Positions 1 to 56,657 of a stretch of DNA of 56,657 bases are shown here, one piece after another. Position numbers and translations under genes: made by a program. The stretch covers positions 1 through 56,657 of the forward strand of contig JAQXQS010000168.1 in the NCBI GenBank assembly GCA_029101305.1. The letters are read 5' to 3'. How positions within the stretch are numbered: position 1 is the stretch's first letter; the number at the start of each line of letters is the position of its first letter. Source of the DNA: Clostridia bacterium (GTDB taxonomy: Bacteria > Bacillota > Clostridia > Lachnospirales > Lachnospiraceae). The notes beneath the pieces were generated by a model, which was given only the letters and a program-made list of their open reading frames with translations, did no database searches and was not told the origin of the DNA.

Positions 1-1032
1 TGCAATAATCGGATTCTTTGGATTAGGTTCCAGATTATCCGGTGTTATAATAGCATACTGAGAAGCCCTATTTGCGTTCTCAACATACATTCTTTCCCTT
101 TCAATTACAAATTTTGCCTGATAAGAACTTGTATATTCCCTGTGAATCAACGTATTGGCAATCATTTCACGGCTAATAATATTACGTAGACTCTTTCTCT
201 GATCTCCTTCCAGAAAAAATTTATCCAACAGATGTTTTCGGCCAAACTCCATCAACTGCTCATAGCTTTCGATTAGATTTGTTTTGATAATCTCCCGATC
301 GTCATAACGATCCGAATTGATTTTCCTAAGCAATGCATCCGTCACATAGGCTGGTGCAACATCCAAGATAACATCATCTTTACCAAGAAGCATCACTGCT
401 GCAAGATTATATCCTTGTGCTCCGGTAATACGATCTGTCCCATAAAGTTGAGCACTCCTTAACAGTTCCTCATCTGACATAGTATTCCACGGATGTCCCT
501 GACCATTACTGTTATTTGCTGCCATAATTCGAAGCTTTGGTAATAAATCCAATCGCAAATCTTCCATTTTCACATATGGGTAGATTTTTCTTTCTGTAAA
601 AATATCCTGCTTCCGTATATACATCTGCGCAATTTGTGCTGTAGCTGTAACCTTCACATCCGCATCATCTACCCGGTCATATATTACTTTTTTATAACTA
701 TGAACCTCTGCACTTGGTGGGACATGCACATGGATAATAATCTTATCTTCATAATTTACTATCTTTGGAGACAGATATATTGTAGGCGAAAACAGAGACG
801 GGTTACTAATGCAACTGATAAAATTCTTAACCATATCCGCAGCTGCTTTTTCTGAGACACCTGATACAGTACCATCATCTAATACACCCATAAAAAGATC
901 TCCACCAAAACGGTTCAGAAATGAACAGACAGTTTCATAAACATCATTCTCAATTCCATTTCCACAGCGTTTGAATTCTACTGCAATCGTTTCACCAATC
1001 TCAAATATAGATTTCATAGTCACCGAGTCCAT
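1..1032 (-). CDS. AlbA_2/Schlafen-like putative ATP-binding transcriptional regulator (3' end cut by window)
   Basis: The open frame runs from the ATG at 1032 off the left edge (344 codons seen, no stop). The N-terminal part has the AlbA_2 (divergent AAA_4, Schlafen-like) pattern: VEFKR near residue 17, then SFLNRFGGDLFMGV, followed by a lysine-poor central region. Residues around 285-320 (REMIANTLIHREYTS) resemble the HATPase_c_4 segment (N-A-hh-H-R-x-Y) of RecG-like/AlbA_2 ATP-binding proteins. Such proteins are often annotated as ATP-dependent DNA helicase RecG-related or as transcriptional regulators; the true role is unknown. The start at 1032 is preferred because GGAGG (1041-1045) sits 8 nt upstream. 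An in-frame ATG at 1086 is an alternative that would add 18 residues. The stretch looks more AT-rich than the housekeeping genes to its right. Confidence 0.8.
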   Translation of the reverse strand, partial: MDSVTMKSIFEIGETIAVEFKRCGNGIENDVYETVCSFLNRFGGDLFMGVLDDGTVSGVSEKAAADMVKNFISCISNPSLFSPTIYLSPKIVNYEDKIIIHVHVPPSAEVHSYKKVIYDRVDDADVKVTATAQIAQMYIRKQDIFTERKIYPYVKMEDLRLDLLPKLRIMAANNSNGQGHPWNTMSDEELLRSAQLYGTDRITGAQGYNLAAVMLLGKDDVILDVAPAYVTDALLRKINSDRYDDREIIKTNLIESYEQLMEFGRKHLLDKFFLEGDQRKSLRNIISREMIANTLIHREYTSSYQAKFVIERERMYVENANRASQYAIITPDNLEPNPKNPIIA

Positions 1033-1123
1033 ATATCCCACCTCCATCATCCAGCTGCACTTCCCAGTTTTCTGAAGCTTTGCCATTTTCTTTTTGTTCA
1101 TATAATATATCTATTTATTTTTC

Positions 1124-1152
1124 ATTATATGGCATTTCATATGTTATTTCAA
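1124..1152 (-). promoter_or_regulatory. Sigma-A type promoter of the AlbA_2 gene
   Basis: On the minus strand, TTGAAA (1147-1152) and TATAAT (1124-1129) are separated by 17 nt. Transcription would start near 1117, upstream of both candidate start codons. The rest of 1033-1217 is AT-rich with no further gene seen. Confidence 0.6.
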
Positions 1153-1217
1153 TTATATTTAACCGACACATCCATTTCATTACACAAACATGTATTCATC
1201 CAAAATCAGGCAAAACA

Positions 1218-3080
1218 TCAATTCGGCAGACTGTCCCTCACACACAACACCCCATACCCAATCTCCTCATTGGGATACCTCCCAAACGCCGGAAGTGGCT
1301 TCGCTCCTCTCCTCAGATATGCCTTCACTTTTTCCCCATATAAATAGGGATCATTTCCACGCACGATTCCCCATTCCATCAGTAAAGCTGCCGCCCCGGT
1401 TACAAATGGAGTCGAAAATGAAGTACCCGAAAACCGGGCATACCTACCACCAGCTCTTGGCGCAAGAATATCCACCCCAGGTGCCACCAGATCTGGTTTG
1501 GGATAAGGTAAAAGACTGCTGCCTCTTCCTGAAAAATCAGCGTAAGCGTTTAGCCGGGCATCATAAGCCCCTACACTGATCACTCTTCTGGAAGTAGCTG
1601 GAATTGTTAACGTTCCCTGGGCCCGTGGAAGGTAAAATGCAGTCCCGGGATTCAAAGTTTTGCTGCCGGGAAGCCAAAGCGAATAATTTCCATTTTTGAT
1701 CTTTTCTGCTGTCAGAATAATTTTCCAAACGCCGCTGTCTACATAGCCATTTTCTACCAGAAAATCCACATAAATCTCCTGCGTCACATGATACGGTGCT
1801 GGTTTTCCATAATATACCAACAGCTTTGTATTCCCGAGCAGCCAGCGTTGCGCTCCCAGTATTTCATCCAATGGACCAACCCGCTCACCAGCTGGATTTT
1901 CTATATAAATTTCCATTTCATCTTCATAATCTTTCCACAATTGGACATTTAAGGCCGGCTCAAACGCACCTACTCCCAATTCAATTTCCTGCGTTTCCCC
2001 ATTTGAAATTTTCCCGCCATAATGAAGGGCATCATTTCCATTATTTCCCATCCCCACGCAGAGTACTGTTTTCCCCATACTTGAAACTGAATCCAGATAA
2101 GTTTCCACCAGGGAATCCCCTCTGTGTGATCCATAATTATTCCCAAAACTCAGATTGATCACAATAGGACGTCTCATCTCCAGCGCCTGCCTTACCAGGT
2201 AATCTACCCCTTGCATCAGTTCCGTTGTCCGTGGAAAAGAATCCTCTCTTGGAATTCCCATTTTTACAACCAGAAGATCACTTTCATAAGCAACTCCACG
2301 GTTCCTTGCCCCTTTTGAAAAATCACTTCCGGCAGCTACCCCAAGTACAGCAGTTCCATGTCCACTTCTGTCTTCAGACGCAACAAGGCGCCGCCCCTCC
2401 TGTATCGGAAGAGACAACGCCTCATTGATTTCCTCATTCGTATATTCAGTTCCTGTCAGATAGCCATCTGGCGGATTGCCTGGAATGCCCTGATCCCACA
2501 GACGCAAAATCCTGGATTTTCCATCTGCTGTGAGAAATGCAGGATGCCGGTAATCCACGCCGGAATCCACAATTCCCACTAATATGCCCTTTCCACTCAG
2601 CTGCAGGTTTCCGGGCTCATCACGCTGCACCTGGTTAATGCAGCTTGCCTCTTTGGAAAAATAATCTTCAAAATATAACCTGGCAGGCTTTTCTATAAAC
2701 TCGATCTGTGGCCTTTTTGAATATTCATCCAGCATACTTTCCGGAAGTGTAACAATTGCATATCCGCCAAGCAGCGGTACTACGGATATTCCAGATCCGC
2801 CAAGTATGGAATTTATCGTATTTTCGAATTCGCGAGATATAGAAATTGCATTTTTTCCTGTTTCATCAAGGATAGATGGTACAACATTATTTATAACATT
2901 TGAACCTCCCCCCAAAGATATATCTGCCTCTCTCTCTCCCACCATACTGTATTTTACTATCACATCCCACATACGTGTCTGCTGGTCATAACCAACATTC
3001 AGATTTTCTGATTTTTCCCGCTCTTCTGCTGTGGAATTCAGGGCAAGATTTAAAAGATTATCCAGTTTCTGATCTGGCAT
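1218..3080 (-). CDS. S8 family serine peptidase, CspABC-like subtilase
   Basis: A 620-residue subtilisin-type serine protease. The catalytic triad is visible: Asp172 in GIVDSGVDYRHP, His241 in DRSGHGTAVLGVAAG and Ser554 in FSGTSFSTPFVTGAAALL; the oxyanion Asn lies in GMGNNGN near 346. Residues 1-160 form a propeptide-like region with no classical signal peptide. Residues about 365-490 are an inserted beta-rich domain between the Asn and Ser motifs, as in the Csp germination proteases of Clostridia and their many vegetative paralogues. All three residues are present, so it should be active, unlike pseudoprotease CspC. The start has GGGAG 7 nt upstream. No spore gene lies beside it, so a germination role is not supported here; it could be a general cell-surface or cytoplasmic protease. 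Confidence 0.9.
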   Translation of the reverse strand: MPDQKLDNLLNLALNSTAEEREKSENLNVGYDQQTRMWDVIVKYSMVGEREADISLGGGSNVINNVVPSILDETGKNAISISREFENTINSILGGSGISVVPLLGGYAIVTLPESMLDEYSKRPQIEFIEKPARLYFEDYFSKEASCINQVQRDEPGNLQLSGKGILVGIVDSGVDYRHPAFLTADGKSRILRLWDQGIPGNPPDGYLTGTEYTNEEINEALSLPIQEGRRLVASEDRSGHGTAVLGVAAGSDFSKGARNRGVAYESDLLVVKMGIPREDSFPRTTELMQGVDYLVRQALEMRRPIVINLSFGNNYGSHRGDSLVETYLDSVSSMGKTVLCVGMGNNGNDALHYGGKISNGETQEIELGVGAFEPALNVQLWKDYEDEMEIYIENPAGERVGPLDEILGAQRWLLGNTKLLVYYGKPAPYHVTQEIYVDFLVENGYVDSGVWKIILTAEKIKNGNYSLWLPGSKTLNPGTAFYLPRAQGTLTIPATSRRVISVGAYDARLNAYADFSGRGSSLLPYPKPDLVAPGVDILAPRAGGRYARFSGTSFSTPFVTGAAALLMEWGIVRGNDPYLYGEKVKAYLRRGAKPLPAFGRYPNEEIGYGVLCVRDSLPN

Positions 3081-3139
3081 CTGTATTCTCCCTATAGCAA
3101 TTTTCTATTTTATTTTATGCAATAGCCCGATTACAGAAT

Positions 3140-4681
3140 TCAATCTTCTTGTTGACACACTTTCGGCTCTACCACATTTCCCTGTACAACGCCTCCCTGA
3201 TTTTTCCCTTTTCGCATTCCTCTGACTACCTGCACATTTCCAAGAATCAGATAATCCATCTCTCTCTTGGAAATCTTTGCGAAATTTTTCCTGGAAACAA
3301 AATAGAAAGTAACTCCCATAAGTACCCACACGATCAATGCAGCAAATGACTGTGGTGCCATAAATGCCGGTGAACCAGGTACGATCAGAAGGAGCAGGAT
3401 CAGCACGGAAATAATGCAGCCGCCCATGGCTACCGCCGGATGAATTCTGTTTGTATCTGTAGCGTCGCCGTATTTTTTCAAAAGAATATACGCACCTGCA
3501 CAGGTAAAGAAATATCCAAAAGCAGTACCAACAGAACACATATCAACAACCCATCCGATTACTTCCCGTCCAAAGAACGGACAAATACAGCAAATGATCA
3601 TTGTGAAAACAACACACACAGACGGTGTTTTATGCTCCGGATGAACCTTTTCAAAGGCAGATGGAAGCATCTTTGCTCTTGCCATGCCAAATAAGAGACG
3701 GCTGGACGTCATAAAGAATCCATTCATTCCTGTGAAAATACCCATACACACAGCCAGTGCTACGAAGCATACACCAATTTTTCCCATTGCCAGATCAAGA
3801 ATTGCACCGGTATGCCATTTTACTAGTACTCCACTTTCATCTGTCATTGTCAAAACCTGCTGCCAGGGAATAACACAATCTGTTACAAGTGCCATTGCCC
3901 CATAAATCAAAGCGCCTACAATAAGAGCTGAAATAATCAACAGCTTGCATTTTTGTGGTGGAAAATCATATTCTTCTGCTGCCTGTGGAATGCAATCAAA
4001 TCCAACGTAGAGAAATGGTGCAAGTGCCAGAATTGAAACAAAACCGCTTCCCAGTGTTTTTCCCTCTGCGCCATAGGCAGGCTGAAGATTTGCCGCATCA
4101 AAATGACCAGTTACAATTACACCGGCTACCGATACAACTACAGCTGCACACATAATAAGAACCATGATCAGCTGAAGATTTCCAACTGATTTTGCACCTT
4201 TATAATTCATGATTCCAAAGAGAATAATGAAAAACAGAGACAATCCAACTTCGCCCATATATACATCATATCCGGCAATGGTGTACAGATAACCTCTGTT
4301 AAAGACTCCTGGGAAAATATAGGATGCCAGTACAGGAAGTGCCGTTGCATTCAGTGCTACGATTGACAGATAGCCAAGAGACAGCATCCATCCACATATA
4401 TAAGAGGCTGTCCTTCCAAATCCTTTATAAGCATAAGCAAATTCTCCGCCCGCTACCGGGAACTTTGCAATCATATAAGAATAACTATAACCGACTACGA
4501 TCATAAGTAATCCACCTGCCAGGAAGCCAAGGAACAAAGGAAGTGGTCCGCCTGCACGTTCAGTCCAGAGACCACCCTGTATGAAACAGCCCCATCCAAT
4601 AATTGAGCCAACTGCTACAGCCCATATGGAACCAGGCCCCATAGATTTTTTTAATTTTGTCCTTTTCTTTTTTTCACCCAT
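3140..4681 (-). CDS. APC-superfamily amino acid permease
   Basis: A 513-residue polytopic membrane protein of the APC amino acid/polyamine permease superfamily. The first helix carries the family signature (SIWAVAVGSIIGWGCFIQGG, Gly-rich unwound segment) and about twelve hydrophobic segments follow. PVAGGEFAYAYKGFGR is the typical loop after helix 2. The ATG at 4681 is chosen because AGGAGG lies 6 nt upstream; the longer frame would begin with a TTG inside that ribosome site. It follows the P-II-like gene by only 18 nt and is almost surely co-transcribed with it. Substrate cannot be read from sequence. The neighbouring transaminase, alcohol dehydrogenase and sulfonate-type exporter make taurine or another omega-amino compound a reasonable guess. 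Confidence 0.88.
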   Translation of the reverse strand: MGEKKKRTKLKKSMGPGSIWAVAVGSIIGWGCFIQGGLWTERAGGPLPLFLGFLAGGLLMIVVGYSYSYMIAKFPVAGGEFAYAYKGFGRTASYICGWMLSLGYLSIVALNATALPVLASYIFPGVFNRGYLYTIAGYDVYMGEVGLSLFFIILFGIMNYKGAKSVGNLQLIMVLIMCAAVVVSVAGVIVTGHFDAANLQPAYGAEGKTLGSGFVSILALAPFLYVGFDCIPQAAEEYDFPPQKCKLLIISALIVGALIYGAMALVTDCVIPWQQVLTMTDESGVLVKWHTGAILDLAMGKIGVCFVALAVCMGIFTGMNGFFMTSSRLLFGMARAKMLPSAFEKVHPEHKTPSVCVVFTMIICCICPFFGREVIGWVVDMCSVGTAFGYFFTCAGAYILLKKYGDATDTNRIHPAVAMGGCIISVLILLLLIVPGSPAFMAPQSFAALIVWVLMGVTFYFVSRKNFAKISKREMDYLILGNVQVVRGMRKGKNQGGVVQGNVVEPKVCQQED

Positions 4682-4699
4682 ATGCAACCTCCTGATGCG

Positions 4700-5035
4700 T
4701 CATTCGTCATCATCTTCTCTTGTCTCTTCACTAATCGTATATGCCTCGGCAATATCTGAAACAAAAATCTTTCCGTCACCATAATGACCATATTTGCCGC
4801 TTTTCGCGCTGTTGATGATAATATCTACAACTTCATCCTTTTCTTTATCCCCGACTGTAATATATAACATACTTTTTGCCATTTCCTGATAAAGCACATC
4901 TCCTACCTGGATTCCTTTTTCTTTTCCCCTTCCGGAAATAGCCCATTTGGAAAAAGCATAATACCCTTCTGCTTCCAAAGCTTTGATAACATCCATAACC
5001 TTTTCCGGGCGGACAATCGCTGTGATCAACTTCAT
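4700..5035 (-). CDS. P-II family signalling protein (GlnB/GlnK-like)
   Basis: A 111-residue protein of P-II size. It begins MKLITAIVRPEKVMDVIKAL, matching the P-II N terminus, and has the C-terminal block GDGKIFVSDIAEAYTI, which forms the nucleotide-binding and trimer core. P-II proteins sense ATP/ADP and 2-oxoglutarate and gate transporters or enzymes through the T-loop. The T-loop region (about 37-55) lacks the Tyr of the classic YRG(A/S)EY uridylylation site, so covalent control is unlikely. The start at 5035 gives the standard length and has AGGGAGA about 8 nt upstream; an in-frame ATG at 5062 would add nine residues. It lies directly before an APC permease rather than the usual AmtB, suggesting that it controls that permease. 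Confidence 0.85.
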   Translation of the reverse strand: MKLITAIVRPEKVMDVIKALEAEGYYAFSKWAISGRGKEKGIQVGDVLYQEMAKSMLYITVGDKEKDEVVDIIINSAKSGKYGHYGDGKIFVSDIAEAYTISEETREDDDE

Positions 5036-5077
5036 ACATTTCTCTCCCTTCTTCTCATCCATAAATCACCCAATCGC

Positions 5078-5106
5078 GCATATCTGCTTGTGCAGACATC
5101 CCTGTG
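5078..5106. repeat. Degenerate copy of an interspersed palindromic repeat
   Basis: The core CTGCTTGTGCAGACATCC resembles the better copies at 10011-10039, 40476-40511 and 44341-44377 (about 27 of 37 positions match by eye over the longer unit). It forms a short hairpin CTGC-TTGT-GCAG. It sits between the terminator of the dehydrogenase operon and the P-II gene. Confidence 0.45.
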
Positions 5107-5111
5107 AATGC

Positions 5112-5143
5112 AAAAAGAGCCCAGATACCTCGTATCCGGACTC
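5112..5143 (-). terminator. Intrinsic terminator after the alcohol dehydrogenase gene
   Basis: A 12-bp arm pair, 5117-5128 with 5132-5143 (two mismatches), and a 3-nt loop; on the minus strand the stem is followed by TTTTTG. It separates the transaminase/dehydrogenase unit from the P-II/permease unit. Confidence 0.75.
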
Positions 5144-5220
5144 CTTTGTCACTTTTTTATGGTACTATTATTATCCGTAAATTGCAAGTCTTTTTCTTTT
5201 ATTTATTAGATTCATCCGAT

Positions 5221-6348
5221 TTATTTTCCAGCCAGATACCGGTACATCTCATCTAACATTTCATCTGTAATTTCTACCGGGTTGTTGTATAGATTTGGAT
5301 GTCTGCTAATGTGAACAAGTTCTGCTATCTGAGCATCATCCAGTTCTAAATCTTTCAGGTCACATCTCAGTCTCATTTTCTTCTTTAATTCAAAAACTGC
5401 GTCTGCCATCTCATCTGCATCTTTAAAGCCTAGCTTTTCGGCAAATTCCTGTACCCGTTCTTTGCCTTCTCCCTTTGCATTGATTCTTATAAAGTAATCC
5501 AGTGTAAGACCACAGGCCTCGCCATGAGGAATACGATAAATATTGGTCAGCGGAAAAGAGCATGCATGGGAAGAAGTTGTTTTGGGCAGAGTAAAAGCTA
5601 ATCCGGCAATCAAAGATGCCTCACACATTTTTTCCCTTGCTTCTTCATCCTCAGGATTTTCATATACTCTGTAAAGATATTTAAATACCAGATCTGCTGC
5701 ATGCATCGCAAGTACATCACAGATTGGCTGATGTCCTTTGCTCCAGTATCCTTCGATTGCATGGGAAAGAACATCAATTCCGGTTCCCGCAGTAATATGA
5801 GGGGGCATCGTATACGTCAGCTCCGGATCAATAATAGCTGCTTCCGGATAAAAGCCTTCTGACACGATAGGCGCCTTTTTCCCATTGGCATGATCTGAAA
5901 GTACAGACACACAGGTTACTTCGCTTCCGGTTCCTGCTGTGGTTGGAATTGCAATCAGAGGTAAATGCTCCTGTGGCATTGCCACTCCTGTTCCGTGATA
6001 TTTACGGATGGAATCCGGGGTTAGAGCCACACTTGCAGCTGCTTTCGCACAGTCCATAGGGCTTCCGCCTCCAAGGGCGATTACAAAACCGATATTTTTC
6101 TGACGGATTACTTCTGCACAGGCATCTACCTCTGTAACGTCCGGATTCGGTGAAACATCTCCGAAGGACGCTACGATCAATCCGTCTGATTCTTTTATGA
6201 GCTTTTCTGCCAGACCGCTTTTAAAGAAAAACGGTCCGGCTACCAGAAGGCCTCGTTCACATCCAAGTTCTCTGGCTATTTTCTTAATTTCATGTACTCT
6301 GCCTTTGCCGAAATGAATTTTCACCGGCTGTAGATAATCCCAGTTCAT
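5221..6348 (-). CDS. Iron-containing (group III) alcohol dehydrogenase; candidate sulfoacetaldehyde reductase
   Basis: A 375-residue NAD(P)H-dependent alcohol dehydrogenase of the iron-activated family. The nucleotide loop GGGSPMDCAKA and the block PTTAGTGSEVT are present. Metal ligands are visible: Asp and His in GIDVLSHAIEGY, His in TTSSHACSF, and His in RIPHGEACGL. The start at 6348 is chosen over the longest frame (6405) because GGAGG lies 6 nt upstream and the longer form would overlap the previous gene. It follows the class III aminotransferase by 13 nt, so both should be one transcript. In that context it would reduce the aldehyde the transaminase makes. The same family includes the SarD/TauF sulfoacetaldehyde reductases of gut bacteria. 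Lactaldehyde or succinate semialdehyde reduction are alternatives. Confidence 0.9.
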   Translation of the reverse strand: MNWDYLQPVKIHFGKGRVHEIKKIARELGCERGLLVAGPFFFKSGLAEKLIKESDGLIVASFGDVSPNPDVTEVDACAEVIRQKNIGFVIALGGGSPMDCAKAAASVALTPDSIRKYHGTGVAMPQEHLPLIAIPTTAGTGSEVTCVSVLSDHANGKKAPIVSEGFYPEAAIIDPELTYTMPPHITAGTGIDVLSHAIEGYWSKGHQPICDVLAMHAADLVFKYLYRVYENPEDEEAREKMCEASLIAGLAFTLPKTTSSHACSFPLTNIYRIPHGEACGLTLDYFIRINAKGEGKERVQEFAEKLGFKDADEMADAVFELKKKMRLRCDLKDLELDDAQIAELVHISRHPNLYNNPVEITDEMLDEMYRYLAGK

Positions 6349-6361
6349 AGGCTGCCTCCGT

Positions 6362-7699
6362 TTAGTCACAGAATTTCTCGTCCACCATAGTAAGTACTTC
6401 ATCAAGGATCGGAAGATATTCTTCCAGTTCCTCTTTTGTGATGATCAGTGGCGGGCAGATTTCAATAAAGTTCTCACGTCCAAAGGTTGCAAATCCACGT
6501 TTCTTTAACTCTGCAAAAATCCAAGGCATTACAGGTCCAGGTACACCATATTCCTGCATTGGCTCTCTGGTTTCTTTGTTTTTCACCACTTCAAGTGCGC
6601 CAAACAAACCGATGCATCTTGCCTCACCAATACATTTATGTTTCTTTACCATTTCATCCATAAATGGTGCTACGATTTTATGCATTTCGGCTACATGACC
6701 TTCAATGTCATGTTCCTGGTAATATTTCATTGCAGCTACACCAGCAGCACATGCAAGAGTATGTCCACTGTAGGTAAGTCCGCACTGAAGAACATGGTCT
6801 TCAAAATATTCTGCCACTTTTTTGCTTACGATGCATCCGCCAAGCTGTACATAACCACAGGTAACACCTTTGGCAAATGTAATAATATCTGGTTTGATAT
6901 CAAAGTTCATAAATGCGAACATTTTTCCGGTACGGTAAAATCCTGCCATAACCTCGTCACAGATTAAAAGGATTCCATATTTATCACACAAAGCACGTAC
7001 ACCTTCCATATATCCGTCTGGCGGAAGGATTACGCCGTTGGCACCTACAATAGATTCCATCAGGATTGCTGCAACATTTCCCGGGCCCTCATATCTGAGC
7101 TGCAGATCCAATGCATCCAGATATTTCTTTGTTACTTCAGCATCATCTACCCCTTTTGTATATCCGTCACGATACATCTGTGGGTTCATGAAGTGTACGA
7201 ATCCGTTGGCACCACCGATTTCAGCAGCATATCTTCTCCAGTCACCTGATGCATTGGAAGCTCCCAGTGTAGCTCCATGATAACTTCTGTAGCAGGAAAA
7301 GATCTTGGTTCTTCCAGTTACCATACGTGCCATTTTGATCGCATTCTCATTGGATTCTGCGCCGCCATTTGTGAAGAAAACTCTTTTATAGGTATCTGCA
7401 CCGGCAGCTTCTACCAGCATTTTTGCCAGTGTACTCTTTGGTTCTGATGCATAAGCCGGAGCCATAAAGCACATCTTGTCAGCCTGTTCTTTAATTGCTT
7501 CTACTATTTCAGGCAGCTCATGTCCAAGGTTTGAGCAGACCAGAAGGGATGCCATATCAGCATATTTTTTTCCATCATAATCGTAAAAATAAATTCCCTG
7601 GGCTCTTTCTACCGGTAAAGCATCAACTCCTGATTTTGACCATGACTGCATTACATAATCTTTGTGCATCTGTGCAATTTCTTTTCCTGTTAAGCTCAT
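6362..7699 (-). CDS. Class III (omega) aminotransferase; candidate taurine aminotransferase
   Basis: A 445-residue PLP-dependent fold-type I aminotransferase of subgroup III. Motifs in order: TNGGAESNENAIKMAR (107-125), SYHGATLGAS with the cofactor-stacking Tyr (139-148), CDEVMAGFYRTG with PLP-binding Asp248, and ITFAKGVTCGY with Schiff-base Lys277. Members move an amino group from omega-amino compounds (GABA, beta-alanine, putrescine, taurine) to pyruvate or 2-oxoglutarate. The start has AGAGGAGG upstream. Gene order, with a downstream Fe-ADH and a nearby TauE/SafE exporter, resembles taurine-nitrogen loci in which Toa or Tpa makes sulfoacetaldehyde. The substrate call is inference; the fold and cofactor chemistry are secure. 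Confidence 0.9.
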   Translation of the reverse strand: MSLTGKEIAQMHKDYVMQSWSKSGVDALPVERAQGIYFYDYDGKKYADMASLLVCSNLGHELPEIVEAIKEQADKMCFMAPAYASEPKSTLAKMLVEAAGADTYKRVFFTNGGAESNENAIKMARMVTGRTKIFSCYRSYHGATLGASNASGDWRRYAAEIGGANGFVHFMNPQMYRDGYTKGVDDAEVTKKYLDALDLQLRYEGPGNVAAILMESIVGANGVILPPDGYMEGVRALCDKYGILLICDEVMAGFYRTGKMFAFMNFDIKPDIITFAKGVTCGYVQLGGCIVSKKVAEYFEDHVLQCGLTYSGHTLACAAGVAAMKYYQEHDIEGHVAEMHKIVAPFMDEMVKKHKCIGEARCIGLFGALEVVKNKETREPMQEYGVPGPVMPWIFAELKKRGFATFGRENFIEICPPLIITKEELEEYLPILDEVLTMVDEKFCD

Positions 7700-7752
7700 A
7701 GTAATTTCCTCCTCTTTATCTCTGCTTTCTAATTTCTCATTCCAGATTCAGG

Positions 7753-7774
7753 GTTTGTTTTGCGGTAAACAAAC
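7753..7774 (-). promoter_or_regulatory. Perfect inverted repeat, probable PucR operator before the aminotransferase
   Basis: GTTTGTTT-TGCGGT-AAACAAAC is an exact 8-bp dyad with a 6-nt spacer, 54-75 nt upstream of the aminotransferase start. The same sequence core recurs upstream of the exporter (9974-9996) and pucR (9191-9205). The other parts of 7700-7940 are the ribosome site and the pucR terminator. Confidence 0.6.
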
Positions 7775-7792
7775 TTATTTTTAATGATAAAA

Positions 7793-7836
7793 GCAAGAAA
7801 GGCGCCCGGTTCACATTTGCTTGTGAACCAGACGCC
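7793..7836 (-). terminator. Intrinsic terminator after pucR
   Basis: The stem GGCGcccGGTTCAC / GTGAACCagaCGCC lies at 7801-7836; on the minus strand it is followed by TTTCTTGCTTTT. It ends the pucR transcript before the aminotransferase operon begins. Confidence 0.7.
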
Positions 7837-7940
7837 TTTGTCTTATCTGAGTCATATATTACTCTTAACACAGGTAGCCCGCAATAGACATGTATCCAAT
7901 TATTTTTGTGCTACAGCACAATTCCCGGGAGATTTGTATA

Positions 7941-9149
7941 TCAATTGTCTACAATATCGCCTCTTCCCATCTCATACAAGAGAAATCCCAGATTCAGCTG
8001 AAAACGGACTTCAAAGCTGGATAAATCCTTTTCTAATATTTCTGACACTTTTCCAATCTTGTAGTTAACCGTATTTCGATGAACAATCAACTCCTGTGCA
8101 GTATCTTTAACACTGCAGTCATGCTTAAGATAGCACCTTAATACATTAACCAGATCCGTATGATTTATTTCATCATATTCATACAATGGAAATACGGTAT
8201 CTCGCATATATTCCAGTACCACATCTTTATCGGTAAGTGTGAGCAACACTTTATAAATCCCCAGATTTTTGTAGAAAAGCAGTTTTCCGGAATCTGTTTT
8301 GATTTCTCCCGGAACATTGCAGGAAGTCAGCAGATCAGCCATCTTTTCTCCAAATCCATAGCTTTTATAGAGCTGCCGGATTCCGTTAACAGGCTTGCTT
8401 ACACTTACAAAAACCTGTTCATTTCCATGGGTTACCAGGCATAATCTATCAAAAATCCGCTCCACTGTTTTCTGGCAGATTTCTGACGGATAATCACATA
8501 AGACCATCAGAATCTGTTTTTCCTGTGCACAGCATAAAATTCCGCTGTAATTGCAGCGCAGATGACTGCTTAAGGTGGAGGCAATCTGCTCCAGGCGCGC
8601 ACCTGTCACCTGACTTTTCTCTTCTTTTACACGGATATTCACAACCGTGTAATCACTTTCTACAAAATAGCCTTTACGCATCAAAGCGGAAACATACAGT
8701 TCTTCCTGTCCAGGACAAAGAAATGCATTGTTTAATGCCGCAGTTACTTCAATGGTATTCTGCTGTTCTTTCGTTATGGCAAAACAAATGATCCGCATGA
8801 TTTCAGCCATGTGGATCTTCCATGGGACACGAAACACCGGAAATCCTTTTTCATTGGCAAAATCAATTACATCCTGGCCGATTTCACTAATATACGGGCC
8901 AATGTTGATCACGATTCCACTTGCATGATTTCTCCAGACTTCTTTTACCAGTCTGAGCAATGTCAGATTTTCATTCAGTCCAAGTCCGGTTGTGAAAGTC
9001 AGCTCCTGTCCCTGAAGGAATTCAGAAATCGTATCACTGTCTACCATATGAGTCCAGGATACCTCATGATCCAGGCCTTGTTCTCCTGCTACCAGCTCCA
9101 TTTCCAGATGCTGTACCTGTTTCATAATCTCACGCAATATTACAGCCAT
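7941..9149 (-). CDS. PucR family transcriptional regulator
   Basis: A 402-residue regulator. The N-terminal PucR domain is recognisable (ELVAGEQGLDHEVSWTHMVD, then GQELTFTTGLGL, with a conserved hydrophobic sensory core to about residue 130). The C-terminal HTH_30 is clear: SVKDTAQELIVHRNTVNYKI near residues 350-372, followed by the usual F-x-h-x-L-x-L-G-F end. Family members activate catabolic genes, often for purines or amino compounds used as nitrogen. The GTG at 9182 has no ribosome site; the ATG at 9149 has AGAAAGG 9 nt upstream and is preferred. It lies between the aminotransferase/dehydrogenase unit and the exporter gene, and a shared motif occurs before all three, so it probably controls them and itself. 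Confidence 0.9.
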   Translation of the reverse strand: MAVILREIMKQVQHLEMELVAGEQGLDHEVSWTHMVDSDTISEFLQGQELTFTTGLGLNENLTLLRLVKEVWRNHASGIVINIGPYISEIGQDVIDFANEKGFPVFRVPWKIHMAEIMRIICFAITKEQQNTIEVTAALNNAFLCPGQEELYVSALMRKGYFVESDYTVVNIRVKEEKSQVTGARLEQIASTLSSHLRCNYSGILCCAQEKQILMVLCDYPSEICQKTVERIFDRLCLVTHGNEQVFVSVSKPVNGIRQLYKSYGFGEKMADLLTSCNVPGEIKTDSGKLLFYKNLGIYKVLLTLTDKDVVLEYMRDTVFPLYEYDEINHTDLVNVLRCYLKHDCSVKDTAQELIVHRNTVNYKIGKVSEILEKDLSSFEVRFQLNLGFLLYEMGRGDIVDN

Positions 9150-9180
9150 TCCCATACGCCTTTCTTTTGTTTCTGATGCC

Positions 9181-9205
9181 ACAATGCCATGGATTGTTCT
9201 GCGGC
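9181..9205 (-). promoter_or_regulatory. Candidate autoregulatory operator of pucR
   Basis: GGATTGTTCTGCGGC (9191-9205) matches the left half and core of the motif found before the aminotransferase and exporter. A separate dyad ACAAT-N7-ATTGT centred on CATG (9181-9197) overlaps it. It lies 42-56 nt upstream of the chosen pucR start. Confidence 0.4.
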
Positions 9206-9240
9206 TATGCTACTCCCACAATCCTTCAATCATGAGGAAT

Positions 9241-9951
9241 CTATACAATTAAGGATATTCCGGATATTAACAAGAGTGCATATGTCAGATTCAGAAATAC
9301 CTTCTGCGAAACTCTCTTCACCAGTTTCTTTCCGATCCAGGTGGCTGCAAATAAGGGCACAATACTTATTAAAATCAGACGGATATCAGCCGGTTCCACC
9401 AGTCCGTTTCGTACCTGCGTAAACATCAGACAGGTGTTTAATACCACCCAGATTGGCGCAACAGTTGCGCGAAATTCTTCTTTATCCTTTAAGACCTGTG
9501 TTGCATAAATCACAAGCAACGCTCCGCCAGATACAAACATTCCATGAATAATTCCTGCCAAAAGTAAAATAATTCCAAGCATAACAGGCGGAAGCTGTTT
9601 CTGGCTGTGGATGCATAGATTCTTCAGGGCAACTGCCACGATCACAATACCGTACATTGTTAAAAGGACTTCTTCTGACTCTACAATCTGGCAGATCTGT
9701 ATGCCGGCAAACATTCCCACCAGCATAAAACAGGACATTTTTATAAATTCTTTCCAGTTAATATGCCTGTATCCGGTCACTGCTATCATCAAACCAGAAA
9801 GCCATGCCATAACATTCAAAACCACTTTCGCATGATCCAGCCCCAGTAAATATACAGATGGCGGCATGGCAAGCACTGTACCTGCAAATCCTGTAATTGC
9901 CTGAATTACATTAGAAACAAACAACACGATCAAAAAAAATAGTTCTCTCAT
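9241..9951 (-). CDS. TauE/SafE family sulfite/sulfonate exporter-like membrane protein
   Basis: A 236-residue integral membrane protein with about eight hydrophobic segments in two similar halves. The first half begins with FVSNVIQAITGFAGTVLAMP; the second has IIHGMFVSGGALLVIYATQ. This two-repeat plan is that of TauE/SafE (DUF81) carriers, which export sulfite, sulfoacetate, isethionate or related organic anions. The start has AAAAGGAAG 6 nt upstream. It is divergent from nothing and lies in line just upstream of pucR, in a locus with a transaminase and Fe-ADH. A natural reading is export of the sulfonated alcohol left after taurine is deaminated. A generic anion carrier is possible. Confidence 0.85.
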   Translation of the reverse strand: MRELFFLIVLFVSNVIQAITGFAGTVLAMPPSVYLLGLDHAKVVLNVMAWLSGLMIAVTGYRHINWKEFIKMSCFMLVGMFAGIQICQIVESEEVLLTMYGIVIVAVALKNLCIHSQKQLPPVMLGIILLLAGIIHGMFVSGGALLVIYATQVLKDKEEFRATVAPIWVVLNTCLMFTQVRNGLVEPADIRLILISIVPLFAATWIGKKLVKRVSQKVFLNLTYALLLISGISLIV

Positions 9952-9973
9952 AACATTCTTCCTTTTCTGTGTC

Positions 9974-9996
9974 GTCTGTTCACCGCAAAACCAATA
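9974..9996 (-). promoter_or_regulatory. Probable PucR operator before the TauE/SafE gene
   Basis: On the plus strand GTCTGTTCACCGCAAAACC... matches the complement of the 7753-7774 dyad at about 18 of 22 positions, including the exact decamer GTTTTGCGGT read on the minus strand. It starts 23 nt upstream of the exporter start codon. Confidence 0.55.
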
Positions 9997-10064
9997 TAAC
10001 TATTCAGCTATGGTGATGTCTGCGTAAGCAGACATGTCCGTTTAGTTATTCGTGTAATAGTTAT
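9996..10064. repeat. Interspersed palindromic repeat with outer arms
   Basis: Outer arms ATAACTATT (9996-10004) and AATAGTTAT (10056-10064) enclose the repeat core TGTCTGC-GTAA-GCAGACA, whose sequence recurs at 40476-40511 and 44341-44377. In RNA it would form a long hairpin in the leader of the TauE/SafE transcript. Confidence 0.6.
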
Positions 10065-10074
10065 AATTTGACTT

Positions 10075-10083
10075 ATTATAGCA
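10075..10083 (-). promoter_or_regulatory. Extended -10 promoter of the TauE/SafE gene
   Basis: TGCTATAAT on the minus strand is a full extended -10 element; the -35 region is poor. Transcription would start near 10068, just before the repeat hairpin. Confidence 0.4.
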
Positions 10084-10106
10084 CTAACGTGTTAAAGAAT
10101 CCACAT

Positions 10107-10137
10107 AAAAATTAATCAAGCTACATACTTCTTGATT
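10107..10137 (-). terminator. Intrinsic terminator after the MATE gene
   Basis: AATCAAG and CTTGATT (7 bp, 10-nt loop) are followed on the minus strand by AATTTTTAT. Confidence 0.65.
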
Positions 10138-10165
10138 CGTTTTTGCCATTCTTTTCCATCTCCTC

Positions 10166-11533
10166 TCAGTTAAGACGATTTACTTTATTTTTCAGAATTT
10201 TCTTTAAGAATTTATAGCCAACCAGGCAGGAAACCGCCTCTGTTATCGGAAATGCCCACCAGATCAGAGAAACTGTGGTCTGCCCATTTCTTACAAAAAT
10301 GGAAAAAATTCTAGCCAGCGGCAAGATGATAACCAGCTGTCGCAAGAGCGAGATGAGCAACGATTCCAGACCACCGTTCAGTGCCTGATAAATCCCCTGA
10401 TATGCCACATTAATTCCTGCAAACAGGAAACTGATGGAAATAATCCGCATCGCACTGATAAAATATTCTCTTGAAGAGCCGGCATTAAATAACGTTGCAA
10501 ATGCCCCTGGGAAAATTTCCGTGATCGCAATTCCCAGTATCATTAATGCGATGGTATACATAAGGCCATATTTGATTCCATCCTGTATTCTCTTTTTGCT
10601 CCGCATTCCATAGGCAAATGCAATGATCGGGGTAATCGCATCCCTAAGGCCAAAGGCAAGGAAAAGAACAAACTGCTGTACTTTATAAAACAGACCATAT
10701 GCAGTCTGTGCAAACGGGCTGAATTTCAGGATCAGGTTCATAGCGTAAACCATAATAGACATTAATGCCTGCGCAATGATTGCTGGAAGTCCAATCGCAT
10801 AGATTTCTTTTATAATGCCGCCCTCCGGCTTCATGTATTTCACTCCATGTTCAAACTCTTTATTCAGTTTTGTATGGAAAATAAACAGTAAAACAGCGGA
10901 CGCCACCTGTCCGATAACGGTTGCATATGCTGCACCTTTTACGCCCATTTCCGGAACCGGTCCGAGACCATAGATCATGATCGGGTCAAGAATTATATTA
11001 ACAACAGCACCTGTAATCTGTCCGATGGTAGAATAAAGGGAACGTCCTGTTGCCTGTAATAACTTTTCAAATAAAGAAAAGAAGACGATTCCAAAGGAGA
11101 TCACACAACAGATTCTGAGATAATCAACTCCCATCTCCAATACTTCCGGATCTACTGTCTGAGATGAAATGTATGCTTTCACCCCAAAGATGCCAAACAG
11201 CAGACATACTGCATAGATGATCACTCCCAGAAACAGACTGTTTCCAGCCACCCTGGCAGCTTTTTTACTGTTTCCCTGTCCCAGTGTCCTTGCCAGAAGC
11301 GCATTGGTTCCTACTCCGGTTCCAACTCCCAGGGCAACCATAAGCATCTGAACCGGGAATACCAGAGTCAGCGCGTTAAGTGCTGCCTCGCTGCCCACTC
11401 TCATGTTTCCTACAAATGCACTGTCTACAATATTATAGACAGCCTGTAATGCCATGGATAAGATCATGGGAATTCCCATCTGGATCATCAGTTTATTCAC
11501 TGGCATATCCTTCATCTTGTTACTTTTCGCCAT
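10166..11533 (-). CDS. MATE family multidrug/sodium antiporter
   Basis: A 455-residue membrane protein with about twelve helices. The N-terminal motif [20 protein letters not shown], followed by AFVGNM, and the repeated second-half motif [19 protein letters not shown] are typical of the MepA/DinF branch of MATE Na+- or H+-coupled drug exporters. The length is normal and the start has GGAGGAG 10 nt upstream. The gene stands alone; its leader carries two tandem intrinsic terminators directly after a strong promoter, so expression is probably controlled by readthrough. The transported compound is unknown. Confidence 0.9.
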
Positions 11534-11560
11534 TTTGTTATAACTCCTCCTTTTTCTGCA

Positions 11561-11618
11561 TAAAAAAAGTGTGCACTTATCATATAAGCCGGACTTACGC
11601 TGATAAGCAACACACTTT
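11561..11618 (-). terminator. Leader terminator 2 of the MATE transcript (attenuator)
   Basis: The stem pairs GTGTG with CACAC and, nested, CTTATCA with TGATAAG; it is followed on the minus strand by seven T. The loop holds CAGCGTAAGTCC, identical to the loop of terminator 1. It ends about 27 nt before the MATE start codon. Confidence 0.65.
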
Positions 11619-11630
11619 CTAATGGCAAAT

Positions 11631-11680
11631 ATAAAAAAACGAATAGCAAAAACTGGACTTACGCTGGTTCGCTACTCGTT
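11631..11680 (-). terminator. Leader terminator 1 of the MATE transcript (attenuator)
   Basis: The arms AACGAATAGC (11638-11647) and GCTACTCGTT (11671-11680) pair with one mismatch and are followed on the minus strand by seven T. It begins right at the predicted 5' end of the mRNA and its loop contains CAGCGTAAGTCC. Confidence 0.65.
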
Positions 11681-11687
11681 TGTGTTT

Positions 11688-11716
11688 ATTATATTTCCTG
11701 ATTCAAAAAAAGTCAA
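11688..11716 (-). promoter_or_regulatory. Strong sigma-A promoter of the MATE gene
   Basis: TTGACT (11711-11716) and TATAAT (11688-11693) are 17 nt apart on the minus strand. The predicted start near 11681 leaves a leader of about 148 nt. The rest of the 11534-11962 gap holds this leader, the promoter below and no other gene I can support. Confidence 0.75.
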
Positions 11717-11900
11717 ACAAATTTTTTCTTACGTTCAATACAGATTCCATCTGTCACATACAGAAAACAAGTCAAAACGAAAAGAACTGGTAAAACAATA
11801 TTCGGCTTTACAAGGGACGTTTCTGCTCTGGAAACAATAAACAAAGTCATTCCAATACATGATTTCCCAGCATTATTTTTTACAAAACCAGCCCGGAATA

Positions 11901-11909
11901 TGTTATAAT
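11901..11909 (+). promoter_or_regulatory. Promoter of the Asp/Ser-rich protein gene
   Basis: TGTTATAAT is an extended -10 element; TTTACA about 19 nt upstream of it is a plausible but wide -35. Confidence 0.5.
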
Positions 11910-11962
11910 GGGAACATCTATTGAATAATCGTTGAAAAAGACATTTACGAGGTGTGATATTT

Positions 11963-12454
11963 ATGAAATACAAAGACGAGTTCCACATAGCGTCTACTGC
12001 AATTTTACTTAGCGTGGCCATGGCTGGGATTTCCATTGTGGTTCCCAAGGACAGCCGTGTCCCCACAGCCAAAACTACTTTAACGGAGGCCCCGGAGACA
12101 GCCGCTGAAGCAGAAGCTGCACAGCAGGCTGAATTTCCTATTTACAGCCAGGACAGTAACTATGATGATTCTTCTGATTACAGCCAGGATGACTCATCCT
12201 ATGATAATAGCGATAGTTCCGATACATCGGACAGCGAAGATTCCGAAAGTGACCAGATCACTTATCCAACGGATGACTCATCTGATGGATCTGGCGACGA
12301 TTCCTCCAATCTTCCTGATTACACAGAAGATCCTTCTGAAGACTATGGACAGGATGATGGTGACAACTCAGATTCCGGAGAGGACAGCTCTGACTCCGGA
12401 GAAGATATTTCTGGAGAAGATACTTCTGAAGAAGATATTGAATACTATGAATAG
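11963..12454 (+). CDS. Small Asp/Ser-rich exported or surface protein, no family recognised
   Basis: A 163-residue protein beginning MKYKDEFHIASTAILLSVAMAG, a single hydrophobic N-terminal segment that could be a signal peptide or anchor. From about residue 40 on it is low-complexity and very acidic: runs of D, S, E and Y (for example SSDTSDSEDSESD) with no cysteine or known domain. The start at 11963 has GAGGTG 8 nt upstream; the in-frame GTG at 11954 overlaps that site. It has its own promoter and terminator. Such SD-rich tails resemble wall-spanning or calcium-binding spacers, but nothing here shows a function. Confidence 0.65.
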   Translation: MKYKDEFHIASTAILLSVAMAGISIVVPKDSRVPTAKTTLTEAPETAAEAEAAQQAEFPIYSQDSNYDDSSDYSQDDSSYDNSDSSDTSDSEDSESDQITYPTDDSSDGSGDDSSNLPDYTEDPSEDYGQDDGDNSDSGEDSSDSGEDISGEDTSEEDIEYYE

Positions 12455-12463
12455 CTGATAATC

Positions 12464-12508
12464 TTTTATGTAATAGGAGATTCCAACAGAATTTCTTATT
12501 ACATAAAA
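12464..12508 (+). terminator. Terminator-like hairpin after the Asp/Ser-rich gene
   Basis: TTTTATGTAATA pairs with TATTACATAAAA (12 bp) with an inner GGA/TCC extension. Its A- and T-rich ends allow use on either strand. Confidence 0.6.
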
Positions 12509-12572
12509 AATCCCCAACATAAGGTTTCCTTACAAATGCCAGAATTGCTGCAGAAACCCTACGTTGGGGATT
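12509..12572. terminator. Bidirectional terminator between convergent genes
   Basis: AATCCCCAAC pairs with GTTGGGGATT and inner GGTTTC with GAAACC. TTTCATTTTTT follows on the plus strand and TTTTTTATG on the minus strand, serving the Nudix gene too. Confidence 0.7.
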
Positions 12573-12624
12573 TCATTTTTTATTATTTTTATTGTTTTCT
12601 TATTCTTGTTTTTCTCATTCCAGA

Positions 12625-13239
12625 TTATTTTATCTGGTTCAAAAATGCAAAGGGCTCTTTATCCTCCAGAAAATGCATCAGCATATATGCTGTCATAATT
12701 GCCACATTCTCTTCCTTCAGGATTCGCTTTACCTCTTCTTTGTCAGCCAGAACTACCTCTATCTCCTCTGTATCCTCCTGAGCCTTGGAACTGATCTCGC
12801 CACTGGCATATCCATATACAGTTGCACAGGATTCATCTGTCATTCCCACGGTAGTAAAGTATGGCTTCTGATATGCTTCTGCTACCGGAATAGGCTCCAG
12901 CTTCAGCCCTGTCTCTTCATACATCTCCCGGATGGCACCTTCATGGTAATTCTCACCGGGCTCTACAAGTCCAGCTGGAAATTCATAAATATAGTCTCCC
13001 AAAGTATAACGATATTGACGGATCAGAACAATTTTGTCATGTTTTTCGCCATAAATGCTGTAAATAATCACACCATCCGGATTATTCTTCCTGGTAACCA
13101 TTTTCAGGCTGTCCACATCCTTAGCCCGGGAAGCTACGAAATAATTTACCGGTGTATTATGGACGCTGGTAGCTTTTACATTGTAAAGGTTTACATAACG
13201 ATTATCGGTCTGCTTGGTAATGCTGTTGATTTTTCCCAT
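12625..13239 (-). CDS. Nudix hydrolase, ADP-ribose pyrophosphatase-like
   Basis: A 204-residue Nudix protein. The Nudix box GX5EX7REUXEEXGU is complete: GLVEPGE, then REMYEETGL near residues 90-111. The preceding YRYTLGDYIYEFPAG is the substrate-binding strand typical of ADP-sugar diphosphatases (NudF/YqkG class). These enzymes hydrolyse ADP-ribose or related nucleotide sugars with Mg2+ in the cytoplasm. The N-terminal 45 residues are not typical of the shortest members. The start has GAGG upstream. It stands alone, convergent with the Asp/Ser-rich gene. The exact substrate is not resolvable from sequence. Confidence 0.87.
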   Translation of the reverse strand: MGKINSITKQTDNRYVNLYNVKATSVHNTPVNYFVASRAKDVDSLKMVTRKNNPDGVIIYSIYGEKHDKIVLIRQYRYTLGDYIYEFPAGLVEPGENYHEGAIREMYEETGLKLEPIPVAEAYQKPYFTTVGMTDESCATVYGYASGEISSKAQEDTEEIEVVLADKEEVKRILKEENVAIMTAYMLMHFLEDKEPFAFLNQIK

Positions 13240-13308
13240 ATTAGGAACCTCTTTTCATCATTCATCACTGTCCACCCGGGGAAATTTCCTCTGCTGACAG
13301 CGTGGGTA

Positions 13309-13944
13309 TCAGTCACCGCGGAGAACCACGCGGATTCTCTTATAAATAAAGAACACGATCACTGAAGTCAGTGTGTATTTAAATAAGTTGAATGGTACAA
13401 GGATCATAATTGCAAAAGTAAGAAGGTTGGTCACACCGCTGTGTACAGCTGCTCCCATCTCAATAAACGCCTCAATAGGCATTCCAAATGCTTTCCCATA
13501 TGCAGGAAGCAGGACAAATGCATTCACAAAGCATGCAAGAACCGTAGTAAGAACAACACCTGCTGCCATACCTGCTACTGCGTGCGCTCTTGTCTTCTTA
13601 TGCTGGTAACGGTAAATAAGACCTGCCGGAACTACATAGGAACAGCCGAAAAGAAAGTTTGCAATATCTCCTACGCCTGCTGTCACCGTACCCTTGGTTA
13701 CCAGATGTACCAGAATCTTCACCAGCTCGATCAGCATACCTGCTACCGGCCCCATCGCAAAAGAACCGATCAGTGCCGGAATCTCTGAAAAATCCAGCTG
13801 ATAAAATGATGGTGCAAGAAATGGAAGCGGTATCTCAAAATTCATCAAAACACCTGCTACTGCTCCAAGCATTGCCACCTGGGCAATGGTTCTGGTACGG
13901 CTTCTTTCCATTACGTTTCCATTTCTGATTACTTGTTCGCTCAT
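13309..13944 (-). CDS. ribU: Riboflavin ECF transporter substrate-binding (S) component RibU
   Basis: A 211-residue membrane protein with about six helices. The motif FYQLDFSEIPALIGSFAMGP and the following GMLIELVKILVHL are typical of the RibU family S component, which binds riboflavin and joins a shared EcfAA'T energy module (not in this window). ATG 13944 has AAGGAG 8 nt upstream, while the ATG at 13950 is only 2 nt from it. An FMN riboswitch with its own terminator lies upstream, which independently supports flavin uptake. A MITE-like element is inserted between the riboswitch terminator and the ribosome site. It supplies flavin that the ApbE/FMN_bind locus further right would consume. Confidence 0.92.
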   Translation of the reverse strand: MSEQVIRNGNVMERSRTRTIAQVAMLGAVAGVLMNFEIPLPFLAPSFYQLDFSEIPALIGSFAMGPVAGMLIELVKILVHLVTKGTVTAGVGDIANFLFGCSYVVPAGLIYRYQHKKTRAHAVAGMAAGVVLTTVLACFVNAFVLLPAYGKAFGMPIEAFIEMGAAVHSGVTNLLTFAIMILVPFNLFKYTLTSVIVFFIYKRIRVVLRGD

Positions 13945-13970
13945 ACTCATCGCTCCTTAAATTATAATAT

Positions 13971-14117
13971 TGTAACTGTTCAGAGCCAAGCGGATTTATG
14001 TACAAAAGTGTGAATCATGCTTGCATGAATGAACACTTTTGTACATAAATCCATTTGGCGGATACGCCACACCGACGAAATGCAAAGCATTTTGGAGGTT
14101 GGCTCTGAACAGTTACA
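13971..14117. mobile_element. MITE-like element inserted in the ribU leader
   Basis: A 147-bp element has perfect 19-bp terminal inverted repeats (TGTAACTGTTCAGAGCCAA at 13971-13989, complement at 14099-14117). The 6-bp direct repeat TAATAT flanks both ends (13965-13970 and 14118-14123), as expected for a target-site duplication. Inside is a second perfect 20-bp inverted repeat (13992-14011 with 14033-14052). Shorter hairpins follow (GGCG-GATA-CGCC; AAATGC-AAA-GCATTT). It has no coding capacity, so it would need a transposase from elsewhere. Confidence 0.75.
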
Positions 14118-14235
14118 TAATATTTAAAGAAAATTTCTGCAAGTATGTGATTAAATGACCTGTACATTTCTCTCATCGAAATATTGTTTCTCAAAACAAC
14201 ATCATTTTCAAAATGTAGCAAAGTACTTTCAACCA

Positions 14236-14263
14236 CAAAAAGCCCCGGAATCTCTTCCGGGGC
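14236..14263 (-). terminator. Riboswitch terminator of ribU
   Basis: GCCCCGGAA pairs with TTCCGGGGC through a 4-nt loop and is followed by TTTTTG on the minus strand. The CCCCGGAA arm can instead pair with the CTTCGGGG at the 5' end of the FMN aptamer, giving the on/off switch. Confidence 0.85.
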
Positions 14264-14310
14264 AGTGAGCACGTACAAATAACTATCAACTTATCTGATT
14301 ATTCTGCGCG

Positions 14311-14484
14311 TTCTTCTCTCATCCAGACTGTACTGTCGGTTTTGGAATCTCACCAAATCAGCCGCCAAAGCGGGTCGCGGACTATACCGCCGGTAGGGAA
14401 TTTCGAAATCCGAAAATGAAGGTTCAACGCTTTCTATATCAAAAACGCGTTTCCCTCAAGGACTTGATCACCCTGCCCCGAAGA
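14311..14484 (-). promoter_or_regulatory. FMN riboswitch (RFN element)
   Basis: The minus strand carries the conserved RFN blocks in order: CTTCGGGGCAGGGTGA (near 14484), AATTCCCTACCGGCGGTATA, GTCCGCGACCCGC, GATTTGGTGAGATTCCAAAA, CCGACAGTACAGTCTGGATG and GAGAAG (near 14311). It binds FMN and turns off ribU when flavin is abundant. The P2 loop, between GGGTGA and AATTCCC, is enlarged by about 60 nt containing small hairpins (TCAAG-TC-CTTGA; AACGC...GCGTT). Everything between 13945 and 14563 is leader: riboswitch, terminator, MITE and promoter. Confidence 0.93.
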
Positions 14485-14505
14485 AATTTTCTTTGTTCAT
14501 GGTGG

Positions 14506-14534
14506 ATTATACTATATATAAATGCACATTTCAA
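14506..14534 (-). promoter_or_regulatory. Sigma-A promoter of ribU
   Basis: TTGAAA (14529-14534) and TATAAT (14506-14511) are separated by 17 nt on the minus strand, with the start of transcription just before the riboswitch. Confidence 0.75.
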
Positions 14535-14563
14535 TAGGTTTTTGGTAAATATAGAATTTATAT

Positions 14564-15469
14564 TCATTCTATTCTTTTTTCCACCACATGTACATCCATC
14601 TGGGGATAGGGAATGGAAATTCCATTTGCATCAAAGGCTTCTTTAATCTTCTCATTCAGACGCCATTTCGTGTTCCAGTACTTATCTGTTGGAACCCACA
14701 CACGAAGTCCCATGATTACCGCGCTGTCAGCCAGTTCATCCACAAATACCAGCATATCCTTATTGGACTTTGTGCCTGGATCTTCCTGCAGAATATGCTG
14801 CAAAAGCTTCTTGGCTTTTTTGATATCCGAATCATAGGAAATTCCTACTTTAATTTCCAGGTTCCGCAGATTGCGGGCAGTTACATTAATGATCGTACTG
14901 TTGGACAATTTTCCATTTGGAATGATCACATGTTTATTGTCAATGGTGATCAGTGTGGTGTAAAACATCTCGATTTTATAAACTGTCCCTTCTGTACCAC
15001 CACTTTGATCCTGAATGATGTAATCTCCAATCTGAAATGGTTTGAACAGAAGTAACATCACTCCGCCAGCCAGATTCTCCAGGCCACCCTGCAGGGCAAG
15101 ACCGATGGTTACACCGGCGGTTCCAAGAAGAGCCGCTACCGAGGATTCTTTTACCCCGAAATTAGTAGCAATATTAAAAATCAATATGAGATAAAGCAGG
15201 AATTTACCAAAGGAGCAGATAAACTGGGCCACACCCTTGTCGATTCCGGTTTTTTCCATGGATTTTCTGGCTACCTTAAGAAACCATTTGATCAGCTTCG
15301 TTCCCACGTAGAACGCAACTATAGAAAGAACGACTTTCATCCCGAAACTGATCAGATCTGGAATATGACCATTAAAGTAAGTTTTAATCTGATCCCAGTT
15401 GGAGCTTACTTTATTCACTGTATCCTGCACAGTTTCCTGAACTGCGTTTTCTATTACCTGTCCTTCCAA
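14564..15469 (-). CDS. mscS: Small-conductance mechanosensitive channel (MscS family)
   Basis: About 301 residues. Three N-terminal hydrophobic helices end in the glycine/alanine-rich pore helix (AALLGTAGVTIGLALQGGLENLAGG), followed by the beta domain (FKPFQIGDYI, then VIIPNGKLSNSTIIN) and a C-terminal alpha/beta region. This is the core MscS plan, a membrane channel that opens on osmotic downshock. The longest frame starts at a GTG (15499) without a ribosome site; TTG at 15469 has AGGAG about 8 nt upstream and is preferred. An Asn/Gln-rich cytosolic or periplasmic stretch precedes the first helix. The gene stands between the DUF1294 gene and the ribU promoter. Confidence 0.9.
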   Translation of the reverse strand: MEGQVIENAVQETVQDTVNKVSSNWDQIKTYFNGHIPDLISFGMKVVLSIVAFYVGTKLIKWFLKVARKSMEKTGIDKGVAQFICSFGKFLLYLILIFNIATNFGVKESSVAALLGTAGVTIGLALQGGLENLAGGVMLLLFKPFQIGDYIIQDQSGGTEGTVYKIEMFYTTLITIDNKHVIIPNGKLSNSTIINVTARNLRNLEIKVGISYDSDIKKAKKLLQHILQEDPGTKSNKDMLVFVDELADSAVIMGLRVWVPTDKYWNTKWRLNEKIKEAFDANGISIPYPQMDVHVVEKRIE

Positions 15470-15525
15470 ATTCTCATCTCCTGTTTTCCACAGACACACT
15501 CTTATTTTCTGAGGTTATCCACCAT

Positions 15526-15789
15526 CTACTGCACCACTCTCCACAGTATTAACTGTGCAGCCAGTATCAGCGGCACCCCGATACGGAATTTCCACTTCCT
15601 GGTCTTGTGATGGAAAAACTGCATTCCAAGAAGCGCTCCGGCAGAACCGCCAATGGCAGCTACCGCCAGAAGCTGGGCTTCCGGGATACGCCACTGCTTC
15701 CTGATTGCTTTTTGCTTATCTATGCCGTACATCCCGAAAGCGACTATGTTTATTATGATAAGATATATGATAATTACATTTTGAATCAT
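15526..15789 (-). CDS. DUF1294 small membrane protein
   Basis: An 87-residue protein with an N-terminal helix, the conserved segment YGIDKQKAIRKQWRIPE, the glycine-rich GGSAGALLGMQFFHHKTRKWKF and a final helix. This matches DUF1294 in length and motif order. No function is established for the family. It lies 56 nt upstream of mscS on the same strand and may share its transcript. The ribosome site is weak (GAGTTGG), so expression could be low. Confidence 0.82.
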   Translation of the reverse strand: MIQNVIIIYLIIINIVAFGMYGIDKQKAIRKQWRIPEAQLLAVAAIGGSAGALLGMQFFHHKTRKWKFRIGVPLILAAQLILWRVVQ

Positions 15790-15838
15790 AGATTTACCAA
15801 CTCATTCTACAAACATTGAATCTGTAACATAATATTTT

Positions 15839-17998
15839 TTATTTATTCAATCCCTTCATGGAAAGGCTGATACGGTTCTTCTTCTCATCAACTCCGAGAA
15901 CACGTACTTCCACGATATCACCAACACTTACAGCCTCCAGCGGATGCTTAATAAATTTCTCACTCATCTGGGAAATGTGAACAAGTCCATCCTGGTGAAC
16001 TCCGATATCAACGAAAGCTCCGAAATCAATTACGTTGCGGACAGTTCCCTTCAGGATCATTCCCTCTTTCAGATCCTTGATATCCAGTACGTCCGTACGA
16101 AGAATCGGTTTCGGCATTTCGTCACGCGGGTCACGGGCCGGTTTCTCAAGCTCTTTTACAATGTCGCGAAGGGTAATCTCACCGATTTCCAGCTCTGCTG
16201 CAGTCTTCTTGTAATCCTTAATCTGTCTGGAAAGTCCTGCAAGCTTACCTCCTTCAATATCCTCAGCTGAATATCCCAGCTTCTCAAGAAGCTTGGAAGC
16301 TGCCTCGTAGCTCTCCGGATGAACGCTTGTAGCATCAAGAGGATTAGAACCGCCTGTAATACGCATGAAACCTGCGCACTGCTCGAAAGCCTTCGGTCCA
16401 AGCTTGGCAACCTTGAGAAGATCTTTTCGGCTTGTGAAACGACCATTTTCCTCACGATAAATTACAATATTTTTCGCAATTGCCTTGGAAACACCGGAAA
16501 TATACTCAAGAAGGGAGGCGGAAGCAGTATTTAAATCTACGCCGACTTTATTTACAGAATCCTCTACCACACCAGTCAGTGCCTCACCCAGTTTCTTCTG
16601 GTTCATGTCATGCTGGTACTGACCTACACCGATGGATTTCGGGTCAATCTTAACAAGCTCTGCCAGAGGATCCTGCACACGTCTTGCAATAGATGTGGCA
16701 CTTCTCTGTCCTACATCAAAATTAGGGAATTCCTCTGTTGCAAGTTTACTTGCGGAATATACAGAAGCACCTGCCTCATTGGTGATAACATACTGTACTT
16801 TTGCTTCCGGAATCTCTTTCAGCATATCTACAATAACCTGCTCAGATTCTCTGGAAGCTGTACCATTTCCCACAGAGATCAGGGAAATACCATACTTTTT
16901 GATCATAGCTTCCACCGTATCCTTGGCAGCACGGATCTTCTTCTCATTGGTTGGTGCAGTTGGGTAAACAACAGTTGTATCCAGCACCTTTCCGGTAGGA
17001 TCTACAACAGCCAGCTTACAGCCGGTACGGAAAGCCGGATCCCAGCCGAGGACAGTCTGTCCTGCGATTGGAGGCTGCATAAGAAGCTGCTCCAGGTTTT
17101 TGCCAAAGACTTTAATCGCACCGTCTTCTGCCTTCTCAGTCAGATCACTTCTGATCTCACGCTCAATAGCCGGCGCAATAAGACGCTTATAGCTGTCCTC
17201 TGTTACCTCTTTCAAAATTGGTGTAGTAAACGGATTCTCACGAGTGATCACCTGTTTCTCCAGATAACGGATAATATCCTCCTCTGGTGCTGCGACCTTG
17301 ATTGTCAGGAATTTCTCCTTCTCACCACGGTTCAATGCCAGTACACGGTGACCAGCAAGCTTCTTAACCGGCTCTTCAAACTCATAATACATCTCATAAA
17401 CAGACTGTGCCTCCGGATCCTTTGCCACAGAACTGATCGTTCCTTTCTTTGCAGTAAGGTCACGGATGTGAATTCGGTAATCTGCCTCATCAGAGATATG
17501 CTCTGCAATAATATCCTTTGCCCCGGCAATGGCATCTGCCACGGAAGCAACCTCTTTTTCCTCAGAAACAAAGGCTTCTGCTTCTTCCTCGATAGACTTG
17601 TTTGTCATCTGGAGCATAATGATATTTGCCAGCGGCTCCAGTCCTTTTTCCTTGGCAATGGTAGCACGGGTACGTCTCTTCGGACGGTATGGACGGTAAA
17701 GATCCTCTACCACTACCAGTGTCTGTGCAGCCAGAATCTGTGCCTTCAATTCTTCTGTCAGCTTGCCCTGATCCTCAATGCTGGAAAGCACCTGATTCTT
17801 CTTGTCCTCCAGATTGCGAAGGTAGGTCAGTCTCTCATTTAAGTTACGAAGCTGCTCGTCGTTTAAAGTTCCGGTAGCTTCTTTTCTGTATCGTGAAATA
17901 AAGGGAATGGTGTTTCCCTCATCAATCAATTTAACGGCAGCTTCAACCTGCCATTTTTCCACCCCAAGTTCCTGGGTGATTACCTGTAAAATATCCAT
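15839..17998 (-). CDS. tex: Tex family RNA-binding transcription accessory protein
   Basis: A 719-residue Tex protein. The N-terminal helical region contains NTIPFISRYRKEATGTLND; the YqgF-like RNase H fold begins near GWDPAFRTGCKLAVVD; the helix-hairpin-helix region (TASASLLEYISGVSKAIAKNIV) and C-terminal S1 domain (GTVRNVIDFGAFVDIGVHQD) follow. Tex binds nucleic acid and affects transcription of some toxin and stress genes; its exact role is not settled. Start 17998 is chosen for GAGGAG upstream; the longest frame would add 14 unlikely residues. Length and domain order are standard. Confidence 0.93.
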   Translation of the reverse strand: MDILQVITQELGVEKWQVEAAVKLIDEGNTIPFISRYRKEATGTLNDEQLRNLNERLTYLRNLEDKKNQVLSSIEDQGKLTEELKAQILAAQTLVVVEDLYRPYRPKRRTRATIAKEKGLEPLANIIMLQMTNKSIEEEAEAFVSEEKEVASVADAIAGAKDIIAEHISDEADYRIHIRDLTAKKGTISSVAKDPEAQSVYEMYYEFEEPVKKLAGHRVLALNRGEKEKFLTIKVAAPEEDIIRYLEKQVITRENPFTTPILKEVTEDSYKRLIAPAIEREIRSDLTEKAEDGAIKVFGKNLEQLLMQPPIAGQTVLGWDPAFRTGCKLAVVDPTGKVLDTTVVYPTAPTNEKKIRAAKDTVEAMIKKYGISLISVGNGTASRESEQVIVDMLKEIPEAKVQYVITNEAGASVYSASKLATEEFPNFDVGQRSATSIARRVQDPLAELVKIDPKSIGVGQYQHDMNQKKLGEALTGVVEDSVNKVGVDLNTASASLLEYISGVSKAIAKNIVIYREENGRFTSRKDLLKVAKLGPKAFEQCAGFMRITGGSNPLDATSVHPESYEAASKLLEKLGYSAEDIEGGKLAGLSRQIKDYKKTAAELEIGEITLRDIVKELEKPARDPRDEMPKPILRTDVLDIKDLKEGMILKGTVRNVIDFGAFVDIGVHQDGLVHISQMSEKFIKHPLEAVSVGDIVEVRVLGVDEKKNRISLSMKGLNK

Positions 17999-18113
17999 TT
18001 TTTCATTCTCCTCTTGTTGCTTGTATTTCTGTATGAACATTCTTAGTCACAGAATCAATCAATAATTGATAATTCTTTCGAAATTTCCTACATGCTGTAG
18101 TATTCCAGATATT

Positions 18114-18992
18114 CTATGCCTCTGAATTATAATCATCATTTCTGTCATTTCTGTAACCATCACTATTTTCTGCATTATATCTGCTTCCGAAATTTGTCTC
18201 TTCGTTAAATCCATTTCCGTCTGCATTATAATAACTACCCGCGGTGAATCCGTCGCCTGGCAGTCTGTGATCCAGTTCTCCGTTCAGATCCCGGTAAAAT
18301 GCCACCATGGACATTTCCATATACGGCATGATCCAGAAAAGTGCAATATAAAACGTAAACACTGATAAAAATAAAACTGGGATAAAACTAAGGTTCAGCT
18401 TGATGTATCTCCACATATTTCCTTTCATCAGTACAGCACTCTCCTTCAAAGCCTGTATTCCTCCAAGCATTGGATCATCTGCCATAAGGAAATAAGTCAT
18501 GGCGAATGGAATGGAGATCAGGAAATTCAATACCGTACTTACTGCCAACAATACCATTGTAGTGGATAACCACTGGATCTGTGATTCCACAGTAAGTCCC
18601 GGATCGGTTGTATAGCTCACATAATAATAAGGAATTGCAGTGATCACCTGAATCAGCGCCAGCACAAACCCTGCAATGATCACTCTGTCTGGCTGATTCC
18701 GGAAAAAGTATCCCAGGTCTGACAGGGAAAATTCTTTTCCCCTGGAAATATTCAGCATCATGTAGCCCATTCCAGCCGAAACAATTCCCACGATCAGAGA
18801 TACGATCAGCATAAAGATTTCGCTAAGTGCAAGATCCAGGGCAGATGTTCCGGAAAACAGATTCGTGGAAAGAACTGTTCCCAACAGATTTAATCCATAT
18901 ACCGCCAGAAGCCCAAGGATCACCGTGCCATAATGCCCCTGCAATGCGGTTTTCGCCTGTCTTTTTATCTCTTTCGTTGTTCTTTTTTTCAT
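18114..18992 (-). CDS. DUF975 membrane protein
   Basis: A 292-residue membrane protein with about six helices. It begins with the basic segment MKKRTTKEIKRQAKTALQGHYG typical of DUF975, then hydrophobic segments and DDPMLGGIQALKESAVLMKG, another family hallmark. The last 50 residues are a hydrophilic, Asn/Asp/Tyr-rich tail (for example RYNAENSDGYRNDRNDDYN). The start at 18992 has AAGGGAG upstream; earlier in-frame starts lack one. The family has no proven function. The tail may be on the cytoplasmic side, but this is a guess. Confidence 0.8.
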   Translation of the reverse strand: MKKRTTKEIKRQAKTALQGHYGTVILGLLAVYGLNLLGTVLSTNLFSGTSALDLALSEIFMLIVSLIVGIVSAGMGYMMLNISRGKEFSLSDLGYFFRNQPDRVIIAGFVLALIQVITAIPYYYVSYTTDPGLTVESQIQWLSTTMVLLAVSTVLNFLISIPFAMTYFLMADDPMLGGIQALKESAVLMKGNMWRYIKLNLSFIPVLFLSVFTFYIALFWIMPYMEMSMVAFYRDLNGELDHRLPGDGFTAGSYYNADGNGFNEETNFGSRYNAENSDGYRNDRNDDYNSEA

Positions 18993-19130
18993 AATCATCA
19001 TTCTCCCTTGCAGTGAAACAGCAGGCCGGGACTTTACTGCATCCCGGCCATCTTGCTTTCCACTACGCAAAAGCATTTCCATTAAAAGTTCTTTTATCCA
19101 AACTATCCCAAAGGCTTTCTGCAAGCTATG

Positions 19131-20018
19131 CTATGCAGTCCGTTTACTTCCCCAGAAAAACAGCGCTACCGTACCAGGACCAGTATGGCTTCCAATGGTG
19201 GTTCCAATGTTGTTGATCTCAACCTTACCATTCAGCTTCGGGAAACGCTCTTCCACCATCCTTGCCACTTCTCTGGCATCCTCTATGCAGGCAGACTGGG
19301 AAATATAACATTTTCCAGAATAATCAAGTCCACCCTCTGCGTACTCTTCCATTTTATCCACAATTGCACGGATTACTTTCTTCTTGGTGCGGATCTTATA
19401 TCTTGGAATCAGTTTTCCCTGATCATCCATATTTAAAAGCGGGCAGATATTCAACATAGTACCGAAAAAGCCGCTGGCCTTGGAAATGCGGCCGCCTCTG
19501 ATATAAAACGTAAGATCTGTGGAAAAGAACCAGTGGTGCACATTCAGCCTGTGTTCCTTGGCCCATGCAAAAACCTCTTCTATAGATTTGCCCTCATCTC
19601 TGAGGTCTGCCAGGCGGTCCATGAAAAGTCCATATCCGGAAGACGCTCCAAGAGAATCCACAACCAGGATCTTCCGGTCCGGATATTTTTCCTCCAGCTC
19701 TTCCTTTGCAATATTGGCAGAATTGACAACACCGGAAATCCCGGAAGACAGACATACATGAAGCACATCCTTGCCTTCTTTCAGAAACCCTTCAAAATAT
19801 GCTTCAAATTCCTCTGCGTTTACCTGTGAGGTCTTCGTCATAGCTCCATCCTGCATGGCTTTGTAAAACTGGTCAAAGGGCATAGACTGCCCCAGATCAT
19901 CTGCATATTCTTTTCCATCCAGTTCATAATGAAAGCAGATATAGGAAATATTTCTCTTCTCAAAATGTTCTTTTGTAAGATCTGCTGTAGAACAGCAGCT
20001 GATCACATAGTCGCCCAT
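19131..20018 (-). CDS. DegV family fatty-acid-binding protein
   Basis: A 295-residue two-domain DegV/FakB-type protein. The signature CCSTADLTKEHF at the N terminus, TSQVNAEEFEAYFEGFL near 65, and CLSSGISGVVNSANIA near 90 form the lipid-carboxylate pocket; LTFYIRGGRISKASGF and the late IGTTIGSHTGPGT complete the family pattern. DegV/FakB proteins hold fatty acids, and FakB presents them to the FakA kinase, which is not seen here. The start has AGGAGGGG upstream. Whether it works with FakA or as an independent lipid carrier cannot be told. Confidence 0.92.
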   Translation of the reverse strand: MGDYVISCCSTADLTKEHFEKRNISYICFHYELDGKEYADDLGQSMPFDQFYKAMQDGAMTKTSQVNAEEFEAYFEGFLKEGKDVLHVCLSSGISGVVNSANIAKEELEEKYPDRKILVVDSLGASSGYGLFMDRLADLRDEGKSIEEVFAWAKEHRLNVHHWFFSTDLTFYIRGGRISKASGFFGTMLNICPLLNMDDQGKLIPRYKIRTKKKVIRAIVDKMEEYAEGGLDYSGKCYISQSACIEDAREVARMVEERFPKLNGKVEINNIGTTIGSHTGPGTVALFFWGSKRTA

Positions 20019-20093
20019 ATTTCCCCTCCTGTTACTCTTAAATTCCTGATTAGATTACCGGAATCTGCCTTTTTGAAAATGCTCCGGTAATAC

Positions 20094-21344
20094 TTATTCT
20101 GGTAAAATTTCATTCAAGTATTCAACACTTGCCACGGTATCCGGATCTTCGTCCTTGTTGAACCAGAACTGGGCACGGTTATCGATTTTTGTATCTGCTG
20201 TTTTGTAGATATTCAGATAATCCCCATCCTCTGCATATTCATAGCCTTTCGCCTCTGCTGCAGCGATCAGATCTGCCTTTTTCGCACCCAGGGTATAACC
20301 ACCTGAAAGCTTCAGGGTAAGTGCCTCACTGTCGTAAGAACCAATCTCCAGATCACGTACAAAGCAGTTCTCAATGGAAGTTGCGTTCTGTGTAAAGTTA
20401 TATACGCTGAAGTGTACACTCTGGTTATTCTTCATCATATCTACAAATTCCAGATCCCGGCCGGCAACATAAGCATCGTCTGCAACATCCTGAAGCTCCC
20501 AGCCGTTTGCCAGAAATGCTGATACAGGTGCCGGAAGTGAATACAGATCACCACAATACTCAACCTGTGGTGCCAGTATATCATCCCTCAGCTCAGTTGG
20601 AGCAGTATAGGAAGATACGATTTCCGGAACCTCATCACTTACGCTTCCCTTGTCAAATCCCTCTGGTTCAACATAGTTGCGCAGATCTATTTCCTTCAGG
20701 GTATTGTCATCTTTATATACACTCAGACGGATTTCCTCATAATAGTCCTTGGAATAAGTATACTGGGTATACAGATCACCCTCGTATGTGTCACTTGGAT
20801 CCCCGTATGCAGCTTTAATATCTTCCAGTGAGGATTTTCCCATTATGATTCCACCTGGCAGTTCCACAGGTGTGGAGCCTGCATCAAAATCGTAATTTGC
20901 ATTAATATCAATACCTGCTACCAGACATTGATTCACAGGTACTTCATTAATTCCAAGATTTATAACATCTACAGAAATCCGGTCATCCCCTTTATAGAAG
21001 CTGATCGAGCCATAAGAATTGGTACTGACTCCCATTTCCGGATCCTCATTTTTGCCAAGGGTCCAGTCCTGCGCTGCAAACTCTTCATAATACATTGGGA
21101 ACTGGTAGACCTTATCCCCGATCTTAATCTGAAAGTCATAGAGATTATCTGACAGCTCAGTGGCAGATGCCTGGTCTGTACCTGTTTCTTCACTGGCTGC
21201 TTCCGTTTCGCTGGCTTCTGCGTCTTCACCAACAGCCTCCGCTGCTTCTGTCGTCTCTGTGTCCTGTGCCTCGGCATAGCTCATTACCGGTGCCGCACAC
21301 AGACACATTGCTGTAAAAAACACTCCCAATACCTTTCTTTTCAT
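20094..21344 (-). CDS. Exported protein with two tandem related domains, function unknown
   Basis: A 416-residue protein with a signal peptide (MKRKVLGVFFTAMCLCAAP...SYAEA), an acidic Thr/Glu/Ala-rich linker to about residue 60, then two similar halves. The first has LYDFQIKIGDKVYQFPMYYEEFAAQDW and later GGIIMGKSSLEDIKAAYG. The second has LAPQVEYCGDLYSLPAPVSAF, then GGYTLGAKKADLIAAAEAKG. Each half therefore shows the order strand-rich entry, middle loop with an N-x-T/F-rich segment, and G-G-x-x-h-G turn. Start 21344 has GGAGG upstream. I do not recognise the family; similar exported proteins occur in Lachnospiraceae. No cysteine lipobox is present. Confidence 0.75.
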   Translation of the reverse strand: MKRKVLGVFFTAMCLCAAPVMSYAEAQDTETTEAAEAVGEDAEASETEAASEETGTDQASATELSDNLYDFQIKIGDKVYQFPMYYEEFAAQDWTLGKNEDPEMGVSTNSYGSISFYKGDDRISVDVINLGINEVPVNQCLVAGIDINANYDFDAGSTPVELPGGIIMGKSSLEDIKAAYGDPSDTYEGDLYTQYTYSKDYYEEIRLSVYKDDNTLKEIDLRNYVEPEGFDKGSVSDEVPEIVSSYTAPTELRDDILAPQVEYCGDLYSLPAPVSAFLANGWELQDVADDAYVAGRDLEFVDMMKNNQSVHFSVYNFTQNATSIENCFVRDLEIGSYDSEALTLKLSGGYTLGAKKADLIAAAEAKGYEYAEDGDYLNIYKTADTKIDNRAQFWFNKDEDPDTVASVEYLNEILPE

Positions 21345-21397
21345 ACAGAAATTCCTCCTTAGTATGTTTATACTTATCATTCATGGCTTTTCCAGAA

Positions 21398-21419
21398 AAG
21401 CTGACACCCCTATCAGCTT
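21398..21419 (-). terminator. Terminator after lysC
   Basis: AAGCTGA and TCAGCTT pair through an 8-nt loop and are followed by TTTCT on the minus strand. Confidence 0.55.
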
Positions 21420-21485
21420 CATTTATGAAGATAACCTTCTACATACATAATCCTGGAATCAGCCAAAACAATACATACATTACGG

Positions 21486-21962
21486 TCAGTCGGCAAGCCC
21501 GAATGCGTCATGTACCGCGTTCATGGCTTTGATTCCGTCTTTTTCATTGATCAGTACTGTAATACGGATCTCGGATGTGGAAATCATATTGATGTTTACT
21601 CCTTCATTGTAAAGGCTCTCAAACATCTTCGCTGCCACACCTGGATTGCTGAGCATACCGGAACCTACAATAGAAAGCTTGGCGATATTACGCTCAGAAT
21701 GAAGCTCCTTAAAGCCAAGGCGCTCCTGATTTTCTTCCAGGGCTGCCACAGCGTCCTCCAGATCATCCTTATTTACCGTAAATGAGATATCCTTTGTTCC
21801 TGCCCGTCCAATGGACTGCAGGATCACATCTACATTAATATTTTTCTTTGCAAGGGTATCAAATACCTTAAACGCAACTCCTGGAACATCCTTAAGTCCA
21901 AGCACTGCGATCCTTACCGCATCTGTATCCAGCGCAACTCCGCTGATCAGCATTCTTTCCAC
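21486..21962 (-). CDS. Predicted internal translation product of lysC (aspartokinase beta subunit)
   Basis: GTG at 21962 is in frame with lysC (codon 245) and lies 8 nt after AAGGAGG. The product would be about 158 residues, essentially the two ACT domains, matching the independently translated beta subunit known for B. subtilis aspartokinase II. This is inferred from the ribosome site and length. Confidence 0.55.
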   Translation of the reverse strand: MERMLISGVALDTDAVRIAVLGLKDVPGVAFKVFDTLAKKNINVDVILQSIGRAGTKDISFTVNKDDLEDAVAALEENQERLGFKELHSERNIAKLSIVGSGMLSNPGVAAKMFESLYNEGVNINMISTSEIRITVLINEKDGIKAMNAVHDAFGLAD

Positions 21963-22694
21963 GCTAACAACCTCCTTAACTACCGTTCCTTCACTGTTAT
22001 TCAGGCTGGAGCGAACCACAAGAGGTACTCCATATTTCTTCGCCATTTCCACAGAACGGTTGTGAAGTACGCCCGCTCCTGATGTAGCCAGATCCAGCAT
22101 CTCATCATATGTGATCTCTTTCAGCTTTCTGGCATTTGGAACTTTACGGGGATCGGCTGTATAAACGCCGTCCACATCTGTATAAATCTCACAGGCATCT
22201 GCATGAAGTGCTGCCGCCAGTGCTACTGCAGTCGTATCCGAACCGCCCCTGCCCAGAGTGGTATAATCATCATACTTATCAACCCCCTGGAATCCGGTAA
22301 CGATCACGATCCTGCGTGCATCCAGCTCACGGCGGATACGCTCTGTATCGATTCTTTTTAATCTTGCATTCTGATGGCTGCTTGTGGTGTGCATAGTCAC
22401 CTGAAAGGCATTCAGGGAAACAGCCGGGACTCCCAGCTTATGCATCACCATTGCCATCAGGGATACGGACATCTGCTCGCCAATGGTAAGCAGCATATCC
22501 ATCTCACGCTTCGGTGGCTTATCGTCCATATCATGAGCCATACTGATCAGCTCATCTGTATACTTTCCCATGGCAGACAAAACAACTACCACGTCGTTTC
22601 CTTTTTTATATTCTTCGATACAGCGGTTGGCAACATTATACATCCTCTGCTTGTCGCCAACAGAAGTACCGCCGAATTTCTTAACTATCAGCAT
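21486..22694 (-). CDS. lysC: Aspartate kinase
   Basis: A 402-residue aspartokinase making aspartyl phosphate, the first step to lysine, DAP, threonine and methionine. The kinase signature KKFGGTSVGD opens the protein; GRGGSDTTAVALAAALHAD and YTDVDGVYTADPR follow. Two ACT domains form the C-terminal third, where allosteric amino acids bind. Length is that of the B. subtilis LysC class with alpha and beta subunits. An excellent internal ribosome site (AAGGAGG at 21971-21977, GTG at 21962) would give a separate regulatory beta subunit. It is the last gene of a likely prfB-ACT-hom-lysC run. No lysine riboswitch is seen upstream, only 71 nt separate it from hom. Confidence 0.96.
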   Translation of the reverse strand: MLIVKKFGGTSVGDKQRMYNVANRCIEEYKKGNDVVVVLSAMGKYTDELISMAHDMDDKPPKREMDMLLTIGEQMSVSLMAMVMHKLGVPAVSLNAFQVTMHTTSSHQNARLKRIDTERIRRELDARRIVIVTGFQGVDKYDDYTTLGRGGSDTTAVALAAALHADACEIYTDVDGVYTADPRKVPNARKLKEITYDEMLDLATSGAGVLHNRSVEMAKKYGVPLVVRSSLNNSEGTVVKEVVSVERMLISGVALDTDAVRIAVLGLKDVPGVAFKVFDTLAKKNINVDVILQSIGRAGTKDISFTVNKDDLEDAVAALEENQERLGFKELHSERNIAKLSIVGSGMLSNPGVAAKMFESLYNEGVNINMISTSEIRITVLINEKDGIKAMNAVHDAFGLAD

Positions 22695-22765
22695 AGTTTA
22701 TCCTTTCACGCTGTCAGTTTCCGTTATTTTATTCTATTATCTGCCGGTGCAGATGTTTCTTTGGT

Positions 22766-23983
22766 TCAGTCTTTTACACGGATCATGCCAAGCACATTTT
22801 CTCCGAGAGCTTTCACACGCTCTTTGTACTCGCCCTGTGTCATCTTTGGAGTTACGAAACCAAACTCCTCTGGAAGGGAATCCAGCTCGATCACTGTATC
22901 AACCTTGCCAAATGCTTTATCCACTTCGTCAAGGGAGGTATCCTTCACACGGACAAAGAAACGTCCCTCTACAGAATCCGGATCCATAAGAGTCATTTCT
23001 TCATTGCTCCAATTGGTAGCAATAGTGTCATGAAGATGACCAGCTGCCTCAACAACATCAGCAACGACCGCACTTGCAGTAGGAAGCTTACCAGCTCCGC
23101 TTCCATAGAACATAGCGTCTCCAAGCATATTTCCATGAACGAAAATACTGTTAAATACACCGTTTACACTGTAAAGCGGATTCTCCTGTCCTACAAGAAA
23201 TGGCGCTACAAGTGCATAGAAAGAATCTTCTCCTAAACGTCTGCTTGTACCAAGAAGCTTGATGCTTCTGCCCATTTCCCTTGCGTATTCCATGTCCTCA
23301 GGTGTGATCTTTGTGATCCCTTCTGTATAGACCTTTTCGAAATCCAGGAATCTGCCATAGGCAAGAGAGGAAAGGATCGCGATCTTACGGCATGCATCCT
23401 GTCCTTCCACATCAGCAGTAGGATCCGCTTCTGCATAGCCTTTTTCCTGGGCTTCTTTCAGAACGGTGTTGAAATCTGCACCTTCTGTATTCATCTTATC
23501 CAGCATGTAGTTGGTCGTTCCATTTAAGATTCCGGTAACCTCATCAAGCACATCTGCTGTAAGAGAACCATTTATCGCGCGGATAATGGGGATTCCACCG
23601 CCGCAGCTTGCCTCGAAAAGGAAATTGATCTCTTTCTCTTTCGCGATTTCCATAAGCTCAGGGCCATACTTGGCAACCAGGGCCTTATTGGAAGTGCACA
23701 CGCTTTTGCCAGCTTCAAGTGCTCTCTTGGCAAAAGTATAGGCAGCACCGGTTCCACCCATAACTTCCACTACAATATCAATTTCCGGATCATTTACGAT
23801 CTGCTCAAAATCATGAACAAGGATCTCTTCTACCGGGTCTCCAGGAAATTCCCTGAGGTCCAGAACATATTTGATTCTGATTTCTTCTCCGGCTCTTTTG
23901 TTAATGATCTCATGGTTGGTGCGGATGACTTCTACTACACCGCTTCCAACTGTGCCATATCCTAACACTGCAATATTTATCAT
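22766..23983 (-). CDS. hom: Homoserine dehydrogenase
   Basis: A 405-residue enzyme reducing aspartate semialdehyde to homoserine with NAD(P)H. The N-terminal Rossmann motif VLGYGTVGSGVVEV binds the cofactor; the catalytic-domain signature AYTFAKRALEAGKSVCTSNKAL and SCGGGIPIIRAINGSL are present; an ACT domain occupies about the last 80 residues (VRVKDTSLDEVDKAFG). It lies 7 nt after the ACT-domain gene and upstream of lysC, giving a compact aspartate-to-threonine module. Size is the common monofunctional form with regulatory domain. Confidence 0.96.
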   Translation of the reverse strand: MINIAVLGYGTVGSGVVEVIRTNHEIINKRAGEEIRIKYVLDLREFPGDPVEEILVHDFEQIVNDPEIDIVVEVMGGTGAAYTFAKRALEAGKSVCTSNKALVAKYGPELMEIAKEKEINFLFEASCGGGIPIIRAINGSLTADVLDEVTGILNGTTNYMLDKMNTEGADFNTVLKEAQEKGYAEADPTADVEGQDACRKIAILSSLAYGRFLDFEKVYTEGITKITPEDMEYAREMGRSIKLLGTSRRLGEDSFYALVAPFLVGQENPLYSVNGVFNSIFVHGNMLGDAMFYGSGAGKLPTASAVVADVVEAAGHLHDTIATNWSNEEMTLMDPDSVEGRFFVRVKDTSLDEVDKAFGKVDTVIELDSLPEEFGFVTPKMTQGEYKERVKALGENVLGMIRVKD

Positions 23984-23990
23984 CTGTCCG

Positions 23991-24443
23991 TTACTCCCTG
24001 CCTAATATTTTTAAATAATGGATTCCTTCCATCTGTTCAATGTCATCCACCATTGCCTCTGCATCCCCCTCTCCCTGAAGGATCTGTACACTTAAGGTAA
24101 GAGTGGCAATACCACTAATGGGAATACTCTGATGTATGGTCAGAATATTGCCATGATTCTCTGCAATAGCCCGAAGAACATTCGATAAAATTCCTGGTTC
24201 ATCGTCCATCTGTATAATGAATGTGATGGTTTTCCCCTTGGCTTCCTCATGGAATGGGAAAATGTCATCTTTATATTTATAGAAAGAACTCCGGCTGATT
24301 CCTACGGCATCTGCCGCCTCCTGAACCGTCGCTACACGCTTGGACTCTAAGAGCTTCTTCGCAGCGACCACATTCAGGAGTACTTCTGGCACAGCCCGTT
24401 CCCGCACCACAAAATATTTATTCTTATCTGTCGTCTTTGGCAT
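23991..24443 (-). CDS. pheB: UPF0735 ACT domain-containing protein (PheB-like)
   Basis: A 150-residue protein. The N-terminal part has a small helix-turn-helix-like segment (TVQEAADAVGISRSSFYKYKDD), and the C-terminal ACT domain follows (TFIIQMDDEPGILSNVLRAIAENHGN). This arrangement is the UPF0735/PheB family of Firmicutes, next to hom or pheA genes. A role in sensing an amino acid for control of the pathway is likely but unproven. It is packed between prfB and hom with gaps of 6 and 7 nt. Confidence 0.88.
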   Translation of the reverse strand: MPKTTDKNKYFVVRERAVPEVLLNVVAAKKLLESKRVATVQEAADAVGISRSSFYKYKDDIFPFHEEAKGKTITFIIQMDDEPGILSNVLRAIAENHGNILTIHQSIPISGIATLTLSVQILQGEGDAEAMVDDIEQMEGIHYLKILGRE

Positions 24444-24449
24444 TTAAAT

Positions 24450-25572
24450 TTACTCCGCCGGTTTCTTGGCAAGCGCGATCCATTTCAGATAGGCATTGAT
24501 GAAAATATCAATACCACCATCCATAACCGCATCAACATTTCCGGTTTCTTCATTGGTACGATGGTCTTTCACCATGGTATATGGCTGCATAACGTAAGAA
24601 CGGATCTGGTTACCCCAGCCGATATCGGTTACCTCACCACGGATTCCGGAAAGCTTGGCTTCTGCCTCCTGCTGTTTCAGAAGATATAACTTCGCTTTCA
24701 GCATCTGCATAGCCTTATCTTTATTCATATGCTGGGAACGCTCATTCTGACACTGTACCACGATTCCTGTAGGGAAATGGGTGATACGGATAGCGGATGA
24801 GGTCTTGTTGATATGCTGTCCACCGGCACCGCTGCTTCGATAGGTATCAATACGGATATCCTCGTCATTGATCTCTACATCCAGGTCTTTCTCAATATCC
24901 GGCATTACATCGCAGGATACAAAGGAGGTCTGACGTTTTCCGGCCGCGTTAAACGGGGAAATACGCACCAGACGGTGTACACCCTTCTCTGATTTCAGAA
25001 GTCCGTATGCATTCTCTCCATTTACCTGGAAGGTAACGGATTTCACACCTGCTTCATCGCCATCCAGATAGTCCAGCACTTCAATGGAAAAGCCCTTGCG
25101 GTCAGCCCAGCGTGTGTACATACGATACAGCATGCTGCACCAGTCACAGGCTTCTGTACCACCGGCTCCTGCATTCAGCTTGATAATGGCGTTCTCACTG
25201 TCATACTCTCCTGAGAGAAGAGTCTTCACGCGGATGCTGTCAAACTGAGCCTGGAATTCATCCAGCATTTCCTGGATTTCCTCGATCATGGACGGATCAT
25301 TTTCCTCATAGCTCATCTCGATCAGGGTCTCCATATCTTCCATCTGTGTCACCAGATTCTGATAGGTTTCCATGTCGTCCTTCATGCTCTTTAATTCTTT
25401 CATTTTCTTCTGGGATACTTCTGCATTGTCCCAGAAGTCTGGCGCTTCCATTTCGCGCTCTAATTCTTCAACCCGCTTCTCCTTGTTAGCCAGGTCAAAG
25501 TGAATCCCTCACTTCCACTAATGGTTCTGTGTATGTTGCAAGAATGCTCTTGAACTGGTCTAATTCAACCAT
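24450..25572 (-). CDS. prfB: Peptide chain release factor 2, expressed by programmed +1 frameshift
   Basis: RF2 recognises UAA and UGA stop codons. The zero frame begins at ATG 25572 (AAGGTG upstream) and ends after 25 codons at an in-frame TGA (25495-25497). Ribosomes must slip +1 at CTT-TGA-C to continue into the 348-codon second frame, giving 373 residues. The SD-like GAGGGA just upstream stimulates slippage, as in E. coli prfB. The main part has the RF2 motif block RTDTYRSSGAGGQHIN-type (here IRIDTYRSSGAGGQHINKTS) with catalytic GGQ. A caller ignoring the shift would begin at 25451 and lose 40 residues. It heads the run ACT, hom, lysC. Confidence 0.95.
25494..25510 (-). other. Programmed +1 frameshift site of prfB
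   Basis: GAGGGATTCACTTTGAC on the minus strand: SD-like GAGGGA, slippery CTT and stop TGA followed by C, the classic autoregulatory arrangement of RF2. Low RF2 slows termination and favours the shift. Confidence 0.92.
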
Positions 25573-25751
25573 AGCTTCACCTTCTTTCTTATATTTCTCC
25601 AACAATGCCGCCTTTTAGAGGATGGTTAAAAGCCCCCGGACGACACACAGACTTTCAAACTATACAATAGCATATTTAGGGGCAAATTACAATAAAAAGC
25701 CGCCAGGGGACTCTATTGCAATTTTTTCTCAAATATGGGTTTTACAATTAC

Positions 25752-25780
25752 TTGAAAAATCCCTTTATTTCTTTTATCAT
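25752..25780 (+). promoter_or_regulatory. Candidate promoter of the NusG_II/Gx operon
   Basis: TTGAAA (25752-25757) and TATCAT (25775-25780) are 17 nt apart. The gap 25573-25897 holds this, a weak minus-strand candidate for prfB (TTGTAA, 17 nt, TATTGT), and nothing else I can support. Confidence 0.45.
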
Positions 25781-25897
25781 TAAGGAATGTTCCTTTCATG
25801 ATCCGTAACGCCCAAGTATAACAAAATTAGACATGTTATCTTAGAGAGACTATTTCTGAATTGCTTTTTGGAATTTAGCAAAAATGAGGTATTTTAT

Positions 25898-26266
25898 TTG
25901 AAAAAGAAAGAATTTATATTTATTAGTGCACTTCTGGCATTTTCAATACTGCTTTGTCTGTATGTTTATGTAGTTCCCCATGGCAAATACGGTTCTATCC
26001 AGATCACGGTAAATGGAGAACTTTATGGTACTTATTCCCTTGGAAAAGACCAGGTAATCCAGATTGGTGATACAAATGTCTGCGAGATCAAAAATGGGGA
26101 AGTAAAAATGACAGAAGCCGACTGCCCGGATCATCTTTGCATGAAACAGCCTGCAGTTGGCAGTTCAGGCGGTTACATTGTATGCCTGCCGAACAAAGTG
26201 GTAATTCAAGGAGAGGGCGGTTCAGATTCCCAGGATTCTTCTGGCGGATTTGACGCAGTGGTGTAA
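25898..26266 (+). CDS. NusG domain II-containing membrane-anchored protein
   Basis: A 122-residue protein with one N-terminal hydrophobic helix (FIFISALLAFSILLCLYVYV) and an extracytoplasmic beta-rich domain containing IQITVNGELYGTYSL and the conserved motif EADCPDHLCMKQ, then GGYIVCLPNKVVI. This matches the NusG domain II (KOW-like) proteins of Firmicutes, usually beside Gx and FMN_bind genes. Three cysteines in the C-x4-C...C pattern may bind metal or a cofactor, which is unproven. TTG 25898 has GAGG 8 nt upstream and is preferred over the TTG at 25868. It overlaps nothing and is followed 4 nt later by the Gx gene. Confidence 0.85.
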   Translation: MKKKEFIFISALLAFSILLCLYVYVVPHGKYGSIQITVNGELYGTYSLGKDQVIQIGDTNVCEIKNGEVKMTEADCPDHLCMKQPAVGSSGGYIVCLPNKVVIQGEGGSDSQDSSGGFDAVV

Positions 26267-26270
26267 TGTG

Positions 26271-26756
26271 ATGAATCAGAAAAAAACAGCATATCTTGGG
26301 CTGTTCGCAGCCATTGCCATTATTTTCGGCTATGTAGAATCCCTGATTCCTTTTTTTGCCGGAATTCCCGGTATGAAGCTTGGCCTTGCCAATCTTGCCG
26401 TACTTTTTGTCCTGGAAAAATACACCTGGAAGGAAGCAGCCCTGGTTTCCCTGGTGAGGATCCTCATCATTGGATTTATGTTTGGAAATGGTTCCAGCAT
26501 TATGTACAGTCTGGCAGGCGCTACCCTTAGTCTGATGGTAATGGTATTCGTAAAGAATAAGATTGGCTTCGGACATCTGGGCGTCAGCGTTGCCGGCGGT
26601 GTTTCCCATAATATCGGACAGCTTCTGGTGGCGGTTCCTGCCACCCATACAGTTGGATTGTTATATTATTATGCACCGGCGCTGATGGTGTCCGGAGTGG
26701 TCACGGGACTGCTGATCGGAGTATTGACAAGGGAAGTTCTTAAAAGAATCCCCTAA
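26271..26756 (+). CDS. Gx transporter family membrane protein (also called HepS component I)
   Basis: A 161-residue protein with about five helices, beginning with KKTAYLGLFAAIAIIFGYVE and then IPGMKLGLANLAVLFVL, the family signature. Members are annotated as Gx transporter or heptaprenyl diphosphate synthase component I; the fold resembles ECF S components, so a small-molecule uptake role is possible. The ATG at 26271 is 4 nt after the NusG_II stop; no strong ribosome site is seen, so translational coupling is likely. It probably belongs to the flavin/quinone electron-transfer locus on the opposite strand. Confidence 0.85.
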   Translation: MNQKKTAYLGLFAAIAIIFGYVESLIPFFAGIPGMKLGLANLAVLFVLEKYTWKEAALVSLVRILIIGFMFGNGSSIMYSLAGATLSLMVMVFVKNKIGFGHLGVSVAGGVSHNIGQLLVAVPATHTVGLLYYYAPALMVSGVVTGLLIGVLTREVLKRIP

Positions 26757-26785
26757 CTACGCCGACCGGACTCCTGCTTATGTCG

Positions 26786-26836
26786 AAAAAAATCCTCCAG
26801 GCAGTAATTTTTACTGTTCCCTGGAGGATTTTTTCT
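26786..26836. terminator. Bidirectional terminator between Gx and apbE
   Basis: AATCCTCCAG (26791-26800) pairs with CTGGAGGATT (26821-26830), flanked by runs of A and T. The convergent Gx and apbE transcripts can both end here. Confidence 0.8.
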
Positions 26837-26882
26837 GTTTCCGCATTAATAGATAGCTTCTTACTTATAGATAACTTCTTTT

Positions 26883-28025
26883 TTATTTTATTTCCAGTCC
26901 GCTTACTTCGTATCCATCTTTCATCAATTCAAACTGATCCATCATTCCGTCTGTCACATACACATTTTTGTCCTCATCCACAAATACGGCTTCTGCCCCA
27001 TATTTTTCCAATAAGGGACCAGCCTTTTCCATGCCAAGAACAAAGCAGGCTGTAGAAAGTCCATCTGCCAGATATCCCTGGTCGCAAACGATTGTCACAG
27101 AAGTCAGCCCATTCCATACCGGATAACCGGTTTCTGGATCCAGAATGTGGTGGTAACGCTTTCCATCTTCCATAAAATATTTCTCATAATCACCGGAAGT
27201 AGAAAGGAACTGTCCGTCTTCCAGAGTGATCACCCCAAGATAATCTCCTTCTGTATCCCTGGGATCTGTAAGAGCAATCTTCCAGGCGCTACCGTCGGGC
27301 TTTTGCCCATAGGTTAATACGCTGCTGCCCCCAAGATTCAGGATCATACCGGAAACCTCCGGCTGGGTTTTCAGGTAGTCCACGATCAGGTCACAGCCCA
27401 TTCCCTTTCCCACCGCCCCAAGATCCAGGGTACAGCCATCCAGAAGCGTCACCTTGTTTCCATCCAGCTGGATTTTTTCATAGCCAACGGCCGGAAGGAG
27501 CTGGTCAAGCTCAGATTGCTCCGGTATGTGGGCATTTTCGCCGCCAATATCCCACAGGCGGATAATTTTCCCAAGAGTGGGGTCAAATGCCCCATCCGAA
27601 TCCTCCGACAGCTGACGGATTTTCCCAAGATCTGCTGCAAGCTCGTCGGAAACCTCTACGGTTTTACCATCTGCCGCATTTAACCGGGAAATCTGGGAGC
27701 CTTCATCTGTCCATGACAAAAGGCTTGTCTCCATTTCCCGCAGCTTTTCTCCAATCTGTGTGTTAATATCTTCCCCAGAAGTATATAAGGTTTCTGAAAC
27801 CACCGTATCCATTGCAAAATCTGTGTTTGTGTATTTTTCAACGTCATCCGCATACACAACTGTAGTTGTCCTTACGGATGAAACTGCTAATAATGATGCG
27901 CCCGCCACACCTGCAAGCATTGCCTTACCAGCAATGCCTCTAAATGTTGGTTTTCCTGCCTGGTGCGGTTTTAGCGTATTCTTTTTTTTGTGTTCCACTG
28001 GAACCAGTTCTTTTCTTTTACTCAT
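26883..28025 (-). CDS. apbE: FAD:protein FMN transferase (ApbE family)
   Basis: A 380-residue flavin transferase that attaches FMN by a phosphoester bond to Thr/Ser in SGAT-type motifs. A hydrophobic N-terminal segment (AMLAGVAGASLLAVSSV) anchors or exports it. Motifs: TNTDFAMDTVVS, DPTLGKIIRLWDIG, LDLGAVGKGMGCDLIVDYL, ILNLGGSSVLTYG and HHILDPETGYPV. It is the first downstream gene of the FMN_bind genes to its right, so its targets (28872-31463) are in the same operon. Size and motifs indicate an active enzyme. Confidence 0.94.
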   Translation of the reverse strand: MSKRKELVPVEHKKKNTLKPHQAGKPTFRGIAGKAMLAGVAGASLLAVSSVRTTTVVYADDVEKYTNTDFAMDTVVSETLYTSGEDINTQIGEKLREMETSLLSWTDEGSQISRLNAADGKTVEVSDELAADLGKIRQLSEDSDGAFDPTLGKIIRLWDIGGENAHIPEQSELDQLLPAVGYEKIQLDGNKVTLLDGCTLDLGAVGKGMGCDLIVDYLKTQPEVSGMILNLGGSSVLTYGQKPDGSAWKIALTDPRDTEGDYLGVITLEDGQFLSTSGDYEKYFMEDGKRYHHILDPETGYPVWNGLTSVTIVCDQGYLADGLSTACFVLGMEKAGPLLEKYGAEAVFVDEDKNVYVTDGMMDQFELMKDGYEVSGLEIK

Positions 28026-28077
28026 TTTCCATTCTTTCTACTACGGTATTGTTCTACTATGTCATTTTTCTACTATA

Positions 28078-28875
28078 TCATTTTTTCTTTCCGTCTTGCT
28101 CATCCTGTCTTTCAAGAATTCCGATCCTTATATTTTTCTTCGGACAGATTCCCGGGCAGGCATGACAGCAGATACATTCTCCTGAAAGGGGAGTATCACC
28201 GTCAATGTCAAGATGAGCCGGGCATCTTTTTTTGCATGCACCGCACTTCGCCGGACAAATACTTCTGTCACGATTAAATAATGCAGACGGTACTATAGGC
28301 ATTATAGCAAAAACTGCTCCCATTGGACAGAGAAACTGACAGAAAAATCGTTCCTGGGTACACATCCCGATCATAATCAGAATCAGTAAAATAATCCCAA
28401 TTTTGTATGCTGCTCCTGGTATCCTTCCTGCTGTCAGCATGGAAAACACATCCCATGGGCTCATTCCCTGAAGCCTGCCATACCAGCCTGTCAGAATGGA
28501 ACCAAGCAGGATCAGAAGCCAGATATACTTCACCTTCTGGAGAACCCGGACCGTCTTTTCAGAATAGCCGTGACGCCCCTTTTTATGGAACAGCTTCTGT
28601 CTGATAAATACTGTCAGCTCATACAAGGCATCTCCCAGCGACCCAAAGGCACAGGCATATCCGCAGAAATGCCTGCCAAATAAACAGGTAAAAACAAGCA
28701 GCACTGCAGTCACATCCAGAAAGGAATTCCATGTAATAGCTTCATGAGCCGCAATTGCCTGGAAAATAGATTTCACCCCTGCAAATGCTGTTGAAAATAA
28801 TGCAGGTGCAAAGATGAAAAACAGAAGCTGTATCACGGCGCGGAGCAACCGGATTTTTCTCTGTCTTTTTTTCAT
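28078..28875 (-). CDS. NapH-like membrane polyferredoxin, 4Fe-4S protein
   Basis: A 265-residue membrane protein with four to five helices and Cys-rich motifs: GRHFCGYACAFGSLGD, ERFFCQFLCPMGAVF, then CPAKCGACKKRCP and CICCHACPGICP. The last two are 4Fe-4S ferredoxin sites (C-x3-C-x2-C-x3-C and C-x2-C-x2-C-x3-C). NapH/RnfB-like membrane proteins carry electrons between the quinone pool or ferredoxin and extracytoplasmic flavoproteins. It overlaps the FMN_bind gene by 4 nt, so they are translationally coupled. Direction of electron flow is inference. Confidence 0.88.
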   Translation of the reverse strand: MKKRQRKIRLLRAVIQLLFFIFAPALFSTAFAGVKSIFQAIAAHEAITWNSFLDVTAVLLVFTCLFGRHFCGYACAFGSLGDALYELTVFIRQKLFHKKGRHGYSEKTVRVLQKVKYIWLLILLGSILTGWYGRLQGMSPWDVFSMLTAGRIPGAAYKIGIILLILIMIGMCTQERFFCQFLCPMGAVFAIMPIVPSALFNRDRSICPAKCGACKKRCPAHLDIDGDTPLSGECICCHACPGICPKKNIRIGILERQDEQDGKKK

Positions 28876-29498
28876 GGATTTTCCGCCTTTCCAAGTGCAT
28901 CATTTACAGCATTGATGATACCTGTAGAACTAAAGGTAGCTCCGGAAATGGTATCTACATCTGTGCTTTGTGCCGCCAGGATCGTGCTGATCACCCCTTG
29001 TCCCTGGGCAAGATATGCAGAATCTTCCCCCGGTGCACTTACTACCTGAATATCTGTTATGGTATCATTCTCAAGAGTAACCTGAACCTGGATATTCCCT
29101 CCAAATCCCTGGCCATCTCCTGTGTAGGTTCCATTTTTGTAGGCAAGATCAGCATCTTCCTCTGTTTCTTCTGAAGAATCATTCCTTGTGCCATCGGTAT
29201 CTTCTTCCGTTTCGTCATTTCCATTCCCGTTATCATTATTCTCTTTATCTGTGCTATCCTTCTTTTTCTCTTCTTCCGCCTTTTTCTTCGCTTCTTCCTG
29301 GGCTTTTGCCGCTTCCTCTATTGCACTTAAGATTTCATCCTGCTGCTTTTCCAGAGCTTCCACTTTCGTAGTCAGACTGGCCAGCTGCTGGTCTTTTTGG
29401 GTATCGCTGTCTTTTTTTTGCATGGAATTATATCCCAGGACAGCGCCTATGATCAGAATAAGACATAAAACTCTCATAATAAAACTCTGGTATTTCAT
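28872..29498 (-). CDS. Membrane-anchored single-domain FMN-binding protein
   Basis: A 208-residue protein. A single N-terminal helix is followed by a coiled-coil segment (TTKVEALEKQQDEILSAIEE) and a charged Lys/Glu/Asn/Asp-rich spacer. The C-terminal FMN_bind domain (about 120-206) has GTYTGDGQGFGGNIQVQVTL and ends DTISGATFSSTGI. The Thr of SGAT is the expected ApbE-dependent FMN attachment site. The spacer and coiled coil could hold the flavin domain away from the membrane. It ends 3 nt after the larger four-domain gene begins its coupling, i.e. the two genes are adjacent. Confidence 0.9.
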   Translation of the reverse strand: MKYQSFIMRVLCLILIIGAVLGYNSMQKKDSDTQKDQQLASLTTKVEALEKQQDEILSAIEEAAKAQEEAKKKAEEEKKKDSTDKENNDNGNGNDETEEDTDGTRNDSSEETEEDADLAYKNGTYTGDGQGFGGNIQVQVTLENDTITDIQVVSAPGEDSAYLAQGQGVISTILAAQSTDVDTISGATFSSTGIINAVNDALGKAENP

Positions 29499-29501
29499 GG
29501 G

Positions 29502-31463
29502 TTAAGCTCCTTTTGCCTGATTTAATGCGTTTTTGAATGCCTGGATAATTCCCTTGGAGGAATAGGTGCAGCCAGATACGGTATCTACACCATCTGCAGA
29601 CTGATTTCCCAGCACCTGTCCAAGGATTCCATTCCAGGCATCTTCTACATAATCCTCGTCATCATAGGAGGTATATGTGGCGCTTGCGATCTGACCTCCC
29701 GCTATGGTCACGGTAACCTGTACGCTGTCAGGTCCGTCATTGCCTTCCCCGATACCAGTGTAGGTGCCATCTTTATACACGCCTGCCGGAACAGGTTCTG
29801 GCGCTTCTGTTGGTTCCGGAGTACTTGTGGGCTGCGGGGCTTCGGTCGGCTGCGGCACACTGGTTGGCTGTGGGACATCTGTTGGCTTCGGTGCGTTTGT
29901 TGGCTGCGGGGCTTCGGTTGGCTGTGGCGCACTGGTTGGCTGCGGCGTATTCGTCGGCTGTGGCGTATCCGTCGGTTTCGGGGTGCCCGTCGGTTGTGGT
30001 GCGCTTGTGGGCTGTGGCGTTACAGATGGCTTCTCTTCTGTATTTCTCGCCTGCTCCAATGCAGCTTTCGTGGCGTCCAGAATACCAGTGGAAGAAAATG
30101 TGGCTCCACTGACCGTATCAATTCCTTCTGCACTTTGTTTTTCCAGGATCTGAGGCTGTATTTTTCTCCATGCTTTATTAAAAAAGCTTCTTGTGTCAGA
30201 ATTGGTATTTGCAATTTCTGTAATTTTGCCGTCTTCCACTGTCAGACTTATGTTAACCATTCCAGAATATCCATAGGCCGACGCAGAATAGGTACCATCC
30301 TTCCATGTTTTTACCTGTGATGGATAATCTGACGGAACATCCGGATTCTCATTGCCAGAATCATCTGCCGGAGCATCTGGGGACGCAGTTGGCTGCGGTG
30401 CTTCGGTTGGCTGCACAGTGACAGGAATCTGTGTAGGTACAGGCGTGATTTCCCCTTTTTCCCCAGCTGTGGAATCTGCATTTGCCTGGGAAAGAGCCTG
30501 GGAAAGGGCTCCTAGAATTCCGTTGGAGGAAAAAGTAGCTCCACTGACCGTATCTACACCGGACAGACTTTGTCTGGCAAGCACATCTGCCTTGATCGTA
30601 CTCCATGCCTTATTGAAAAATTCCGGCGTATCGGTATTGGTATTGGTTATTTTCTTAATTTTTCCTTTTTTAATGGTAACCTGTACAGTTACAATGCCAT
30701 CAAAGCCTTCTGCCTGTCCTTCAAAAACACCATCTTTATAGTTTACAGTTGTATCCTGCTTAGGCTTTTTGGATGGCTTGGGCGTCGGTGTAGGTGTGGT
30801 TTTTTTGCCACCAGCAGCTTTTCCAAGAGCGTTTTGTACGGCCTGGATGATTCCATTAGAAGAATATGTCGCGCCACTGATTGCATCCACATTGGGTGAC
30901 TGGCTGGAAAGAATCCTGCTGATCACTCCTGTTGCGGAAGACAGATAAGACCCCGTTTCGCCAGAGGCACTTAAAATATCTATTGCAGTGATTTTTCCTC
31001 CAGATACCGTCACCTGAACCGTGATCGTACCCCCGAAACCAGTTCCACTTCCCTGATAAGTTCCATCTTTATAGCCATCCTCTGGTACTTCTGTGGTGGG
31101 TGTGGTAGTAGTCCCCTGCCCTTGTCCGGACGCTTCGGCTGATTTTACAGGCAAAATCTTTGAAGCACCTTTTTGTATGCCTCCCTTTTTTAACGTTGTT
31201 TTCGAATTCTTTTCATCCGTTGAAGACGATTTATTCTTTCCACTTTCTGTTTCATCCTCATCTTCATCGGAATAAGCGGTCTTCATCCAGCTTCCCAGTT
31301 CCTGGGAGTTTACAATCGTTTTTTCTTCCGTAGCTGTCTGGGGCTTTACCCCCATAATCTGAGTTCCTGCTGCTGCCACTGCTGCGATCACCACCGCAGC
31401 CGGAACAAGCTTCACCAGATTTTTTTTATCAAAAGGACTTTTATTGTTGTCTGTGTTTTTCAT
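29502..31463 (-). CDS. Multi-flavinylated surface protein with four FMN_bind domains
   Basis: A 653-residue protein with an N-terminal anchor (LVPAAVVIAAVAAAG). Four FMN_bind domains lie at about 131-217, 242-327, 387-473 and 563-652. Predicted FMN-Thr: T199, T310, T455 (all SGAT) and T633. The fourth motif reads SGCTYSS, with Cys replacing the usual Ala. Domains 3 and 4 are separated by a Pro/Thr-rich linker (474-560) built from PQPT/PKPT units. Domains 2 and 3 share an extra insert (TNTDTPEFFNKAW), and domain 4 has a similar YTSYDDEDYVEDAW. The protein could pass electrons along a chain of covalent flavins at the cell surface. The start has GGAG upstream. Confidence 0.92.
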   Translation of the reverse strand: MKNTDNNKSPFDKKNLVKLVPAAVVIAAVAAAGTQIMGVKPQTATEEKTIVNSQELGSWMKTAYSDEDEDETESGKNKSSSTDEKNSKTTLKKGGIQKGASKILPVKSAEASGQGQGTTTTPTTEVPEDGYKDGTYQGSGTGFGGTITVQVTVSGGKITAIDILSASGETGSYLSSATGVISRILSSQSPNVDAISGATYSSNGIIQAVQNALGKAAGGKKTTPTPTPKPSKKPKQDTTVNYKDGVFEGQAEGFDGIVTVQVTIKKGKIKKITNTNTDTPEFFNKAWSTIKADVLARQSLSGVDTVSGATFSSNGILGALSQALSQANADSTAGEKGEITPVPTQIPVTVQPTEAPQPTASPDAPADDSGNENPDVPSDYPSQVKTWKDGTYSASAYGYSGMVNISLTVEDGKITEIANTNSDTRSFFNKAWRKIQPQILEKQSAEGIDTVSGATFSSTGILDATKAALEQARNTEEKPSVTPQPTSAPQPTGTPKPTDTPQPTNTPQPTSAPQPTEAPQPTNAPKPTDVPQPTSVPQPTEAPQPTSTPEPTEAPEPVPAGVYKDGTYTGIGEGNDGPDSVQVTVTIAGGQIASATYTSYDDEDYVEDAWNGILGQVLGNQSADGVDTVSGCTYSSKGIIQAFKNALNQAKGA

Positions 31464-31543
31464 GCTGTCTCCTGTTATTTTTCTTCTGCCGGATCATCCA
31501 GCTGCTTTTCCTGTTGTTTACAAAAGCCGCAATTTCCTTATAC

Positions 31544-31587
31544 AAGCAAAAGCAGGGGCTGTAAAAAAACGGCCCCCGTTTCTGCTT
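31544..31587 (-). terminator. Terminator upstream of the FMN_bind operon, after the Tp47-like gene region
   Basis: AAGCA...GGGGC pairs with GCCCC...TGCTT; TTGT follows on the minus strand. It lies between the end of the surface-protein gene (31621) and the FMN_bind gene (31463), so it ends the former. Confidence 0.55.
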
Positions 31588-31620
31588 GTTTTCTATTTCC
31601 TGTTTTGTGTTTCTTCCTTT

Positions 31621-34407
31621 TTATTTTACTTTCACTTTGAACTTTTTGGATACTCCATTGCAGGTAACTGTGATGATTGCAGTTCCTTTCTTTTTGCCCT
31701 TTACAACACCCTTTGCAGTAACAGTTGCTACTTTTTTATTGCTGGTTTTATAAGTTACTTTTCCAGATGGTGTGGCTGTTGCCTTGATGGTTACTGTCTT
31801 GCCTTTTTTGATAGCTGCGGAAGACTTCGCCAGCTTCAGAGCCGGATTCTTAACCTGGATGGTAACCTTCGTGCTGTATTTTCCAACTTTTACAGTAATG
31901 GTTGTTTTTCCTGCTTTTTTAGCAGTTACAACACATTTGGAAGAAACCGTTGCAACCTTTTTGTTGCTGGAAGTATATTTCACAGTTCCACTGATCGCAT
32001 TTTTGGTTGCTGTGATCTTCGTAGTCTTTAAGCCCTTTGTATAGATAACTGCATTGCCGGCTTTTGCTGTAACACCTGCCTGAACAACAGTCACATTAAC
32101 CTTTACAGAAAGCTTTCCGGCAGTTACGGTAATGGTTGTGGTTCCTGCTTTCTTTGCAGTTACTTTACCATTTGCATCTACTGTTGCCACTGTAGGATCG
32201 CTGCTGGTAAATTTAGCTGCTTCTGTGATTCCGCTCTTTGTGACACTGATCACAGTTGTGCTGCCTGTTGTTCCACCAGCATAAATTGTAGAAGCCTGTG
32301 CTTTCGCTGTAAGAACCGGTGCAGGAGTTGGGGTTGGCTTTACAACCTCTTTTACAGTAACCTTGCTGGAAGCGCTCTTTCCGCCAAGAGTTGCAGTAAT
32401 CGTAGCGGTACCTGCTTTTACAGCTGCCACTTTACCGTTTGCATCTACTGTTGCAACTTTTGCGTCACTGCTTGTCCAGGTAACGGTGCCTGTCAGGTTC
32501 GTAGTTACCTTTAATGTTGTAGTTGTGTTTTTGTCTGTATCTAATGCTGCTGTTTCTGCACTTAAACTAAACTGGGCTTTCACAAGAGTATCCAGAGCTT
32601 CTCTTAAATGACCGATCTGCTCTTCCACACCATAAGTGGTCTGCTCTTTGATGTTGGCAAGCATATCCTCGCATTCTTCCAGCTCATTTGCAATGCTGTC
32701 CTTGGCTGCTGCCCAGCTCTCTGGTGTATAATCTGCTTCATTTAATGCTTTTGCTTCTGCGATGATATTTTCCAGTGGAGTGGAATCTGCATCTCCGGCA
32801 GGTCTTGCAATATTTTCCTCTGTTGCCTGGAATCTTACTGTATAATCTGCATATCCAAGGCCATATACGGTTAATGTCCAGTAACCAGTTCCATCATAAC
32901 CTTCCGGAAGCTCACATCTTAAGGAATCGCTAAGTCCCAGCTGGATTCCCTGTGCTTTATGCATCCAGTTATCTGCTGCAAATTTTGTTCCATAAGACTG
33001 AAGCGGGGTGCTGTAGTTGCTGTCGTTTCCGTAGTAAGTCCATTTAACAGCCTGCATTGCAGCTCCAAGTCCGCCGTAGTTTCCAGTAAGGTCAACCCGG
33101 AGGAATTCTCCATAGGAACCATTTCCTGGTTTTACAGTAGCTGTGATTCCATCAGCTGTCTTCTGAGCCGCATCTTTCAGTCCAGAGTCAGAACCGTTTG
33201 CCCTTGCACTGAAGGTAAATGTTCCGTCTTCTGATTTTACTGCTGTTTTTAAGCCGTTGGTGTTTCCGTTTACTGCTGCAACTGCGCTGTAAGAAGCCAA
33301 ATTACCTTCTCCATATCCACCAAATAACGTTCCGCCATTTTCTACAACTGTATAAGCTTCTTTAAAAGCACTGTAATCTGCTCTGTTTACTTTTACCGGA
33401 ACATATTTAAGTCCAGCCACTACATAATAGTCAATTGCTTCCCCATTCACAGTACCTCTTCCAAAAGCAACTTTACTTCCATCTGTAAGGATCATAGTCG
33501 CCTGGTCTTTCCATCCTGCCAGCTTATAGGAATTTCCAGCTGTTGTATAAACAGTTGCAATTGTCTGGAAGCTTCCTCTGTGAAGTCCATGGTTGGATGT
33601 AGCTCTTGTAACCGTATCAAATGCTCCAAGGTCTTTTTCTCCATGTCTGTCGATCAGATCTGAGGAAGCACTGCTGCCTGCGTTGAGAACATTTTCAGCA
33701 GCCCAGTACTGTGCCCAGGTAAGACCTGCATATACATATACACTTTCGCTGTAGGTAAAGGTTACATTTTCGTAGCCAGTTGCATACACAGTAACAGTAT
33801 CGCCTTCTGCTACAGGTGCATTTGAAAAATCAAGTGTACCATCTTCTTTGACAACTGTTACCGCGCCTCTTCCTGTTGCAGCGTACTCTTTATCTCCGAT
33901 CTTTACTTTGGAGATGGCCTTAACGTATGCCTCAAACTGCTCTGCTGTAATATCTTTTGCTGCAGCCAGCTTGATTTCATATTCGTTATATACTGCAGGC
34001 TTAACATCTGTTTTAGCTTCAAATGTTGTGCTTATAGGAGCATATTTTCCATTTGCATCTGAAATAACAACTTCATGCTGTCCCATTGCAAGATCTGCAA
34101 TTTTTACAGTGTCATTTTCAGCCTCAGCTTTCACACCGTCTACCGTGTACACTTTACTGAAATCAGCCGGAAGCTCTGCGGAAAATTCAACCTTGAGTGC
34201 AGTATCAGAGGTTTTTACGTCTGCTGCTGTTGCTGTAACTCCGGTAATTACCGGTACATAGGTATCTTCAACATCAAAATTGATAATTCCTTTACTTGTA
34301 TAATAAGTCACGCTGGAAATTGTTTTTCCCATCATGGATACATAATGTGCAGAGCTTACCGGGCCGCCATGAACGGTTGTTGTAAATCCCGTACTCCATG
34401 CCAGATG
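31621..34407 (-). pseudogene. C-terminal part of a Tp47-like/Big_2 surface protein, after an in-frame TGA
   Basis: These 928 codons follow the TGA at 34408-34410 in the same frame as the N-terminal fragment, so both were one 1250-codon gene. Counted from the ATG at 34335, residues 200-505 are clearly related to Treponema pallidum Tp47: FDTVTRATSNHG, LKYVPVKV, NTNGLKT, YYGNDSNYSTPLQSYGTKFAADNW and GYWTLTVYGLGYADYTVRF match recalled Tp47 segments. About 516-587 is a FIVAR-like helical bundle. Four bacterial Ig-like Big_2 repeats follow to the end. No ribosome site precedes 34335, so reinitiation there is unlikely. The protein would be secreted and surface-exposed if read through. Confidence 0.75.
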
Positions 34408-35373
34408 TCAGCCTCTCCAGATATTTTCCAGATGACGGAGGGCATATGTTGTTCCATCTGTAGTATTGATCACAGCGCCATAAATCTGGTCTGTGGAGGT
34501 ATTTATGATGCTGCTTAATGCATCATCATTCAGATCAAGCTCATAGTCTCCATACGTGGTGTCTGTTGTAAAGGTGGAAGCAATAGATACGGTCTGCGTA
34601 TTCATTCTCTGTATTGGCCCGAATGAAAAGTTTCCGTTTTCATCTACAGTCAGTTCTTTGTAATAAGAAGGTTCTTCCGTTAATGGATAGTAAGAATAAT
34701 CTTCACTTTCAATCAGGGCATCTTTTCCGGTAAAAGTATTGGAGCTTGTCTGACCTCTGTTTGTAACTGTAATCGTCACGGAAGAATCATCCGTAATCTG
34801 CTTCAGATTTGCCAGAACAGACGGATCACTGATCTTTACCGGGAATGTCACACCTGCAAGATTGGTACCTTGGGCATCTGTATGATAAGCTGCATTTCCA
34901 TTCATCATTCCTGCTGTTCTTGATCTATTCAGAGTAGCAGATGTAAATGCATCAACTTTTACATTATTATTGTTAAGCTGGGATCTGTAGAATGCTTCAT
35001 AAGGAATATTCATCAGCACATATTCAATGCCTTCCACAGACTGAGCCTCCGACTGTGTTTCTGGCTCTGTTTCCCCGTCAGAAAAAAGCTCTGCATCAGA
35101 ATCAGAAGTAAATTCCTCCTCAGTCTCCCCAGACTCAAATCCACTTCCTTCCTCTGCAGCTTCAAATCCGTTTTCAGCTTCTTCATAGCTGTCACTGTCA
35201 TCAGTGCTCTCTTCGTATATGTCAGTAGCTTCCTCCTGGGTATATGCCTCTACAATGGCAGTTTCACCAGATGTAAAATCTTCTGCCATTACGCCAACCG
35301 GTGCGCTGGTCATTGCCACAACCACACTCATGATAATTGGAGCAATTTTCCTAAATAACTTTTTGTCAGTCAT
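34408..35373 (-). CDS. N-terminal fragment of the Tp47-like surface protein (ends at premature TGA)
   Basis: A 321-residue product. It has a signal peptide (KKLFRKIAPIIMSVVVAMTSAPVG...A), an acidic Glu/Ser-rich spacer to about residue 105, and a domain beginning YVLMNIPYEAFYRSQLNNN then VDAFTSATLNRSR. It ends ...LRHLENIWRG-stop; the next codons (HLAWSTGFTTTVHGG) continue the same frame. In related Lachnospiraceae proteins I recall the stretch LRHLENIWRG running straight on into ...LAWS. So this is best read as a nonsense-truncated gene. The start has GGAGGAAGGAAATG. The fragment alone lacks the Tp47-like and Big_2 parts. Confidence 0.75.
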   Translation of the reverse strand: MTDKKLFRKIAPIIMSVVVAMTSAPVGVMAEDFTSGETAIVEAYTQEEATDIYEESTDDSDSYEEAENGFEAAEEGSGFESGETEEEFTSDSDAELFSDGETEPETQSEAQSVEGIEYVLMNIPYEAFYRSQLNNNNVKVDAFTSATLNRSRTAGMMNGNAAYHTDAQGTNLAGVTFPVKISDPSVLANLKQITDDSSVTITVTNRGQTSSNTFTGKDALIESEDYSYYPLTEEPSYYKELTVDENGNFSFGPIQRMNTQTVSIASTFTTDTTYGDYELDLNDDALSSIINTSTDQIYGAVINTTDGTTYALRHLENIWRG

Positions 35374-35520
35374 TTCCTTCCTCCTTTAACTTATGTTAGT
35401 TTTTCCTAACCGTTGTTTATTTTACAAAATTGTGTTAGAAATGTCTACCCGTTTTTCTTCTTAACATTGTACATTTTTTATCAATAAGAGGATGCTAAAA
35501 TTCCGAAATCCGATATAAAA

Positions 35521-35564
35521 AGAACCCAGATACAGAAGTCTTCTTACTTCCATACCCAGGTTCT
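35521..35564 (-). terminator. Terminator after dapF
   Basis: AGAACC pairs with GGTTCT with further CAGATA/TACCCAG pairing inside; TTTTTATAT follows on the minus strand. The remaining 35374-35605 is the AT-rich promoter region of the surface-protein gene. Confidence 0.65.
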
Positions 35565-35605
35565 ATATTCAGAAATCCATTATATTTTAAACAAATCATT
35601 TTCTT

Positions 35606-36454
35606 TTATGAAAAAAAGCTCTCTGCTACGCTTACATCTGCAATATATCCAACTGTCCCGGTCATAAAAATGGTTCCGTCCTCTTCGATGTCCACCTGAA
35701 TCATGCCTCCAGGCTGGTTTACGTTAATCCGGTTTTCCATCAGACCTCTTCTGTAGGCTGCGATAGCCGCTGCGCAGCTGCCTGTTCCGGAAGCTTTCGT
35801 ATATCCAGAACCCCGTTCCCAGATTTCAATCTCCAGATTTCCTTTGTCGATCTGACGGCAGATCTGCAGATTTACCCGTTCCGGAAAATCGTCCGCGTTT
35901 TCCACATAAGGTCCCAGCGCTTTCACTTTTTCCGGGGAGATCTGATCCATGAAAATAATGCAGTGTGGATTCCCAATCGTAAGACAGGTTGCCTTGTATT
36001 CTTTCTCATGGAATGTAAACGGCTCATTGACTACTTCCCGGATTTCGCCTGTTACCGGAATTTCCCTGGAGAGAAAAGATGCCTTTCCCATATTTACCCG
36101 AAATTCTGTAGCTCTGGCATTCAGACATTCGACTTCAATGGTTCCGGATAAAGTTTCAATGGCAAATTTCTTTTCTTTCACGTATTCATTATCCAGCAGA
36201 TATTTTGCAAAAATACACACGCCATTTCCACTGATTGCAGCTTCGCTTCCGTCTGAATTAAAAATGCGCATTCCCATTTTTCCATTGATTTCTACCGGTC
36301 CATATAACACACCATCTGCCCCAAGACCAAATCCACGCTGGCAAAGAAGTGCTATTTTTTTGCCTTGCAGCTGCAACTGGTTTTTATTTGCATCCAGAAC
36401 CAGATAATCATTTCCTAAGCCCTGATATTTCGTCATGATAATGCTATCTCTCAT
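35606..36454 (-). CDS. dapF: Diaminopimelate epimerase
   Basis: A 282-residue enzyme converting LL-DAP to meso-DAP, used for lysine and peptidoglycan. The two catalytic cysteines are visible: Cys80 in SGNGVCIFAKY and Cys227 in ASGTGSCAAA, one in each half of the pseudo-symmetric fold. The motifs YQGLGNDYLVLD and GFGLGADGVLYG are also typical. The second site reads GSGYTKASGTGSC rather than the more common GETxACGTGAC, a variant known in Clostridia-type DapF. It stands alone, distant from dapA and dapB in this window. Confidence 0.93.
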   Translation of the reverse strand: MRDSIIMTKYQGLGNDYLVLDANKNQLQLQGKKIALLCQRGFGLGADGVLYGPVEINGKMGMRIFNSDGSEAAISGNGVCIFAKYLLDNEYVKEKKFAIETLSGTIEVECLNARATEFRVNMGKASFLSREIPVTGEIREVVNEPFTFHEKEYKATCLTIGNPHCIIFMDQISPEKVKALGPYVENADDFPERVNLQICRQIDKGNLEIEIWERGSGYTKASGTGSCAAAIAAYRRGLMENRINVNQPGGMIQVDIEEDGTIFMTGTVGYIADVSVAESFFS

Positions 36455-36593
36455 TTTCCCTTTTCCTTTCCAGCCTGATTTCTATTCTCGTTTTATTTCC
36501 AGAAGCGTTTCTTTTATATATAGTATATCGTTTATTTTTCCAATGTATATAGAAGAACTTGCTGATAATATTGCAAAAAATGCACTTTTTAAC

Positions 36594-36622
36594 TTGTAAA
36601 TAATGCACAGAGCGCATACAAT
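36594..36622 (+). promoter_or_regulatory. Candidate promoter of the AraC-type regulator gene
   Basis: TTGTAA (36594-36599) and TACAAT (36617-36622) are 17 nt apart. The gap 36455-36747 otherwise holds only AT-rich sequence and a 16-nt match to the MITE arm (36693-36708). Confidence 0.5.
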
Positions 36623-36747
36623 GCTATTAAGAATAAAAGCTGTTTGGCTCTTGCCGGGGCAGTAATCGTGAATTCACCAGACTTACATGGTAGATTCATG
36701 TACAAAAGACTTTCTGTGATCTATAGCGCCAAAGAAAGGAAATAAAA

Positions 36748-37578
36748 ATGGAATATTTCAACGAACCTACCGAAAAAACAGGTTATCTTGACCAGGAATT
36801 CCGGCTTTTTCATATCAAGGACCAGACCAGACAGGAATTTTCTTATCATTACCACGATTTTCACAAGATTATTATCTTTCTCTCTGGAAAGGCAGCTTAC
36901 CATATTGAGGGGAAATCCTATTACCTGAAGCCCTGGGATATCCTGCTTGTAAACCGTCACGCCATCCACAAACCTGAAATTGATTTTTCCCTTCCCTATG
37001 AGCGTTTTGTATTATGGATCCGTGATGACATCGCATCCGTTGAACTGCTGCGCTGCTTCCAGAAAGCAGTTGACCGGAGCTTTAACCTGATCCGCCTGGA
37101 TTCCGGAACACAGGAAAAACTAAAACAGCTGCTTTATGAACTGGAAGCCGCTTTAAAGGATCGGCAATTTGGAAGTGAACTTCTTGGGAACGCCCTGTTC
37201 ACCCAGTTTATGGTTTACATAAACCGTATTTTTCTGGAAAAGCAGTATATTTTTGACACACATTCCTATAGCTGTGACTCCCAGATTGAAGAGCTTCTCC
37301 GCTATATCAACCATAATCTTGCAGAGGATCTGTCCATTGAGACCCTTGCCAGAAAGTACTATCTCAGTAAGTATCATATGATGAGAAAATTTAAAGAAGA
37401 GACAGGATACACCCTTCACAACTACATTGTAAATAAGCGGCTGCTTCTGGCCCGGACAAAAATCAGCGAGGGCATGCCCGTATTAAAAGCGGCGCAGGTC
37501 AGCGGTTTCGCAGACTACACCACATTTTCCCGCGCCTATAAGAAACAATTCGGCGCTCCACCAAGCCAGATGCTATAA
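36748..37578 (+). CDS. AraC family transcriptional regulator with N-terminal cupin
   Basis: A 276-residue regulator. Residues about 15-100 form a cupin sensory domain (YHYHDFHKIIIFLSGKAAYHI with the metal-like His pair, then LKPWDILLVN). The C-terminal 100 residues are the paired HTH: DLSIETLARKYYLSKYHMMRKFKEETG, then SGFADYTTFSRAYKKQFGAPPSQ. AAAGGAAA lies just upstream of the start. It is divergent from dapF but its targets are unknown; carbohydrate or stress genes are usual for the family. Confidence 0.9.
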   Translation: MEYFNEPTEKTGYLDQEFRLFHIKDQTRQEFSYHYHDFHKIIIFLSGKAAYHIEGKSYYLKPWDILLVNRHAIHKPEIDFSLPYERFVLWIRDDIASVELLRCFQKAVDRSFNLIRLDSGTQEKLKQLLYELEAALKDRQFGSELLGNALFTQFMVYINRIFLEKQYIFDTHSYSCDSQIEELLRYINHNLAEDLSIETLARKYYLSKYHMMRKFKEETGYTLHNYIVNKRLLLARTKISEGMPVLKAAQVSGFADYTTFSRAYKKQFGAPPSQML

Positions 37579-37587
37579 ATAACAAAA

Positions 37588-37628
37588 GAACGAATTTCCA
37601 AAGACATTATCTCTTCAGAAATTCGTTC
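37588..37628. terminator. Bidirectional terminator between the AraC gene and secA
   Basis: GAACGAATTTC pairs perfectly with GAAATTCGTTC, flanked by A- and T-rich runs, serving the convergent genes. Confidence 0.8.
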
Positions 37629-37636
37629 TCTTTTAA

Positions 37637-40213
37637 TTACACGTTAGCGGTCTTTCTTCCACAACACTGTTTATACTTCTTACCGCTTCCACAAGGACAC
37701 GGATCATTTGGATAAACCTTGATTTCTTTTCTCTGAACCGGCTTGCGGACGCTGGAATCATCTTTGTTGGTTCCGGTAACCTTGGCAACCTGCTCACGCT
37801 CGATCTTCTGCTCCACATGAACATGATACAGCATTCTGACTGTATCTTCCTGAATGGAAGTGATCATGTTATTAAACATGTCAAAAGCAGCCATCTTATA
37901 CTCAACAACCGGATCTCTCTGGCCATATGCAGTCAGGCCGATACCCTGGCGGAGGATCTCCATATCATCAATGTGATCCATCCACTTGCTGTCAATGCTC
38001 TTCAGAAGGATAACACGCTCAAGCTCACGCAGCTGCTCTGGCTCCGGGAACTCAGACTCCTTCGCTTCGTAAAGCTTCACAGCCTCTTCCTTGATGAGAT
38101 GCTTCATCTCATTCTTTTTCTTGCCTTTTACTTTCTCTTCTGTAAGCGGCTCGATCGGAATGATCTGGCGAAGTACGGTATTGAACTCGTTCAGATCCCA
38201 CTCTTCAGAATCCACATCATCAGAGAAGCACATATCTACTGCATTATCTACGATATCTGTGATCATCTTGTAAATGGCATCGCGCATGTTCTCACCGTCC
38301 AGAACCTGACGGCGCTCTTTATAAATAATCTCACGCTGCTCATTGTTAACCTGGTCATAGTCAAGAAGATTCTTACGGATACCAAAGTTATTAAACTCGA
38401 TCTTCTCCTGGGCTTTCTCAATCGCATTGGAAAGCATCTTGTGCTCGATCTGCTCATTCTCAGCAACACCGAGAGAAGTAAATACCTTCATCAGACGCTC
38501 AGATCCGAACAGTCGCATCAAGTCATCCTCAAGGGAAATGTAGAAACGGGATTCTCCCGGATCTCCCTGACGTCCGGAACGTCCACGCAGCTGGTTATCA
38601 ATACGTCTGGACTCATGGCGCTCAGTACCGATAATTTTCAGTCCGCCAGCTTCTCTGGCTACATCATCAAGCTTGATATCCGTACCACGTCCAGCCATGT
38701 TGGTAGCGATGGTAACTGCTCCGGCCTGACCTGCCTGGGCTACGATCTCCGCCTCAAGCTCATGGAACTTGGCATTCAATACGTTGTGCGGAATTCCCTC
38801 TCTCTTCAGCATACGGCTGAGAAGCTCAGAAGTCTCAATGGTGATCGTACCAACCAGTACCGGCTGCTGTTTCTCATGGGCTTCTTTTACAGACTGGACA
38901 ACTGCATTGAACTTCTCTTTCTTCGTCATGTATACAGCGTCTTCCAGATCCTTACGCTGAACCGGCTTGTTGGTCGGGATCTCAACAACGTCCATGGCGT
39001 AGATATCACGGAACTCTTTCTCCTCGGTAAGGGCAGTACCGGTCATACCGCCTTTCTTATCATACTTGTTAAAGAAGTTCTGGAATGTGATGGTCGCAAG
39101 GGTCTTGCTCTCACGTTTTACCTTAACATGCTCTTTCGCCTCGATTGCCTGATGGAGACCATCTGAGTAACGGCGGCCCGGCATGATACGTCCGGTAAAT
39201 TCATCGACGATCATAACCTCGTCATCTTTTACAACGTAGTCCTGGTCGCGGTGCATCAGATTGTGGGCACGGAGTGCAAGGATGATGTTGTGCTGGATCT
39301 CAAGGTTCTCCGGATCTGCAAGGTTCTCAATATTAAAGAATTTCTCAACCTTCTTCACACCCTGCTCGGTAAGGTTGACGATCTTATCTTTCTCATTTAC
39401 TACGAAGTCACCGGTCTCGATAACCTCCTCGCCCATGATCGCGGCCATCTTGGTCATCTCATGGCTGGCTTCACCACGCTCTAACTGCTGTGCAAGGATA
39501 TCACAAACCTCATACAGCTTGGTGGATTTACCACTCTGACCGGAAATAATAAGAGGTGTACGTGCCTCATCGATCAAAATAGAGTCGACCTCATCGATGA
39601 TACAGTAGTGAAGGTCACGCTGTACCAGCTGCTCCTTGTAGATAACCATGTTATCACGAAGGTAGTCGAATCCAAGTTCGTTATTGGTTACATAGGTAAT
39701 ATCACAGTTATATGCCTCGCGGCGCTCTTCCGGCTTCATGTCATTCAGGACAACACCTACTGTCAGGCCAAGGAATCTGTGAACCTGTCCCATCTCGTCA
39801 GCATCACGCTTCGCCAGGTAATCATTGACGGTTACAACGTGAACACCTTTTCCCTCCAGGGCATTTAAGTAGGATGGTAAAGTAGCTACAAGGGTCTTAC
39901 CTTCACCGGTTTTCATCTCAGCGATACGTCCCTGATGAAGAACGATACCACCGATCAGCTGTACCTCGAAGTGCTCCATTCCAAGTACTCGCTTGGCAGC
40001 TTCACGTACCGTAGCAAATGCTTCTGGCAATAGATCATCCAGTGTGGCTCCCTCTTCAAGGCGTTTCTTATATTCTCTTGTCTTACCGCGAAGCTCTTCG
40101 TCGGTTAATTTCTGCATTTCGGGACGCAGATCCTCGATTTTCTTAACAAGCGGCATAATACGCTTAACTTCTCGCTGGCTGCGGGTTCCGAAAACTTTTG
40201 AAAACATATTCAT
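37637..40213 (-). CDS. secA: Preprotein translocase ATPase SecA
   Basis: An 858-residue motor of Sec-dependent export, acting at the membrane with SecYEG. Motifs: Walker A region [34 protein letters not shown], the preprotein cross-linking domain, [12 protein letters not shown] and [15 protein letters not shown] in the second nucleotide-binding fold. The C terminus has the zinc motif [17 protein letters not shown] lies 11 nt upstream of the start. Length and domains are normal for a housekeeping SecA1. Confidence 0.97.
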
Positions 40214-40357
40214 TTAGTTTTTAACTCCTGTCTGTGTGTATTTGATCATTTATGGAAATACCTCCATCCGGATACATTTCCCTTCACGCGCCATATTGTG
40301 AAATATGACGGATTATATTTCTTGTAGAATTACACATTTTGTTTAACATACCAGTCC

Positions 40358-40386
40358 ATTTTAACACTTTTTAGCGTGGAAAACAA
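40358..40386 (-). promoter_or_regulatory. Candidate promoter of secA
   Basis: TTGTTT (40381-40386) and TAAAAT (40358-40363) are 17 nt apart on the minus strand. The gap 40214-40535 also holds the repeat at 40476 and no gene I can support. Confidence 0.45.
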
Positions 40387-40475
40387 TAAATATTTGATGA
40401 ACAAAATATGTCCGGAAAACTTTTTCTGGAAAACGATATCTACTTGTGATACTCTAAAATAACATTCCTAATAAA

Positions 40476-40511
40476 TGGACATGTCTGCTTACGCAGACAT
40501 TACCATAAATG
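40476..40511. repeat. Interspersed palindromic repeat, best-conserved copy
   Basis: GGACATGTCTGCTTACGCAGACATTACCAT is the unit; TGTCTGC-TTAC-GCAGACA forms the hairpin. It ends 25 nt before the sfp-like start codon. The 9996 copy on the opposite strand and the 44341 copy share the same flanks (GGACATGT... and ...ACCATAAATGAA). Confidence 0.65.
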
Positions 40512-40535
40512 AAAGCCTATCAAGGAGTACTCGCC

Positions 40536-41165
40536 ATGATCTATCTTTTTCAGGATTTTTCCTCTTTTTCAGATGAATGTCTCAGGCAAAGCCTTTCCCA
40601 GATGCAAAAGGACCGCAGAGAATATATTCTCCATTTCAGGCAGATAGATGACCGGAAACGCTCTGCTGCCGCCTGGCTGCTTCTTGCCTATGGATTAAAG
40701 CAGGAATACCATTTAGAAGCTATCCCGCCCATCCTGAGAACTGCCTCTGGCAAGCCTTTTTTTTCTGGGGATAATATGCCTTTTTTTAATCTCAGCCACA
40801 GCGGCACTTTCGCAGGATGCGCACTGCACTGCGGGGAGATCGGACTGGATATCCAGAAATCCGTACAGCCCCGTCCTTCCCTTATCCGCTGTATCTGTAC
40901 GAAAGAAGAACTGGCTTCTTTAAAATCAGCTGACGATTTTTGCAGGATCTGGTCTATGAAGGAAAGTGCAGTAAAGCTGACAGGCGAGGGGATCACTGGG
41001 AATTTCCGGGATATTCTTAAGCTTCATCCGGATATGCATACTTACACCTCTCCCTTAGAAAATGGCTCTGGCTTTCTTTCTTACAGTATTTATGAAAAAA
41101 TGAAGATTCCGGTTTATACCGTATCTTTCAGTGAACTTTTTTACCGCCTTCCTGCCCTTCCATGA
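40536..41165 (+). CDS. 4'-phosphopantetheinyl transferase (Sfp type)
   Basis: A 209-residue enzyme that moves phosphopantetheine from CoA to a carrier-protein serine. Family motifs: NLSHSGTFAGCAL, GLDIQ (normally GVDIE, binding Mg2+), and IWSMKESAVKLTGEG (W/F-x-x-K-E-S/A-x-x-K). AAGGAG is 8 nt upstream of ATG 40536, which is preferred over the ATG at 40509 inside the repeat. No polyketide or nonribosomal peptide cluster is adjacent; the carrier could be AcpP or an unlinked cluster. Gln replaces the usual Glu of GxDxE, so activity is worth testing by alignment. Confidence 0.85.
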   Translation: MIYLFQDFSSFSDECLRQSLSQMQKDRREYILHFRQIDDRKRSAAAWLLLAYGLKQEYHLEAIPPILRTASGKPFFSGDNMPFFNLSHSGTFAGCALHCGEIGLDIQKSVQPRPSLIRCICTKEELASLKSADDFCRIWSMKESAVKLTGEGITGNFRDILKLHPDMHTYTSPLENGSGFLSYSIYEKMKIPVYTVSFSELFYRLPALP

Positions 41166-41178
41166 CACTCCAGGCATA

Positions 41179-41210
41179 AAAGTCCCGGAAGCATATGCCT
41201 CCGGGACTTT
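41179..41210. terminator. Bidirectional terminator between the phosphopantetheinyl transferase gene and hpf
   Basis: AAAGTCCCGGA and TCCGGGACTTT form a strong GC stem flanked by A and T runs. Confidence 0.85.
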
Positions 41211-41257
41211 CTTATTTTCACATATTAAATTTTCAACATTTAAGGAAACAATTCTCT

Positions 41258-41785
41258 TTAATCTTCCGGCTCGATCAGTCCATAGGTATTTCCTTTACGT
41301 TTATAAACAACGTTCACCTGATCGGTTTCTGCATTGCAGAATACGAAGAAATTATGTCCAAGAAGCTCCATCTGTACGCACGCATCTTCCGGATACATAG
41401 GCTTGATATCAAATTTCTTGGTACGGATGATCTTAACATCCTCGTCCTCTTCATAATCCTTATCCAGGTAGGCCTTCTGGAAGTTCGCTGCTGCCTGCTG
41501 CTTGTCCACGATTTTATTCTTGTATTTCCGAAGCTGACGCTCGATTACTTCCTCTACAAGGTCGATTGATACATACATATCATTGCTGACCTGCTCGGAG
41601 CGGATGATGTTGCCCTTAACCGGGATCGTCACCTCGATTTTCTGTCTTTCTTTTTCTACACTAAGAGTTACGACAACTTCAGTGTCAGGAGTGAAATACC
41701 TTTCCAGTTTACCGAGCTTATCTTCAACTGCTGTACGAAGCCCGTCGGTCACTGTGATGTTCTTTCCGCTGATAATGAATTTCAT
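41258..41785 (-). CDS. hpf: Ribosome hibernation promoting factor, long form
   Basis: A 175-residue long-form HPF. The N-terminal HPF/RaiA domain begins MKFIISGKNITVTDGLRTAVEDKL and binds the decoding centre; a linker follows; the C-terminal domain (KPMYPEDACVQMELLGHNFFVFCNAETD) makes the dimer that holds 100S ribosomes. It is expressed in stationary phase in Firmicutes. GGGGATGG precedes the start. An extended -10 (TGTTATAAT at 41817-41825, minus strand) lies about 35 nt upstream. Confidence 0.95.
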   Translation of the reverse strand: MKFIISGKNITVTDGLRTAVEDKLGKLERYFTPDTEVVVTLSVEKERQKIEVTIPVKGNIIRSEQVSNDMYVSIDLVEEVIERQLRKYKNKIVDKQQAAANFQKAYLDKDYEEDEDVKIIRTKKFDIKPMYPEDACVQMELLGHNFFVFCNAETDQVNVVYKRKGNTYGLIEPED

Positions 41786-41816
41786 GCTTCCATCCCCTTT
41801 GCTGTTTGATGGGTAT

Positions 41817-41825
41817 ATTATAACA
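41817..41825 (-). promoter_or_regulatory. Extended -10 promoter of hpf
   Basis: TGTTATAAT on the minus strand, with a poor -35. The leader would be about 25 nt. Confidence 0.5.
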
Positions 41826-41912
41826 CATTAATCCGAGAATTAACATCATTTTCTGAAAAAATTACGAATTTTTTCACCATTTTTTCACAAACCAAAGCAG
41901 TTATGACAGTTT

Positions 41913-42683
41913 TTATAGTTCTCCCACCAATTTCTCAAACGGAATGGTTCCGCCGAACAGATCCAGGGCACTGCCCACTGTCACATCCACCTTTCCTCCT
42001 GACGACTGTTTCAGGATCTGGATATCTTCCATACTTCCCACGCCGCCTGCATAAGTCACCGGATGCCCCTGGTATTCTCCCAGAAGCTTTGCCAGCGGAA
42101 CCTCCACGCCTTTTGCCTTTCCCTCCACATCTACTGCATGGATCAGAAATTCATCGCAATATCCGCCTAATCTTTCCAGCAGTTCCAGGGTTACCTGTTC
42201 CCTGGTAAATTTCTGCCAACGGTCTGTGACCACATAATACCCGTGATCCCGTTTCCGGCAGCTAAGATCCAGAACCAGATGCCCCTTTCCCACAGCCTGG
42301 ACCATTTTCTCCAGATTTTCCCAGGAAATATGTCCATCACGAAATACATAAGAAGTAACGATCACATGGCTGGCACCAGCGTCCAGATAACCAGCTGCAT
42401 TTTCCGGATTTACCCCGCCTCCGAGCTGAAGTCCCCCGGGGTAGGCCTGTAATGCCAGAAATGCCTGTTTTCTGGTTGCTTCGAAATACTCGGAATCCGC
42501 GCTGTTCAAAAGAATAATATGTCCTCCTGTAAGCCCCTTTTCTTTATATAAAGATGCATAAAATGCACCATCCTGCTCTGACACAAAGTTCTCCTGTGCC
42601 TGATTTCCGGCGTCTTTAAGGCTTCCCCCTACAATCTGCTTTACTTTTCCATTATGTATATCAATACATGGACGAAATTTCAT
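41913..42683 (-). CDS. hisA: HIS6-type phosphoribosylformimino-AICAR ribotide isomerase (HisA)
   Basis: A 256-residue TIM-barrel isomerase of histidine synthesis. The N terminus MKFRPCIDIHNGKVKQIVGG, and inner blocks QLGGGVNPENA, HVIVTSYVF, LVLDLSCRKRDHGYYVVT, EFLIHAVDVEGKAKGV, YAGGVGSMEDIQ and VDVTVGSALDLFGG match the eukaryotic HIS6 branch, recalled from yeast HIS6, rather than bacterial HisA (which begins MIIPAIDL). No other his gene is in the window, so it is a stand-alone copy. GGGGG precedes the start. It probably does the same step; a paralogue in the his operon would need checking. Confidence 0.85.
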   Translation of the reverse strand: MKFRPCIDIHNGKVKQIVGGSLKDAGNQAQENFVSEQDGAFYASLYKEKGLTGGHIILLNSADSEYFEATRKQAFLALQAYPGGLQLGGGVNPENAAGYLDAGASHVIVTSYVFRDGHISWENLEKMVQAVGKGHLVLDLSCRKRDHGYYVVTDRWQKFTREQVTLELLERLGGYCDEFLIHAVDVEGKAKGVEVPLAKLLGEYQGHPVTYAGGVGSMEDIQILKQSSGGKVDVTVGSALDLFGGTIPFEKLVGEL

Positions 42684-42951
42684 GATCTTCCCCCTTGCTT
42701 TTCCACCTATTACCGCATGCCAAACCCGCTCTACTACGCCAACCGAAAGAGAGCCAAAACTCCCTTATTGCGTCAAAGCCCATCATTGCCACATACAGTC
42801 TTGAAATATCTTGTAAAATCATATCATAAAAGAGCACCAAATGAAATACATAGCTTTCATCTGATGCCCTTCTTTTATACTTATTGATTCGTATTCATCA
42901 TCTGCAAAAAACACTTGTGATTACTGTTTATGACCTGCCTGCAGCCATCTG

Positions 42952-43401
42952 TTATCTTCCATCTACAGCACCTTCAGCAGCGTCCCCCACATCTTCAACA
43001 GCGTCTCCGACGCCTTCCCCTACATCGCGGACTCCATTTGCCACACCGTCTCCAAGCTCTTCCACGCCCTCTCCGATCGCACCTGATACGGAATTGTTAT
43101 TCTCTGTGGCATTATCTCCTGGTACTCCGGCATTGTCACCATTGCCATTATTATCCGGTGTCGCAGTATCACCATTTACATTGCCGTTATTTGTATCATT
43201 TGCATTATTATCATTGCCATTACCTGCGTCATCCACCATATTATCGTCTACCGCGGTTCCATCTCCCACGTTATCCATGGTATCCTCATTTGTGTTATTT
43301 GGAACTTCATCTGCTGCATTGTTGTCATTTCCACAGGCTGTGAGCATACATAATGTAAATACCAGCAAAGCACCTATGAGCACACGTTTCATTTTTTTCA
43401 T
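42952..43401 (-). CDS. Small Asn/Asp/Gly-rich lipoprotein, no family recognised
   Basis: A 149-residue protein with a lipoprotein signal peptide: KRVLIGALLVFTLCMLTACGN, lipobox LTAC, so cleavage before Cys23. The mature part is low-complexity (N, D, G, T), followed by a C-terminal run of about 40 residues with repeating V-G-D/E-G/A spacing (EGVEELGDGVANGVRDVG), able to form an amphipathic helix. AAGGAG lies 9 nt upstream. Function unknown; a wall- or membrane-anchored spacer is possible. The gap 42684-42951 has a terminator-like hairpin near 42827-42877 and nothing else. Confidence 0.7.
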   Translation of the reverse strand: MKKMKRVLIGALLVFTLCMLTACGNDNNAADEVPNNTNEDTMDNVGDGTAVDDNMVDDAGNGNDNNANDTNNGNVNGDTATPDNNGNGDNAGVPGDNATENNNSVSGAIGEGVEELGDGVANGVRDVGEGVGDAVEDVGDAAEGAVDGR

Positions 43402-43538
43402 CTCATCTGTCTCCTTTTCTTAAGAAATACTTTCAGCTGAAAATACTGCTGTGTATTCCTAATATGTACAGATGGATGAATTTTATTCTGGAAAAAATTA
43501 CATTTCAGCTAAAGTGGAATTTTCCAGGCCGCTTTCAC

Positions 43539-44297
43539 TCAGCCTTCGATCACGTCACTCATATCGTATCTTCCTGCTGACTTTCCTGCAAGGAATTTAG
43601 CAGCCTCTACAGCACCTTTGCCAAATACAGCTTTGGAATATGCGGTATGCTTAAATTCGATCACTTCATCCTGGCCTGCAAAGATCACTTCATGCTCACC
43701 TACGATAGAACCACCACGAACTGCAGAAATACCGATTTCCTTCGCATCACGTTTCTCTCTTCTCTGGCTGCGGTCATACACATAATGATACTGGTTATCC
43801 ATAGCCTCATTCAGGCTGTCAGCAAGGGCAAGGGCAGTTCCGCTGGGGGCATCCACTTTCAGATTGTGATGTTTCTCTACAATTTCCATATCAAAGCCAG
43901 CTGTTGCCAGAACTTTGGCTGCATCCTGAACCAGCTTCAGAAGGGTATTAATTCCAAGAGACATATTGGCAGATTTCAGCACAGCGATCTTTTTCGCACT
44001 CTCTTCTACTCTTGCAAGCTGCTCCTCGCTTAATCCGGTAGTACAAAGAACTACAGGCATATTTCTCTTCTCGCAGTAATCCATCAGCTTGTCAAAAGCC
44101 TTCGGAGAGGAAAAATCGATAACAGCGTCTGCCTCAACCTGGCACTCGTCAATATTGGTAAATACCGGATAACTGTTTTTCCCCTGGTCTGCAATATCAA
44201 TTCCTGCCACGATCTGGGCATTTGGATCTTTCTCTACGATATCGGAAATAACCTGTCCCATATGACCGTTACATCCGTGCATGATAATTTTTACCAT
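43539..44297 (-). CDS. dapB: 4-hydroxy-tetrahydrodipicolinate reductase
   Basis: A 252-residue enzyme of the DAP pathway. The cofactor motif IIMHGCNGHMGQVI starts it; AVIDFSSPKAFDKLMDYC, CTTGLSEEQL and the active-site block EKHHNLKVDAPSGTALALAD (catalytic His) follow, then GSIVGEHEVIFAG. ATG 44297 is chosen because AAAGGTGG lies 8 nt upstream; the longer frame runs into the repeat at 44341. It is next to dapA, 252 nt away, which contains the repeat and hairpins. Confidence 0.94.
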   Translation of the reverse strand: MVKIIMHGCNGHMGQVISDIVEKDPNAQIVAGIDIADQGKNSYPVFTNIDECQVEADAVIDFSSPKAFDKLMDYCEKRNMPVVLCTTGLSEEQLARVEESAKKIAVLKSANMSLGINTLLKLVQDAAKVLATAGFDMEIVEKHHNLKVDAPSGTALALADSLNEAMDNQYHYVYDRSQRREKRDAKEIGISAVRGGSIVGEHEVIFAGQDEVIEFKHTAYSKAVFGKGAVEAAKFLAGKSAGRYDMSDVIEG

Positions 44298-44340
44298 TTT
44301 AATTTCCACCTTTCTTTTCTTATGTGAATCTTTATAACTA

Positions 44341-44377
44341 ATGGACATGTCCGCTTATGCAGACAGCACCATAAATG
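44341..44377. repeat. Interspersed palindromic repeat between dapB and dapA
   Basis: GGACATGTCCGCTTATGCAGACAGCACCATAAATGAAC, close to the copy at 40476. It lies in the leader of dapB on the minus strand. Confidence 0.6.
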
Positions 44378-44468
44378 AACGTCGATTGCGCCCCACCTTT
44401 GGTGCTCCTACAAGTAGCCACCATATTCGTAACCCGGGCTATCGCTCTGCCTACTCATACATGAAAGA

Positions 44469-44536
44469 AATCCCGGCAGCCCATTGTCAGACAGCATGCT
44501 GCCGCACACCAAAACTGACCGTCTCTATCCGGGATT
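44469..44536 (-). terminator. Possible terminator after dapA
   Basis: AATCCCGG pairs with CCGGGATT, with an inner CGGCAGC/GCTGCCG hairpin. TTTCTTTC follows on the minus strand. The weak U-tract makes it a leaky terminator at most. Confidence 0.4.
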
Positions 44537-44549
44537 CCATGATCATCCT

Positions 44550-45443
44550 TTATGCAAGCTTGATTCCATAATCTGCAAGTGCTTTTTTCAGTCTTTCTTT
44601 ATTCTCCGGCTCCATCTCGCAAAGCGGCATACGGGTCGGTCCTACATTCCAGCCCATCAGATTCAGGGCAGTCTTAACCGGAATCGGGTTTACTTCGCAG
44701 AACAGCGCATTGATAAGCGGGATTGCTTCAAGCTGAAGCTTGGCAGCGCCAGCAAGATCTCCCTCCAGGAATTTCATGACCATATCATGTGTGTTCTTCG
44801 GAGCAACATTAGATAAAACAGAAATAACTCCAAGTCCGCCAAGGGAGAGGATCGGGAGCACCTGATCATCGTTTCCTGAATAAAGCTCAAGACATCCGTC
44901 AGCCATAGACATCATCTTAGCGATCTGGGAAAGGTCCCCGCTTGCAGCCTTGATTCCTACAATATTTTTCACATTCTTGGCAAGTGTGACAGCGGTAGCC
45001 GGCTGGATATTGCAGCCAGTACGGCTTGGTACGTTATACATGATGATCGGAGTATCCGGCACGGAATTGGCAATCTCTGTATAATGACGGATAAGTCCCT
45101 TCTGGCTTGCCTTATTATAATAAGGAGTTACGATAAGAAGCGCATCAGCGCCATAAGAAGCTGCTTCCTGTGACATCATAACAGCTGTCTCAGTACAGTT
45201 AGAACCTGTGCCGGCAATAACCGGAACTCTTCCTGCCACCTTATCAATCGCAAACTTGATGGTCTGGAGATGCTCCCCGTGAGTCAGTGTAGAAGACTCT
45301 CCTGTTGTTCCACAGATAATGATCGCATCTGTACTGTTTGCAATCTGATACTCCAGAAGCTCTTCCAGTTTCTCATAATTTACCTTTCCATCTTCATGCA
45401 TCGGTGTTACGATCGCAACACCTGCGCCTTTGAAAATTGCCAT
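44550..45443 (-). CDS. dapA: 4-hydroxy-tetrahydrodipicolinate synthase
   Basis: A 297-residue aldolase condensing pyruvate and aspartate semialdehyde. Motifs: IIICGTTGESSTLTHGEH, GTGSNCTETAVMMSQEA, Tyr136 in YNVPSRTG (proton relay) and Lys165 in VGIKAASGDLSQ (Schiff base). GGAGG is upstream of the start. It precedes dapB in transcription with a structured 252-nt gap. No lysine riboswitch is seen in the 43 nt before it. Confidence 0.95.
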   Translation of the reverse strand: MAIFKGAGVAIVTPMHEDGKVNYEKLEELLEYQIANSTDAIIICGTTGESSTLTHGEHLQTIKFAIDKVAGRVPVIAGTGSNCTETAVMMSQEAASYGADALLIVTPYYNKASQKGLIRHYTEIANSVPDTPIIMYNVPSRTGCNIQPATAVTLAKNVKNIVGIKAASGDLSQIAKMMSMADGCLELYSGNDDQVLPILSLGGLGVISVLSNVAPKNTHDMVMKFLEGDLAGAAKLQLEAIPLINALFCEVNPIPVKTALNLMGWNVGPTRMPLCEMEPENKERLKKALADYGIKLA

Positions 45444-45486
45444 CTTATTTCCTCCTATTCATCCTTCTGTATTATTTCAGCTGATT

Positions 45487-46002
45487 TCACTCACCAGCAG
45501 GTAAAGCCTGCTCTCTTCCAAGAGTGGTTATGGTAGTCACACTGTCCACATAGTCCAGAAGACCGGGTGCCACCTTATTCCCTGTAAGAATAATATGCAT
45601 GGATTCATCCTTATGCTTCAGAAGCTCTGCAACCATATCTACAGTCGCAATGTGCTTATCAAGAAGTCCCAGGATCTCATCCAGTACCAGAAAATCACAT
45701 TCCCTGGTAGCAATTACCTTACGGGCAAAATTCAACCCATTAAGAATATTGCGTTTCTCCTCTGCCTGTTCTTCCTCATTCAGCTGGTCGTAACAGGTCT
45801 CCATCTTCTCAAAGCGGAAGATCTTAATATCCAGCTGATCCAGCTCTTCCAGAAAATCCAGCTCACGCCGTTCATTTCCCTTCAGGAACTGAATGATGAT
45901 CACGCTTTTCCCCTGGGAGGATGCACGCAGAGCCTGACCGATTGCCAATGTGGTCTTGCCCTTGCCGTTGCCGCAATATACTTCTGCTATTTCTTTTTCC
46001 AT
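45487..46002 (-). CDS. cobO: Cob(I)yrinic acid a,c-diamide adenosyltransferase (CobA/BtuR type)
   Basis: A 171-residue P-loop protein. The Walker A motif YCGNGKGKTTLAIGQALRAS is near the N terminus, and EKRNILNGLNFARKVIATRECDFLVLDEI is the Walker B region typical of BtuR/CobO. It attaches the adenosyl group to the cobalt of cobalamin precursors. No other B12 gene is beside it, so it probably supports salvage. GAGG lies upstream. The decamer GTTTTGCGGT occurs about 100 nt upstream (46101-46110). Confidence 0.88.
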   Translation of the reverse strand: MEKEIAEVYCGNGKGKTTLAIGQALRASSQGKSVIIIQFLKGNERRELDFLEELDQLDIKIFRFEKMETCYDQLNEEEQAEEKRNILNGLNFARKVIATRECDFLVLDEILGLLDKHIATVDMVAELLKHKDESMHIILTGNKVAPGLLDYVDSVTTITTLGREQALPAGE

Positions 46003-46100
46003 ACTGATTCCTCTTATTGTTAAAAATAATGCTACCGACCGGTAACATTTCCCGCAATGCAGCCATTCGCAAATTGCGCCATTTTTAATATGCTTATATT

Positions 46101-46110
46101 ACCGCAAAAC
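46101..46110 (-). promoter_or_regulatory. Third copy of the decamer GTTTTGCGGT, upstream of cobO
   Basis: This exact decamer is also in the proposed PucR sites at 7753-7774 and 9974-9996. It lies in the 136-nt gap 46003-46138, upstream of cobO, with flanks partly matching the exporter site. Confidence 0.3.
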
Positions 46111-46138
46111 GAATAGAAATGCAAGCAGAAGAAATTTT

Positions 46139-46762
46139 CTATACATATTCCAGTTTGCTCACGGAAACTTCATATGCAGTTCTCTTCTGGGTCTCATTTT
46201 CCCCGATCCGCTTCATGTATTCACGGCTCTGTATCCTGCCCCAGATCAATACATGGCCTCCTACCTCAAAAGCTGATGCATAACGGGCATTTCTTCCCCA
46301 GCAGATACATGGTATGTAGTCTGATTTTCCATAAGGACGGTTCACTGCAAGGAGCAGATCTGCAATTTCTCTTCCCAGAGGCGTTTTCCGGTAAACCGGC
46401 GGCTTACAGATATAGCCATCCAGGAAGATCTGATTTACCGGTGTCTGGGAATCCTCCTCTTCCAGAAACTTCAGTTCTCTGGCAAAAGCCGAGAGCACCA
46501 GCCGGTTATGCTTTTCTTCGTGACGGTTATAAGAACGGAACTGTCCATGGATTTCCACATACTGTCCCACATAATCCTGGGTAACATCCACCAGCCTTTC
46601 GGATATCATCACCGGAATCCGGTCCTCGGAATCACTAAGCCTTTTTACCAGAAGCTCCATTGTATAGAAGCCTTCTCCATAGACCTGATGGCTGAATGAA
46701 AAACCTGTTACGATTTTTCCTGTGATGGAAACCTGATTGTTTTCAATAATTTTATCTGCCAT
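46139..46762 (-). CDS. Single-stranded DNA-binding-like protein with two OB folds
   Basis: A 207-residue protein. Residues about 8-85 (VSITGKIVTGFSFSHQVYGEGFY, then GQYVEIHGQFRSY) and about 90-205 (NQIFLDGYICKPPVYRKTPLGREIADLLLAVNRP, then GRNARYASAFEVGGHVLIWGRIQSREY) are two OB-type domains; the second is closest to bacterial SSB. It lacks the acidic DIPF-type tail of classical SSB. ATG 46762 has AAGGAG 9 nt upstream, and the longer frame has none. It is divergent from typA. It may act on ssDNA in repair or conjugation; a housekeeping SSB is expected elsewhere. Confidence 0.8.
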   Translation of the reverse strand: MADKIIENNQVSITGKIVTGFSFSHQVYGEGFYTMELLVKRLSDSEDRIPVMISERLVDVTQDYVGQYVEIHGQFRSYNRHEEKHNRLVLSAFARELKFLEEEDSQTPVNQIFLDGYICKPPVYRKTPLGREIADLLLAVNRPYGKSDYIPCICWGRNARYASAFEVGGHVLIWGRIQSREYMKRIGENETQKRTAYEVSVSKLEYV

Positions 46763-46891
46763 GATGTAGTTCTCCTTCCTCTTTTTCACTTTTTTTCTGC
46801 AGACGATTCCAACGCACACTTGTTGGTCTATAATATCTATGAAAAAATCAGCCACTTTAGAACCACAATTTAAAAAAATTTTTCCTGACAC

Positions 46892-46919
46892 CTTGTAATC
46901 TGCGAAAAATGTGGTAAAC
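46892..46919 (+). promoter_or_regulatory. Candidate promoter of typA
   Basis: TTGTAA (46892-46897) and TAAACT (46914-46919) are 16 nt apart. Confidence 0.45.
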
Positions 46920-46965
46920 TGGAAAATCGGACATATAATGACAAAAACACATTAATAAGGAAAGA

Positions 46966-47013
46966 ATGTGGCGGAATTCCCGCCCGGTAAAGAAAGGATT
47001 TCGATTTTTATGA
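46966..47013 (+). CDS. Possible 15-residue leader ORF overlapping the typA start
   Basis: ATG at 46966 has AAGG 5 nt upstream and encodes 15 residues (MWRNSRPVKKGFRFL). Its TGA (47011-47013) overlaps the ATG of typA (47010-47012) as ATGA. The hairpin GGCGG-AATTC-CCGCC lies inside it. The arrangement suggests translational coupling of typA. No evidence of expression exists in the sequence alone. Confidence 0.4.
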   Translation: MWRNSRPVKKGFRFL

Positions 47014-48845
47014 AGACGAAACGCGAAGATGTACGTAACGTAGCCATCATTGCCCACGTTGACCATGGTAAAACCACTCTTGTAGACCAGCTTCTGAAAC
47101 AGAGCGGTGTTTTCCGTGCCAACCAGGAGGTTCAGGAGCGTGTCATGGACTCCAATGATATCGAGAGAGAGCGTGGTATCACAATCCTCTCCAAAAACAC
47201 AGCAGTTCATTATAAAGACACCAAGATCAATATTATCGATACCCCAGGACATGCTGACTTCGGCGGCGAGGTTGAGCGTGTACTTAAAATGGTAGATGGC
47301 GTTATCCTTCTGGTTGATGCTTTCGAAGGTGCTATGCCACAGACCAAATTCGTTCTGAAAAAAGCTCTCGAGCTGGATCTGCACGTAATCGTCTGCATTA
47401 ACAAAATAGACCGTCCGGAAGCAAGACCAGATGAGGTCGTTGATGAGGTTCTGGAGCTTCTTATGGATCTTGGAGCTTCCGATGAGCAGCTTGACTGCCC
47501 GTTCCTCTATGCTTCTGCAAAAACAGGACATGCTGTTCTGGACCTTAAGGATACTCCGGAGAACATGGTTCCTCTGTTTGAGGCAATTCTGAAATACATC
47601 CCGGCTCCAGAGGGTGATCCGGACGCAGATACCCAGGTACTGATCAGTACTATTGATTACAATGAATATGTAGGACGTATCGGTGTTGGTAAGGTTGAGA
47701 GCGGTACCATCGCAGTCAACCAGGAGCTCACTCTTCTGAACCATCACGATCCGGACAAAAAACAGAAAGTTAAGATCAGCAAGCTTTACGAATTTGATGG
47801 TCTGAACAAAGTTGAAGTAAAAGAAGCAACAATCGGATCAATTGTTGCAATTTCCGGTATTGCTGAGATTCATATCGGAGATACCCTTTGCGGCGGAGAT
47901 AACCCGGAGGCAATTCCATTCCAGAAGATTTCTGAGCCTACCATTGCCATGAATTTCCTGGTAAATGACAGCCCGCTTGCAGGACAGGAAGGTAAATATA
48001 TCACCTCCCGCCATCTCCGCGACAGACTTTACAGAGAGCTGAACACAGATGTCAGCCTTCGTGTAGAGGATACCGAGACAACTGAGTGCTTCAAGGTTTC
48101 CGGCCGTGGTGAGCTTCATCGTTCTGTTCTGATTGAGAATATGAGACGTGAGGGTTATGAGTTCGCTGTCAGCAAGCCAGAGGTACTTTATAAAATTGAC
48201 GAGCGCGGCAAGAAATTAGAGCCAATGGAAATCGCTTACATCGACGTTCCGGAAGAATTTTCCGGTACTGTTATCCAGATGCTCAGCGAGCGTAAGGGCG
48301 AGCTTCAAGGAATGAGTACTGCAAGTGACGGTTCTGTCCGTCTCGAGTTCCACATCCCATCCCGTGGACTGATCGGTTTCCGTGGAAACTTCCTGACTTC
48401 CACAAAGGGAACTGGTATCATCAATACCATTTTTGACGGATATGCTCCATACAAGGGAGATTTCCAGTACCGTAAACAGGGCTCCCTGATCGCATTCGAG
48501 GGTGGCGAGGCTGTTACTTATGGTCTGTTTGCAGCCCAGGAGCGTGGTACCTTATTCATCGGACCTGGCGAAAAGGTTTACAGCGGTATGGTAATCGGAC
48601 AGAATGGTAAAGCAGAGGATATCGAGCTGAATGTCTGCAAGACCAAGCACCTGACCAACACCCGTTCCTCTTCTGCCGATGAGGCACTGAAGCTGACTCC
48701 GCCAAGAGTTCTCAGCCTGGAGCAGGCAATTGAATTCATCGATACAGACGAGCTTCTGGAGGTTACTCCTACCAGCCTTCGTATCCGTAAGAAGATCCTG
48801 GATTCCCGTGACAGAAAGAGAGCTTCTATTAAGAAGAATGCGTAA
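47010..48845 (+). CDS. typA: Translational GTPase TypA/BipA
   Basis: A 611-residue ribosome-associated GTPase. Motifs: G1 AHVDHGKTTLVDQLLKQ, G2 region ERGITILSKNTAV, G3 IIDTPGHADFGGEVER, G4 NKIDRPEARP. The unique C-terminal domain carries PSRGLIGFRGNFLTSTKGTG and QERGTLFIGPGEKVYSGMVIG, which separates it from EF-G and LepA. It acts in ribosome assembly and stress at low temperature. ATG 47010 begins MKTKREDVRN, the usual N terminus; the GTG at 46968 would add 14 odd residues. Confidence 0.95.
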   Translation: MKTKREDVRNVAIIAHVDHGKTTLVDQLLKQSGVFRANQEVQERVMDSNDIERERGITILSKNTAVHYKDTKINIIDTPGHADFGGEVERVLKMVDGVILLVDAFEGAMPQTKFVLKKALELDLHVIVCINKIDRPEARPDEVVDEVLELLMDLGASDEQLDCPFLYASAKTGHAVLDLKDTPENMVPLFEAILKYIPAPEGDPDADTQVLISTIDYNEYVGRIGVGKVESGTIAVNQELTLLNHHDPDKKQKVKISKLYEFDGLNKVEVKEATIGSIVAISGIAEIHIGDTLCGGDNPEAIPFQKISEPTIAMNFLVNDSPLAGQEGKYITSRHLRDRLYRELNTDVSLRVEDTETTECFKVSGRGELHRSVLIENMRREGYEFAVSKPEVLYKIDERGKKLEPMEIAYIDVPEEFSGTVIQMLSERKGELQGMSTASDGSVRLEFHIPSRGLIGFRGNFLTSTKGTGIINTIFDGYAPYKGDFQYRKQGSLIAFEGGEAVTYGLFAAQERGTLFIGPGEKVYSGMVIGQNGKAEDIELNVCKTKHLTNTRSSSADEALKLTPPRVLSLEQAIEFIDTDELLEVTPTSLRIRKKILDSRDRKRASIKKNA

Positions 48846-48935
48846 GATTTCATAAAATACAAAAGAGATCAAAATATACCGCAAAGTGGGGCGTGCAGAT
48901 CGCAGGAATGATTTTTCAAACACGCTCTAGCCAAA

Positions 48936-48976
48936 GAAAATCGCCCAGACTGTAAGTCTGCGCGATTTTCTTTTTT
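48936..48976 (+). terminator. Terminator after typA
   Basis: GAAAATCGC pairs with GCGATTTTC, with inner AGACT/AGTCT, followed by TTTTTT on the plus strand. Confidence 0.85.
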
Positions 48977-49047
48977 ATAGACTCTCAATTTCTTTCTCTG
49001 CCATTCGAAGCTTTTCCAGATTATTTCTTCCTTTTACAATTGGTTTC

Positions 49048-49755
49048 CTACAGCTCTTTCTTCAACCTGTAAAAATCCTTCACAGCTTTCCAGCCGATCT
49101 TCACGATCTTCTTTACATTGATGGAATTGGTTCCACCCTGCCTTGGCTTGAAACTAATTTCGATGAACTTCACTTTCTCCTTATAATGGACAAAGTATGT
49201 AGTAAACATAATATTCGGAATGTTGAAATCTTCCGGCAGTTTCCCGATATACTTCGACACCAGATCCGCCTTCATCAGACGGTACGGTGCATTCGCATCG
49301 GAAACCTTCACTCCAAAAATGATTCTCAGCAGCAGACATACAACATTCTCCACAAATTTCCTGGATTTTCCATCTCCGCGGACAGTCCGGTTACCGATTA
49401 CTGCATCGTACCGGCCTCTCTGATTCCAGAAAGGCTCAAATTCATCTGGATTTGTCTGTCCGTCTGAATCTGTCTGGAAAATGTAATCAGCTTTCTGGCT
49501 GATGGCATAGCGATAACCGTAAAGAACAGTCGGCCCATGGCCGCCATTTGGCTTGTCCAGCGGGATAAGAAGCGGTCTTGTGGAGGCACACTTTTCAAGA
49601 AGCTCATAGGTATTGTCCCTGCTCCCGTCGTTAATGATCACCAGTCTTGATTTTCCCTCATCGTTATGCTGTTCTACCACCGGGTACCATTGGTCGATGG
49701 TCTTTTCAATATTCTCAGATTCATTATACGCTGGAATTACGATATATAAACTGGA
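49048..49755 (-). CDS. Family 2 glycosyltransferase, DPM1-like
   Basis: A 235-residue GT-A enzyme. The N-terminal VIPAYNESENIEKTID, then LVIINDGSRDNTYELLEKC and FQTDSDGQTNPDEFEPFW (DXD motif) bind the nucleotide sugar; the C-terminal part has FKPRQGGTNSINVKKI. There is no membrane segment at the end, so it resembles a soluble dolichol/undecaprenyl-phosphate mannosyltransferase. The ATG at 49755 is chosen because GGTGGAG lies 6 nt upstream; the frame could start at GTG 49770. It stands alone; the acceptor is unknown. Confidence 0.9.
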   Translation of the reverse strand, partial: SSLYIVIPAYNESENIEKTIDQWYPVVEQHNDEGKSRLVIINDGSRDNTYELLEKCASTRPLLIPLDKPNGGHGPTVLYGYRYAISQKADYIFQTDSDGQTNPDEFEPFWNQRGRYDAVIGNRTVRGDGKSRKFVENVVCLLLRIIFGVKVSDANAPYRLMKADLVSKYIGKLPEDFNIPNIMFTTYFVHYKEKVKFIEISFKPRQGGTNSINVKKIVKIGWKAVKDFYRLKKEL

Positions 49756-49861
49756 CATAACTTTCTCCACCTTACTCTTTTTTTATTGCTCTTGTAACTA
49801 TTCTCCTATAATCGCCGCTCTCTAAGTATATTCTGCACTCAGTTCCAAGCACGTTCTGACC

Positions 49862-51055
49862 TCAGGCTTTCAGTCCAAATTCTTCTGCCAGTTTCTTAAA
49901 CTGTGGTAAAGAATTCACAATTGTCTCATAAGATACACAATATGCCAGTCTTACATATCCCGGGCAGGCAAAAGAGCTTCCCGGAACCATAAGAATGTTA
50001 TATTTCTTACCAGCTTCACAAAATGCTTTCTCATCTGCAACCGGTGATTTCACAAACAGATAGAATGCCCCCTGTGGTTTGATACATTCAAAACCAAGCT
50101 CTTTCAGACCATTATAAAGAGCCAGACGGTTCTTATCATATGCTGCCACATCCACCTCTGCATCCACGCAACGCGCAATTACTTTCTGGATCAGGGACGG
50201 TGCATTTACACAGCCGATGGTACGGTTTGCAATGGCTGCAGCCGCGATCAGCTCCTCGCTTCCATCCGCTTCATCCGGAATAACCAGATAACCGATACGC
50301 TCTCCTGGAAGAGAAAGTGATTTGCTGTAAGAATAACCTACAATTGTATTTGCATAATACTTTGTCAGATAAGGCACCTGCACACCATCATAAGCCAGTT
50401 CTCTGTAAGGCTCATCAGAAATCAGATAAATAACCGTTCCAAATTCTTTCTGCTTCGCTTCCAGAATTGCTGCAAGTTTTTTGATTGTTTCTTCTGAATA
50501 AACAACTCCAGTAGGATTGTGAGGAGTATTTACAATGACTGCTCGGGTCTTCGGTGTGATCTTCTCCTCAAATTCCTCCAGATTCGGCTGGAATGTAGTG
50601 GTATCCGGTGAGATTTCCACAAGCTTACCGTCATAATTGCGCACATATGCACCGTATTCCAGGAAATAAGGTGCAAAAACCACCACTTCTTCTCCTGGAT
50701 TCAGGATTGTCTTAAATGCAACGTTCAACCCGCTTGCAGCGCCAACTGTCATGATCAGGTTCTTTGCTGCAAAAGAGGTTCCAAATCTGCGGTTCAAGGA
50801 CTCTGCGATTGTCTGGCGTACATCTTCGAATCCAGCATTGCTCATATATCCGTGAAGAACCGTAGGTTCCTCCTCATTTACCAGATCAATAATAGCCTGC
50901 CGCACACAATCCGGTGCCGGAACACTTGGATTTCCAAGGCTGAAATCAAATACCTTCTCCGGTCCGTATATGGCACGAAGACGATTTCCCTCTTCAAACA
51001 TCATACGGATTGCAGAATTATTTTTTACATAAGGCTTCATTTTTTCTGCTATCAT
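49862..51055 (-). CDS. Pyridoxal phosphate-dependent aminotransferase (class I/II)
   Basis: A 397-residue fold-type I enzyme. Motifs: FDFSLGNPSVPAPDCV, GAASGLNVAFKTILNPGEEVV, NTPHNPTGVVYSEE, ISDEPYRELAYDG, and SYSKSLSLPGERIGYLV holding the Schiff-base Lys. It is of the aspartate/aromatic type, with a pyridoxal pocket also close to MalY- or PatA-like enzymes. ATG 51055 has GGAGG 9 nt upstream; the longer frame runs into the terminator before it. Its substrate is not fixed by sequence; aspartate or an aromatic amino acid is likely. Confidence 0.9.
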   Translation of the reverse strand: MIAEKMKPYVKNNSAIRMMFEEGNRLRAIYGPEKVFDFSLGNPSVPAPDCVRQAIIDLVNEEEPTVLHGYMSNAGFEDVRQTIAESLNRRFGTSFAAKNLIMTVGAASGLNVAFKTILNPGEEVVVFAPYFLEYGAYVRNYDGKLVEISPDTTTFQPNLEEFEEKITPKTRAVIVNTPHNPTGVVYSEETIKKLAAILEAKQKEFGTVIYLISDEPYRELAYDGVQVPYLTKYYANTIVGYSYSKSLSLPGERIGYLVIPDEADGSEELIAAAAIANRTIGCVNAPSLIQKVIARCVDAEVDVAAYDKNRLALYNGLKELGFECIKPQGAFYLFVKSPVADEKAFCEAGKKYNILMVPGSSFACPGYVRLAYCVSYETIVNSLPQFKKLAEEFGLKA

Positions 51056-51089
51056 TTCATTATTCCTCCAGGCTTCATTTTCATTGGAA

Positions 51090-51129
51090 ACAAGAAAAAG
51101 GACCGGTTGACTCCGATCCTTTTTCTTGT
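51090..51129. terminator. Terminator at the end of the atp operon, before the aminotransferase gene
   Basis: ACAAGAAAAAGGA pairs with TCCTTTTTCTTGT with an inner CCGG/CCGA region. It ends the atp transcript. Confidence 0.75.
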
Positions 51130-51188
51130 TTCCCGGTACTTTATTGTACCGCCGCTGCACTTTTATGTCAACGTTTTTAAGTGTATCT

Positions 51189-51590
51189 TTAACTTTTCAC
51201 ACTAAGTCTCACCAGTGCCCTCTGCAGCTTGGCTTCCACGATCTTATACTCCTTATCGGAAAGCCCGCCCTGGGCCAGCTTCTCTTTGGCGCGTTCCTTC
51301 GCTTTTCCGGCACGTTCTGCATCGATGTCTTCCTGCCATTCCCAGGTTGTTGCAAGAAGACTGCAGCTTCCATCCATCACGGTAAGCATACCGCCAATAC
51401 AGGCAGCACTGCGGCTGGTTCCATCCTCCAGTATCACATGGGCCTCGCCCATACCAAGAGCGGTACAGAAATTACAATGTCCTGCCAGTATTGCCAGATC
51501 TCCGGTAATACTCCGGCAGACTACCCGCTGTACCTCTCCCTCGAAAAGCAGACCGTCGGGGGTACCGATTCTAAGGGGAAATGTCCTCAT
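51189..51590 (-). CDS. atpC: ATP synthase F1 epsilon subunit
   Basis: A 133-residue subunit: the beta-sandwich N-terminal domain (RTFPLRIGTPDGLLFEGEVQ) and a two-helix C-terminal region (AERAGKAKERAKEKLAQG). It regulates rotation with the gamma subunit. It is the last gene of the operon, 12 nt after atpD, with AAAGGAGG upstream. Confidence 0.93.
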   Translation of the reverse strand: MRTFPLRIGTPDGLLFEGEVQRVVCRSITGDLAILAGHCNFCTALGMGEAHVILEDGTSRSAACIGGMLTVMDGSCSLLATTWEWQEDIDAERAGKAKERAKEKLAQGGLSDKEYKIVEAKLQRALVRLSVKS

Positions 51591-51602
51591 AGGCAGCCTC
51601 CT

Positions 51603-53006
<1,404 letters not shown>

Positions 53007-53064
53007 TTAGCAGTCTCCTTATATCGTAGAAGACAAGTTTTTGCCCTTATCTTCCTAAACTGAC

Positions 53065-53084
53065 ATGTCACCTGACAGTGACAT
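53065..53084. other. Hairpin between atpG and atpD
   Basis: ATGTCAC and GTGACAT pair perfectly around a 6-nt loop, inside the atp operon, without a U-tract. It could be an mRNA processing or stability element. Confidence 0.45.
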
Positions 53085-53121
53085 TATTATTAAGAAAAGT
53101 CTTACGTAACAATCTCTGTAC

Positions 53122-53976
53122 TCAGACTCCCTCTGCACCTCCAACAATTTCTGTGATCTCCTGCGTGATGCTTGCCTGACGCGCCCTGTTATAATGCAGG
53201 TTCAGCTTCTCGATCATTTCTTCTGCATTACTGGTCGCAGCTTCCATGGCTGTACGTCTCGCAGCCAGCTCGCTGGCAACACTTTCGCATACTGCACCAT
53301 AGATCAGTCCGGCCAGATATTCCGGAACAATTGCCTCAAACACCTCAGACGCATCTGGTTCATATAGGATCAGATTCCGAATTCCCTTTGTATCCTGCTC
53401 CTTTGTCAGATCATTCAGCGGCAGTGCCGGAATCGCCGACGGCTGCTGGGAAAGCATGGAAACAAATCTGGTATAACACAGATCAATGTGCCCAAATTCT
53501 CCTTTCTGAAATGCCCCGCAGAGCAGGTTTGCCATTTCAAAACAATCTGCCACAGAAATATCTGCGATTTCAGCAAAGCTCTCTGTGACACAGGATAATC
53601 CGTTCCTCTTCGAATATTCCACAGCCTTTTTCCCAATGGGAAGAACCAGAAAATCCTGATCCTTAGAAGCTGCTTCCAGACATTTAAACAGGTTGGTATT
53701 ATATCCGCCTGCCAGGCCACGGTCTCCGGCGATCAGCACATAACAGCGCTTCTCATTTCCCGATTCTCTGGCATATACAGAGGAAAAATCTGTATTCCCC
53801 TGTGCGATATCCGCCAGAGTCTGATGCATGGTCTCGAAATATGGCCGGCAGACCTCAGCCCTTTCTTTTGCTTTACGCAGTTTGGAGGATGCTACAAGTT
53901 CCATTGCCTTGGTAATCTGCATGGTGCTCTGAACACTCTTAATACGCAGCTTTACCGCTTTCATGTTTGCAGCCAT
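53122..53976 (-). CDS. atpG: ATP synthase F1 gamma subunit
   Basis: A 284-residue rotor shaft protein: the N-terminal coiled coil MKAVKLRIKSVQSTMQITKAMELVASSKL and C-terminal NAEEMIEKLNLHYNRARQASITQEITEIVGGAEGV are the two antiparallel ends that turn inside the alpha/beta ring. GAGGAGG is upstream of the start. Confidence 0.95.
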   Translation of the reverse strand: MAANMKAVKLRIKSVQSTMQITKAMELVASSKLRKAKERAEVCRPYFETMHQTLADIAQGNTDFSSVYARESGNEKRCYVLIAGDRGLAGGYNTNLFKCLEAASKDQDFLVLPIGKKAVEYSKRNGLSCVTESFAEIADISVADCFEMANLLCGAFQKGEFGHIDLCYTRFVSMLSQQPSAIPALPLNDLTKEQDTKGIRNLILYEPDASEVFEAIVPEYLAGLIYGAVCESVASELAARRTAMEAATSNAEEMIEKLNLHYNRARQASITQEITEIVGGAEGV

Positions 53977-53999
53977 AAAAAGATCCTCCTCGTCACAAT

Positions 54000-55529
54000 T
54001 TATTTCTCAGGTCTTGTATTCACAAAATTCTCAGTGTACTGCTCCAGGGCGCTCTTAAGCTTGCCCTCTGTCTCTGCTGACAACGCGCCTGTAGAGCGGA
54101 TTTCCTGCATCGCAGCAGCTCCCTGCGCATCGCTGTCAAGCCAGGTATAAAGTCCGGCTTCGTAGCTTCTTACATCCTCTGTGGCAACCTTGGAAAGGAT
54201 TCCCTTGGTCACCGCATAGAGAATGGCAACCTGCTTCTCAACCGGAACCGGAGCATTCTGATTCTGCTTCAGGACTTCCACGATACGGGCGCCCTGCTCC
54301 AGTCTGGCCTTGGTATCCGCATCCAGATCGGAGCCGAACTGTGCGAAGCTCTGCAGCTCACGATACTGGGAGTAAATCAGCTTCAAAGTACCGGCAACTT
54401 TTTTCATTGCCTTAATCTGTGCATTACCACCAACTCGGGATACGGAAATACCAGGGTTTACAGCCGGCATAACACCGGAATGGAACAGCTCTGTCTCAAG
54501 GAAAATCTGTCCGTCTGTAATGGAAATAACGTTGGTCGGAATATATGCGGAAACGTCTCCTGCCTGTGTCTCAATGATCGGAAGGGCAGTCAGGGAACCA
54601 CCTCCATGTGCCTCGTCCAGTCTTGCGGCACGCTCCAGAAGTCTGGAATGAAGGTAGAAAACATCTCCAGGATATGCCTCACGTCCCGGTGGACGGCGGA
54701 TCAGCAGGGAAAGTGCACGGTAAGCAACCGCATGCTTACTCAGGTCATCATAAATGATCAGCACATCTTTGCCCTTGTACATAAAATATTCACCCATTGC
54801 ACATCCGGAATACGGTGCAATGTACTGCAGCGGGCTGGCTTCTGACGCTGTAGCTGCAACTACAATGGTGTAATCCATAGCACCATTTCTGGTAAGAGTT
54901 TCAACCAGGGAAGAAACGGTAGATCTCTTCTGTCCAATTGCAACGTAAATACAGATTACATCTTTTCCTTTCTGATTGATAATGGTGTCCGCTGCCAGAG
55001 TGGTCTTACCAGTCTGACGGTCACCGATGATCAGCTCTCGCTGGCCCCTGCCAATGGGAACCATAGAGTCAATTGCCTTAATACCGGTCTGCAGAGGCTG
55101 GTTAACGCCCTGTCTCTCGCAGATACCTGGCGCCGGGCTCTCAATCGCCCGGTATTCACTTGTCACAACAGGTCCAGCACCGTCAATCGGCTGTCCAAGG
55201 GCATTTACAACTCGCCCGATCATCGCCTCGCCTACTGGAACAGATACAACCTTTCCAGTGCGCTTTACGGTCTGACCTTCGCCAATACCGGAATCATCAC
55301 CAAATAATACGATAGATACGCTGTTCTCTTCCAGGTTCTGTGCCATACCGAAGCTTCCATCCTCAAATTCAAGAAGCTCACCTGCCATGCAGTTGATAAG
55401 TCCGCTGGCTCTGGCAATACCATCACCGACCATAAGAACCGTACCGGTCTCATTCTGTCTGATGGCGTTATCGTAATATTTGATCTGACTGCGGATGACT
55501 TTTGAAATTTCTTCAGGTTTAAGCTGCAT
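54000..55529 (-). CDS. atpA: ATP synthase F1 alpha subunit
   Basis: A 509-residue noncatalytic nucleotide-binding subunit. Walker [42 protein letters not shown] and [26 protein letters not shown] are the family blocks. It follows atpH by 15 nt in the operon. Confidence 0.97.
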
Positions 55530-55544
55530 TTTCTCTATCCATCC

Positions 55545-56084
55545 TTATACTATAAGCTCGTTTAATTTCCTGGAAAGACCATCCAGGCGGCTCTTTACCG
55601 TACCGTCCAGCTGTTTTCCCTCCAGCTCCACTTTAAGACCTGCCAGCACCGTAGGATCTGTTTTCTGGGTAAGGGCAATGGTCTTGCCGCTTAATTTCTC
55701 CAGCTTGTCCTTAAGTGCTGTCATCTGCTCCTCTGTCAGGGCAACCGCACTGGTCACTACTGCAGTGGCAATATTATGGTCCACATTGTACCGCCGTGTA
55801 AATTCTTCGCAGCACCCTGCATACTCTCCAAGGATTCCACGCTCACACAGCAGTTTGAGAAAATTCACAAGATACTGTTCTGCTTCTGCACCAAATGCAG
55901 CATCCAGAAGCTTCGTCCTCTCTTCTTTGGGAATGGAGGGCTCTGACAGCAATTTCACATAATCGGGATTTTCCCGGAAAAGCTGCCGGATCGTCTGCAT
56001 CTGCTCCAATACAATATCTGTAAGCTGTTCTTCGGCAGCAAGGTCATACATGCTGCCGCCATACAATCTGGCAATCTGCGTCAT
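55545..56084 (-). CDS. atpH: ATP synthase F1 delta subunit
   Basis: A 179-residue stalk subunit (OSCP-like): LAEEQLTDIVLEQMQTIRQLF in the helical N-terminal part, and KTDPTVLAGLKVELEGKQLDGTVKSRLDGL at the C terminus. It overlaps atpF by 4 nt (ATGA), so translation is coupled. Confidence 0.93.
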   Translation of the reverse strand: MTQIARLYGGSMYDLAAEEQLTDIVLEQMQTIRQLFRENPDYVKLLSEPSIPKEERTKLLDAAFGAEAEQYLVNFLKLLCERGILGEYAGCCEEFTRRYNVDHNIATAVVTSAVALTEEQMTALKDKLEKLSGKTIALTQKTDPTVLAGLKVELEGKQLDGTVKSRLDGLSRKLNELIV

Positions 56085-56584
56085 GATGCCTCACCTACAT
56101 TCGAAATAAACTCGTCGATCAGTTTCGCGTGATCCTCTTCTTTGATCTCACGCTCGATCACCTTGCAGGCAATCTCCATTGCCATGCCGCCGATCTCATT
56201 TTTCACTTCATTGACAGCTTTGCGTTTCTCCTGTGCAATGTCGCTCTCAGCCTTCTCTTTCATAGCGCGGGCTTCAGAGGCTGCACTCTTTAGGATCTCC
56301 TCACTCTGGAGGGAAGCTGTCTTCTGTGCCTCTGTAACAATATCGCTGGCCTTCGCCTTGGCCTGCTGCATATTCTGTTCATACTCTGTCTTCATGGCAA
56401 GCGCCTCTTCCTTGGCCTTTGTGGCATCCTGGATCTCGGCATCTGCCATTGCTCTTCTCTTCTGGAGCATTTCATTGACAGGCTTGAACAGAAATCTTTT
56501 TATCAGATACATCTGGAGAAAAGGGTTGCAGATCTGTGCGACAAACGTCCACGGCACAATTCCTACAAGTTCCTGTACCTGCAT
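56081..56584 (-). CDS. atpF: ATP synthase Fo b subunit
   Basis: A 167-residue stator protein: one N-terminal membrane helix (around FVAQICNPFLQMYLIKRFLF), then a long charged coiled coil to residue 160. GGAGG lies upstream of the start. It links the membrane ring to the delta subunit. Confidence 0.94.
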   Translation of the reverse strand: MQVQELVGIVPWTFVAQICNPFLQMYLIKRFLFKPVNEMLQKRRAMADAEIQDATKAKEEALAMKTEYEQNMQQAKAKASDIVTEAQKTASLQSEEILKSAASEARAMKEKAESDIAQEKRKAVNEVKNEIGGMAMEIACKVIEREIKEEDHAKLIDEFISNVGEAS

Positions 56585-56620
56585 TTTATAACCTCCTGTC
56601 CGGTGTTGCTTTTTCGTACC

Positions 56621-56657
56621 TTATGCAAGGAATTTCATGAAGGTTCCAGGTGCAACG
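56621..56657 (-). CDS. atpE: C-terminal end of the ATP synthase Fo c subunit (partial)
   Basis: The reverse strand ends ...VAPGTFMKFLA-stop, with TAA at 56621-56623; 11 codons are seen before the window edge. Position just upstream of atpF and the P-G-x-F-h-K-F-L end fit the c subunit. Only the tail is seen, so ion specificity cannot be judged. Confidence 0.7.
   Translation of the reverse strand, partial: VAPGTFMKFLA

Follow-up and report, generated by a model that had tools for sequence, protein, structure and literature searches.

A six-gene Blautia cassette with a lone NifI1-type P-II protein, predicted to scavenge nitrogen from taurine

Six genes on the reverse strand of a Blautia contig, in the order tauE-pucR-toa-tauF-PII-APC permease, very probably constitute a taurine nitrogen-scavenging cassette from which isethionate is discarded with its C-S bond intact. 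They lie in the window, by which we mean the whole 56,657-nucleotide stretch of DNA that was analysed, and are listed in Table 1 together with their candidate regulatory elements. In the proposed pathway, the APC permease would import taurine, and the aminotransferase Toa would pass its amino group to 2-oxoglutarate, yielding glutamate and sulfoacetaldehyde, as predicted from its identity to a solved enzyme. The reductase TauF would convert sulfoacetaldehyde to isethionate with NADH, as suggested by its identity to a characterised enzyme and by its active site, and TauE would expel the intact isethionate. PucR probably activates toa via an upstream palindrome, and two terminator-type leaders and a NifI1-type P-II protein may add control by nitrogen status. 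The core toa-tauF pathway has already been published for Bifidobacterium kashiwanohense, whose cluster is predicted to serve taurine-nitrogen assimilation and isethionate secretion, and similar clusters have been described in strict anaerobes, including Clostridia (PMC6616044).

Table 1. Features of the cassette, with positions counted along the window.
Feature	Position	Strand	Details
APC-family amino acid permease, putative taurine importer	3140..4687	-	PF13520 144 bits
Lone NifI1-type P-II protein	4700..5035 (ORF to 5062)	-	PF00543 69 bits; likelier start 5035
Second leader, before P-II-APC: GAC-AAAGGA-GTC and terminator-like hairpin	5112..5150	-	hairpin -20.3 kcal/mol
tauF, predicted sulfoacetaldehyde reductase, metal-dependent alcohol dehydrogenase family	5221..6348 (ORF to 6405)	-	PF00465 162 bits, PF25137 147 bits
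toa, predicted taurine:2-oxoglutarate aminotransferase	6362..7699	-	PF00202 286 bits; PDB 6jix 780 bits
toa leader: terminator-like hairpin with T-rich tail, its 5' arm overlapped by a GAC-AAAGGC-GTC mini-hairpin	7790..7842	-	hairpin -30.2 kcal/mol
16-bp palindrome TTGTGCT-N2-AGCACAA, candidate PucR operator	7906..7921	.	upstream of toa
PucR-type transcription regulator	7941..9182	-	PF07905 98.5 bits, PF13556 65 bits
TauE/SafE-family membrane protein, putative isethionate exporter	9241..9951	-	PF01925 92.4 bits, cut-off 32.6

The two enzymes stand out by their margins over other proteins of solved structure. Among 195 PDB sequences, Toa matched the taurine:2-oxoglutarate aminotransferase 6jix at 780 bits (runner-up 229 bits), with 75% identity across 444 residues; 6jix is presumably the Toa of the B. 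kashiwanohense toa-tauF cluster. TauF matched 6jko and 6jkp at 574 bits (next PDB entry 190 bits). Both are structures of BkTauF, a characterised sulfoacetaldehyde reductase with which the window TauF shares 69% identity. The tree of Toa is weakly resolved and holds a single characterised row, so that the PDB margins bear the argument. Among the PDB sequences compared, the nearest characterised relative of the cassette enzyme is a Toa, and omega-aminotransferases for GABA or putrescine or of the pyruvate type are clearly more distant. The original prediction of a candidate taurine nitrogen-scavenging locus is supported by these margins. It had named clustering with GABA, putrescine or propanediol enzymes as what would speak against it, and on this point both enzymes came out for taurine: their nearest solved relatives are taurine-pathway enzymes and not 4-aminobutyrate, putrescine, lactaldehyde or propanediol enzymes. 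The cassette aminotransferase is predicted, from sequence, to be a Toa acting on taurine and 2-oxoglutarate.

At the metal and substrate residues of BkTauF that were compared (D192, Q/H196, F252, T257, H261, F265/Y and H275; PMC6616044), the window TauF has, in order, D, H, F, T, H, F and H. Six of these seven are identical to BkTauF, and the seventh, Gln196, is replaced by His, as reported among TauF homologues (PMC6616044). The ATG at 6348 (MNWDYLQPV...) is a likelier start than the TTG at 6405, because homologues begin there. The iron-type alcohol dehydrogenase had been proposed to be of SarD or TauF type; the TauF assignment stands, whereas a SarD-type reductase was ruled out, the NCBIfam SarD model NF050025 scoring 202 bits where its cut-off is 700. 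The active-site residues are no proof of taurine as the source, since TauF relatives with the same residues (L109 and L117, and L118 and L119 with Tyr at position 265) sit in sulfo-transketolase-like loci.

The best 80 of 178 relatives were kept, and gene contexts were inspected at 15 loci with a TauF of at least 63% identity (L004-L018); tblastn of the window genes covered all 80, with matches listed for L004-L023. The same six genes recur in identical order in L004-L007, where the APC permease is again the final gene of the block, so the gene set is no chance neighbourhood. Records with Blautia massiliensis and B. schinkii in their titles also carry the block. At the 15 loci, toa is adjoined by tauF in 13, by the pucR gene in 10 (partial in L010 and L015) and by tauE in seven. 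The neighbours of the block differ, as listed for L004 and L006, and tblastn found no match at L004-L007 to the protease and MATE genes that flank it in the window. These flanking genes are far apart in the genomes inspected, so no clean empty insertion site is demonstrated. The class III aminotransferase, iron-type dehydrogenase, PucR regulator and TauE/SafE protein that had been read as lying together are all present on the reverse strand with Pfam scores well over cut-off. An APC permease and a P-II protein had been placed beside this locus; both are indeed present, but as members of the cassette.

The membrane proteins are harder to assign. TauE-family substrates vary, and TauE had no PDB relative at E<=0.001; its family, its position and the failure to find a C-S cleaving enzyme make isethionate its putative export substrate. 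The nearest PDB entries to the APC permease are 5oqt (99 bits) and 6f34 (96 bits); the protein has no characterised close relative, and taurine is its putative substrate. The original prediction that neither Xsc nor IslA is encoded in the window holds and, within the tests run, extends to the genome as assembled, although in an assembly that is 93.7% complete a gene scored absent may merely be missing. In the genome, no Xsc (best 359 against 676) and no TauA or TauABC (best TauA 64.5 against a cut-off of 304) scored over its cut-off. None of the three glycyl radical proteins found there is an IslA: one is closest to diol dehydratase, one is pyruvate formate-lyase-like and one is NrdD. The first of these, an 841-residue enzyme on contig C219 that looked plausible by its length, was rejected as an IslA candidate (PDB 5i2a diol dehydratase 1341 bits versus IslA 403). 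With no IslA, Xsc or TauA found, isethionate export is the best reading.

Other explanations of the locus must be weighed against the taurine pathway. An unlikely one is that a different small omega-amine (beta-alanine or homotaurine, for example) is converted through a semialdehyde to an exported alcohol, its nitrogen being retained. Class III aminotransferases are often broad. BkTauF retains some activity on 3HPA (15%) and on 3-hydroxypropane-1-sulfonate (5%) (PMC6616044). Against this, Toa and TauF match the taurine pair far above any other solved enzyme, and a TauE-family exporter suits a sulfonate. It is very improbable that taurine instead serves as a sulfur source or electron sink, in which case a glycyl radical enzyme would cleave isethionate intracellularly to sulfite. 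At the related contrast loci L110 and L113, toa-tauF does lie with an ABC transporter and a glycyl radical enzyme of sulfonate type; here, the cassette holds a TauE-family exporter and a P-II protein instead, none of the glycyl radical proteins found is IslA-like, and no ABC taurine-binding protein scored over cut-off.

Given still slightly less credence is a role of TauF as SqwF in sulfoquinovose breakdown by the sulfo-transketolase route, the aminotransferase being incidental. The block contains neither a transketolase nor an RpiB-type isomerase, and toa lies next to tauF at nearly all of the inspected loci (13 of 15), despite TauF relatives adjoining transketolase halves in L117-L120 (by Pfam for L117 only) and the available text of PMC12890257 giving the genes of that route as SqwGH, SqwI, SqwF and SqwE. 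A further point would count against the taurine cassette if the Blautia producta strain concerned carries it: for a synthetic community including that strain, the available text of PMC7692227 reports no isethionate from taurine.

Turning to regulation, the conserved palindrome is likely the operator of PucR. It is the sole exact match in the window, with one further site at two mismatches; at up to two mismatches, a mean of 0.38 matches is expected, and two or more occurred in 5 of 100 shuffles. It occupies the same position in the alignment of L004-L007, and variants were recognised by eye in L008, L009, L013 and L015-L018. The full 246-nt toa leader folds with z = -4.7, and its element also precedes toa in L004-L009 and L018. 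It matched no Rfam family at the gathering threshold, and three sub-threshold matches in 3000-10400 were chance-like. The P-II leader is also found in L004, L005 and L007 and is absent from L006, in which P-II follows close behind tauF. A GAC-hexaloop-GTC terminator-type leader recurs before pyrG-gltB of another Blautia; this shared leader and the P-II in the block provide a nitrogen link that is independent of the enzymes. A broader hexaloop-plus-terminator pattern was discarded as noise, since 400 kb of genome G009 yielded 18 matches and the same sequence reversed yielded 25. When a terminator was required, the strict GAC-GTC pattern had no match there and one in the reversed control, so the pattern is rare, and no enrichment statistic is claimed.

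These leaders can be compared with those of ANTAR antiterminators, whose model has two tandem hexaloop hairpins with A at position 1 and G at position 4, overlapping a terminator (PMC3369931). Here too, a hexanucleotide-loop mini-hairpin overlaps a terminator upstream of nitrogen genes, and A1 and G4 are kept in most loops; the loop begins with G before toa in L008 and L018 and before P-II in L004 and L005. Whereas the model demands two hairpins, a single one was recognised, and inspection of the toa leaders by eye revealed no second.

NifI1-type P-II proteins normally guard nitrogen fixation. The cassette P-II best matches 9p1x chain H in the PDB (87 bits; next sequence 60 bits). In a tree for which the program warned of long branches, it belongs to a 23-row branch (99/100) of 16 I1 and 7 toa-linked rows, apart from GlnB/GlnK and NifI2. 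The I1 and I2 labels follow gene order within tandem pairs, and 12 of the rows so labelled lie beside nitrogenase genes. The toa-linked proteins form one clade (99/97) on the NifI1 side. Unlike in the NifI1/NifI2 nitrogenase regulators, the P-II adjoins a permease, and neither NifI2 nor nitrogenase component 1 was found in the genome, where P-II matches number only three, two of them fused to ammonium transporters. Moreover, the Blautia protein has Glu at the position of the canonical Gln39, which binds Mg-2-oxoglutarate, and this speaks against simple 2-oxoglutarate sensing. The permease beside toa-linked P-IIs varies, being either APC or GltS-like. Under plentiful nitrogen, P-II would most likely gate the permease next to it or else one of the block's enzymes. 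A fuller scenario is offered tentatively, as one that may well prove wrong: a lone NifI1 with an altered 2-oxoglutarate site (Gln39 to Glu in the Blautia branch) may have been recruited to police taurine nitrogen scavenging, directly gating the neighbouring transporter as GlnK does AmtB, and retained alongside toa-tauF even as an APC permease and a GltS-like symporter replaced one another in the transporter's place.

Among known systems, the B. kashiwanohense cluster has a Toa and a TauF that are 75% and 69% identical to those described here (PMC6616044; PDB 6jko, 6jkp). Judged by that paper's text without its figures, the difference lies in the P-II, APC permease and PucR of a fixed six-gene block. 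The IsfD pathway follows the same logic of Toa, sulfoacetaldehyde reductase and isethionate exporter (PMC6616044, introduction), but its reductase IsfD belongs to the short-chain dehydrogenases and TauABC takes up the taurine, in contrast to the metal-dependent alcohol dehydrogenase and APC permease here. Taurine respiration in Bilophila wadsworthia (Tpa-SarD-IslA) likewise proceeds by transamination and reduction to isethionate, which IslA then cleaves, whereas no IslA was found here. SarD is only distantly related, with 28% identity to BkTauF according to the available text of PMC6616044, and the name TauF has also been given to the Bilophila enzyme in the available text of PMC6453916. The sulfo-transketolase pathway with SqwF and SqwE shares the last reaction and a sulfonate exporter, and TauF relatives occur in such loci (L117-L120), but its sulfoacetaldehyde comes from sulfoquinovose and not from taurine. 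In the literature searched, we did not find in print a lone NifI1-type P-II with toa in a genome free of nitrogenase and NifI2, the single clade of toa-linked P-IIs with its varying permease, a terminator-type GAC-hexaloop-GTC leader before toa and P-II and its recurrence before pyrG-gltB, or the conserved palindrome as a likely PucR operator.

Sulfite-reducing gut bacteria that produce hydrogen sulfide are fed by isethionate. TauF-bearing fermenters have been named as a possible missing supplier of it (PMC6616044). The cassette provides named candidate suppliers in the common gut genus Blautia and lets the pathway be probed by gene removal, and it places a NifI1-type P-II in a new context, away from nitrogen fixation.

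The taurine-to-isethionate nitrogen pathway is already known, and the six genes that the original prediction named (aminotransferase, Fe-ADH, PucR regulator, TauE exporter, P-II protein and APC permease) were all located on the - strand of the window, which belongs to a 3.52-Mb draft genome with a completeness of 93.7%. The table lists them in order of transcription. Against 195 PDB sequences, the aminotransferase scored 780 bits with the taurine:2-oxoglutarate aminotransferase 6jix (75% identity, 444 residues) and 229 bits with the next best. We take 6jix to be the Bifidobacterium kashiwanohense aminotransferase. The abbreviation BkToa, used in PMC6616044, fits this assignment. Among 42 PDB sequences, the dehydrogenase matched 6jko/6jkp, titled methanol dehydrogenase in the PDB, with 574 bits (next best, 190). 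Of the predicted SarD and TauF types it is a TauF, and SarD was rejected with a model score of 202 bits against a cut-off of 700. At positions 192, 196, 252, 257, 261, 265, and 275, 6jko/6jkp have D, Q, F, T, H, F, and H; because these seven residues are named identically for BkTauF in PMC6616044, which also reports two structures, we infer that 6jko/6jkp are BkTauF. The window TauF is 69% identical to them and carries D, H, F, T, H, F, and H at the corresponding positions. According to the same source, Gln196 is replaced by His in a number of BkTauF homologues.

Genes of the cassette in order of transcription
Gene	Position	Strand
tauE	9241-9951	-
pucR	7941-9182	-
aminotransferase (toa)	6362-7699	-
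Fe-ADH (tauF)	5221-6348, or start at 6405	-
P-II	4700-5035, or start at 5062	-
APC permease	3140-4687	-

The genome search turned up three glycyl radical proteins. One has the diol dehydratase 5i2a as its nearest PDB match (1341 bits, vs 403 for IslA), another is pyruvate formate-lyase-like (983 bits vs a cut-off of 994, in a partial reading), and the third is NrdD. All matches to Xsc and to the taurine ABC binding protein in the 93.7% complete assembly fell under the model cut-offs. The lack of Xsc and IslA noted in the window also extends to the genome as searched. Because no IslA-like radical enzyme, Xsc, or taurine ABC binding protein was found, excretion of isethionate, the presumed substrate of TauE, via this exporter is the best reading.

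The best 80 of 178 relatives were kept, among which the closest named loci are titled Blautia massiliensis and B. schinkii, placing the host in Blautia, and contexts were inspected for the 15 loci with a TauF identity of at least 63% (L004-L018). In these 15 loci, toa adjoins tauF in 13 (exceptions L011 and L012; partial in L014), PucR adjoins toa in 10 (partial in L010 and L015), P-II follows in seven (L004-L009 and L018; partial in L008), and TauE adjoins toa in seven (L004-L007, L009, L010, and L018); the contigs of L010, L013, and L015 stop shortly past tauF, which makes gene absence there weak. At E<=1e-100, with the own genome counted, TauF is present in 3/64 genomes of the genus, 7/397 sampled genomes of the family, and 4/391 of the class, and its distribution is that of a patchy trait. 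An amidohydrolase gene (PF07969, L009:13065-14669), located downstream of a GltS-like symporter and P-II, may encode an enzyme releasing an amine substrate for the pathway.

In two of the family matches, L110 and L113, toa-tauF shares the locus with an ABC transporter as well as a glycyl radical enzyme. The L110 binding protein passes the aliphatic-sulfonate model and falls below the taurine model (235 vs 304 bits), and that of L113 is placed at the level of the NMT1 family. In the PDB, the L113 radical enzyme matches 5ymr, presumably IseG, with 1248 bits, 7kq3 (isethionate sulfite-lyase) with 1216, and 6lon with 1142; both radical enzymes exceed the NCBIfam sulfopropanediol model cut-off. Judging from these matches, isethionate cleavage is likely in this setting. 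In L117-L120, tauF adjoins transketolase halves, as is expected for a sulfo-transketolase route; for L117, the Pfam matches include a TauE protein as well as an isomerase of the RpiB type. The sulfo-transketolase enzyme SqwF likewise produces isethionate (PMC12890257). One TauF reaction seems to serve three settings, namely the taurine cassette, the radical-enzyme loci, and the sulfo-transketolase loci, and for this reason TauF residues cannot separate taurine from sulfoquinovose as the source, which an adjoining toa does. L117-L120, L109, and L011 hold TauF relatives amid GH31 or TauE genes, transketolase halves, or an RpiB-type isomerase (named partly by eye), and sulfoquinovose is probably broken down to isethionate there.

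The six-gene order is conserved in L004-L007, in which the protease and MATE genes flanking the window's cassette have no match, and the neighbours listed for the L004 and L006 cassettes are unlike one another and unlike those in the window. The cassette locus of the Blautia genome G009 has the same genes as L004; it lies at 2.16 Mb, against 1.69 Mb for the MATE gene that the window has next to its cassette. Because the flanks vary around a constant order and the cassette is rare in the genus, transfer as a block is suggested. A CspB-type germination protease gene is uninterrupted in the window (1218-3080, - strand) and in genomes G014, G045, and G062; in Blautia G009, G016, and G017 the matching gene is split into two pieces about 20-22 kb apart (relatives L181 and L182; G009:C4:3130537-3153740). 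Two serine-recombinase-like genes of G009 (one confirmed with Pfam, the other named by eye) stop immediately ahead of the second piece, and the interruption there resembles the intervening elements that are excised in sporulating cells. The window also holds an FMN riboswitch (81 bits, 14307-14421, - strand) upstream of a riboflavin-transporter-like gene named by eye (13309-13950).

The pucR-toa gap contains a palindrome (7906-7921) followed by a leader in which GAC-AAAGGC-GTC overlaps a strong terminator-like hairpin; a leader of similar build precedes P-II. The strict leader pattern gave 21 distinct matches in 181 sources (2.12 Mb, some overlapping), with the toa leader of L005, identical to that of L004, entered once. 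A terminator-like fold, at a cut-off fixed after the first cases were known, accompanies 12 of them: seven before toa, four before P-II, and one before pyrG-gltB in Blautia G014. The toa leader element was not found in L010, L013, and L015-L017. Evenly drawn 400 kb of G009 gave no strict match with terminator, and the reversed control gave one. The glnN gene of G014 is preceded by a tandem pair of hairpins (hexaloops AAAGGC and AAAGAT) that overlap a terminator and resemble the ANTAR targets of PMC3369931, which mostly precede nitrogen genes. By contrast, a single such hairpin was recognized by eye in the toa leaders, which are therefore considered a candidate nitrogen-linked attenuator and not called ANTAR targets. 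In G014, leaders whose mini-hairpins overlap a terminator lie upstream of both glutamine synthetase III and pyrG-gltB (L159:2800-2877, - strand, and L159:5278, + strand).

No published account of a P-II protein in a taurine locus was found among the open-licence papers listed for P-II/NifI and taurine, for NifI1 with P-II and transporters (12 of 626 listed), and for taurine or isethionate in Blautia and Lachnospiraceae. The genome has three P-II matches, two fused to ammonium transporters (L115 and L116) and the third in the cassette. The top PDB match of the latter is 9p1x chain H (87 bits; next, 60), which reads as a NifI complex because the structure has two P-II chain types. Relatives at E<=1e-14 occur in 18/397 family genomes, among them its own and G016. 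In each of the remaining 16, the relative is the first member of a tandem P-II pair, followed by a nitrogenase component 1-like gene in 12 and preceded by a NifH-like gene in at least 10, these genes being named by eye from sequence save in the Pfam-run L124, L130, and L136. No nitrogenase component 1 was found in the window's genome (93.7% complete assembly). In a tree of 41 rows, with the partial L008 omitted and long branches flagged by the program, the seven toa-linked P-IIs cluster on the NifI1 side as a single clade (99/97). At the other four of the 16 tandem-pair loci (L123, L128, L131, and L134), an NMT1-type ABC binding protein follows a tandem NifI1/NifI2-like pair with no adjoining nitrogenase gene, and L123 also has an amidase beside the pair; P-II control of other nitrogen-source transporters is possible there.

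NifI1,2 inhibits nitrogenase, and 2-oxoglutarate lifts the inhibition (PMC9765008). The GlnK residue Gln39 contacts the Mg of Mg-ATP-2-oxoglutarate, according to PMC8395244. The aligned position is Glu in the window and L004-L007 and Gln in the NifI1 rows, L008, L009, and L018; by motif count among 120 listed of 1390 homologues, it is Glu in 80, Gln in 30, and unreadable in 10. Because Glu replaces the Mg-binding Gln39, it is doubtful that the Blautia P-II would act as a simple 2-oxoglutarate sensor. The toa-linked P-II clade is accompanied by an APC permease in the window and L004-L007, and by a GltS-like symporter (PF03616), located between tauF and P-II, in L009 and L018. P-II is constant while the adjoining transporter varies, a pattern compatible with gating of the adjoining transporter, whichever it is, or with a target among the constant cassette genes.
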